This document shows positions 1 to 37,279 of a stretch of DNA of 37,279 bases, in pieces. Source of the DNA: Clostridia bacterium (GTDB taxonomy: Bacteria; Bacillota; Clostridia; Oscillospirales; CAG-272). A program made the translations under genes and the position numbers. Each line of letters opens with the position of its first letter. Within the stretch, counting starts at the first letter, position 1. Location of the stretch: contig JAFTTS010000025.1 in the NCBI GenBank assembly GCA_017466685.1, positions 1 through 37,279 on the forward strand, read 5' to 3'. The notes beneath the pieces are model-generated. The model was not told the DNA's origin. It saw only the letters and a program-made list of their open reading frames with translations, and made no database searches.

Positions 1-1
1 G

Positions 2-121
2 GTAACAAACAAAAGCTATTCGGGAAACGTTCCCATAAGCTCCCTTGTTATAGCACAGGGCGGCGAATTTATCGTCTCTGACGGAATATTTTTGAAAGAG
101 GAACAAAAATGGCTTCGATAA
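2..121 (+). CDS. 3' end of an unknown gene (partial)
   Basis: A reading frame open from the left edge runs 39 codons and stops at 119-121. The visible tail includes SSLVIAQGGEFIVSDGIF and ends in EEQKWLR. It overlaps the start of the next gene by 13 bp, and that gene's Shine-Dalgarno (GAAAGAGG) lies inside it, which is typical of translational coupling in a phage- or ICE-like operon. I do not recognise the family from so short a tail. It belongs to the mobile element that occupies the left part of the window. Confidence 0.5.
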   Translation, partial: VTNKSYSGNVPISSLVIAQGGEFIVSDGIFLKEEQKWLR

Positions 122-363
122 ATGAAAAAGAGCTGTCACGGCTCATCGAGGAAGCCACAGCCGAGGTGGAAGCTCTTAAGGACGAAATCAAAGCTCACAT
201 GACCGCCGTGGAAACCGAAGAACTCACAGCAGGCGTATTCAAGGTAAGATATACCACAGTCAAGTCAAGCCGCTTCGACACCGCCGCATTCCGCAAGACA
301 CATGCTGACTTGTATGAGCAGTACAGCCGTACCACAGAAACACGCCGCTTCTCGATAGCATGA
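109..363 (+). CDS. small phage/ICE-type protein of unknown function, 84 aa
   Basis: The protein starts with a charged, probably helical stretch (about residues 4-40, rich in E, K and A, coiled-coil-like). It ends in a compact C-terminal part with the motifs FKVRYTTVKSSRFDT and TTETRRFSIA. Small proteins with this layout (helical N-terminus, then a conserved 'SSRxDT...F...HxxLYxxYxxTTxxRRF' end) are common in Firmicutes prophages and integrative elements; no function is established that I know of. AGAGG lies before the ATG, and the start overlaps the preceding gene. Family resemblance is from memory of such proteins, not a search. Confidence 0.75.
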   Translation: MASINEKELSRLIEEATAEVEALKDEIKAHMTAVETEELTAGVFKVRYTTVKSSRFDTAAFRKTHADLYEQYSRTTETRRFSIA

Positions 364-372
364 GGAAAGCCC

Positions 373-449
373 CTTACGCAACCGCCGACCAAGCAATGCG
401 TAAGAGGCACACACCCCCACGAGAGGGTAACACCATTATACACCCTCTC
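373..449 (+). terminator. two successive stem-loops after the 84-aa gene
   Basis: Two perfect inverted repeats follow the stop at 361-363. CTTACGCA (373-380) pairs with TGCGTAAG (397-404), and GAGAGGGT (421-428) pairs with ACCCTCTC (442-449). Neither is followed by a clean T-run, so they may be weak terminators or mRNA 3'-end stabilisers. The second resembles the GAGAGGG/CCCTCTC terminator at 1919-1944. The remainder of the gap up to 621 shows nothing I can assign. Confidence 0.4.
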
Positions 450-621
450 TCGGGGAATGTCAATAGTAAATTTACGTGGAACGCCTTAAAAATCAATTCT
501 GATGTCGGAAATCAAGCGATAGCCGAGGCTCACAGACCAATGTTTGATTCGGACGGGTATTTACTACCCCCGAACACTTTACCTCTTAAACGCCCTATAA
601 ACGTGGAATAAAACAGCCTAC

Positions 622-650
622 TTTTTTAGGGCGGAAGAAACGGAAGAAAA
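622..650 (+). repeat. isolated doubled-word repeat copy
   Basis: TTTTTTAGGGC (622-632) is followed by GGAAGAAAC (633-641) and GGAAGAAAA (642-650), an almost perfect 9-nt tandem word. The same frame, a T-run plus AGGGC and then a 9+9 nt doubled word, recurs several times at 1987-2405 with other words. This copy sits just upstream of the promoter of the ribbon-helix-helix gene. Confidence 0.6.
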
Positions 651-678
651 ATTTTTTCAAAAACTTTTGCAAAAGGTA

Positions 679-721
679 TTGACTTTTGTGCTACATAATG
701 CTATAATAGTTTTGTGCTACA
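679..721 (+). promoter_or_regulatory. promoter and repeated operator of the RHH gene
   Basis: TTGACT (679-684) and TATAAT (702-707) are separated by exactly 17 bp. A 12-bp direct repeat, TTTTGTGCTACA, occurs at 684-695, overlapping the -35 edge and spacer, and again at 710-721, at the transcription start region. The second copy extends to the imperfect palindrome TTTTGTGCTACAAAA. The copies are 26 bp apart. The arrangement suggests autorepression by the ribbon-helix-helix protein encoded just downstream. Confidence 0.75.
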
Positions 722-737
722 AAAGTGAGGTGAGCAA

Positions 738-911
738 ATGAGCCCACGCACAGGCAGACCGACAGATAACCCGAAGTGTGCGCCAATGCACGTTAGGCTT
801 GACAAGGAATGTGAAGAGATACTGACATCCTACTGTGAGCAAGAAAAAGTAAACAAAACAGAGGCGATACGACGGGGCATTAAAAAATTAAAGTCGGATA
901 TAAAAAAATAA
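738..911 (+). CDS. ribbon-helix-helix (CopG/Arc-like) DNA-binding protein, 57 aa
   Basis: This small gene has a good Shine-Dalgarno (GTGAGGTG) before ATG 738. The protein begins MSPRTGRPTDNPK, followed by a beta-strand-like segment MHVRLDKECEEIL, then a helix-turn-helix part YCEQEKVNKTEAIRRGI and a lysine-rich tail. The strand-helix-helix order and the 'V-N-K-T-E-A-I-R-R-G' helix are typical of ribbon-helix-helix repressors, which bind DNA as dimers through the N-terminal strand. Such proteins in plasmids and integrative elements usually repress their own promoter. Here two operator-like repeats overlap that promoter. A predicted antisense RNA ends at the stop codon of this gene. It could instead be the antitoxin of a pair, but no toxin-like partner is visible. 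Confidence 0.85.
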   Translation: MSPRTGRPTDNPKCAPMHVRLDKECEEILTSYCEQEKVNKTEAIRRGIKKLKSDIKK

Positions 912-993
912 GGTTTGTGGAACACCTACCAAGTAACCCCACAAACCTCAAACCAGACAGAACCACTCTGTCGAAACAGAATCGCCCTATCTG
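902..993 (-). ncRNA. predicted ~90-nt antisense/small RNA
   Basis: A consensus promoter on the minus strand (1000-1028) would start RNA near 993. The transcript contains a stem GACAG/CTGTC (972-956). It ends in a 10-bp perfect stem, AGGTTTGTGG (948-939 on the minus strand) with CCACAAACCT, followed by TATTTTTTTA, a good intrinsic terminator in this direction only. It runs against the RHH gene and stops at that gene's stop codon, so it is complementary to the leader between the RHH gene and the ORF at 1062. The order copG-like gene, counter-transcribed RNA, downstream gene is the layout of the pMV158 plasmid copy-control module. Existence of the RNA is inferred from promoter plus terminator. 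Confidence 0.6.
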
Positions 994-1028
994 AAATCTA
1001 TTATACATCAGATACGCGGTTTTGTCAA
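988..1028 (-). promoter_or_regulatory. promoter of the antisense RNA with a flanking palindrome
   Basis: Read on the minus strand, TTGACA (1028-1023), a 17-bp spacer and TATAAT (1005-1000) form a full consensus promoter. A perfect 7-bp inverted repeat, TATCTGA (988-994) and TCAGATA (1008-1014), flanks the -10 box symmetrically and could be an operator. Confidence 0.75.
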
Positions 1029-1061
1029 GAACAAAATTTAAATTGAAAGGTGTATATACCA

Positions 1062-1400
1062 ATGAACGAAACAGCTAATAACACGGATATTCTCAAACCC
1101 CTCTCCGATCTTCTTCGCCACACTGATGACAAGATCGTCAGTTTGGCGATCACCATCGAACACATAAAAAGTCTGATGTATTTTCTCGGTGACTTCTTCA
1201 GCTTTGAAACCATATCCCCCGAGCGCATCAACGACCGAGACACACGCGACAAAGCAGTTTTGCATCTATACAACTATCCGCATTACCGGAGCTTATATGA
1301 AACAATATCCGCAATGCTCATGGACGGAGAAGATGAAGCCGAGCGAATAGGGCAGTGCATCGACAATGCTATGACGTACATACTCGCAAAACAGCGATAA
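1062..1400 (+). CDS. element protein of unknown function, paralogue 1 (112 aa)
   Basis: I place the start at ATG 1062 (MNETANN), after GAAAGG, rather than the in-frame GTG at 1050. The protein is acidic and mostly helical, with no signal peptide or membrane segment. The central segment has LLRHTDDKIVSLAITIEHIK, then MYFLGDFFSF and YPHYRSLYETI. It is clearly related to the protein at 1559-1906: both have the order LLR / I..I..L M.FL..FF / YxHYR. I recognise no family. It is the first gene behind the RHH gene and the antisense RNA, so it may be the target of that control circuit. A stop and the next SD (GAGGGGGAGG) follow directly, so the three small genes at 1062-1906 look like one operon. Confidence 0.7.
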   Translation: MNETANNTDILKPLSDLLRHTDDKIVSLAITIEHIKSLMYFLGDFFSFETISPERINDRDTRDKAVLHLYNYPHYRSLYETISAMLMDGEDEAERIGQCIDNAMTYILAKQR

Positions 1401-1419
1401 GAGGGGGAGGAATAAGCTC

Positions 1420-1566
1420 ATGAAAGAAAAAGATATCGAAGATATAGTTGAAACGCTGCGGAAATCAAGTCCCCGGTATGTGCGTTTTATACGCCTCATG
1501 CTCATTCGCTTCGACGAGAAATGGCTTACAGAAAAAGATAACAAAGGAGAGGCAAACAATGAATGA
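1420..1566 (+). CDS. 48-aa ORF between the two paralogues
   Basis: ATG 1420 follows a very strong Shine-Dalgarno (GAGGGGGAGG, 1401-1410). The peptide begins MKEKDIEDIVETLRKSSPRY and continues VRFIRLMLIRFDEKW, giving an amphipathic basic helix and a charged tail. The stop at 1564-1566 overlaps the next gene's start (ATG at 1559), which implies translational coupling. No family is recognised. The strong ribosome site and the overlap make it a real gene rather than a chance frame. The helical, arginine-rich middle could contact a protein or membrane; that is only a guess. Confidence 0.6.
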   Translation: MKEKDIEDIVETLRKSSPRYVRFIRLMLIRFDEKWLTEKDNKGEANNE

Positions 1567-1906
1567 TACGCAGAATACAACCACCACCGAGCCGCAGGAT
1601 GCACGCTCTGAGCTGCGTGATTTGCTGCGTGGTTTGGAATCTGCCCATACAGATGTGCTTATATGCATACAGGATATGCTTGATTTGATGCATTTTCTTG
1701 ATACTTTCTTTACAGACGAAACTTTTGAACCCAATTCAAGCGATACACATACACAACTATCAGCTTTAGAGCGCATCAAATATTATTCTCACTATCGCGG
1801 ACTCAATTGCATAATACACAATATGGGACGTGATATCGAAAACAAGGCGTATGCAGTCGGGGACAATATTTCAAAGGCTTTTGAGATCGCAAAGTACAGT
1901 GCTTAA
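1559..1906 (+). CDS. element protein of unknown function, paralogue 2 (115 aa)
   Basis: The start at ATG 1559 follows AAAGGAGAGG. A longer in-frame extension to 1448 overlaps the 48-aa gene and lacks a ribosome site. The N-terminus is a Thr/Gln-rich tail (MNDTQNTTTTEPQDARSEL), followed by a helical domain with LLRGLESAHTDVLICIQDM, MHFLDTFFTDE and YYSHYRGLNCII. It aligns over most of its length with the protein at 1062-1400, so the pair arose by tandem duplication followed by divergence. A terminator follows at 1919. The function is unknown. No enzymatic motif is visible, so a structural or regulatory role in the element is more likely. Confidence 0.75.
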   Translation: MNDTQNTTTTEPQDARSELRDLLRGLESAHTDVLICIQDMLDLMHFLDTFFTDETFEPNSSDTHTQLSALERIKYYSHYRGLNCIIHNMGRDIENKAYAVGDNISKAFEIAKYSA

Positions 1907-1918
1907 TACATACCGCAT

Positions 1919-1944
1919 GAGAGGGAATATAAACCCTCTCTTTT
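1919..1944 (+). terminator. intrinsic terminator of the small-gene operon
   Basis: GAGAGGG (1919-1925) pairs with CCCTCTC (1934-1940) across an 8-nt loop and is followed by TTTT. It closes the 1062-1906 operon. Confidence 0.75.
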
Positions 1945-2450
1945 GCTTTATATAGCTTTTGATGTTAGCATTAGTTAGCAGTTCACCTTTTCAGGGTGTC
2001 ACCAATGTCACCTTTTTTAGGGCCTCCCGAATCTCCCGATGCTCGTTTTTCTCTATATAGGTTTTGAGGTCAACATTTGTTAACACCATACGCGCGAAAT
2101 AAAACCGTAGCATTTCGTAGCATATGGGATGGGGTAACGTTCCGTTCGGTCACTGTTTTTTAGGGCGTCCGAAATGTCCGGATGCTTTACACCACGCCCC
2201 GTTTTAGGGCTCCCTTGCAATGTCTAAATAGTTATCAGCTTGTCTATATATACGCCGGGACCTTGACATTTCTCAACATTTTATCGCCACGCATTTTTTA
2301 TGGTCTGCGAAATCTGCGGATACTTGTTTTTCTATATAGTTTTTGATATCAGGTTTTGTCAGGTTTTCCTGTCCCTTTTTAGGGCATTACAAATCGGGTG
2401 ATGCTTATCACGCTATACGCGCGAAGTGAAACCATAACAATCCATAACAT
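1945..2450. repeat. array of degenerate repeat units with doubled words, no intact gene
   Basis: About 500 bp between the terminator and the sigma-factor stop contain three interleaved unit types. Type A is a T-run plus AGGGC, an 18-nt doubled word and then often CTT: GTCACC twice (1998-2012), CTCCCGA twice (2024-2039), GTCCG twice (2167-2180), CTGCG twice (2305-2318), and decayed copies near 2201 and 2380. Type B is TCTATATAG then TTTTGA and a word repeated at 10 nt: GTTAGCA twice (1964-1980), GTCAACA/GTTAACA (2069-2085), TCAGGTTTT twice (2349-2367). Type C is TACGCGCGAA then a repeated word: CGTAGCAT twice (2106-2123), CCATAACA twice (2431-2449). It may be an iteron-like origin or control region, or decayed coding repeats. 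Confidence 0.6.
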
Positions 2451-3407
2451 CTACCTTGAGCACTCTTCAAGCTCCATCAGCTTTAGCACCGCACGTTCCG
2501 TGGAGCTGCTGCCCGTTTCTTGCCAAGTTGTAAAGCTTGATTTATATGCATATCTCTCTATGCAATAGTCAAGATATTTACTCAAAGTACACCGCGCTCG
2601 ATATGTACGCAAATGACGCAGACCGCTTTCGGTTGAGTTTTTTATTTCCCGTTCGCTGACACCCACACGGTTTGCCGCTTGCGTGTACGTCAGGCGTTGG
2701 TAATAACGCATACGGAGTGCATCCCTCTCGCTTGAGGGTAATTCATCGACTAACCGCTTCATGTCGTCGTGGAGTCTCTGACGCACATCCTCATCCGCTA
2801 TGGTGTCGGCTATGTCCTCGCCCGATTCGATGGTGTCACCTAACGTCAGCTCCCCGTCATCTTCGCTGATCGGCTGTTCAAGTGATGCAACCGGCTGTGT
2901 GTATTTGCGTATATCGGCAATCTTTGAACGTGGAAAACCTAAATATAACTCTGTTTCACGATCGGTCGGTTCACGTCCATATCGCTTTTGAAAATCTGAC
3001 ACGAAGCGGCGATACTTCAAAGCCGCCTGCATTAGGTGAGAGGGAACACGAACCGTGCGCCCGTGTGTTTCTATTCCACGAATTACAGCAGCCTTGATAT
3101 GGTACACAGCAAACGTCCGGAATGCCGTACCCTCATCAGGATCAAATTTCTCTGCGGCCTCTATCAGTCCCATGGCGGCGAGCTGTCGCAGATCCTCGTA
3201 ATCAACACCGCTACCGATGAACCGCTTGACATATGCCGCGGCGAATGGGAGATTGGGCGTTATAAGTTCACGCCGGGCGTTGGTATCGCTATTTCGTATG
3301 CGCTCATATATTGCGTTTTCCTCTTGCTCTGAGAGGGCGTTAATTTGCCGCAACTCGCGGCGGTATATTTGGTCGGCGGTATATTGGGTGTCTGTCTGTT
3401 CGTGCAT
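2451..3407 (-). CDS. sigma-70 family RNA polymerase sigma factor, element-encoded (318 aa)
   Basis: The protein has the primary-like sigma layout. A region 1.2/2.1-like start (LSEQEENAIYERIRNSDTNA) is followed by region 2 with YVKRFIGSGVDYEDLRQLAA and FDPDEGTAFRTFAVYHIKAA (-10 recognition helix), region 3 (about 125-180), a linker with the acidic GELTLGDTIES, and region 4 (about 215-275) ending in a helix-turn-helix (YTQAANRVGVSEREIKNS). Roughly 45 further residues at the C-terminus have no match I know. The start follows AGGACGG. It would redirect host RNA polymerase to element promoters, probably late or transfer functions. No anti-sigma factor is visible nearby. The gene may be co-transcribed with the 85-aa gene upstream; a small stem (3441-3466) lies between them. 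Confidence 0.85.
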   Translation of the reverse strand: MHEQTDTQYTADQIYRRELRQINALSEQEENAIYERIRNSDTNARRELITPNLPFAAAYVKRFIGSGVDYEDLRQLAAMGLIEAAEKFDPDEGTAFRTFAVYHIKAAVIRGIETHGRTVRVPSHLMQAALKYRRFVSDFQKRYGREPTDRETELYLGFPRSKIADIRKYTQPVASLEQPISEDDGELTLGDTIESGEDIADTIADEDVRQRLHDDMKRLVDELPSSERDALRMRYYQRLTYTQAANRVGVSEREIKNSTESGLRHLRTYRARCTLSKYLDYCIERYAYKSSFTTWQETGSSSTERAVLKLMELEECSR

Positions 3408-3488
3408 GATATACCGTCCTTTTATTTAGCTACATTTCACAGGGATGCCCCGAAACAGGGCAGCCTTACGAGCCGTGGAACAAAGAGG

Positions 3489-3746
3489 TCAGCTTATAAG
3501 TATGCGCTGTATGTGCGCACGATTTATAAGTACTGTGTTTCCGTCGTTATCTACATAGGCAGCGAACCCCTCGACCGATGTATAGGCGTGGAACATTTCA
3601 AACGGAATGCGTTTGCCGTCTGTTGTTTCGATTACGCCTGTTGCCGCGTGGTCGCTGTTATAGCCTTTTAGCGATGAGCTTTCGCGTATGTCACCCTCGA
3701 ATATGTAGTATTGCAATCTCGGTTCGGTATAATAGTGTGAATCCAT
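3489..3746 (-). CDS. hypothetical protein, 85 aa
   Basis: ATG 3746 has a good Shine-Dalgarno (AGAAGG, 7 nt before). The protein looks like a small all-beta domain: LQYYIFEGDI near the start, the central GVIETTDGKRIPFEMFHAYT and a C-terminal YVDNDGNTVLINRAHIQRIL. The last part resembles small beta-barrel proteins whose C-terminal strand carries an 'INxxxI' end, but I cannot name a family. It lies 81 bp upstream of the sigma gene on the same strand and is probably in its operon. No membrane segment or signal peptide is present. Confidence 0.65.
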   Translation of the reverse strand: MDSHYYTEPRLQYYIFEGDIRESSSLKGYNSDHAATGVIETTDGKRIPFEMFHAYTSVEGFAAYVDNDGNTVLINRAHIQRILIS

Positions 3747-3897
3747 GTTTTTACCTTCTTTCTGTTGATTTGTTTATCAGCCGACTGCGGATGCGGTATA
3801 CCTCGTTTCAAGGCATACCTGCAATGGTCAGCAATTGCGTTATCGTGGAAACAACTCTTTTTTACTCGCATATTTTCGCAAACCTATCTTTTTTCGC

Positions 3898-3951
3898 TAC
3901 GAAGTTTTACGAACTCGGTTCTTTTTAGTTACGAAGTTTTACGAACTCGGT
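3898..3951. repeat. 22-bp direct repeat, itself a doubled word
   Basis: TACGAAGTTTTACGAACTCG plus GT occurs at 3898-3919 and again at 3930-3951, identical, with a 32-bp period. Each copy contains TACGAA twice at 10-nt spacing. The second copy is preceded by CTTTTTAGT, much like the T-run/AGGGC lead of the copies at 1987-2405. Confidence 0.75.
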
Positions 3952-4185
3952 CTTGTTCAATCGGCATGGAGCGAAATGCTCCCCCCGGTATTGCCTTGCT
4001 ATTCGCAGGATATAAGACGCGTGAGGCTTAAATGTGTACACACATACTATACACATAAAAAAGTCAGGCGCAATCGGTGTTTTGCGGTTAAAAAATAGTA
4101 TTGTGTGTGCGCTGTGTACAGCATTTTCCTTAGGAGTATAGAAAATGTATATATATGGTGTGTTTTTATTGCTCTAATATATATT

Positions 4186-4292
4186 ACTGTACACACTGTA
4201 CACAAATAGTAAATAATCAGCTATACGCCTAACAAAAATATGTGTACAGACTTGTATAAAATAGCTGTGCACATACTGTACACATGTACACA
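4186..4292. repeat. TGTACAC tandem words behind the VirE-like gene
   Basis: ACTGTACAC is repeated perfectly in tandem at 4186-4203 (9-nt period), and TGTACACA at 4277-4292 (8-nt period). Related words (GTGTACAC, GTGTACAG, TGTGCACA) lie at 4031-4053, 4110-4122, 4241-4247 and 4266-4272. They lie directly downstream of the replication ATPase gene and could be initiator-binding sites. Confidence 0.65.
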
Positions 4293-4297
4293 CCGCC

Positions 4298-5554
4298 TTA
4301 TCCGCCTGCAAATGCGTACGGTGATTTAATAGGCAAACGGTATACGCGATCAGCATTAGATTTGCCGTCTACTCGTTTGCGCTTTTGGTCAATCCCTATT
4401 TTTTGCAGCACTTTTGATATCCTTGCCGCCGAACAATTTCTTAAAGAGGGGTAGCAGTCTTTGAAATTTGTAATAGTTGTATACTGCCACCGTTCGGGGT
4501 GTTCCTCGCCCTCTGCAAGAATGTCAAGAATTTCATCCTCATACGGCAATTCCTTTTGATGTGCACCGTTACGTTCTTCTAACATATCACGTTCTTGTCT
4601 GGTAAGTCTGAAACCTTGCAGATCTCCGGCGCACTCATAGTATATCTGCGCCCACAGCTGAAGCGGATCGAGTTTGTCAAGCGTTTCAAGGTTTATTTCA
4701 CCCACCGGAACTGTCCAAAAACGGCGGTTTCCCGTCTGATCTACAAGAAAATCGACCGTGTTACACGTTGCACATAAGTTTGTACGGCGCACGTTGTTTG
4801 TGTCAGATTGTGCATACGGTAGGCGGTATATATCTACGGGCGAAGTTATAAACGCTTTAAGAGATGCTATATCGCCTTTCAATGTGGATTCCACCTCGCC
4901 AAGTTCCGACACCCAACGGGTGACAACACGTCGTGTTGTGTCTTTGTCATATTGGTTGATCGTCAACCCCTCGCCGAACCACTCAGGGCGAATAGCTATC
5001 TTGCGAAAGAAGCTCGTTTTGCCCATGCCTTGCGCTCCACATAGCACGAGTATACCATCTGCGCCGATAGGTCTTGCTTCGTCGTTATTAAGTAAGCATA
5101 TGCCTTGATGAAGCCACTTCTTTACAAGGGTACAAGATAGCTCGTCACCGTTTATATTGAGTATATCGAACAGTACACCCAGCCGATCAATATAATCCCA
5201 TTTGCAGTTAGTGATTTTCTGCCAAATAGGATTATAACGCTTGTCGGTCGCTATTACTTCAAGATACCGTCTAATAGTGTTTTCATTGCATCCGGTGAAA
5301 AGACCGCGGCATTCAGAATGCAGCAGAGTGACAAGAGTATCAAATTTTTTCGAGGGTGGCACGGTAAGATTTTCACCGCCTAAAGCTAAATTGCCTATGA
5401 CATCAATGTTTCCGGTTATCACATTGAGTTTAACGAAAATATCTGTTGATGAATCTAAAACATACCGCAAGTGGTCAATTGTGAACGGCACACGCCTGCT
5501 CGACTTGTGTTCGTTATCTTCCGGCAGATTTTGTACTGTGGAATTCTGTTCCAT
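4298..5554 (-). CDS. VirE/D5-like P-loop replication ATPase (418 aa)
   Basis: This matches the virulence-associated protein E family (PF05272-type), superfamily-3-like helicase ATPases used by phages and integrative elements for replication. A Walker A motif, GAQGMGKTS, sits at residues 173-181, an acidic Walker B-like WVSELGEVEST follows, and a sensor-like segment DQTGNRRFWTVPVGEI is typical of the family. The N-terminal ~150 residues lack a recognisable primase domain, so this is the short ATPase-only form. The C-terminal part (about 345-418) looks like a winged-helix domain (NFKDCYPSLRNCSAARISKV). It lies 11 bp behind the excisionase-like gene in a leftward operon. The role is probably to start or drive replication of the excised element. 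Sequence words based on TGTACAC lie just behind its stop. Confidence 0.85.
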   Translation of the reverse strand: MEQNSTVQNLPEDNEHKSSRRVPFTIDHLRYVLDSSTDIFVKLNVITGNIDVIGNLALGGENLTVPPSKKFDTLVTLLHSECRGLFTGCNENTIRRYLEVIATDKRYNPIWQKITNCKWDYIDRLGVLFDILNINGDELSCTLVKKWLHQGICLLNNDEARPIGADGILVLCGAQGMGKTSFFRKIAIRPEWFGEGLTINQYDKDTTRRVVTRWVSELGEVESTLKGDIASLKAFITSPVDIYRLPYAQSDTNNVRRTNLCATCNTVDFLVDQTGNRRFWTVPVGEINLETLDKLDPLQLWAQIYYECAGDLQGFRLTRQERDMLEERNGAHQKELPYEDEILDILAEGEEHPERWQYTTITNFKDCYPSLRNCSAARISKVLQKIGIDQKRKRVDGKSNADRVYRLPIKSPYAFAGG

Positions 5555-5565
5555 ACAGCCACCCG

Positions 5566-5766
5566 TTATGCCCTCTCCGCTTCACGGTCAAGCCATTCAT
5601 TGAGCTTGTCCACGGGGATAATAATGCGGCGTTCTCCTATGCGTATAGCAGGAAATCCCTCTCGCTTCGTCAGCTCATACGCCACGGGACGGCTGATACC
5701 AAGTAGTTTGGCAAGTTCCGGAACATTGATCGTAAGTTTATCGGTGGTTGTTTGAGAATTAAGCAT
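5566..5766 (-). CDS. excisionase-like MerR/HTH_17 DNA-binding protein (66 aa)
   Basis: A small winged-helix protein with the signature of the excisionase / helix-turn-helix 17 family: LTINVPELAKLLGISRPVAY forms the helix-turn-helix, and FPAIRIGERRIIIPVDKLNE is the wing with a terminal helix. It starts at ATG 5766 after GTGAGGT. Such proteins either bend att DNA with the integrase (recombination directionality factor) or regulate the operon. It is the first gene of the leftward operon with the VirE-like ATPase and is divergent from the XRE repressor, the usual lysogeny-switch arrangement. Confidence 0.85.
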   Translation of the reverse strand: MLNSQTTTDKLTINVPELAKLLGISRPVAYELTKREGFPAIRIGERRIIIPVDKLNEWLDREAERA

Positions 5767-5811
5767 GGTTACCTCACTTTCAAAAAAGTTTTATTTCGTG
5801 TGCGCGATTAC

Positions 5812-5840
5812 ATTATACCACATCTTTGTGTGTTTGTAAA
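5812..5840 (-). promoter_or_regulatory. promoter of the excisionase-VirE operon
   Basis: On the minus strand, TTTACA (5840-5835), a 17-bp spacer and TATAAT (5817-5812). The spacer ends in ATGTGG, giving the string ATGTGGTAT that also occurs in the divergent promoter. Confidence 0.8.
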
Positions 5841-5879
5841 GAGTTTTTGCATAAAATTGTGTAAAATATTTTTAAACTG

Positions 5880-5908
5880 TTGACAATTGTATGAAAATGT
5901 GGTATCAT
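5880..5908 (+). promoter_or_regulatory. promoter of the XRE repressor
   Basis: TTGACA (5880-5885), a 17-bp spacer and TATCAT (5903-5908). It shares ATGTGGTAT at the same offset with the divergent leftward promoter 40 bp away, suggesting common control, perhaps by the XRE protein. Confidence 0.8.
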
Positions 5909-5928
5909 AACGGTGAGGTGATAATATT

Positions 5929-6561
5929 ATGAATACAACTGCAATCGCTTTCCCGGAACGTCTGCGCCAGCTCCGTACAGCCAAGGACTTAACACAGTCC
6001 GAACTTGCAGACGAACTTAACGTATCGAGAAACAGTATTTTCTTTTATGAGGCAGGAAAAAGAAACCCTGATATTGTCGTGCTGAAAAAGATCGCTGATT
6101 ATTTCGGTGTTACTTGCGATTATATGATCGGTGCGTCGATTAATAAGACCGATGAAACACGAGATATAGGCGACGAACTCGGGCTGTCGGATGAGGCAAT
6201 AGCAACACTTAAAGATGTGATGCGAAAGGCAGATAACGATTTTAATGCACTGTTGTACGCGCAAAATATAAATAAAATTATTTGCAATGAAAAGCTGATT
6301 TTTGAGATAGCCACCTTTATATCCCCGAATTATAAAACAATTTTTGCCGACTTCATAGTAAAAGATATTCCTGATCACTCAACAGAAAACAGTAAAAAAC
6401 AGACATTTGAGGATGTCGGTATTCCGTATACACCGGAAACTCGCAAACAAATATCGGAGCTTTTGCGCGATTCAATGGACTGCCGAATTATGCGTCATAT
6501 ACAAGATGAGCTTGAACTGATGCGAGGTGAAGAAAAAAATAATGCCGACAAAAAAGATTAA
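5929..6561 (+). CDS. XRE-family transcriptional regulator (210 aa)
   Basis: The N-terminal ~65 residues are a Cro/C1-type helix-turn-helix: LRQLRTAKDLTQSELADELN, then NSIFFYEAGKRNPDIVVLKK and a third-helix region ending YFGVTCDYMIGAS. The rest (about 75-210) is helical and unassigned, probably for dimerisation or signal sensing; there is no peptidase motif. ATG 5929 follows GGTGAGGTGA. It is divergent from the excisionase operon and overlaps the integrase gene at its 3' end. It is therefore the likely repressor that keeps the element integrated and shares a transcript with the integrase. Confidence 0.85.
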   Translation: MNTTAIAFPERLRQLRTAKDLTQSELADELNVSRNSIFFYEAGKRNPDIVVLKKIADYFGVTCDYMIGASINKTDETRDIGDELGLSDEAIATLKDVMRKADNDFNALLYAQNINKIICNEKLIFEIATFISPNYKTIFADFIVKDIPDHSTENSKKQTFEDVGIPYTPETRKQISELLRDSMDCRIMRHIQDELELMRGEEKNNADKKD

Positions 6562-7690
6562 CGCCAAGAACACCGGCACGGTCCGCCAACGCCCGGACGG
6601 ACGGTGGGAAGCTCGTGCAACCGTAGGCGGTAAACGCCGTTCGTTCTATGGTGATAAGCAAAGCGACGTGGTAAAAGCAATGCGAGCCGCGCTGAAAGCC
6701 TCGGATGATGGCACATACTTCGAGCCGACACGCTTTACTGTGGGCGAATGGCTTGATACATGGTTAAAGGAATACGCCGAGCCGAGCCTTAAGACGCTTT
6801 CCCTCTCAACGTATGAGAGCCGTATCAGAACACACATAAAACCGGCACTCGGTAAACTGAAGCTCTCCGAGCTGAACGCCACGCATATACAAACGCTATA
6901 TAACAACCTCACGCGGCAAGAGGGGCTGTCACCAAAAACAGTAAAGAACGTCCACGGAATACTACACAAAGCTATCTCGCAAGCCGTCAAGCTCCGATAC
7001 ATCCCGTATAACCCTGCGGATGCTTGCGAGCTGCCACGCATGGAAAAACGCGAGGTATCACCCCTTACCGAAGCAGATATAACAGCAATGCTCGCGCAGA
7101 TCAGCGAGGGTGAGCCGCTTCGTGATATGTTCACCGTCACACTGTTCACCGGTATGCGCCGTGGTGAGGTATGCGGATTGTCATGGGATGCAGTCAACTT
7201 CAAAGATGGCACAATCACTGTAAGACAGCAGCTCCAAAGAGAACAGAAAAAAGGCGGTCAGCATTATATCGCGACCACCAAAAACGATCAGATTAGAATT
7301 ATTACACCTGCGCCGTATGTCATGAACATTCTGCACGAAGTTTACAAGCGGCAGATTCAAGAGAGGTACAACGCCGGTACTGCATGGCACAACCCGTGGA
7401 ATCTCGTATTCACAGATCCTCTCGGAAATTTCATCATACCTCAGACAGCCTCGAAGCGTTTCAAAGCGTTATGTGCGAGCATAGGACGACCTGACGCACA
7501 TTTCCACGATATGCGCCACACATACGCCGTTGTATCGCTCCAAGAGGGCGACGACGTGAAAACGGTACAGCAGAACCTCGGACACGCCACAGCGTCATTT
7601 ACGCTCGATGTGTACGGTCATGTGTCGGAAAAGATGAAGCAAGAGAGCGCACGCCGGATGGAGAATTTTATAACCAAAATCAAGGCATAA
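6542..7690 (+). CDS. int: tyrosine recombinase, Tn916-Int type integrase (382 aa)
   Basis: The protein has the three-part layout of ICE and phage integrases. An N-terminal arm-binding beta domain (GTVRQRPDGRWEARATVGGK) is followed by a SAM-like core-binding domain (about 60-165) and the catalytic domain. The catalytic residues are visible: Arg206 in TGMRRGE, His322 and Arg325 in HDMRH, His348 in LGHAT and the nucleophile Tyr358 in DVYGH. ATG 6542 is preferred; GAGGTG precedes it by 12 nt, and an in-frame GTG at 6527 is an alternative. The gene overlaps the XRE gene and points at the tRNA-Ser 3' end 100 bp away, so that tRNA is the expected attachment site. It appears full length and active. 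Confidence 0.93.
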   Translation: MPTKKINAKNTGTVRQRPDGRWEARATVGGKRRSFYGDKQSDVVKAMRAALKASDDGTYFEPTRFTVGEWLDTWLKEYAEPSLKTLSLSTYESRIRTHIKPALGKLKLSELNATHIQTLYNNLTRQEGLSPKTVKNVHGILHKAISQAVKLRYIPYNPADACELPRMEKREVSPLTEADITAMLAQISEGEPLRDMFTVTLFTGMRRGEVCGLSWDAVNFKDGTITVRQQLQREQKKGGQHYIATTKNDQIRIITPAPYVMNILHEVYKRQIQERYNAGTAWHNPWNLVFTDPLGNFIIPQTASKRFKALCASIGRPDAHFHDMRHTYAVVSLQEGDDVKTVQQNLGHATASFTLDVYGHVSEKMKQESARRMENFITKIKA

Positions 7691-7755
7691 ATCGCCGTTT
7701 TTATTCTATCTGGGGTAAAAATAGGGGTAAAACCGAATTTTTGAATATAAAAAAG

Positions 7756-7786
7756 GCTCGAAAACGCTTATGTTTCCGAGCTTTTT
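7756..7786 (+). terminator. intrinsic terminator after the integrase
   Basis: GCTCGAAAAC (7756-7765) pairs with GTTTCCGAGC (7772-7781), with one mismatch and a 6-nt loop, followed by TTTTT. It insulates the integrase transcript from the convergent tRNA gene. Confidence 0.85.
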
Positions 7787-7789
7787 CTA

Positions 7790-7813
7790 TGGCGGAGAAG
7801 CAGAGATTCGAAC
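7790..7813. other. predicted attachment-site core (attR side) in the tRNA 3' end
   Basis: Tn916-type and phage integrases commonly recombine in the 3' end of a tRNA, and the integrase gene lies directly next to this one. The T-arm and acceptor 3' half (7790 to about 7813) is the likely identity block. The second copy would be at the far end of the element, outside the window; I found no duplicate of it at 1-7690. Confidence 0.55.
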
Positions 7814-7880
7814 TCTGGAGACCCGTTAAGGCCTACACGATTTCCAATCGTGCGCCCTCGACCAACTAGGCGACTTCTCC
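7790..7880 (-). tRNA. tRNA-Ser (anticodon GGA)
   Basis: On the minus strand the gene begins GGAGAAG and ends CTTCTCCGCCA, so CCA is encoded. The anticodon arm is CACGA-TTGGAAA-TCGTG, anticodon GGA, reading UCC/UCU. A long variable arm (about 20 nt, with TCCAGAG before TTCGAAT in the T-loop) is typical of serine tRNAs. The acceptor stem GGAGAAG/CTTCTCC is perfect. The 3' end faces the integrase, so the mobile element has inserted there and left the gene intact. Confidence 0.95.
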
Positions 7881-7900
7881 ATACGGTCGATTACCATGAT

Positions 7901-7929
7901 ATTATATCATAAACCAAACCGTTTGTCAA
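7901..7929 (-). promoter_or_regulatory. promoter of tRNA-Ser
   Basis: On the minus strand, TTGACA (7929-7924), a 17-bp spacer and TATAAT (7906-7901), 20 bp before the tRNA 5' end. Confidence 0.85.
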
Positions 7930-7959
7930 TAGCTGATGAAAAAATATTTTCTGCAAATT

Positions 7960-8367
7960 TTAAACAATCGCCGAAATACGTTCGACCGCTTCATTTATCA
8001 GCGTGCCGAGCATCACTTCCCCGACTCCCATAACCATGCTGTCACACTTGGTCATCGGAATAAGTATGCGTACCGCACGGCTCTGTCCAACCGCAACAGC
8101 CATTGCAGGCGTGATCTCTCCGTAAAGCGCATCCGCAATAACGATACCTATCGGTCCGACGATTATGTCCGCATCACGGCAGGCAACGATTACCGGATTT
8201 TCACCTGTCGCCGCTGCATCGGGAGCGTTCTTTAACATATTCGCGGTCGCACTGCTGTTCGTTCCGATGGCGATAATTTCCGCAGGGATATTTTTTGCAC
8301 GAAGTGCTCCGATAAGCTGTGCGCCGATCTTACCGCCCTGTCCGTCAATTACTACAATTTTCTTCAT
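7960..8367 (-). CDS. DUF3842 family protein (135 aa)
   Basis: The N-terminus IVVIDGQGGKIGAQLIGAL looks like a Rossmann-type nucleotide-binding turn. Later segments IIAIGTNSSATANMLKNA, DIIVGPIGIVIADALYGE and a C-terminal GVGEVMLGTLINEAVERI match my memory of DUF3842, a small family of unknown function in anaerobic Firmicutes. ATG 8367 follows AGGAGAT. It lies 50 bp downstream of the amidohydrolase gene on the same strand and may share its transcript. No reaction can be assigned. The region 7881-7959 downstream holds only the tRNA promoter. Confidence 0.8.
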   Translation of the reverse strand: MKKIVVIDGQGGKIGAQLIGALRAKNIPAEIIAIGTNSSATANMLKNAPDAAATGENPVIVACRDADIIVGPIGIVIADALYGEITPAMAVAVGQSRAVRILIPMTKCDSMVMGVGEVMLGTLINEAVERISAIV

Positions 8368-8417
8368 TATTATTTATCTCCTAATAATGCAATAGCATTC
8401 TCACTGTAAATTTTACG

Positions 8418-9170
8418 TTACAGCTCGTCTGAAAGCTCAAGCGAGTCAACATATTCATATTCGAGATCCGAACGGTACCACGGGAAGTCACTTCCGAAAA
8501 GTATCTTGTTCGGATCATGATTTTTTATCATCCGTGCACACTGCGCCTTGTCAAGATCGAATATTGGCGCGAGGGAGGTCTCGATCCAGATATTTTTGCC
8601 GATGAGTAATCTCTCAACCTCGTCCCACTGACGGCAAGCACCCATATGCGCCGCAACCAATTTCAGTGATGGGAATTTTTGAAGCACCTTCAGAATACGC
8701 TCGGGCGTACAATGTATAAAATCAGGCGAAATAAAATCCCAACCCGAGTGTGTCACGGCAAACATATCGTTTTCAACACAAGCCGCAAACACCGCGTCAA
8801 ATTTCTCGTCGTCGATCGTTCTCTCCATATAATCGGGATGGATCTTGACTCCGCGTATACCTGCATCACGCAAACGTCGTGCTTCCTCTTTTATACAGTC
8901 ACTGTCCGGATTGAGCGAACCGAGGGCGTACAAACGGTCGGACGTCCTGTTTATTTCAATCGCGAAATTGTTCACGTTGGTCTGCTGCTTCGGATTTGTG
9001 GCAATATTAAGTATCACAGCGCGGTCAACATTCCACTCATCCATACGTGAAATGATACCGGAAACCGTACCGTCACCGTATGCTTCGATACCGCCGATAC
9101 CTGCAAGCTTCGGGATGGCTTTTTCGGCAACTTTATCGGGAAAAGCGTGAGTATGGAAATCAATTAACAT
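8418..9170 (-). CDS. amidohydrolase family protein, ACMSD-like (250 aa)
   Basis: A metal-dependent TIM-barrel hydrolase of the amidohydrolase-2 type (PF04909). The first strand ends in the metal motif DFHTHAFPDK. HPDYM and VTHSGWDF follow, then a histidine in LVAAHMGACRQWDEVERL and the late aspartate in ILFGSDFPWY, all expected metal or catalytic positions. The family includes decarboxylases and C-N hydrolases acting on small carboxylates; the substrate cannot be told from sequence. It starts at ATG 9170 after AAAGGACAG and has the usual compact length. It is divergent from the Na+ pump operon and apparently in an operon with the DUF3842 gene. The 291-bp gap 9171-9461 holds only promoter sequence and an AT-rich leader. 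Confidence 0.85.
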   Translation of the reverse strand: MLIDFHTHAFPDKVAEKAIPKLAGIGGIEAYGDGTVSGIISRMDEWNVDRAVILNIATNPKQQTNVNNFAIEINRTSDRLYALGSLNPDSDCIKEEARRLRDAGIRGVKIHPDYMERTIDDEKFDAVFAACVENDMFAVTHSGWDFISPDFIHCTPERILKVLQKFPSLKLVAAHMGACRQWDEVERLLIGKNIWIETSLAPIFDLDKAQCARMIKNHDPNKILFGSDFPWYRSDLEYEYVDSLELSDEL

Positions 9171-9311
9171 TTTATCTGTCCTTTACTTAGGTTATTTATT
9201 TATTTTACCATACCCTCTTGTCAAAATATACATTATATTGTAAACAATGATAAATCGTCTATTTTACCATAATATTATTGTAAAAAAGCAATAAAAAAAG
9301 CAATTTGCATA

Positions 9312-9340
9312 TTGAAAAATGCCGGGATTTGTTTTATAAT
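9312..9340 (+). promoter_or_regulatory. promoter of the Na+ decarboxylase operon
   Basis: TTGAAA (9312-9317), a 17-bp spacer and TATAAT (9335-9340). A second TATAAT occurs at 9346-9351. The mRNA would carry an ~110-nt leader without an obvious riboswitch fold. Confidence 0.7.
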
Positions 9341-9461
9341 AGTATTATAATGGGGTAGAATGGTATTTATTTAAAAAGCGCACCTTGTTTGTGAACTTTT
9401 TAACATATTTACAGATTTATCCGTAAAAATACACAATAAACACAATTTTGGAGGTAAATAC

Positions 9462-10943
9462 ATGAAGACTACCACGCAAAATGCTTTGCCGGAAATCAAA
9501 TCGGCAGCAGATCTGCGCGCACTTGCAGAGGGTGAAGCTTCAAGCGCAAAGGGACGCATCGCCGCTCTCTTTGACGAGGGAACCTTCGCTGAGACGGGCG
9601 CGTTTGCTCACAGCGTTGCCGCAGAACTTGGCGGTGCTGACTGCGAGCTTGAGGGTGTCGTCACCGGTTACGGCGCAATTGACGGCAGACTCGTATTCGC
9701 ATTTGTTCAGGATTTTTCAAGAATGAAGGGCGCACTCGGCGAAATGCACGCAAAGAAGATCTGTAACCTTTACGATCTCGCAATCAAGAACGGTGCTCCG
9801 ATGATCGGTATTTTCGACAGCGCAGGAGCATACGTACTCGAGGGCGTGTCGGCTCTCGCAGGCTACGGCAAGATAATGAAGAAGGTGTCCGACGCTTCGG
9901 GCGTTATACCGCAGATCGGTATCGTTGCCGGAAACTGCGGCGGTGCTATGGCGACTGTTGCTTCGATGTTTGATATTTTGGTCGGAGCAAAGGACGCAAG
10001 CTTCTATGTAAATCCGCCGTTTATTCTCAACGAGATCGACAAGAAGGCATCCCTCGGTAAGATCGAAACCGCAGCAAAGAACGGTCAGATCGACGCAGTG
10101 TGCGACACCGATACAGCAGCCCTTGCTTATGTGAGAGTGCTTCTCTCCTATATTCCGCAAAACAACTCGGACGGTACGGCTTATTCATCGACAACAGACG
10201 AAATCAACCGTCTCACACCGAACGTTTCGGCTATCACTGCAAACGACGGCTATAACATGGCTGACGTTATCGCGGCTATATCCGATGATGCAAAGTTCCT
10301 CGAGCTTTCGGCAGAATATGCAGGCTCGATGCTCACTGGCTTTGTAACGCTTAACGGCATGGTCGTCGGCGTCGTTGCAAACAATCCTTCGGTCAAGGGC
10401 GGTAAGATCACTGCCTGTGCGGCTAAAAAGGCGGCAAGATTCATTTCGTTCTGCGATTGCTTCAAGGTTCCCGTTCTGACACTGGTTGACACCGAGGGCT
10501 ACGAAGTCTCGGTTGAAGCTGAAAAGGGACAGTACGGTGCGGCTCTCGCAAAGCTGGCAAGTGCATATGCTTCGAGTGAAACGGCAAAGGTTACAGTCGT
10601 GCTCGGTAAGGCATTCGGCGCAGCGTATACGCTCATGGGTTCAAAATCCATCGGTGCTGACATCGCATTTGCCGCAGAGAATGCAAAGATCAGCGCAATG
10701 CCGACAAAATCCGCCGTTGCATTCGCATGGAACGAAAAGGTCACCGATAATGCAAAGCGCGGTGAGATCGAAGCCAAGTGGGACAGCGTTATGGCATCTC
10801 CCGTTATCGCGGCAAAGGCAGGCGAGATCGACGATATCATAAATCTCGATGAGCTTCGTCAGCGTGCATCCTCCGCGTTTGAGATGCTCGGCGCAAAGAA
10901 TACTCTCTGTGTTCCCAAGCGTCACAACAATCTTCCTTTATAA
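9462..10943 (+). CDS. acyl-CoA carboxyltransferase subunit of a Na+-pumping decarboxylase (MmdA-like, 493 aa)
   Basis: A two-domain carboxyltransferase of the methylmalonyl-CoA decarboxylase alpha / propionyl-CoA carboxylase beta family. The N-terminal half contains IGIFDSAGAYVLEGV and the oxyanion-type loop GIVAGNCGGAMATVASMF. The C-terminal half contains GKAFGAAYTLMGSKSIGADI and an alanine-rich lid. The reaction moves CO2 from a carboxyacyl-CoA (methylmalonyl-, malonyl- or glutaconyl-CoA) to biotin. The N-terminus is shorter and more divergent than in classical MmdA, and the exact acyl-CoA cannot be read off. It starts at ATG 9462 after GGAGG and is first in a five-gene operon with the carrier and membrane subunits. 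Confidence 0.85.
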   Translation: MKTTTQNALPEIKSAADLRALAEGEASSAKGRIAALFDEGTFAETGAFAHSVAAELGGADCELEGVVTGYGAIDGRLVFAFVQDFSRMKGALGEMHAKKICNLYDLAIKNGAPMIGIFDSAGAYVLEGVSALAGYGKIMKKVSDASGVIPQIGIVAGNCGGAMATVASMFDILVGAKDASFYVNPPFILNEIDKKASLGKIETAAKNGQIDAVCDTDTAALAYVRVLLSYIPQNNSDGTAYSSTTDEINRLTPNVSAITANDGYNMADVIAAISDDAKFLELSAEYAGSMLTGFVTLNGMVVGVVANNPSVKGGKITACAAKKAARFISFCDCFKVPVLTLVDTEGYEVSVEAEKGQYGAALAKLASAYASSETAKVTVVLGKAFGAAYTLMGSKSIGADIAFAAENAKISAMPTKSAVAFAWNEKVTDNAKRGEIEAKWDSVMASPVIAAKAGEIDDIINLDELRQRASSAFEMLGAKNTLCVPKRHNNLPL

Positions 10944-10958
10944 GAGGGAGGACCAACA

Positions 10959-11321
10959 ATGACATTAAATCCGATTTTTCTCTCCGACACCGTCGCTTAC
11001 AATGAGCCGATGAGCTTTGCGGATGCGATCCCGTTCGGAGTTCAGACAGTGCTTCTCGGTATGGGCGTTGTTTTCGCGGTGCTCATTATACTCTGGGTAG
11101 TGCTTTCCGCTTTCAAGCTTGTGTTCTATAAGGGCAGTGATAAAAAGGAAGCTCCCACCAAGGCATCACCTGTCACAGCTCCCGTACAGCCGACACCCGT
11201 CGCGGCAAAGACCGATGACGCAGAGCTTGTTGCGGCAATAACAGCGGCAATAGCAGTAGTCATGGACAAACCCGAGACATCCTTCCGAGTCGTGTCATTC
11301 AGACGCACGGCATCAAAATAA
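10959..11321 (+). CDS. OadG-like gamma subunit of the Na+ pump (120 aa)
   Basis: The protein has a single membrane helix (about residues 27-50: VQTVLLGMGVVFAVLIILWV) followed by a charged, Pro/Ala-rich cytoplasmic tail and a C-terminal amphipathic part (ELVAAITAAIAVVMD). This is the pattern of OadG/MmdD-type subunits, which anchor the carboxyltransferase to the membrane and hold the complex together. GAGGGAGG lies before ATG 10959, 15 bp after the previous gene. The typical C-terminal metal-binding histidines of classical OadG are not obvious, so the tail may bind differently. Confidence 0.8.
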   Translation: MTLNPIFLSDTVAYNEPMSFADAIPFGVQTVLLGMGVVFAVLIILWVVLSAFKLVFYKGSDKKEAPTKASPVTAPVQPTPVAAKTDDAELVAAITAAIAVVMDKPETSFRVVSFRRTASK

Positions 11322-11345
11322 CGATATATAAAGGAGATTTTAAAA

Positions 11346-11753
11346 ATGAGAAGATTCAGTGTAACCGTTAACGGTAATGTATATGAAGTAGAGGTCGAGG
11401 AGCTCGGTGCAGGCGTTTCTGCCGCTCCCGTTGCACCTGCCGCACCCGCCACAGCACCTGCAGCCGCTGCACCTGTTGCCGCTCCTGCTCCTGCACCTGC
11501 ACCCGCTCCCAAGGCTGCCGCTCCTGCAGGAAGTGCCGGCGCAGTTTCGGTTTCGGCTCCTATGCCCGGTACTATTCTTAAAGTAAACGTAACCGTCGGT
11601 CAGGCAGTCAAGAAGGGCGACGTTATCTGCGTTCTTGAGGCTATGAAGATGGAAAACGATATCCCTGCTCCCGAGGACGGCACTATTGCTTCGGTTAACG
11701 TACAGAAGGGTGCTTCCGTAAACTCCGGCGACGTTCTTGTAACAATGAACTGA
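11346..11753 (+). CDS. biotin carboxyl carrier subunit (135 aa)
   Basis: A short N-terminal beta segment (RRFSVTVNGNVYEVEVEEL) is followed by a flexible Ala/Pro linker (about residues 22-62) and a biotinyl domain with the motif VLEAMKMEND; Lys101 is the expected biotin site. Length and layout match MmdC/glutaconyl-CoA decarboxylase gamma and the 1.3S subunit of transcarboxylase. The swinging linker carries CO2 between carboxyltransferase and membrane beta subunit. It is translationally close to its neighbours (25 bp gap before it, AAGGAG at 11331). It is the only biotin carrier in the operon, so both carboxyltransferases must share it. Confidence 0.93.
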   Translation: MRRFSVTVNGNVYEVEVEELGAGVSAAPVAPAAPATAPAAAAPVAAPAPAPAPAPKAAAPAGSAGAVSVSAPMPGTILKVNVTVGQAVKKGDVICVLEAMKMENDIPAPEDGTIASVNVQKGASVNSGDVLVTMN

Positions 11754-11781
11754 TACCTCGCCAAAATAAAGAGGTACAGCT

Positions 11782-13020
11782 ATGTTAGATACGATAAAAA
11801 ACTTTTTAGACACCACGGGAGTTGCCAAGCTGTTCATCGGCGAGGGTGTCGCTCCCGACTTCTGGTGGAAAACCCTCATAATGTGGGGTATAGCATTTGT
11901 GCTTGTTTATCTTGCAATCGTCAAGAAATTTGAGCCGCTGCTTCTGCTTCCCATTGCGATTGGTATGCTCCTTGCAAACCTCCCCGGCGCAAACCTTATT
12001 CATACGGAATTTTTCTTTGATGATTACTATCTCACGGCAGAACAAATTGCCGCCGGTGAACACGTTTCACTCTCGGTAATGCTCAAAGAGGTATTCAATA
12101 ACGGCGGTCTTATCGATATCCTTTACCTCGGCGTAAAGCTGGGTATCTATCCGTCGCTCATCTTTATGGGTGTCGGCGCAATGACCGATTTCACGTCACT
12201 CATCGCAAACCCGAAAAGCCTTCTCATGGGTGCCGGCGCACAGCTCGGTGTCTTTGTTGCCTTCTTCGGCGCACTTCTTCTCGGCTTCTCACCTATGGAA
12301 GCAGGCTCGATCGGTATTATCGGCGGTGCTGACGGTCCGACTGCGATACTCGTAACAAAAACTCTCGCTCCTCATCTTCTCGGCGCAATCGCTATAGCGG
12401 CATATTCATACATGGCGCTTATCCCGATAATTCAGCCGCCGTTTATGAGACTGCTCACAACTAAAAAGGAGCGCGAAATCGTTATGACGGCTCTGCGTCC
12501 CGTTTCAAAAACCGAGCTTATCATCTTCCCGATAGTTGTAACAGTCGTTGTTGCAGTTATCGTTCCCGATGCGGCACCGCTTATCGGATTTTTGATGTTC
12601 GGTAACTTAATGAACGTCTGCGGCGTTACAGACAGACTCTCCAAAACCGCACAAAATGAGCTTATGAATATCATGACCATATTCCTCGGCGTTTCCGTCG
12701 GTGCAACCGCAAACGCAGAAAACTTCCTTGCTCCCGAAACCCTCAAAATTATCGTCCTCGGTCTCACCGCATTCTGCATCTCAACCTGCGGCGGACTTAT
12801 CACAGGCAAGATCATGTGCTTTGTAACAAAAGGAAAGATCAATCCTCTCATCGGCTCGGCAGGCGTTTCCGCTGTACCTATGGCGGCACGTGTTGCTCAG
12901 GCTGAAGGACAGAAGGCAAATCCGGCAAACTTCTTACTCATGCACGCAATGGGTCCGAACGTCGCAGGCGTTATCGGCTCAGCAGTTGCGGCAGGAGTAT
13001 TCCTCTCAATGTTTAAATAA
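11782..13020 (+). CDS. Na+-translocating decarboxylase beta subunit (OadB/MmdB, 412 aa)
   Basis: A polytopic membrane protein with roughly nine to eleven hydrophobic helices. It carries the family signatures: PSLIFMGVGAMTDFTSLIAN, then GIIGGADGPTAILVTK, where the Asp is the conserved Na+/proton-coupling residue, then PLIGSAGVSAVPMAARVAQ near the C-terminus, and a final HAMGPNVAGVIGSAVAAGVF. It decarboxylates carboxybiotin and exports Na+. The length is normal for the family and GAGG precedes ATG 11782. It fixes the operon as a sodium pump rather than a soluble carboxylase. Confidence 0.95.
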   Translation: MLDTIKNFLDTTGVAKLFIGEGVAPDFWWKTLIMWGIAFVLVYLAIVKKFEPLLLLPIAIGMLLANLPGANLIHTEFFFDDYYLTAEQIAAGEHVSLSVMLKEVFNNGGLIDILYLGVKLGIYPSLIFMGVGAMTDFTSLIANPKSLLMGAGAQLGVFVAFFGALLLGFSPMEAGSIGIIGGADGPTAILVTKTLAPHLLGAIAIAAYSYMALIPIIQPPFMRLLTTKKEREIVMTALRPVSKTELIIFPIVVTVVVAVIVPDAAPLIGFLMFGNLMNVCGVTDRLSKTAQNELMNIMTIFLGVSVGATANAENFLAPETLKIIVLGLTAFCISTCGGLITGKIMCFVTKGKINPLIGSAGVSAVPMAARVAQAEGQKANPANFLLMHAMGPNVAGVIGSAVAAGVFLSMFK

Positions 13021-13058
13021 TACATAACAAAATCCTATTTTACGGAGGAACAATATAA

Positions 13059-14456
13059 ATGGCTAAAGTAAAAATTACCGAAACCGTCCTGCGTGACTCG
13101 CATCAGTCGCTCGTTGCAACACGTATGACGACAGACGAGATGCTTCCCATCCTTGAAAAAATGGACGGCATCGGATATCATTCCCTCGAAGCATGGGGCG
13201 GCGCAACATTCGATTCCTGTATGAGATTCCTTAATGAGGATCCGTGGGAGAGACTTCGCAAGATCCGTGCGGCTGTAAAGAACACCAAGCTCCAGATGCT
13301 TTTCCGCGGACAGAACATCCTCGGTTACCGTCACTATGCGGATGACGTTGTTGAATACTTCGTTCAGAAGTCCATCGCAAACGGTATCGACATTCTGCGC
13401 ATTTTCGACGCACTCAACGATCCGCGTAACTTAAAGACTGCAATAAAGGCGACCAAAAAGGAAGGCGGTCACGTCCAGGCGGCGATCTCCTATACAACAG
13501 GTCCCGTTTACACCACCGAATATTACACCAAGTACGCACGTCAGCTCGCTGAAATGGGAGCGGACTCGATCTGTATTAAGGATATGGCAGGTCTCTTAAA
13601 GCCTTACGATGCATATGAGCTTGTCAAAGCAATAAAGGAAACCGTCAAGGTTCCGATCCAGCTTCACACACATTACACCGCCGGCGTTGCATCAATGACA
13701 CTTCTCAAAGCGATCGAAGCAGGCGTTGACATTGTTGACACCGCAATTTCGCCTATGTCAATGGGAACCTCACAGCCGCCGACAGAACCGCTCGTTGCAT
13801 CCCTCGCCGGAACAAAGTTCGACACGGGACTCGACCTTGCAAAGCTCGATGAGATATCGAAATATTTCATGCCGCTTCGTGAGAAGTATATGGAAAGCGG
13901 TCTGCTCGACCCGAAGGTGCTGAAAGTGGACGTTAACGCTCTGCTTTACCAGGTTCCGGGCGGTATGCTCTCGAACCTCGTTTCACAGCTTAAGCAGGCA
14001 GGCAAATCGGATAAGTTCATCGAGGTGCTCGAAGAAGTACCGCGTGTACGCGCAGACGCAGGTTATCCTCCGCTTGTAACGCCGTCAAGCCAGATCGTTG
14101 GTACACAGGCGGTATTCAACGTAATCATGGGCGAGCGTTACAAGAACGTAACCAAGGAGTTCAAGGGACTTGTACGCGGCGAATACGGCAGATCACCGAT
14201 GCCGATCAAGCCTGACTTCCAGAAGAAGATCATCGGAGACGCCGAGCCGATCACATACCGTCCCGCAGACGATCTTGCGCCCGAGCTTGATGATCTGCGT
14301 GAACAGGTTAAGCCGTGGATGATACAGGATGAGGATGTTCTCTCGTATGCGCTTTTCCCCCAGGTTGCGGAAAAGTTCTTCGAATGGAGAAAGAATCAGC
14401 AGTACGGTATTGATGCTGACCACGCAGACGCTGAAAATAAGATTCACACTGTTTAA
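13059..14456 (+). CDS. oxaloacetate decarboxylase alpha / pyruvate carboxylase B-type carboxyltransferase (465 aa)
   Basis: An HMGL-like TIM-barrel carboxyltransferase. Metal-binding and catalytic features are visible: RDSHQSLVATRM near residue 12, the substrate loop EAWGGATFD, the carbamylated-lysine motif CIKDMAG and the metal pair LHTHYT. It lacks the C-terminal biotinyl domain of classical OadA, so it depends on the separate carrier encoded two genes upstream. It converts oxaloacetate to pyruvate with transfer of CO2 to biotin, or the reverse. GGAGG precedes ATG 13059. It is the last gene of the operon and is followed by a strong terminator. Its presence beside an acyl-CoA carboxyltransferase would allow transcarboxylation between acyl-CoA and pyruvate. 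Confidence 0.93.
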   Translation: MAKVKITETVLRDSHQSLVATRMTTDEMLPILEKMDGIGYHSLEAWGGATFDSCMRFLNEDPWERLRKIRAAVKNTKLQMLFRGQNILGYRHYADDVVEYFVQKSIANGIDILRIFDALNDPRNLKTAIKATKKEGGHVQAAISYTTGPVYTTEYYTKYARQLAEMGADSICIKDMAGLLKPYDAYELVKAIKETVKVPIQLHTHYTAGVASMTLLKAIEAGVDIVDTAISPMSMGTSQPPTEPLVASLAGTKFDTGLDLAKLDEISKYFMPLREKYMESGLLDPKVLKVDVNALLYQVPGGMLSNLVSQLKQAGKSDKFIEVLEEVPRVRADAGYPPLVTPSSQIVGTQAVFNVIMGERYKNVTKEFKGLVRGEYGRSPMPIKPDFQKKIIGDAEPITYRPADDLAPELDDLREQVKPWMIQDEDVLSYALFPQVAEKFFEWRKNQQYGIDADHADAENKIHTV

Positions 14457-14464
14457 TGAAATCA

Positions 14465-14497
14465 AGAGCTGTCTCATGTAAGGGACGGCTCTTTTTT
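14465..14497 (+). terminator. intrinsic terminator of the Na+ pump operon
   Basis: AGAGCTGTC (14465-14473) pairs with GACGGCTCT (14484-14492) and is followed by a run of T to 14497. Confidence 0.9.
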
Positions 14498-14515
14498 ATG
14501 TGGAAATGTGGGAGG

Positions 14516-14836
14516 TTACTGCTTCGAATTTCGCATAAATTCGAGGGACATCTAACTTAAAGCCTCGCCCTCCGGGAGAGGTGGCGAGCGAAGCGAGACG
14601 GAGAGGGTAATTTTGAAGTGTGCCGCTTCGAATTTCGCGTAAGGCTTGAGGGGAGCAGGAACCAGCTCCGCCGCAGGTTCCTATTCCCCTCAAACTCCCC
14701 TTTGCACCTCCTTGGCTACGCCCGATTTGCGCTCAGTTCGCTTCGCTCACAATTCGCTTTGACACCTGTACCCCTCGAGCCGCCACCTTACGAGGGCGGC
14801 TTCGCTCCCTTGTTTCTTTCACTGCAAAAAAGTTAG
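14516..14836 (+). repeat. dispersed intergenic repeat, copy 1
   Basis: It starts with TGCTTCGAATTTCGC, contains the ~55-bp sub-element with GCCTCGCCCTCCGGGAGAGG and GCGAGACGGAGAGGG (14555-14609), then a palindrome-like block and a conserved right part from CTCAGTTCGCTTCGCTCAC to GTTTCTTTCACTGC and AAAAAGTTAG (ends 14836). The same order is seen at 25192-25513. ORFs inside it have no ribosome sites. Confidence 0.8.
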
Positions 14837-15089
14837 CCCAAAGCCACAAATGTCGTCTCGCCACTCAAATCTAACTTTTCTCACCGACGTGAGTTGGCGA
14901 AAACGAACGATTACCGCTAAACGAGCGAACTGAGTGTGCCCAGGAGACCAACCAAGAAAGGACGTCCTGTTTCTAACATGGGAGAGATTCCAAGAGAGGC
15001 AACCCTTGTTATCCCCTCCCAAATGGCGAGGCTTTATACCGGTCAAAGCCGCGAATGCCATTTCCTTGCAGAAATCCGACATTTTATTA
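14837..15089. other. unassigned 250-bp spacer
   Basis: Between repeat copy 1 and the lysA promoter. A small hairpin, CTCAC/GTGAG (near 14880-14892), and a purine-rich GGGAGAGATTCCAAGAGAGG stretch complementary in part to CCCCTCCC (15013-15020) are present. Short frames on both strands lack ribosome sites. I see no recognisable gene or riboswitch. Confidence 0.4.
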
Positions 15090-15118
15090 TTGACATAACA
15101 CACCACGTGTGCTATAAT
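15090..15118 (+). promoter_or_regulatory. promoter of lysA with a palindrome in the spacer
   Basis: TTGACA (15090-15095), a 17-bp spacer and TATAAT (15113-15118). The spacer contains the palindrome CACAC-CAC-GTGTG (15099-15111), a possible operator. The leader is under 40 nt, so no lysine riboswitch is present. Confidence 0.8.
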
Positions 15119-15156
15119 TTAAAGTAGAAAATTTTATATTCAGGAGCGAAAAGACG

Positions 15157-16413
15157 TTGAAAACACCATTTGTAACCAAATCACAGCTTGAAAAAATTAT
15201 CGAAACCTATCCCACACCCTTCCATATCTACGATGAAAAGGGTATACGTGAACGTGCACGTGCGCTTAATGCCGCATTTGCATGGAATAAAGGCTTCAAG
15301 GAATACTTTGCCGTTAAAGCAACACCGAACCCCGTACTGCTCGATATTCTGAAGCAGGAAAACTGCGGAACAGACTGCTCATCACTGACCGAGCTTATCA
15401 TGAGCGAAAAGGTCGGCTTCAAGGGCGACGATATCATGTTCTCCTCAAATGCAACTCCTGCAGAGGACTTCAAAAAGGCAGCCGAGCTCGGTGCGATCAT
15501 CAACCTCGATGATTTCACCCATATCGATTTCCTCGAAAAAACCATCGGTTATATCCCCGAAACCATCTGCTGCCGTTTCAATCCCGGCGGTGATTTCCGT
15601 ATCAGCACACAGATCATGGGCTCACCCAGCGAAGCAAAATACGGCATGACCGAGGAACAGATTATTGAGGCTTATAAAATCCTCAAGGCAAAGGGCGCAA
15701 AACGCTTCGGTATCCATGCGTTCCTCTCCTCTAATAATACCAATAACGAATATTACCCCACTCTCGCAGGCGTACTCTTTAAGCTCGCCGTCGAGATTCA
15801 GAAAAAGGCAGGCGTCGATATCTCGTTCATCAACCTCTCGGGTGGCGTTGGCGTACCCTATCTTCCCGATGCAGAACCGGCTGATATCGCTGTAATCGGC
15901 GAGGGCGTACGCAAGGTTTATGAGGAAATTCTCGTTCCCGCCGGACTCGGTAATGTTTCGCTTTTCACCGAGCTTGGCAGATATATGCTCGCTCCCAACG
16001 GTATGCTCATCACCAAGGCGATCCACGAAAAGCACATTTATAAGGAATACATCGGATGTGACGCCTGTGCCGCTAACCTCATGCGCCCGGCAATGTACGG
16101 CTCGTATCATCACATAACCGTCATGGGCAAGGAAAACGCTCCCTGCGATCACAAATATGACGTAACCGGAGGACTTTGCGAGAATAACGATAAATTCGCA
16201 ATCGACCGTATGCTTCCGAAGATCGACATCGGCGACATTCTCGCTATCCACGATGCAGGTGCACACGGCTTCGCAATGGGTTATAACTATAACGGTAAAC
16301 TCAGAAGTGCCGAGCTTCTTTATAAAGAGGACGGTTCGGTTGAGCTTATCCGCCGCGCCGAAACTCCCGACGACTACTTCGCAACTCTCGGCGTAACCAA
16401 GTTTTTTAAGTAA
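15157..16413 (+). CDS. lysA: diaminopimelate decarboxylase (418 aa)
   Basis: A fold-type III PLP decarboxylase that makes L-lysine from meso-diaminopimelate, the last step of lysine synthesis. The PLP lysine lies in FAVKATPNP (Lys54). A glycine-rich phosphate-binding segment, FINLSGGVGVPYLPD, and the C-terminal catalytic region GCDACAANLMRPAMYGSYH and GGLCENNDKF are visible. The start is TTG 15157, chosen because AGGAG lies 10 nt upstream and the protein then begins at the family's normal position; no nearby in-frame ATG fits. The ~418-residue length is normal. It stands alone between its promoter and terminator, flanked on both sides by dispersed repeats. A related substrate (carboxynorspermidine, ornithine) is possible but less likely given the cysteine-containing C-terminal motif. 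Confidence 0.85.
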   Translation: MKTPFVTKSQLEKIIETYPTPFHIYDEKGIRERARALNAAFAWNKGFKEYFAVKATPNPVLLDILKQENCGTDCSSLTELIMSEKVGFKGDDIMFSSNATPAEDFKKAAELGAIINLDDFTHIDFLEKTIGYIPETICCRFNPGGDFRISTQIMGSPSEAKYGMTEEQIIEAYKILKAKGAKRFGIHAFLSSNNTNNEYYPTLAGVLFKLAVEIQKKAGVDISFINLSGGVGVPYLPDAEPADIAVIGEGVRKVYEEILVPAGLGNVSLFTELGRYMLAPNGMLITKAIHEKHIYKEYIGCDACAANLMRPAMYGSYHHITVMGKENAPCDHKYDVTGGLCENNDKFAIDRMLPKIDIGDILAIHDAGAHGFAMGYNYNGKLRSAELLYKEDGSVELIRRAETPDDYFATLGVTKFFK

Positions 16414-16450
16414 TAATCATTTTCAAGATTAAGAGATAGAAGCAATATAC

Positions 16451-16478
16451 AAAGCTCGGGCTTCCGCTCGGGCTTTTT
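16451..16478 (+). terminator. intrinsic terminator of lysA
   Basis: AAAGCTCGGGC (16451-16461) pairs with GCTCGGGCTTT (16466-16476), with two G-T pairs and a TTCC loop, followed by TT. Confidence 0.85.
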
Positions 16479-16499
16479 GATTTGTGCAGAAAGTGCACC

Positions 16500-17043
16500 A
16501 AACTAACTTCAGCCGCAAAGCGGCGTCATGCACCGAAAGAATCAAATGTGCACATAGCAGCCGACGAAGCTGGCGGCGGAGAAGCGGTCACCACGATCAA
16601 AGCGAATTGTGAGCCGCAGGCGAACTGAGCGCAAACCGAGCGCAGGCAAGGAAGACGGGAGGAGTCCGAGGAGGGTGAGAAACCTGCGCCAGCTGGTGTC
16701 CCATCCTCCTCGAGTTATGCGAAAATCGAAGCGAAATATAAAAAGATTTAATCTATCTTTGTATTTCGAGGATAAAAGTTACTTTTCTGCTCCAAAAGCA
16801 AAGAAAGCATTTTTTCGAAGTGTGCTGCTTCGAACATCGCGTAAATTCGAAGGGGACAGACACCAATGCTGCCGCAATGGTTTCCGTCCCCCTCGAGCTC
16901 CCCCTCTTTCCTTTGCCTGCGCTCGGTTTGCGCTCAGTTCGCCTATCGGCTCACAATTCGCTTTGTTTGTCGTAACCGTTCGTTCGCCGCCCATTTCATC
17001 GGCGGCTATGGTGCAACTTTGCTTGTTTGGCGGCAAAAGTTAG
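16500..17043. repeat. dispersed repeat, head-to-head inverted pair (copies 2a and 2b)
   Basis: 16500 to about 16737 is a reverse copy (CTAACTT start, then AAAGCGAATTGTGAGC, GAACTGAGCGCAAACCGAGC, GAGTTATGCG and CGAAGC at its end). About 16815-17043 is a forward copy (TTCGAAGTGTGCTGCTTCGA start, CTCAGTTCGCC, CTCACAATTCGCTTTG, AAAAGTTAG end). Together they form a long imperfect inverted repeat around a 75-bp centre. This fills the 700-bp gap between lysA and khpA; no gene is supported there. Confidence 0.75.
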
Positions 17044-17070
17044 CATTAAGCTCGAAGTTGTACTTCGTAT

Positions 17071-17107
17071 AAAACAAAATCTGCCCGTATATTTCAACGG
17101 ACAGATT
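17071..17107 (-). terminator. terminator of the ylxM-ffh-rpsP-khpA operon
   Basis: On the minus strand, AATCTGTCCG (17107-17098) pairs with CGGGCAGATT (17087-17078) and is followed by TTTTGTTTT. It is also T-flanked on the other strand and may act in both directions. Confidence 0.85.
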
Positions 17108-17113
17108 ATTTTT

Positions 17114-17350
17114 TTATCTGATCTCAACGGTTACACGCTTACCGACGGTGTTAGCTGCGGCCTTCATGACAAGGCGGATCGACTTTGCGATCTTACCGTG
17201 TCTTCCGATGACCTTCCCCATATCATCCTCGGCAACGTGAAGCTCAAGCATCACATTGTCACCCTCGACGGTTTCAATAACGTCAACCTTCTCGGGATCG
17301 TCAACGATTGCCTTTGCTATATCGGTGAGAACCTTTTTAAGCTCGACCAT
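17114..17350 (-). CDS. khpA: KH-domain RNA-binding protein KhpA (78 aa)
   Basis: A single KH domain with the RNA-binding loop VIGRHGKIAKSIR (GxxG type) and the expected strand-helix order (MLELHVAEDDMGKVIGRHGK). KhpA works with KhpB/Jag in Firmicutes as a global RNA-binding pair affecting cell elongation and division. It follows rpsP by 20 bp, the standard neighbour. The Shine-Dalgarno is weak, so translation may depend on coupling to rpsP. In many relatives rimM and trmD follow; here the operon terminates right after khpA and a repeat pair follows. Confidence 0.93.
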   Translation of the reverse strand: MVELKKVLTDIAKAIVDDPEKVDVIETVEGDNVMLELHVAEDDMGKVIGRHGKIAKSIRLVMKAAANTVGKRVTVEIR

Positions 17351-17370
17351 GATTATCAGTGTGCCGAGGC

Positions 17371-17616
17371 TTATTCGATAGCGCCGGACTTCTTGAGAAG
17401 AGCCTTAACGGTATCGGTGGGCTGTGCGCCGTTAGCGATCCACTTCTTAGCCTTGTCAGCGTCGATCTTGATCTCTGCAGGCTCAGTCATAGGATTGTAG
17501 GTACCGATAACCTCGATGAATCTGCCGTCACGGGGGTAACGGGAGTCAGCAACTACAACGCGGTAGTAAGGGTTCTTCTTTGCGCCAAGTCTTGTAAGTC
17601 TTAATTTAACTGCCAT
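17371..17616 (-). CDS. rpsP: 30S ribosomal protein S16 (81 aa)
   Basis: It begins [20 protein letters not shown], the family's conserved N-terminus, with [20 protein letters not shown] further on. S16 binds 16S rRNA in the body of the small subunit and is needed for assembly. The length is normal for S16. TCGGAGGAAA precedes ATG 17616. The gene is between ffh and khpA, as in many Firmicutes. Confidence 0.98.
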
Positions 17617-17670
17617 TTTAAATTTCCTCCGAAAAAATTATGTTTTTATTTTTTATTTATTTGAAACCCG

Positions 17671-19011
17671 TTAGAACGGGAATTTCATCTTACCTTTTCT
17701 GCCGAAGCGTTTTCCGCCTGTCATAGACGAGAACTTCTTCATCATCTGCTTCATTTGATCGTACTGCTTTAAGAGTCTGTTTACGTCCTCGACCTTCATT
17801 CCCGCACCGTCTGCAATACGTTTCTTTCTCGATGCGTTAATGATATTCGGATTGTCTCTCTCCTCAGGCGTCATCGAAAGGATTATCGCTTCTGTTCTGT
17901 CAAGCTGACGTTCATCAAACTTTGCATCCTTGAGTGCGTTTGCGTTAACGCCCGGAATCATTCCGACAAGCTGTTCAAGTGAGCCCATGCCGCGAACCTG
18001 CTTGAACTGATCAAGGAAATCGGTCAGTGTGAAGCTCTGTTCACGCATTTTACGCTCAAGTTCAAGTGCCTGTTTTTCGTCAAAGCTCTGCTGTGCCTTT
18101 TCGATAAGGGAGAGCACGTCACCCATGCCGAGTATACGCGATGCCATTCTGTCGGGGAAGAACGGCTCGATCATGTCAAGCTTTTCACCCATACCGACGA
18201 ACTTTATCGGCTTACCTGTTACATGGCGTACCGAAAGTGCCGCACCGCCTCGGGTGTCACCGTCCATCTTGGTGAGCACAACGCCCGTGATGTCGAGCAG
18301 CTCGTTAAACGACTCTGCAACGTTGACTGCATCCTGACCTGTCATCGCATCGACAACAAGCAGTATTTCAGCCGGTTCAACTGCCGCCTTGATATCGCGA
18401 AGCTCGTTCATCAGCACCTCGTCGATGTGCAAACGTCCTGCGGTATCAATGAACACCATATCGTGTCCGTGCTTCTTTGCGTGCTCGATACCTGCCTTGG
18501 CGATCTCAACGGGGCTCACCTTGTCTCCCATCTGGAAAACGGGTATCTCAAGCTGTCCGCCGACGACCTCAAGCTGTTTTATCGCGGCAGGACGGTATAC
18601 GTCGCAGGCAACGAGAAGCGGACGTTTACTCTGCTTTTTGTACATTCCGGCAAGCTTGGCGGCGTGTGTCGTTTTACCTGCACCCTGCAGACCGACCATC
18701 ATAATAACCGTAGGCGGTCTTGACGAGATGTGTAACTTTGACTGTGTTCCGCCCATGAGCGCACACAATTCTTCATTTACTATCTTAACGACCTGCTGTG
18801 CCGGCATGAGGCTCTCTAAAACCTCCGAGCCGACCGCACGCTCGGTGACAGTTTTAATAAAATCCTTGACGACCTTGTAGTTAACGTCAGCCTCAAGCAG
18901 TGCAAGCTTTACCTCGCGCATACCTGCCTTAACGTCCGCCTCGGTGAGCTTGCCCTTGTTTCTGAACTTACCGAGCGCCGCCGTCATCTTATCAACTAAA
19001 CTTTGAAACAT
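17671..19011 (-). CDS. ffh: signal recognition particle protein Ffh/SRP54 (446 aa)
   Basis: Complete SRP54 with an N-terminal helical bundle (about 1-95), the GTPase G domain and the M domain. G-motifs are visible: MVGLQGAGKTTHAAKLA (P-loop), DTAGRLHIDE, TKMDGDTRGG and GMGEKLD. The methionine-rich M domain includes KQVRGMGSLEQLVGMIPGVN and a C-terminal MKQMMKKFSSMTGG. It binds SRP RNA and signal peptides and delivers ribosomes to FtsY at the membrane. The start is ATG 19011 (MFQSL), 6 nt after GGAGG; a TTG one codon upstream is less likely. It is preceded by ylxM, its usual partner. Confidence 0.98.
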   Translation of the reverse strand: MFQSLVDKMTAALGKFRNKGKLTEADVKAGMREVKLALLEADVNYKVVKDFIKTVTERAVGSEVLESLMPAQQVVKIVNEELCALMGGTQSKLHISSRPPTVIMMVGLQGAGKTTHAAKLAGMYKKQSKRPLLVACDVYRPAAIKQLEVVGGQLEIPVFQMGDKVSPVEIAKAGIEHAKKHGHDMVFIDTAGRLHIDEVLMNELRDIKAAVEPAEILLVVDAMTGQDAVNVAESFNELLDITGVVLTKMDGDTRGGAALSVRHVTGKPIKFVGMGEKLDMIEPFFPDRMASRILGMGDVLSLIEKAQQSFDEKQALELERKMREQSFTLTDFLDQFKQVRGMGSLEQLVGMIPGVNANALKDAKFDERQLDRTEAIILSMTPEERDNPNIINASRKKRIADGAGMKVEDVNRLLKQYDQMKQMMKKFSSMTGGKRFGRKGKMKFPF

Positions 19012-19035
19012 CAAAATCCTCCGTGTATTTTATCG

Positions 19036-19392
19036 TCAGATCGTGACTGTTTTTACCTTATTTATAATATCATCAAGCTCTCTGCGTTTCTCCGTGTCGG
19101 AAGAATCCCGAAGTGCCTCAAGACGAGGAATTATATCCGTCATCGTCTTTTCGATCTCACGGAATTTCGCGGCAAGCCCGAGCTTTTTTTCATACTCGGT
19201 GAGCTGTGCCTTTGCCTTGGTGATGCTGTCGCGCACGCCTTGACGGGTGATACCGGCATTCTCGGCGATCTCGGCAAGCGAAAGGTCCTCGTTATAATAA
19301 AGCTCCGCCGCTTCACGTCTTGAATCGGAAAGAAGCTCGCCGTAAAAGTCAAGCAGTAAGCCTATTTCAAGATCCTTTTCATGAAATGCCAT
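19036..19392 (-). CDS. ylxM: YlxM-family helix-turn-helix protein (118 aa)
   Basis: A small sigma-70 region-4-like helix-turn-helix protein: LLLDFYGELLSDSRREAAEL, then YYNEDLSLAEIAENAGITRQ and GVRDSITKAKAQLTEYEKKL. YlxM proteins lie next to ffh throughout Firmicutes and are linked to SRP function; in Streptococcus mutans YlxM modulates SRP GTPase activity. I chose ATG 19392 (MAFHEKD) because AGAGGTGA lies just upstream; a longer start at 19410 would overlap that ribosome site. First gene of the operon. Confidence 0.93.
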   Translation of the reverse strand: MAFHEKDLEIGLLLDFYGELLSDSRREAAELYYNEDLSLAEIAENAGITRQGVRDSITKAKAQLTEYEKKLGLAAKFREIEKTMTDIIPRLEALRDSSDTEKRRELDDIINKVKTVTI

Positions 19393-19454
19393 CAGAATCA
19401 CCTCTTGCATTTATATAAGGTGTCTGCGACCACTGTAAAGTAAATCGCTTTACA

Positions 19455-19483
19455 AGTATACCACCAAAACGCGATTTTGTCAA
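19455..19483 (-). promoter_or_regulatory. promoter of the ylxM-ffh operon
   Basis: On the minus strand, TTGACA (19483-19478), a 17-bp spacer ending GGTGG and TATACT (19460-19455). Confidence 0.85.
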
Positions 19484-19574
19484 GGGGTATTTGAAAATTT
19501 CCGAAAAAATATTCTCCTTGTGATAAAATTCAACCACAGGGTGATTTTTCATATCGATATCACCGTATAAGTTA

Positions 19575-19603
19575 TTGACAAATTCTCCGCTGCGGTTTAT
19601 AAT
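19575..19603 (+). promoter_or_regulatory. promoter of the XRE-kinase/murQ genes
   Basis: TTGACA (19575-19580), a 17-bp spacer and TATAAT (19598-19603). The region 19500-19574 also contains a GGTGAT-rich inverted sequence (GGTGATTTTTCATATCGATATCACC at 19541-19565, given here as GGTGAT...ATCACC) that could be an operator for the HTH domain. Confidence 0.8.
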
Positions 19604-19638
19604 TAAGACAGAATTATGAAAACAACGAGAGGTATATT

Positions 19639-20808
19639 ATGTACGACATATCAAATTTTGCGTCAAACATGAGAAAATATCGCAAAGCAATGGGACTTAC
19701 ACAAACCGAGCTTGCGAAAAAGCTTTTCATCTCAACGCAAAGCATTTCAAAATGGGAAACGGGACTTTCCTTCCCCGACATAAAGAATCTCTGTCTTCTC
19801 GCATCGGCTCTTTCCGTAACAACAGACGACCTGTTAAGCTCGAGGAATACCGACGGTAAAACCGCAATGATCGCCATCGACGGAGGCGGTACAAAAACCG
19901 AGTTCGTACTATTTCTCGAAACAGGCGAGATCCTCGGAAGAACGGTGCTCAAGGGCTCAAACCCCAACACATACGGCTTTGAAAGTGCCACTGCGACACT
20001 GCGCGAGGGTATCGACACGCTTCTTCGCATCTTTCCGACAGTAAACGCCATATACGCAGGCATCGCAGGCTGTGGAATCCCGGAAAACCAAGAGGCAGTC
20101 AGCTCATTTCTGCACTCACAGTATAAGTCCATCCCGTTTATAAAGGTGCAAACGGACATAATCAACGTCATTTACACTGCCGAAAACACCGAAAACTGTA
20201 TCGCGGCAGTCAGCGGCACAGGCTCTGCAGTTTACGTCAAGATCGGCGAATCGCTTAAACGCATCGGCGGCTGGGGTTATCTTTTTGACCGCGGCGGAAG
20301 TGCATATGATATCGGTCATGACGGGCTTGTTGCGGCACTTTCCGAGCGTGACGGTATCGGAGAAGAAACAGCGATCACGCCGCTCGTTGAGGAAGCACTC
20401 GGCACGTCTGTTGTTGATAAGATCCCGACGCTTTATTCAAAAGGAAACGAATACATAGCTTCGTTTGCAAAATACGTTTTCGAGGCGAACAAAGCCGGTG
20501 ACACCGTTGCCGCGAAGATAATATCGTCAACCGCAGACCGTATCGCGGTGCTGATAAACCACGCTATCAAGAGCTGCGGTGCTGACGGTAACGTACTGCT
20601 TGCCGGAGGAATGATCGAAGCACAGGCGGATGTTCTTCTTCCGTTAATCAAGGCAAAGCTCAATAAAAAAGCGACCGTATCGCTCTCGGTCATGCCGCAG
20701 ATACTCGGTGCGGCTGTCTGCTGTACCAAGACGTTCGCACGCTTCACGACCTCAATGCGTGACAGGCTGATGACCGATTACACAAAAATAACCAAGCAAG
20801 AAAAATAA
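19639..20808 (+). CDS. XRE-HTH / BadF-type amino-sugar kinase fusion (389 aa)
   Basis: Residues about 10-66 are an XRE helix-turn-helix (YRKAMGLTQTELAKKLFIST, then SISKWETGLSFPDIKNL). Residues about 75-375 are an acetate/sugar-kinase fold protein of the BadF/BadG/BcrA/BcrD family: phosphate-1 motif IAIDGGGTKTEFVLF, AGIAGCG, phosphate-2 motif AAVSGTGSAVYV, the sugar loop GGWGYLFDRGGSAYDIG and the adenosine motif NVLLAGGMI. Kinases of this type phosphorylate GlcNAc and, in Clostridium acetobutylicum MurK, also MurNAc. murQ follows 21 bp downstream, which points to MurNAc as a substrate. The DNA-binding domain fused to the enzyme suggests a self-regulating sensor, as in ROK repressors, but from a different kinase family. 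Near ATG 19639 lies GAGAGG. Confidence 0.88.
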   Translation: MYDISNFASNMRKYRKAMGLTQTELAKKLFISTQSISKWETGLSFPDIKNLCLLASALSVTTDDLLSSRNTDGKTAMIAIDGGGTKTEFVLFLETGEILGRTVLKGSNPNTYGFESATATLREGIDTLLRIFPTVNAIYAGIAGCGIPENQEAVSSFLHSQYKSIPFIKVQTDIINVIYTAENTENCIAAVSGTGSAVYVKIGESLKRIGGWGYLFDRGGSAYDIGHDGLVAALSERDGIGEETAITPLVEEALGTSVVDKIPTLYSKGNEYIASFAKYVFEANKAGDTVAAKIISSTADRIAVLINHAIKSCGADGNVLLAGGMIEAQADVLLPLIKAKLNKKATVSLSVMPQILGAAVCCTKTFARFTTSMRDRLMTDYTKITKQEK

Positions 20809-20829
20809 CTTTTCAAGGAGATAAAAGCA

Positions 20830-21642
20830 ATGTTAAAAACCGAAATGAGAAATGAAAGAACCAAGCATATCGACACCATGTCAACGCTCGATATGGTAAG
20901 CGTAATGGCGAAGGAAAATTACCGCGCAGTCGAAGCGGTCGAGGAAGCACGCGAATCCATCGCAAAGGCAATAGACGGAATCTCCGAGCGAATGGCAAAG
21001 GGCGGCAGACTTTTCTTCATCGGCGCAGGTACATCGGGCAGACTCGGCGTACTCGATGCGGCGGAATGTCCTCCCACATTCGGCGTTGACCGCTCACTCG
21101 TTCAGGGCATCATCGCAGGCGGACGCGACTGTATGTTCACCGCGGCTGAAAATGCCGAGGATAAATACGAAAACGGTGTTAATGACATCAAAGCCGTAAA
21201 CATGACCGAAAACGACTCCCTCGTCGGCATCTCGGTTGCAGGAGGTGCGGCTTATGTTGTTGCGGCTCTGACCGAAGCAAAGGCAGCAGGTGCGCTCACC
21301 GTTTCCCTTTCGAGCAACAGCGACACCGCGATCGAAAAGGTTGCCGACATCGCTATCGTAACAGACACAGGCGCCGAGGTCATCACAGGTTCAACCCGTC
21401 TCAAAGCAGGCTCGGCACACAAGATGGTGCTCAATATGTTAACGACCTGCACAATGATAAAGAGCGGTAAGGTTTACGAAAACCTCATGATAAACCTCCG
21501 TCCGACCAACGTCAAGCTTGAAGCACGTGTTGTCAGAATCGTCTGTGCCATTCTCGAATGTGACGAGGAAACAGCAAGAAAGTTACTCGATGCACATGAA
21601 TGGAACATCCGTGCCGCTGTTGAATCGGTTAAGAATGGATGA
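20830..21642 (+). CDS. murQ: N-acetylmuramic acid 6-phosphate etherase (270 aa)
   Basis: It cleaves the lactyl ether of MurNAc-6-phosphate to give GlcNAc-6-phosphate and D-lactate, in cell-wall recycling. It has the SIS fold with the family signature FIGAGTSGRLGVLDAAECPP. The acidic catalytic residues fall in AECPPTFG and ENAEDKYENG. The N-terminal TKHIDTMSTLDMVSVM and the C-terminal NLRPTNVKLEARVVRIVCAI are also standard. It is about 30 residues shorter than typical MurQ because the C-terminal helical tail is reduced. AAGGAG lies 9 nt before ATG 20830. It pairs with the kinase upstream, which would supply the 6-phosphate. Confidence 0.95.
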   Translation: MLKTEMRNERTKHIDTMSTLDMVSVMAKENYRAVEAVEEARESIAKAIDGISERMAKGGRLFFIGAGTSGRLGVLDAAECPPTFGVDRSLVQGIIAGGRDCMFTAAENAEDKYENGVNDIKAVNMTENDSLVGISVAGGAAYVVAALTEAKAAGALTVSLSSNSDTAIEKVADIAIVTDTGAEVITGSTRLKAGSAHKMVLNMLTTCTMIKSGKVYENLMINLRPTNVKLEARVVRIVCAILECDEETARKLLDAHEWNIRAAVESVKNG

Positions 21643-21664
21643 GGGTAAAAAAGCAAAAAAACCA

Positions 21665-21693
21665 TTGCATCCACTGCCATAATATGTTATAAT
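21665..21693 (+). promoter_or_regulatory. internal promoter before the glycosidase-like gene
   Basis: TTGCAT (21665-21670), a 17-bp spacer and TATAAT (21688-21693). A small hairpin, GACGG-CAAGC-CCGTC (21706-21720), lies in the leader. Confidence 0.65.
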
Positions 21694-21742
21694 AAAAGCA
21701 ACACAGACGGCAAGCCCGTCAACAAAAAAAGGAGCTATTAAC

Positions 21743-24025
21743 ATGAAAGCAGAACTTAAAGATTATAACGGCAGACCGGCACTGTTCATCGACGATAAGA
21801 TCTATCCGCCGATGATGGCAACAATACGCACAATTAACGACTCCGAGATCATCTTCGATAAAGACTATTTCGAAAACCTCGGCAAAGCGGGAATCAAAGT
21901 ATTTTTCCTGATTTGCGACACAATATGGCTGAAGCCGAACGCACTCGAGCTTTTCGATTACGAAGCACGTGCACTTTTAGAAGCGATACCCGATGCATAC
22001 ATAGTACCGCGAATCGGTCTGCATCCGACAAACGAGTGGATACTCGAAAACCCCGACGAATGTACACTTTACAGCGACGGCACACATCCGCCCGTCAACC
22101 TCTGGACGGAGTCATATCAAAAAGACCTGCCTCGCTGGTATTCGCTTTGCTCGCAGAAGTGGCGCGAGGACGCAGGCAAGGCACTCGAGGAAACCTGGAA
22201 TCTCATCATGCAGCTTCCTTATGCAGACAGAATAATCGGCTGTTTCCTTGCCGCAGGCGGTACCTCGGAATGGTACTACAGACACTGGGTAAGCTTTATG
22301 GATAAGGACATCTGCCTTGACCACAGCCTTGCATTCAAGCGTGAATTTTCGTCATATCTGCGCGAAACCTACGGCACGGACGAAAATCTGCAGAAGCATT
22401 GGAAGAACCCTGACGCAACCATCGACAATCCTCCGATTCCCACGTTCGATAAGCATTATTTTGCAAACAGAGTTGACAAGGATGCGGCAGTACCGAAGGG
22501 ACAGGTCGTTTCAAATTCGGGCAATCCGCCGCCACCATATAACGGTACAAACCTCGGCTCGTTCATCGACCATGATAAGAACGTCGATATTTACGACTTC
22601 TACCGTGCATGGCACCTCGGAACGGCAAATTCGATCATTCACTTTGCAAAGATCATCAAGCGTCTCACTCCCGGCAGAGTTGTCGGCGCATTTTACGGCT
22701 CACAGGGCTGTATCGACTTCCTGCGTTCGGGTACAAACGGCGGCACTCTGAAAATACTCGAGAGCGACTGCGTTGACTTCCTTGCAAACCCGGGTATCTA
22801 CGAAAACCGTCAGCCCGGCGGCTCAACAGGTCAGCGTACCGTTCAGGATTCGTTCGCGATCCACGGCAAGATGTATATCGTTGAGGACGATGCACGTACC
22901 TGCGCGGAAAACCGTTACTATCAGGATAAATTCAGAATTTACGACATGACCGACACGATAAACGTACTCAAGCGTGAGTTCGGACGCAACATCTGCGAGG
23001 ACGTTCATTCGTGGTGGTTTGACCAGCTTCTCGGCGGCAAGCGCTATAAGTTCCCCGAGGTTTATGAGCTCTTCTCAAAGCAGCAGCTCATCGCAAAGGA
23101 CGCTTATGAAATGAACCGCACCAAAAACAGCGAGGTTGCGTTCATATTCGACGAGGAAACGATAAACTCGGTATCGTTCCAGACAACACGTGACCTTATC
23201 GAGATCATGCGTGGCTATGAGATGGCAAGAATCGGAACACCTGTCGATCAGTATTACCATAACGACATGGCAAACCCTGATATGCCGTCCTACAAGATGT
23301 ACGTGTTCATCAATACCTTCATCCTTTCCGACGAGGAGAGAGAGGTCATCAAAGCGAAGCTCCGCCGTGACCATGCCGTTGCTGTATGGCTGTACGCGCC
23401 GGGATTCGTCAAGCCGCTTGCAGACACAAAGATGTCGGTTGAATACATGAAGGAGCTCACCGGAATGGATATCGCAATGGACACCAATTCGTTCGATGCC
23501 GCTTTCAGATGGAACGGTGAGGCACACCCGATCAGCGAAAGCTTTGACAACCGTGCACTTTACGGTTACTTCAACCGCGGCAGAGGCGACTATTACGTCA
23601 GAAACAGCGCCGGTCCGGACGCACACTGGGACACCTATCTCTGTCCGCTGTTCTATTCGAACGACAAGGACGCAAAGAACCTCGCATACTTCTTAACCAG
23701 CGGTTACCCTGCGGTTTCGGTCAAGGAATGTGACGGTTACACCTCGGTGTTCTACGGCTCGAAGTCAGTGAAAAGCGACGTGTTCCGTGCTCTCGCGAAG
23801 TTTGCGGGCGTACACATTTACTGTGACAGCGATGACGTTACATATATCGGCAGAAACCACATCACGTTCCACGCCTCGTCGAGCGGCAAAAAGACGCTTA
23901 ATTTTGGCAGAAAAGTGGACGTTTATGAGGTTTACGAGGAAAAATTCTACGCCAAGGGTGCAGAGAGCGTTACGTTCGACGCTTACCTCGGCGAAACAAA
24001 AATGTTTAAATTGATTGAGGTTTAA
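21743..24025 (+). CDS. large glycoside-hydrolase-like protein, GH42-like layout (760 aa)
   Basis: There is no signal peptide, so it is probably cytoplasmic. The N-terminal ~420 residues look like a TIM barrel: FIDDKIYPPMMATIRTINDS, YIVPRIGLHPTNEWILEN, then a strand-end segment IGCFLAAGGTSEWYYRHW with a candidate acid/base Glu, and later MYIVEDDARTCAENRYYQDK with a candidate nucleophile. Residues about 455-640 resemble the beta-galactosidase trimerisation domain (VAFIFDEETINSVSFQTTRD...). A C-terminal beta domain follows (LNFGRKVDVYEVYEEKF). The order barrel, trimerisation-like domain, beta domain is the GH42 plan, but the usual GH42 motifs are not exact and I cannot assign a CAZy family. Downstream of murQ it may act on imported amino-sugar or glycan fragments. 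GGAG precedes ATG 21743. Confidence 0.65.
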   Translation: MKAELKDYNGRPALFIDDKIYPPMMATIRTINDSEIIFDKDYFENLGKAGIKVFFLICDTIWLKPNALELFDYEARALLEAIPDAYIVPRIGLHPTNEWILENPDECTLYSDGTHPPVNLWTESYQKDLPRWYSLCSQKWREDAGKALEETWNLIMQLPYADRIIGCFLAAGGTSEWYYRHWVSFMDKDICLDHSLAFKREFSSYLRETYGTDENLQKHWKNPDATIDNPPIPTFDKHYFANRVDKDAAVPKGQVVSNSGNPPPPYNGTNLGSFIDHDKNVDIYDFYRAWHLGTANSIIHFAKIIKRLTPGRVVGAFYGSQGCIDFLRSGTNGGTLKILESDCVDFLANPGIYENRQPGGSTGQRTVQDSFAIHGKMYIVEDDARTCAENRYYQDKFRIYDMTDTINVLKREFGRNICEDVHSWWFDQLLGGKRYKFPEVYELFSKQQLIAKDAYEMNRTKNSEVAFIFDEETINSVSFQTTRDLIEIMRGYEMARIGTPVDQYYHNDMANPDMPSYKMYVFINTFILSDEEREVIKAKLRRDHAVAVWLYAPGFVKPLADTKMSVEYMKELTGMDIAMDTNSFDAAFRWNGEAHPISESFDNRALYGYFNRGRGDYYVRNSAGPDAHWDTYLCPLFYSNDKDAKNLAYFLTSGYPAVSVKECDGYTSVFYGSKSVKSDVFRALAKFAGVHIYCDSDDVTYIGRNHITFHASSSGKKTLNFGRKVDVYEVYEEKFYAKGAESVTFDAYLGETKMFKLIEV

Positions 24026-24026
24026 A

Positions 24027-25187
24027 ATGGAAATTCGTCACCTTACACCTGCAGATCACGATGATCTTATATACGTTCTCAACCGTTCATTCGGCACAAC
24101 ATACGGTCGCATTATGGATTTCACCAAAGAGCAGCCGAAAATCGAGCTTAACGACGAGGAAAGCATGAACAAGCACATCGGCGCGTTCATCGACGGCAAA
24201 CTCGCCTGCGTTGTCGGCATTTACCCCATGTACGGACACATAAACGAGGACGAGGTTACATTTGCAACCGTCGGCAACGTCGCAACTCTGCCCGAATTTG
24301 AGGGACAGGGTGCATTCTCGAAAACCTTCGCACGTGCAATGGAAATATGCGAGGAAACGGGTATTGACGTGGCAAGACTCGGCGGCAAGCGTCAGCGCTA
24401 CAACCGTTACGGCTTTGAAAAGGGCGGAATTTCGTATGAATGCACCTTTACAAAGAAGAACAGACAGCGTATCTTCCCCGATTTTGATCCGAGCGAGATA
24501 ACCTTTACCCGTATCAAGAGGGATGACGTTGAGACGTTAAAGTTTGCATACGAGATTTACAAAAAGCGCGATTTTTATCTTGAGCGCGACACCGCCAACA
24601 ATTATGACGTTTTCCACCGCATACTCTGTGCGAAGTGTTGTGTGCCTTTCATTGCCACAAACAAGAACGGTGAGAAGATCGGTTACATTTCGGCAAGCGT
24701 TAACGGCGAGCGCATATGGGAGATTCGTGCAACGAGCACGGAAAATTACAAGAACATGATCGCCGCATGGAACTATTTTGCATCGTGCGATATCAGATTC
24801 AACATAACGCCTTTACTTTTCGAGGAAGCGAGATTTTTCACGAAGGTATGTGAGGACATAAAGGTATCATCGACAACCTTCTTCAACGTCCTCAACTGGG
24901 AAAAGACTGTAAAGGTATACATGAACATCAAGGCGAAGTATGAAACGCTTCCGGACGGTGAATTAAAGCTCGCCATCACAGGCTACGGCACGCTTAACAT
25001 CAGTGTCAAGGATGGTGCGGTATCATGTGTACGCACATCCGACGAAGGTGATGTAACGCTTGACAAGCTTGATGCGACAAGACTTCTCTTTGGTATCATG
25101 CCGACAAATACGGTTTGTCCGATGCCGTATTTCGCGAAATGCTGGTTCCCACTGCCTATGACGTGGGATTCGCTCGACGCGCTGTGA
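24027..25187 (+). CDS. GNAT acetyltransferase, Eis-like (386 aa)
   Basis: The N-terminal GNAT domain (about 1-150) shows the acetyl-CoA loop region VGNVATLPEFEGQGAFSKTF and a following GKRQRYNRYGFEKGGISYEC, both typical of Eis/SCP2-type N-acetyltransferases. The C-terminal part ends in an SCP2-like segment (LKLAITGYGTLNISVKDGAV and CPMPYFAKCWFPLPMTWDSL). ATG 24027 lies one base after the stop of the glycosidase-like gene, with GAGG at 24016, so the two are translationally coupled. The family acetylates amines on diverse small molecules and peptides. The coupling with a glycosidase suggests an amino-sugar or aminoglycoside-like substrate, which is an inference. Confidence 0.8.
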   Translation: MEIRHLTPADHDDLIYVLNRSFGTTYGRIMDFTKEQPKIELNDEESMNKHIGAFIDGKLACVVGIYPMYGHINEDEVTFATVGNVATLPEFEGQGAFSKTFARAMEICEETGIDVARLGGKRQRYNRYGFEKGGISYECTFTKKNRQRIFPDFDPSEITFTRIKRDDVETLKFAYEIYKKRDFYLERDTANNYDVFHRILCAKCCVPFIATNKNGEKIGYISASVNGERIWEIRATSTENYKNMIAAWNYFASCDIRFNITPLLFEEARFFTKVCEDIKVSSTTFFNVLNWEKTVKVYMNIKAKYETLPDGELKLAITGYGTLNISVKDGAVSCVRTSDEGDVTLDKLDATRLLFGIMPTNTVCPMPYFAKCWFPLPMTWDSLDAL

Positions 25188-25191
25188 TTTA

Positions 25192-25513
25192 ATTCGAAGT
25201 GTGCTGCTTCGAACTTCGCGTAAATTCGAGAGCATCTAACTTTGCCTCGCCCTTTGGGAGAGGTGTCGAGCATAGCGAGACGGAGAGGGTAATTCCGAGG
25301 CATACCGCTCCGAGCTTCGCGTAAATTCGAGAGGGATGGACACCAGTTGCACAGGTTTCCACCCCTCTCGAGCTCTCCCACCCTTCCTTGCCGACGCCCG
25401 ATTCGCGCTCAGTTCGCTAACGCTCACAATTCGCTTTGACACCTGCACCCCTCGAGCCGCCACCTTACGAGGGCGGCACTGCTCCCTTGTTTCTTTCACT
25501 GCTAAAAAGTTAG
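25192..25513 (+). repeat. dispersed intergenic repeat, copy 3
   Basis: It begins ATTCGAAGTGTGCTGCTTCG, a perfect short hairpin, and contains the ~55-bp sub-element (GCCTCGCCCTTTGGGAGAGG, then GCGAGACGGAGAGGG), a second TTCGCGTAAATTCGAGAGGG, the CTCAGTTCGCTAACGCTCAC block, GAGCCGCCACCTTACGAGGG and the GTTTCTTTCACTGC/AAAAAGTTAG end. It lies between convergent GNAT and ferredoxin genes. The rest of the gap to 25667 shows nothing assignable. Confidence 0.85.
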
Positions 25514-25667
25514 TTCGTGCAGGAAAGCTACGTTTTGCGGCTCAAACTTCCCCAAAGCCTTCCCTCGGGGGATAGCTGTAAAAGATTGTTTCGCAACTTT
25601 GACGGATGAGGGAAAAATCAACAGCTCTGACGTTCGAAACGCAAAACTATAATTTATCGCCTAAAAC

Positions 25668-25704
25668 AAAGGTGCTGTCCGCAAAAACGCATGACAACAC
25701 CTTT
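25668..25704 (-). terminator. terminator of the radical SAM-ferredoxin operon
   Basis: AAAGGTGCTGTC (25668-25679) pairs with GACAACACCTTT (25693-25704). T-rich tracts flank it on both sides, so it may serve the convergent transcripts in both directions. Confidence 0.8.
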
Positions 25705-25710
25705 ATTTTT

Positions 25711-25887
25711 TTATTTTTTCTCAATTGCATCCATGGGACACGCCTCGGCGCACTTTCTGCAGTCGCGGCATTTGGTTTCGTCAATACTGAACTTTCCCTC
25801 GGGACTTATCACAACCGCGTGGAACGGACATTCCACATCGCAGGTCGCACAACAGATGCACTTGTCCTGAATAATATAATGTGCCAT
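25711..25887 (-). CDS. 2[4Fe-4S] ferredoxin (58 aa)
   Basis: A small gene with ATG 25887 after AAAGGAGAAA. The protein is MAHYIIQDKCICCATCDVEC followed by a second half. Both clusters are complete: C10xxC13xxC16xxxC20P and, in the second half, CRDCRKCAEACP. The length fits clostridial-type ferredoxins. The start lies 13 bp behind the radical SAM gene, so they are co-transcribed. The ferredoxin is the likely low-potential electron donor that reduces the radical SAM cluster, and may be dedicated to it. Confidence 0.93.
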   Translation of the reverse strand: MAHYIIQDKCICCATCDVECPFHAVVISPEGKFSIDETKCRDCRKCAEACPMDAIEKK

Positions 25888-25900
25888 TTCGTTTCTCCTT

Positions 25901-27457
25901 TTATTTTGACTGCGCTTTCTTTTTGTGCTTCATCATACGCAGCTTAACGTATAACTTCGGCATACGGTTAACAAGCAGATCCTTTAACTTATTGCGTATA
26001 CCTGCGTAAATATCGTGCAGCTTAACGTAGAATTTATAAGGCACGTGCTTACCCGTAACACGCTTATCAAGCCACTTTTCGTAAGGTCCGCCAAGCCATT
26101 TCGGCATCGCATATGCACGCTTGTAACGCTTCACAAAATGCATAAAGTAAGCCTCGATGAAAAGCACCTGCTCCTCCGGGAACTGCGGTTGTACAAGCGG
26201 TACGCGGCGTTTTGTCAGGTCGCCCTCGGGAATGAAACCGGCTTCCTTTGATATCTCGTAAAGTGCAGTACCCTCGTAAGGATAGAAAATATTCGGAATG
26301 GTACGGTCGCTCTTGATACGTGCATTCAGCTTGATCGTCTTGAGCGCACGGTGAATATCCTCAAACGGCAGACCGATTATATTATACGTGAGCTGAGCGA
26401 TACCGTACTTATGGAACCACTGCGAACAACGGATTATCATCTCATCCGTCTGATAACGGCGCAGATACTTGAATCGCATCTCGGGGTCACCGCTTTCAAG
26501 TCCCATATCGATGGTGTAGAAGCCTGCCGCTTTCATCTTCTTGACAGTTTCCTCGGTCAGAATATCGAAACGGATGTTACCCGTACACGGCAGATGGATC
26601 TGTTCCGTATACATATCAATGAACTTATCAAACCAATCGGGGAACATATTGAATATAGCATCGCGGAAATTGATGAATTTTATCTGCGGATGCTTTTCGA
26701 GGAGAGTTTTCAAATAAAGTATCGCATTTTCGGGCGAACGGAAACGCGCGTATATCTTCTTGTTCGGATAGACCTTACGGAAGTTACCGTTACCGCAGTA
26801 GGTGCAGTTATAGAAGCAGCCTCGGCTGACGACAACTATCGCCGTTCCAACCTTGGACGATTCAAGGTTATCATAATCGAAAAGCTCGAAATCGGGGATC
26901 GGTATACGGTCAAGATCGGCAAAAAGCGGACGGATCGGGTTCTTTTTTATACTGCCGTCGGGCATCTTGAAATAAAGGCTCTCAACGTCCGTATAATCCT
27001 CGCCGGCAGACATCTTATCGCAAAGCTCAAGCTCCGCATACTCACCGTCACCGACGCAAACACAGTCAACGCCGTCAAGCGCCAGGACTTCATCGGGAAC
27101 GAGCGTACAGTGATAGCTTCCGCAAATGATGAATGCATCGGGATAAATTTCCTTTGTCCACTTAATATAGTCCTGACAGTCCGGGAAAGCCGTGGTGCGT
27201 ATCGAGAAGCCGATGATATCATATTCACCGTCAGCCGATTTTTCACGCAGACGCGCCTTGTAATCCTCCTCTGTGTGGAGGTTCAGGAGATGCAAGAGGC
27301 CAACATGGTGACCGCCCTCCTTGAGTACAGCGGAAATGGATGCAAGTCCCTCACTGTAGTTACCTCCGCTGACACGGCGTGCGCAGTCACGGTCTGTGTA
27401 GTCAGGATAGACGAGAAGCAGACGTGCCTTACGTCCGCCTAAATTTTTAAGTTCCAT
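25901..27457 (-). CDS. B12-binding-domain radical SAM protein (518 aa)
   Basis: The N-terminal ~190 residues form a cobalamin-type Rossmann domain (ARLLLVYPDYTDRDCARRVS, IIGFSIRTTAFPDCQDY, FIICGSYHCTLVPDEV, CVCVGDGEY) without the DxHxxG cobalt ligand, as in many BchE-like enzymes. The radical SAM core follows with VVSRGCFYNCTYCGN, giving C214xxxC218xxC221, and a GLES segment (DMGLESGDPEMRFKYLRRYQ). A C-terminal helical domain of ~140 residues ends in a lysine-rich tail. Class B radical SAM enzymes of this kind methylate or rearrange carbon skeletons, often lipids or secondary metabolites; the substrate here is unknown. ATG 27457 follows GGAG, and the ferredoxin gene follows. Confidence 0.9.
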   Translation of the reverse strand: MELKNLGGRKARLLLVYPDYTDRDCARRVSGGNYSEGLASISAVLKEGGHHVGLLHLLNLHTEEDYKARLREKSADGEYDIIGFSIRTTAFPDCQDYIKWTKEIYPDAFIICGSYHCTLVPDEVLALDGVDCVCVGDGEYAELELCDKMSAGEDYTDVESLYFKMPDGSIKKNPIRPLFADLDRIPIPDFELFDYDNLESSKVGTAIVVVSRGCFYNCTYCGNGNFRKVYPNKKIYARFRSPENAILYLKTLLEKHPQIKFINFRDAIFNMFPDWFDKFIDMYTEQIHLPCTGNIRFDILTEETVKKMKAAGFYTIDMGLESGDPEMRFKYLRRYQTDEMIIRCSQWFHKYGIAQLTYNIIGLPFEDIHRALKTIKLNARIKSDRTIPNIFYPYEGTALYEISKEAGFIPEGDLTKRRVPLVQPQFPEEQVLFIEAYFMHFVKRYKRAYAMPKWLGGPYEKWLDKRVTGKHVPYKFYVKLHDIYAGIRNKLKDLLVNRMPKLYVKLRMMKHKKKAQSK

Positions 27458-27511
27458 TATTTTTTACTCCATATATTAAGCTCTTTATAAGCACATAATT
27501 ACCTATATTAA

Positions 27512-27555
27512 AGTATACCACAAACGCCGCACAATGTCAAGGCTTGCACGGCGTT
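27512..27555 (-). promoter_or_regulatory. radical SAM promoter inside an inverted repeat
   Basis: On the minus strand, TTGACA (27540-27535), a 17-bp spacer ending TGTGG and TATACT (27517-27512). AACGCCGCACAA (27523-27534) and TTGCACGGCGTT (27544-27555) form a 12-bp inverted repeat (10 matches) whose loop holds the -35 box. Confidence 0.75.
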
Positions 27556-27577
27556 CGGTTTTATTTAAAAAGTGGTA

Positions 27578-28921
27578 TCAATTAAAATAGAGATAGAAGA
27601 AGGTGTTTTCATTCGCATTGGTTGAATAGAGCGTATAGTTGTTGACCGGGGCTCCTCTTTCCGTAAGGATGTCGTAAAGCGGGTCGTCAAGCGCAGTCCA
27701 GTCGGTGCCAACTCCAAGAAGCACGGTGTTGAAGTGCGTTCTGCCGTTATACATCCATTCGTCCGCGATCATCTCTGCCATGTCATATACCGAGGTGAAG
27801 CTCTTTGTGTAATCATTTCCGCCAACATATCCGGGGAGATTATAGTAGTAGTTACTGCCTGAATATTCGCAAATGTTATGATACTCCATATCGTCCGGCC
27901 ACCAGTATTCCGTGCACATATCCTCACCTGCGTTGAAAAGACGGTAACATTTAATCGTATTGCCGTCGTTTATATCCACGTCGTCGTAGGTTACGTCAAC
28001 GATATACCATTTACCGTCAAGACGAATCGTGTTTGTCATATGTGTAGTCTCATAATCCTCGACAAACTGTCTTCCGACCTCAAAGCCTGCCAGGGAAGCA
28101 AGCAGATAAAAGGCATCGGTGTAGCCCTGACAGTTGGCACGTCCGTCAAGCAGTGCACCAACAGCAGTCAGATGTCTCGGAGGCTTATTCTTATCAGCTA
28201 CATAGGTTCCGTTTGAATTATCGTAAACGATACTTTCGCAAAGCATATCGTGTATCGCAATTTCAAGCTCGATCATACTGTTTGAATTGCGTCTTGCTTC
28301 CTCCACCATTTCAAGAGCCTTATTATAGGTAAGCCTTTCGTCATAGGTAAGGCTTGACGTGTCGCCCTTTCTGTGAGCGTCAACGATATGGTCACCGGGA
28401 TATTCCGTCACCGTTACAGTATAAACATCTCCCGTGCGCTCCCAGCTCAGATAGAAGCAACATAGCATATCCGCCATACGAGTGGCGTTGATATCATCCT
28501 GATTTCCTGTGTATTTAAACTTAAAGGTCAGAATGTCACTTTCCTTCTTGGAGTGCATATAATCGCAGAGTGCGTCCGTGTTTGATATGGTGGGTATTGT
28601 TTCCGCCGGCTTGACTTCGGCTTGTGTACCCGAGGTTGTAAGCTTGACGGTGTTCGTGTTCCCATCCCAGTCAACGCCGAGTCCGAGTGCATTCGAAACG
28701 GCACGTACGGGAAGATAGGTCGTTCCGTCGATTATAAACGGCTCAACATATTTACCGTTTGCATCGGTCGGATGTACGTTTTTTCCGTCCAGTGTTATCT
28801 GAATATTGTTATAATGAAGCTCCCTCTGAATCGCACCTGTTGTGGCACCGACTACCGTTGCACTGATTAAAATTCCGGCAAAAAGTCCGGCAGCCGCACC
28901 TTTGATTTTGTCCTTTAACAT
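27578..28921 (-). CDS. secreted transglutaminase-like protein with a copper-amine-oxidase-type stalk domain (447 aa)
   Basis: Start ATG 28921 (MLKDKIK) is chosen because AAGGAG lies just upstream; a longer frame to 28960 has none. A signal peptide or anchor (about 1-30, GAAAGLFAGILISATVVGAT) is followed by a 'copper amine oxidase N-terminal' stalk domain (EPFIIDGTTYLPVRAVSNAL, VDWDGNTNTVKL), common on Firmicute surface proteins. The C-terminal half is a transglutaminase-like cysteine protease fold with an apparent Cys-His-Asp triad: Cys264 in GRANCQGYTDAFYLLA, His294 in THMTNTIRLDGKWY and Asp309 in IVDVTYDD. It probably acts on extracellular or cell-wall protein. It has no visible sortase signal. 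The preceding gene on this strand is outside its own leader, so it is likely monocistronic. Confidence 0.88.
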   Translation of the reverse strand: MLKDKIKGAAAGLFAGILISATVVGATTGAIQRELHYNNIQITLDGKNVHPTDANGKYVEPFIIDGTTYLPVRAVSNALGLGVDWDGNTNTVKLTTSGTQAEVKPAETIPTISNTDALCDYMHSKKESDILTFKFKYTGNQDDINATRMADMLCCFYLSWERTGDVYTVTVTEYPGDHIVDAHRKGDTSSLTYDERLTYNKALEMVEEARRNSNSMIELEIAIHDMLCESIVYDNSNGTYVADKNKPPRHLTAVGALLDGRANCQGYTDAFYLLASLAGFEVGRQFVEDYETTHMTNTIRLDGKWYIVDVTYDDVDINDGNTIKCYRLFNAGEDMCTEYWWPDDMEYHNICEYSGSNYYYNLPGYVGGNDYTKSFTSVYDMAEMIADEWMYNGRTHFNTVLLGVGTDWTALDDPLYDILTERGAPVNNYTLYSTNANENTFFYLYFN

Positions 28922-29069
28922 TGTTTTTCTCCTTATGCTGGAATATGATTTTATTTCCATACAGTAATTATATCACAAAATCAAAAAAAGTACAATAGTT
29001 ATTCCGCAATGATATTGCAATACAAATGCGATGTAGGACAGAAAATTTTCGTTTTTTTGAAAATTGGTG

Positions 29070-29098
29070 TTGAAAATCGCTTGCAATTGTGATATAAT
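29070..29098 (+). promoter_or_regulatory. promoter of the DUF1846 gene
   Basis: TTGAAA (29070-29075), a 17-bp spacer and TATAAT (29093-29098). Confidence 0.75.
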
Positions 29099-29129
29099 AG
29101 AAATAGTTTGTTAAATGGGGGACTCTTAT

Positions 29130-30617
29130 ATGCCAAAGATAGGTTTCGACAATGACAAATATCTCGAATTGCAATCAAAGCATATCCGCGAACGTATCTC
29201 ACAGTTTGGAGGCAAGCTCTATCTTGAGTTCGGCGGTAAGCTTTTTGACGATTATCACGCGGCACGTGTACTGCCCGGTTTCAAGCCCGACAGTAAGCTG
29301 CAAATGCTTCTCCAGCTGAAAGACGATGCGGAGATCGTTATCGCCATCAACTCGGATGATATCGAAAAGAATAAGATCAACAGCAATATTGGCATAACAT
29401 ATGACCTGGATGTTCTGCGCCTTATTGACGCTTTCACGAACATCGGACTTTTCGTCGGCAGTGTTGTCCTCACAAGATATACAGCCCAGCCGAACGCGCT
29501 CAAATTTGAGAAAAAGCTTGCCGGCATCGGAATGAAAGTGTATCACCACTATTCGATAGACGGTTATCCGTTCAATGTTGAAACCATTGTCAGCGATGAG
29601 GGTTACGGCAAAAACGACTTTGTTGAGACCGAGAAAAAGCTTATCATCGTTACAGCACCCGGTCCCGGAAGCGGTAAGATGGCAGTATGTCTGTCTCAGC
29701 TTTATCATGAAAACAAGCGCGGTACCAAGGCAGGCTACGCGAAATTTGAAACCTTCCCAATCTGGAATATTCCCCTTAAACATCCCGTTAACATCGCATA
29801 CGAGGCCGCAACCGCCGATCTTAACGACATCAACATGATCGACCCGTTCCACCTCGAAGCGTACGGCAAAACCGCGGTCAACTATAACCGTGACGTTGAG
29901 ATATTCCCGGTTGTTGACACGACCTTCAGAAAGATATACGGCTCGTCACCGTACAAATCCCCAACGGACATGGGCGTTAACATGGTTGGAAACTGCATCG
30001 TTGATGATGCCGTCGTACGTGAAGCGGCGAAGCAGGAGATCATAAGACGTTACTATATTGCGCTCTGTGATCAGCGTGAAAGCATGGGATCCGGCACGAC
30101 CGTGCACAAGCTCGACATTTTAATGAAGCAGGCAAATCTCACACCGGCAAATCGCCGTGTCGTCACCGCCGCAAACAAAAAAGCGGAGGAAACCGACAAT
30201 CCTGCGGCTGCAATAGAGTTGCCGGACGGTACAATAGTGACAGGCAAAACCTCGTCACTCCTCGGTGCATCGGCGGCAATGCTTCTGAATGCGCTCAAGC
30301 GTCTTGCCGGCATCGGAGACGAGGTACTGCTTATACCGCAGAATATCATTGAGCCTGTACAGCACTTAAAGGTTGATTATCTGCGCGGACGCAATCCACG
30401 TTTACACACAGACGAGGTATTGATCGTACTCTCGATCTGTGCCGCGACCTCACCGCTTGCCGCGAGATCCTTGGAGCAGCTTGATAAGCTTCAGGGGTGT
30501 GAGGTGCATTCATCTGTAATCCTCTCGGAAATTGACACAAGGACGTTCAAGAAGCTTGGTGTTAATCTCACCTGTGAGCCGGTTTATCAGGTGAACAAGT
30601 TATATCACGGAAAATAA
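29130..30617 (+). CDS. DUF1846 domain-containing protein (495 aa)
   Basis: Start ATG 29130 (MPKIGFDNDKYLELQSKHI) follows GGGGGA at 29117 and matches the family's usual N-terminus; an in-frame ATG at 29115 lacks a ribosome site. The family is recognisable from the start, from LYLEFGGKLFDDYHAARVLP, and from the glycine-rich IIVTAPGPGSGKMAVCLSQL, which resembles a nucleotide-binding P-loop. DUF1846 proteins are large cytoplasmic proteins found in Firmicutes and other anaerobes. A structure from Streptococcus is known but, to my knowledge, no reaction has been proven. The length is normal and the gene is alone between its promoter and terminator. Confidence 0.92.
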   Translation: MPKIGFDNDKYLELQSKHIRERISQFGGKLYLEFGGKLFDDYHAARVLPGFKPDSKLQMLLQLKDDAEIVIAINSDDIEKNKINSNIGITYDLDVLRLIDAFTNIGLFVGSVVLTRYTAQPNALKFEKKLAGIGMKVYHHYSIDGYPFNVETIVSDEGYGKNDFVETEKKLIIVTAPGPGSGKMAVCLSQLYHENKRGTKAGYAKFETFPIWNIPLKHPVNIAYEAATADLNDINMIDPFHLEAYGKTAVNYNRDVEIFPVVDTTFRKIYGSSPYKSPTDMGVNMVGNCIVDDAVVREAAKQEIIRRYYIALCDQRESMGSGTTVHKLDILMKQANLTPANRRVVTAANKKAEETDNPAAAIELPDGTIVTGKTSSLLGASAAMLLNALKRLAGIGDEVLLIPQNIIEPVQHLKVDYLRGRNPRLHTDEVLIVLSICAATSPLAARSLEQLDKLQGCEVHSSVILSEIDTRTFKKLGVNLTCEPVYQVNKLYHGK

Positions 30618-30620
30618 GTA

Positions 30621-30659
30621 AAAAAAGAGGCTGTTTGCATAAGGCAAGCAGTCTTTTTT
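30621..30659 (+). terminator. terminator of the DUF1846 gene
   Basis: CTGTTTGC (30631-30638) pairs with GCAAGCAG (30644-30651), extended by an AGAG/TCTT base, followed by TTTTTT. Confidence 0.85.
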
Positions 30660-30712
30660 GTATTTTGGGAAAAGATTGGATTTGAGTAGCGAAACAAAGC
30701 TTGCGGCTCAGG

Positions 30713-31081
30713 CTAACTTTTTTGCAGTGAAAGAAACAAGGGAGCGGTGCCGCCCTCGTAAGGTGGCGGCTCGAGGGGTACAAGTGTCAAAGCGAATTGT
30801 GAGCGTTAGCGAACTGAGCGCAATCCGGGCGTTGGCAAGGAAGGGTGGGAGAGCTCGAGAGGGGTGGAAAACTGCGCAGCTGGTGTCCATCCCTCTCGAA
30901 CTTACGCGAAATTCGAAGCAGCGTGCTTCGATTTACACCTCATCCACCGCTTACGCGGTCCCCCTTCTCCCACTGGAGAAGGCTTTTGGTTAGTCAGAGC
31001 ATAGGAATGATGTTCAGCGGCACAGCTGATTTCTGTTCCCCTCGAACTTACGCAAAGCTCGAAGCGACACACTTCGAAATC
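30713..31081 (-). repeat. dispersed intergenic repeat, copy 4 (reverse orientation, extended)
   Basis: It begins with CTAACTTTTTTGCAGTGAAA and runs through CCGCCCTCGTAAGGTGGCGG, AAAGCGAATTGTGAGC, GAACTGAGCGCAATCC and GGGAGAGCTCGAGAGGGGTG to ACGCGAAATTCGAAGC near 30920. A different end follows (CACCTCATCCACCGCTTACG, CCCCTTCTCCCACTGG), then another CCCCTCGAACTTACGC terminal piece at 31038-31081. It lies between the convergent DUF1846 and groEL genes. No gene is supported here. Confidence 0.8.
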
Positions 31082-31092
31082 ACCCTAACACT

Positions 31093-31127
31093 CACAAAAA
31101 ACGCCCCCGGAACAAACCGAGAGCGTT
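31093..31127 (-). terminator. terminator of groES-groEL
   Basis: On the minus strand, AACGCTCTCGG (31127-31117) pairs with CCGGGGGCGTT (31110-31100), followed by TTTTTTGTG. Confidence 0.85.
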
Positions 31128-31147
31128 TCACTTTGCGCGTTATTCTA

Positions 31148-32779
<1,632 letters not shown>

Positions 32780-32794
32780 TTACCTCCGAACTGA

Positions 32795-33106
<312 letters not shown>

Positions 33107-33133
33107 TCATGTGACGTGCTTATTTTCGTATTT

Positions 33134-33172
33134 TTAGCACTCAATGACGCCGAGTGCTAACGTACGATTATA
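33134..33172 (-). promoter_or_regulatory. perfect CIRCE operator and -10 box of groES-groEL
   Basis: TTAGCACTC (33134-33142), a 9-bp spacer and GAGTGCTAA (33152-33160) match the CIRCE consensus exactly, the binding site of the heat-shock repressor HrcA. A minus-strand -10 box, TATAAT (33172-33167), is adjacent, so CIRCE covers the transcription start. A matching -35 box is not clear. Confidence 0.97.
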
Positions 33173-33284
33173 TTGTACACCGACAAAAAATAAAAATCAA
33201 GCCTTTTTTCCATAGTTTACACTTTAGTTACAACTTATTTCCACAATATATAATTATGCCAAAATACTGCTTTTTACGATATTT

Positions 33285-33311
33285 TTGTCACGCAACGCCG
33301 TCGAGTGCTAA
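33285..33311 (+). promoter_or_regulatory. degenerate second CIRCE-like element
   Basis: TTGTCACGC (33285-33293), exactly 9 bp, then GAGTGCTAA (33303-33311). The right arm is perfect and the left arm matches 6 of 9. It lies 68 bp upstream of the AGCS transporter start and 125 bp from the real CIRCE. It may be a decayed or weak HrcA site. Confidence 0.45.
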
Positions 33312-33378
33312 AGGAGAACCGTTCTTTAATCCCGTACAAAAACATACAATATATAAAAATGAACACGGGAGCCATAAC

Positions 33379-34701
33379 ATGACAAAACTGCTTGATTTCG
33401 TAAACAGCTATATTTTCGGGCCGGGACTTTGCGTCGCGGTGTTTTTCACGGGAATTTTTCTGCTTATATATCTGCGCCCGTTTTTCGTAACGAGACCGCG
33501 CCGTATGTTAAAGGCACTGAAATCGGGCGGCGGTGAGGGAGTGTCACCGATGCGTGCCATGATCGTGGCGCTCGCAGGAACACTCGGCGTCGGTAACATT
33601 GCAGGTGTCGCTTCGGCGATATACATAGGCGGCTCGGGCGCGATATTCTGGATGCTTGTCAGTGCCGTTGCCGCGTTGCCGATAAAATATGCGGAGATCG
33701 TCCTTGCCGTGCGTCACCGCAGATGCGACAGAAACGGAAATTATCACGGCGGTGCGTATTTTTATATTGCCGAGAGGGGAACACGTGTGTCAAACTTCAC
33801 GGCGTCACTTTTCGCAATTCTCTGCCTTGCCGCGTCACTTGCAATGGGTTCGGCGGTACAGTCAAGTGCGATTTCAGTCAGCGTGAATGAAACGTTTTCG
33901 CTCCCACCGGCAGTTTGCGGTGTCATCGTGACAACACTCACCTTCGCTGTCGTATCCGGCGGTCTTTCGCGAATTGCCTCGCTCACTGAAAAGCTGATCC
34001 CTCTCATGAGTGTCATCTATATAATAATGTCGCTTTTCATAATAATCACCAATCTGCCGCTGCTCGGTGACATTATCAGCGATATCGTCACATCCGCATT
34101 CGATAAAGAGGCAATGGGCGGCGGTGTGATCGGCTTTATAACAAGTCGTGCACTGCGCATCGGCGTTACTCGCGGTACTGTTTCAAACGAAGCCGGCTGC
34201 GGCACTGCACCGATCGCACACGCAAGCGCAAATGTAACCTCACCTGCCGCACAAGGAGTATTCGGCATCCTTGAGGTGTTTATTGACACGATAGTCATCT
34301 GCAGCATGACCGCACTGGTCGTTCTCATCGCCGGACGTCACGGAGTGCCGATAACGCAGGACGGCATGAAAACCGCCTCAGACTCGATGTCACATTTCAT
34401 CCCATTCGCCGAACCGATACTCTGTGCCGCCATTGCCGTTTTCGCATTTTGCACGATCGTCTGCTGGTTTTATTACGGAACGGAGAGCCTTGCGTTTCTG
34501 ACGAAAAGTCCATGCGCGCGGTACATATATCTTGGGCTTTATTCGCTGTCGGCATTCTTTGGTGCAGTGAGCTCAGAGAGTATCGTCTGGAGCTTTTCGG
34601 ACCTTGCCATCAGCGCGATGACGGCACTCAATCTTGTTTTCGTGATGAAACGTATCGGAGAAGTCAAAAAAGAGACCTGTCTGTTTTTAGAAAAAAAATA
34701 A
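33379..34701 (+). CDS. AGCS-family amino acid:Na+ symporter (440 aa)
   Basis: Start ATG 33379 (MTKLLDFVNSYIFGPG), with GGGAG upstream; the frame is open further back but without a ribosome site. A polytopic membrane protein with about ten to eleven helices and the alanine/glycine:cation symporter signatures LAGTLGVGNIAGVASAIYIG and RGTVSNEAGCGTAPIAHASA. AGCS proteins import alanine or glycine with Na+. This fits an organism that keeps a Na+ gradient with the decarboxylase pump at 9462-14456. The length is at the short end of the family because the C-terminus is compact. A CIRCE-like site lies upstream. It is not in an obvious operon; the next gene has its own promoter. Confidence 0.92.
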   Translation: MTKLLDFVNSYIFGPGLCVAVFFTGIFLLIYLRPFFVTRPRRMLKALKSGGGEGVSPMRAMIVALAGTLGVGNIAGVASAIYIGGSGAIFWMLVSAVAALPIKYAEIVLAVRHRRCDRNGNYHGGAYFYIAERGTRVSNFTASLFAILCLAASLAMGSAVQSSAISVSVNETFSLPPAVCGVIVTTLTFAVVSGGLSRIASLTEKLIPLMSVIYIIMSLFIIITNLPLLGDIISDIVTSAFDKEAMGGGVIGFITSRALRIGVTRGTVSNEAGCGTAPIAHASANVTSPAAQGVFGILEVFIDTIVICSMTALVVLIAGRHGVPITQDGMKTASDSMSHFIPFAEPILCAAIAVFAFCTIVCWFYYGTESLAFLTKSPCARYIYLGLYSLSAFFGAVSSESIVWSFSDLAISAMTALNLVFVMKRIGEVKKETCLFLEKK

Positions 34702-34726
34702 CGGCGTATTATTTTATCAAATATTG

Positions 34727-34755
34727 TTGCAAAACAGGGAAATATATGATATAAT
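34727..34755 (+). promoter_or_regulatory. promoter of the formate/nitrite-type channel gene
   Basis: TTGCAA (34727-34732), a 17-bp spacer and TATAAT (34750-34755). Confidence 0.7.
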
Positions 34756-34795
34756 GGTATCAATATAATCTACACAAAGAAAGCGAAGTACAAAC

Positions 34796-35425
34796 ATGAA
34801 AAAAACCATTGTCCTTGCGATCCTTGCCGGATTCTGCATCGGGCTCGGCGGAACGGTATATCTCTCCGTCGATAACCCCGTTGTCGGAGCGGCACTTTTC
34901 TCCATCGGTCTTTTGACCATCTTAGCGTTCGGCTTCAACCTTTTCACGGGTAAGGTCGGATACGCGCTCGAAAACAAGCCCTCATACATTGGAACACTGA
35001 TGCTCATCTGGTGTGGAAACCTCATCGGAACAGCACTTGTTGCACTCTGTCTGTGGTTCACACGTGTATACGAGCCAAAGCTGCACGACAAGGTGGATGC
35101 GATCGTTAACGTCAAGTTGAACGATAACCTTGTGAGCATTCTCCTGCTCGCCATCGGATGCGGACTCTGTATGTTCATCGCGGTGGATCAGTACAAGAAA
35201 CGCTCCAGCACAATCCGCGCGCTTTTTGTGATTTTCCCTGTTATGACGTTTATCCTTTGTTCGTTTGAACACTGTGTTGCGAATATGTTCTATTTCGTCC
35301 TCGCACAAAGCTTCACGCTCAAAACGCTTCTTTATCTTCTTGTAATGACCGTCGGAAACGCAATCGGCGGACTTCTCATCCCCGTCGGCAAGCTGATCAT
35401 CGGCAAGGATAAAAACGAAGAATAA
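34796..35425 (+). CDS. formate/nitrite transporter (FNT) family channel, compact (209 aa)
   Basis: Six hydrophobic segments are visible: ILAGFCIGLGGTVYLSV, ALFSIGLLTILAFGFNLFTG, a third around IGTLMLIWCGNLIGTALVAL, then VSILLLAIGCGLCMFIAV, LFVIFPVMTFILCSFEHCVA and TVGNAIGGLLIPVGKLII. The 'F-N-L-F-T-G' turn and EHCVANMF, with the central histidine of the pore, are FNT hallmarks. FNT proteins form pentameric channels for formate, nitrite, hydrosulfide or short-chain acids. At 209 residues it is shorter than FocA or NirC because the termini are trimmed, but all six helices remain. Anaerobic formate export would fit a fermenting host. AAGCGAAG precedes ATG 34796. Confidence 0.88.
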   Translation: MKKTIVLAILAGFCIGLGGTVYLSVDNPVVGAALFSIGLLTILAFGFNLFTGKVGYALENKPSYIGTLMLIWCGNLIGTALVALCLWFTRVYEPKLHDKVDAIVNVKLNDNLVSILLLAIGCGLCMFIAVDQYKKRSSTIRALFVIFPVMTFILCSFEHCVANMFYFVLAQSFTLKTLLYLLVMTVGNAIGGLLIPVGKLIIGKDKNEE

Positions 35426-35431
35426 AATTTT

Positions 35432-35467
35432 AAAGCTGTCTGTAAGCAAACATAGACAGCTTTTTTC
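35432..35467 (+). terminator. terminator of the FNT gene
   Basis: AAAGCTGTCT (35432-35441) pairs with AGACAGCTTT (35454-35463), followed by TTT and further T. Confidence 0.9.
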
Positions 35468-35484
35468 TTTTATTGAAGAAGCAC

Positions 35485-35600
35485 GGCTTCGAGTTACCAA
35501 AAGCTTCCCACGTAAACATCGTCCGCGTCTTCGACTAACTAAAGCCTCGCCCTTTGGGAGAGGTGTCGAACGAAGTGAGACGGAGAGGGCATCAACCGCC
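35485..35600 (+). repeat. dispersed intergenic repeat, short copy 5
   Basis: It contains GAAGCACGGCTTCGAG, CTAACTAAAGCCTCGCCC and the ~55-bp sub-element (CCCTTTGGGAGAGGTGTCGA, then GTGAGACGGAGAGGGC, 35538-35590) but not the long right part seen in the other copies. Confidence 0.75.
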
Positions 35601-35657
35601 ACACGCTTGAAACGCTCACTTTGGCAAAGAAGTTGCATTTGCGTAACAATTTCAGTT

Positions 35658-35812
35658 TCACTCTTTGGAATTGTGCTTCCTGTATTCCGACCGAGTCATG
35701 CCCGACATTTTCTTGAAAAAGCTTGTAAAATAATGAATACTGTCAAATTTCATCTGCTCGGCGATCTTGGTGAAATTATCGCCCGATTCGGTGATCTTCC
35801 TTTTCGTTTGCT
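35658..35812 (-). pseudogene. remnant of an AraC-family regulator (C-terminal helix-turn-helix)
   Basis: The last ~50 codons encode IAEQMKFDSIHYFTSFFKKM and SGMTRSEYRKH, the second helix-turn-helix of AraC/XylS regulators. The upstream frame (to 35891, TTG start) overlaps a different decaying frame and has no ribosome site or first helix-turn-helix. It is a truncated copy, not a functional protein. Confidence 0.75.
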
Positions 35813-36039
35813 TATTTAAGTAAAAACGCTCTGTAACCGAGAATGTCTCCCGTTTTGAAAATGGTTCTGCCGTTTTCACATCGGCTTTCAACCTTGGTCA
35901 TTTCAGGGAGAATGTACACCTCATATTCGCCCATGAGCGACACCTCTGCGCTTCTCATATATGTGTGCTCCTCGATGTAACCTCTCCTGCTTTTGATCTC
36001 CGGATAGGTCGATTTAATGTGGAATACCGTGCAGTTTCC
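35812..36039 (-). pseudogene. C-terminal remnant of an unidentified protein
   Basis: A 75-codon frame without a start encodes VFHIKSTYPEIKSRRGYIEE and later MGEYEVYILPEMTKVESRCE, ending GYRAFLLK. It looks like a beta-rich protein end, but I do not recognise the family. A preceding frame (MRYTMYRPSRIIKNISG) in another phase may be its upstream part, which would imply a frameshift near 36040. Confidence 0.4.
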
Positions 36040-36092
36040 TTACCGCTTATGTTCTTGATTATTCTCGACGGACGGTACATCGTATAACGCAT

Positions 36093-36839
36093 ATGCAATG
36101 TATATCGGTCATCGCATTCAGGGAGTGCATCACAGGCGCAAACTGGGATTACCCGAATATAACCCGTCCTTTTTCGATAATATACTATGCTCTCGGCGGT
36201 TCTGCGTTTTATACCGTTAACGGAGTTGAAAAGCCGTTCAAAAAGAACCACCTCTATATACTCCCGGCAAACAGAGTTTTTTCTCTGCGTGAGCTTCCGC
36301 AGGACAAGTTTTATTCGCTGTATATCCATGCATACACCTTTCCCGAAATAAACAGCGTTGTCGAAATAGATATTTCAAGCGACGAATTTATTGCAGACAC
36401 ACTGAAAATGACTCGCACCTATGCAAAAAAGAGCCGTGACAAGGAGCTTTATATAAACAGGCTCACCGATATGCTTCTTTCCTATATCTTCCGTGCCAGT
36501 GCGATAAAGGACGGTGCACTTCCGGTGAGAGTTAAAAAATATATTGACAGCAATTTCGTTGAAGTTTTCAAGGATGCCGACCTTTCAAATCGATTCAATT
36601 ATTCAAATTCTCACATTTCCAAGCTCTTTAAGGCCGAATACAAGCAAACACCGAAGCAATATGCCGGACGGCTTATCCTGCGCGAGATCATCGTCCTTTT
36701 ATACAGTGAGCTCCCCATTGCCGAGATAGCACGCCGACTGTCATTTTCATCTCCCGAAAACCTCTGCAGATTTTTCAAGTCTGCATACAACTGCTCCCCG
36801 ACAGAGTATCTCCAGAAATACAAAAGCTTTCCGCTGTAA
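36093..36839 (+). CDS. AraC-family transcriptional regulator with cupin sensor (248 aa)
   Basis: The N-terminal ~100 residues form a cupin-like sensor (PFSIIYYALGGSAFYTVNGV, HLYILPANRVFSLRE). A linker follows, and the C-terminal ~100 residues carry two helix-turn-helices (DADLSNRFNYSNSHISKLFK and IAEIARRLSFSSPENLCRFF) with the closing NCSPTEYLQKY. Such proteins activate carbohydrate or stress genes on binding a small ligand. The annotated ATG at 36093 has no clear Shine-Dalgarno and the sensor starts abruptly, so the N-terminus may be trimmed or the true start lies elsewhere. It is next to decayed remnants, including another AraC piece, so its former target genes may have been lost. Confidence 0.85.
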   Translation: MQCISVIAFRECITGANWDYPNITRPFSIIYYALGGSAFYTVNGVEKPFKKNHLYILPANRVFSLRELPQDKFYSLYIHAYTFPEINSVVEIDISSDEFIADTLKMTRTYAKKSRDKELYINRLTDMLLSYIFRASAIKDGALPVRVKKYIDSNFVEVFKDADLSNRFNYSNSHISKLFKAEYKQTPKQYAGRLILREIIVLLYSELPIAEIARRLSFSSPENLCRFFKSAYNCSPTEYLQKYKSFPL

Positions 36840-36912
36840 AACCGAGGGCCGTTTAATTTCTTTTCACAACTATTTTTCTGTGTATTACTTAATATTTATA
36901 CATATTAATCTC

Positions 36913-36941
36913 TTGACATATAATCTTCAAAGTGGTATAAT
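36913..36941 (+). promoter_or_regulatory. promoter of carA
   Basis: TTGACA (36913-36918), a 17-bp spacer ending GTGG and TATAAT (36936-36941). The ~45-nt leader has no room for a PyrR attenuator. Confidence 0.85.
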
Positions 36942-36992
36942 ATTGTGAATGATGTAATACTATAATATATGTAATAAAGACGGAGGTATATT

Positions 36993-37279
36993 ATGCAGAC
37001 CAAGAAAGCATATCTGGTACTTGAAAACGGCATGGTTTTCTGCGGAAGATCTTTCGGTTATGAAGCCGAAACCATTGGTGAAGCTGTTTTCACAACCGCT
37101 ATGACCGGCTATATGTCAACACTTACCGATCAGGGATATAAGGGACAGCTCGTTGTTCAGACATTCCCTCTTATAGGAAATTATGGTGTTGTTTCCCATG
37201 AATGTGAAAACAAGGGAGTTGCACCTGCTGCTTATATTGTCAGAGATTTATGTCAAGAGCCTTCCAATTTCAGATGTGA
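36993..37279 (+). CDS. carA: carbamoyl-phosphate synthase small subunit, N-terminal part (cut by window end)
   Basis: Ninety-five codons are visible from ATG 36993, behind GGAGG. The start, KKAYLVLENGMVFCGRSFGY, and GEAVFTTAMTGYMSTLTDQG with QTFPLIGNYGVV are the conserved N-terminal domain of CarA. The glutamine amidotransferase domain would lie beyond the window. CarA supplies ammonia to CarB for pyrimidine and arginine synthesis; carB is expected downstream. Confidence 0.95.
   Translation, partial: MQTKKAYLVLENGMVFCGRSFGYEAETIGEAVFTTAMTGYMSTLTDQGYKGQLVVQTFPLIGNYGVVSHECENKGVAPAAYIVRDLCQEPSNFRC

Follow-up and report, generated by a model that had tools for sequence, protein, structure and literature searches.

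An RHH repressor gene paired with a predicted antisense RNA: a probable two-layer silencing unit of P22 immI design in Bacillota

Near the start of a 37,279-nt contig of a Clostridia bacterium (JAFTTS010000025.1, positions 1 to 37,279, here called the window), a small ribbon-helix-helix (RHH) gene is followed by a predicted antisense RNA on the opposite strand and by a third gene. This module is probably a two-layer silencing unit built like the immunity I (immI) region of phage P22, and it occurs in prophages, phage-like elements and chromosomes of Bacillota. The arc-sar-ant switch of P22, known from Salmonella phages, is a better parallel for it than plasmid copy-number control, as which an earlier note on this DNA had described it. 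Other parts of the same note are supported, namely an RHH autorepressor, a countertranscript directed at the leader of the gene that follows, and a circuit "rewired to another job".

The RHH gene, its promoter and its putative operator

The promoter of the operon (TTGACT-17-TATAAT, with TG before the -10 element) lies at 679–707 on the forward strand. It is accompanied by an exact 12-bp direct repeat, TTTTGTGCTACA, at 684–695 and 710–721 (+), which is the putative operator. The RHH gene itself (738–911, +) encodes a 57-aa protein of the GRPTDNPK family that matches phrog_876, a transcriptional repressor, with an E value of 3.5e-14. All of these elements were found where the earlier note had placed them. 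Repeats at this promoter are a family-wide trait: repeats of at least 9 nt flank it in 73 of 122 modules and in none of 122 shuffled ones, and their sequence differs from copy to copy. The AlphaFold model of the RHH protein has CopG, ORF56, ParG and Arc as its top PDB matches, with Foldseek E values of about 1 and TM scores of 0.5–0.8, so that the likeness holds at the level of the fold only. Comparison with Arc and Mnt by hhalign gave probabilities of 2% and 9%.

The leftward promoter and the predicted antisense RNA

A leftward promoter matching the consensus in 12 of 12 positions (TTGACA-17-TATAAT) occupies 1000–1028 on the reverse strand and is conserved in relatives. Judging from its position, transcription would begin at about 993, roughly 70 nt 5' of the ATG at 1062, and the predicted antisense RNA is about 90 nt long and has two stem-loops (903–993, -). 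The leftward RNA from 993 to 896 has a predicted folding energy of -43.9 kcal/mol (z = -8.0 against shuffles). It ends in a terminator hairpin (908–950, -; stem 911–920/939–948) that abuts the RHH stop codon, and the U-run of this terminator is encoded by the AAA codons of the last lysines of the RHH protein. The terminator loop, GGUUACUUGGUAGGUGUU, contains a YUNR motif (UUGG). An inverted repeat around the leftward -10 element (976–1025, +), general in the family, is covered by the antisense RNA in its 5' arm and not in its 3' arm. The Shine-Dalgarno (SD) sequence of ORF 1062, GAAAGGTG, follows at 1045–1052 (+). The fully consensus promoter, the predicted RNA of some 90 nt ending at the RHH stop and the distance of its start from ORF 1062 had all been described in the earlier note and are borne out here.

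A similar leftward RNA is predicted elsewhere in the window, running from 463 to 362 (-), again with a 12/12 promoter and an inverted repeat around the -10 element. Its hairpin loop, UUGCUUGGUCGGCGGU, adjoins the stop codon of a phage gene for an 84-aa protein (phrog_6244), and no RHH gene is present there. By eye, this loop could pair in 11 of 12 bases with the target loop of RNA 993–903. An Rfam search of the window returned one tRNA and otherwise chance matches, the antisense RNA being absent from Rfam.

Conservation of the module among relatives

Relatives of the RHH gene were gathered from public genomes and viral contigs, and other long ORFs of the same DNA served as controls. Of 170 distinct RHH loci, 66 have a leftward promoter matching at least 11 of 12 positions at 25–150 nt beyond the stop, compared with 14 of 2,000 control ORFs; at a threshold of at least 10/12 and over the same range, the counts are 115 of 170 and 59 of 2,000. 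Conservation so far above the controls argues that the module is not a product of chance. The distances from the RHH stop to this promoter cluster at 66–91 nt. The terminator is likewise preserved, a stem of at least 7 pairs abutting the RHH stop at 72% of loci, compared with 6% of shuffled sequences and 19% of control ORFs. Lysine codons among the last three of the RHH genes are AAA rather than AAG in 203 of 227 cases (203:24), compared with 686 of 1,064 internally (686:378; p = 3e-15), a bias that is expected if these codons must double as the U-run of the terminator.

The 82 nonredundant loci with an abutting stem have 56 distinct terminator arms, meaning that pairing is preserved although the sequence varies. 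In the nearest relative, L002, whose RHH protein is 82% identical, the stem is intact with another sequence, and a 12/12 leftward promoter is present here too. When 67 stretches from promoter to terminator were aligned with MAFFT, RNAalifold returned no consensus pairs, because stem lengths vary and the aligner displaces the arms; conservation of the stem was thus judged per locus against shuffles instead. In the loops of the family, UUUG is counted 34 times (15 expected) and UUGG 21 times (26 expected). As it is UUUG and not UUGG that is over-represented, the argument for a U-turn is modest.

A phylum-wide scan found the layout preserved in most copies. The earlier note had named the loss of the RNA signals in relatives that keep the RHH gene as the sign against its reading; most relatives show no such loss, 142 of 172 having a leftward promoter of at least 9/12 at the corresponding position. 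Real losses of the leftward RNA signals do occur in tandem arrays. The largest array described here, L196 (G113:C12:711000-719500), has six tandem RHH genes with differing operators, and the leftward RNAs are intact at the last two and decayed at the others; shorter arrays lie at L003, L059, L068 and L086. Genomes G057 and G113 each carry 14–17 RHH copies, many with the RNA and with a DUF6809 gene or another small gene in third position. Similar antisense hairpin RNAs also abut genes for small hydrophobic, type-I-toxin-like peptides (L147, 7447–7564; L086, 675–796). At the DNA level, a search of plasmids with the module gave no match and a search of phages gave matches limited to the promoter and the 5' part of the RHH gene; the RHH protein is present in only one plasmid record.

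The leader and the predicted anti-SD switch

In the relatives, the part of the leader that separates the target hairpin from the ribosome site forms an inverted repeat with the leftward -10 element at its centre and with arms of at least 8 pairs in 51% (6% expected). Its 3' arm is complementary to the SD sequence over at least 8 pairs in 49% (3% expected), clear instances being L036, L112 and L216. This enrichment persists when the promoter spacer alone is scored, so the -35 element does not account for the anti-SD. As the antisense RNA of the relatives starts at the loop, the 5' arm is covered and the 3' arm is left uncovered. In 78 modules, the median unpaired probability of the SD sequence is 0.485 for the full leader and falls to 0.025 when the antisense-covered part is removed (p = 4e-10); with a shuffled arm, it is 0.465. 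The leader of the window copy itself has an anti-SD no better than chance (P = 0.18), for which reason the antisense RNA may act there by duplex formation and decay or by transcriptional interference, or the switch may be degenerate. The earlier suggestion of attenuation in place of a direct block of the ribosome site is thus the better fit for the family in the light of the anti-SD data, which lend it no such support in the window copy.

The third genes

The third gene of the window, ORF 1062 (1062–1400, +), encodes a helical protein of 112 aa, and ORF 1559 (1559–1906, +) encodes a protein of 115 aa. The two are paralogues with 34% identity, and neither has a match in Pfam, NCBIfam, PADLOC or PHROGs, in agreement with the earlier description of two downstream paralogues that are not Rep proteins. 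A search of viral contigs for their relatives found none, and a fold search with the all-helical model of ORF 1062 (pLDDT 76, from 3 sequences) gave no significant match. A third paralogue in the same genome, on contig 15 (G000:C15), lies directly 3' of a Bro-N antirepressor gene, and this pair adjoins divergent XRE-like regulator genes. This paralogue is the best clue placing the ORF 1062 family in immunity control, and we infer from it that the family may have antirepressor action.

The products of 98 third genes were compared with Pfam, which assigned 18 to DUF6809, 7 to Bro-N, 3 each to Rha and ORF6N, and one each to P22_AR_N and KilAC; no Rep family was among them. In PHROGs, anti-repressor families are the commonest match of the third genes. 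Of 36 nonredundant viral modules, 20 have an antirepressor gene within 2 kb downstream and 2 have one upstream. In all six annotated phages considered (6/6; Streptococcus, Clostridioides and Fusobacterium), the RHH gene and the leftward RNA signature are followed by an antirepressor as the first or second gene, and in several the cassette sits amid structural genes, as in P22. L148, a viral contig encoding an RHH protein 84% identical to that of the window, has a Rha-like gene in the downstream position, by tblastn homology. Chromosomal copies most often have DUF6809 as the third gene and seldom an antirepressor (5 of 66).

Surroundings of the module in the window

The module lies in an integrated element that encodes a tyrosine integrase, an excisionase-like protein, a CI-like repressor (5929–6561) and a VapE-like helicase. 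These genes and a tRNA gene (7793–7880), which lies beside the integrase gene, span 4298–7880 and resemble a satellite- or prophage-like element severed at the contig end. The left end of the element is absent from the sequence because the contig start falls within it. The stretch 3' of ORF 1559 (1943–2450) is gene-poor and contains repeated blocks (TTTTTTAGGGC..., TATATAG..., TACGCGCGAA...).

Proposed mechanism and alternative explanations

The operator repeats and the fold suggest that the first layer of silencing is the RHH dimer, which would bind the repeats over its own promoter and shut the RHH-ORF operon. The second layer, to which the anatomy and its conservation point, would be an antisense RNA, some 90 nt long and terminating at the RHH stop, that is made constitutively from the leftward promoter. 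The U-turn loop of this RNA would kiss the matching loop of the intercistronic leader, whereupon pairing would extend along the leader and, in most relatives, free the anti-SD arm, which would then close the ribosome site of the third gene. That gene would remain silent in a quiescent element and be expressed in a burst upon entry into a naive cell or upon induction. In phages, the gene silenced in this way would often be an antirepressor, the gene that wakes the dormant virus. In the window, ORFs 1062 and 1559 may have a related role in immunity control, for instance against the CI-like repressor encoded at 5929–6561.

A less probable but still credible explanation is that the cassette is a generic and portable limiter of expression, silencing whichever small accessory gene (moron) of a mobile element lies behind it, and that the ORFs of the window have nothing to do with repressor control. 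The high variability of the third gene (DUF6809 in 18 of 98, many outside any family) and the numerous chromosomal copies, 14–17 per genome in G057 and G113, speak for it, whereas the strong antirepressor bias in viral contigs and the paralogue of ORF 1062 behind an antirepressor gene speak against it. It is unlikely that the module resembles a toxin-antitoxin system, with a toxic third gene, the RHH protein as an antitoxin-type regulator and the RNA as a second brake in type I style. Antitoxins commonly have the RHH fold, the downstream ORFs are small, and L147 and L086 have type-I-toxin-like peptides with similar antisense RNAs; against this stand the leader of about 120–150 nt that separates the RHH gene from the third gene in place of an overlap, the 57-aa length of the RHH protein without a toxin-binding tail, third genes that are mutually unrelated, and the fact that those of the window match no PADLOC model. 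For a type II system in particular, Pfam, NCBIfam, PADLOC and PHROGs show no toxin family beside the RHH gene (ORFs 1062 and 1559).

We consider it rather improbable that the leftward RNA works chiefly in trans as a small RNA, or that it is mostly a side product of a promoter disturbing transcription of the operon. Loops alike in many copies would permit cross-pairing, and the window has a similar RNA at 463–362, but the stems vary while complementarity is kept (56 distinct arms at 82 loci), as for a cis-acting pair. Most doubtful of all is copy control of the pMV158 copG-rnaII-rep type with ORFs 1062 and 1559 as new replication proteins. It shares the gene order (RHH gene, countertranscript, downstream gene), and CopG is the nearest RHH fold; yet none of the 98 third genes is a Rep gene, the module is almost absent from plasmids, with one plasmid record holding the RHH protein, and RNAII is shorter, begins inside repB and has no U-turn (PMC4485353, PMC5703833). 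The plasmid-type reading of the earlier note is accordingly disfavoured.

Under the preferred reading, a two-layer silencing unit of immI design, the data indicate that the arc-sar-ant design is shared by phages of streptococci, clostridia and a fusobacterium, with an RHH protein that is not recognisably related and with a different antisense mechanism. Antirepressor control in Gram-positive prophages thereby becomes directly testable, many small genes without an assigned role (DUF6809, the ORF 1062 family) gain a handle, and dozens of naturally diverged repressor/antisense pairs are on offer. More speculatively, and with little weight, the cassette could be a widespread and hitherto undescribed immunity unit of Bacillota made of RNA and protein, with operator and RNA-stem specificity particular to each copy; the RHH(+RNA) units of tandem chromosomal arrays would then be captured copies, and when a phage with a matching module arrives they would repress its antirepressor operon in trans. 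A literature search found no description of an antirepressor combined with CopG and a small RNA in prophages.

Comparison with known systems

In the P22 record, arc (14861–15022) is followed by sar on the opposite strand (15021–15090; terminator 15021–15058), ant begins at 15091, and Psar lies at 15097–15125. The region has been termed the "ant moron" (PMC2629481). Like immI, the module has an RHH repressor gene with putative operator repeats over the operon promoter and a predicted two-stem-loop antisense RNA over the intercistronic region. The match of the layouts is exact at the repressor stop, where the sar terminator abuts the arc stop and the predicted terminator abuts that of the RHH gene. 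The antisense promoter of P22, Psar, is internal to ant, and the ribosome site of ant is covered by sar, whereas the leftward promoter of the window lies 5' of the ribosome site, and the anti-SD switch predicted for the leaders of its relatives is unlike P22. P22 also has mnt, which the module lacks, and sequence comparison gives no convincing sign that the RHH protein is homologous to Arc or Mnt. The next gene in P22 is the antirepressor ant, whereas ORFs 1062 and 1559 are not Ant; since the window differs in this feature, full membership is withheld from a module that would work like immI.

With copG-rnaII-repB of pMV158, the module shares an RHH gene, a countertranscript in the intergenic region and, as predicted, control at the level of translation. 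It differs in that its third gene is not Rep, its RNA is about 90 nt long instead of 48, its antisense promoter lies outside the third gene instead of inside repB, and its RNA has a predicted U-turn loop, a feature that RNAII lacks (PMC4485353, PMC5703833). The attenuators of pSK41 (RNAI) and pT181, in which the antisense RNA is predicted to free an arm of the leader for closing the ribosome site (PMC5703833), follow the same principle as the predicted anti-SD switch of the window's relatives. These attenuators control Rep and, as described, have no RHH partner in the operon (PMC5703833), whereas the module joins its predicted antisense RNA to an RHH gene.
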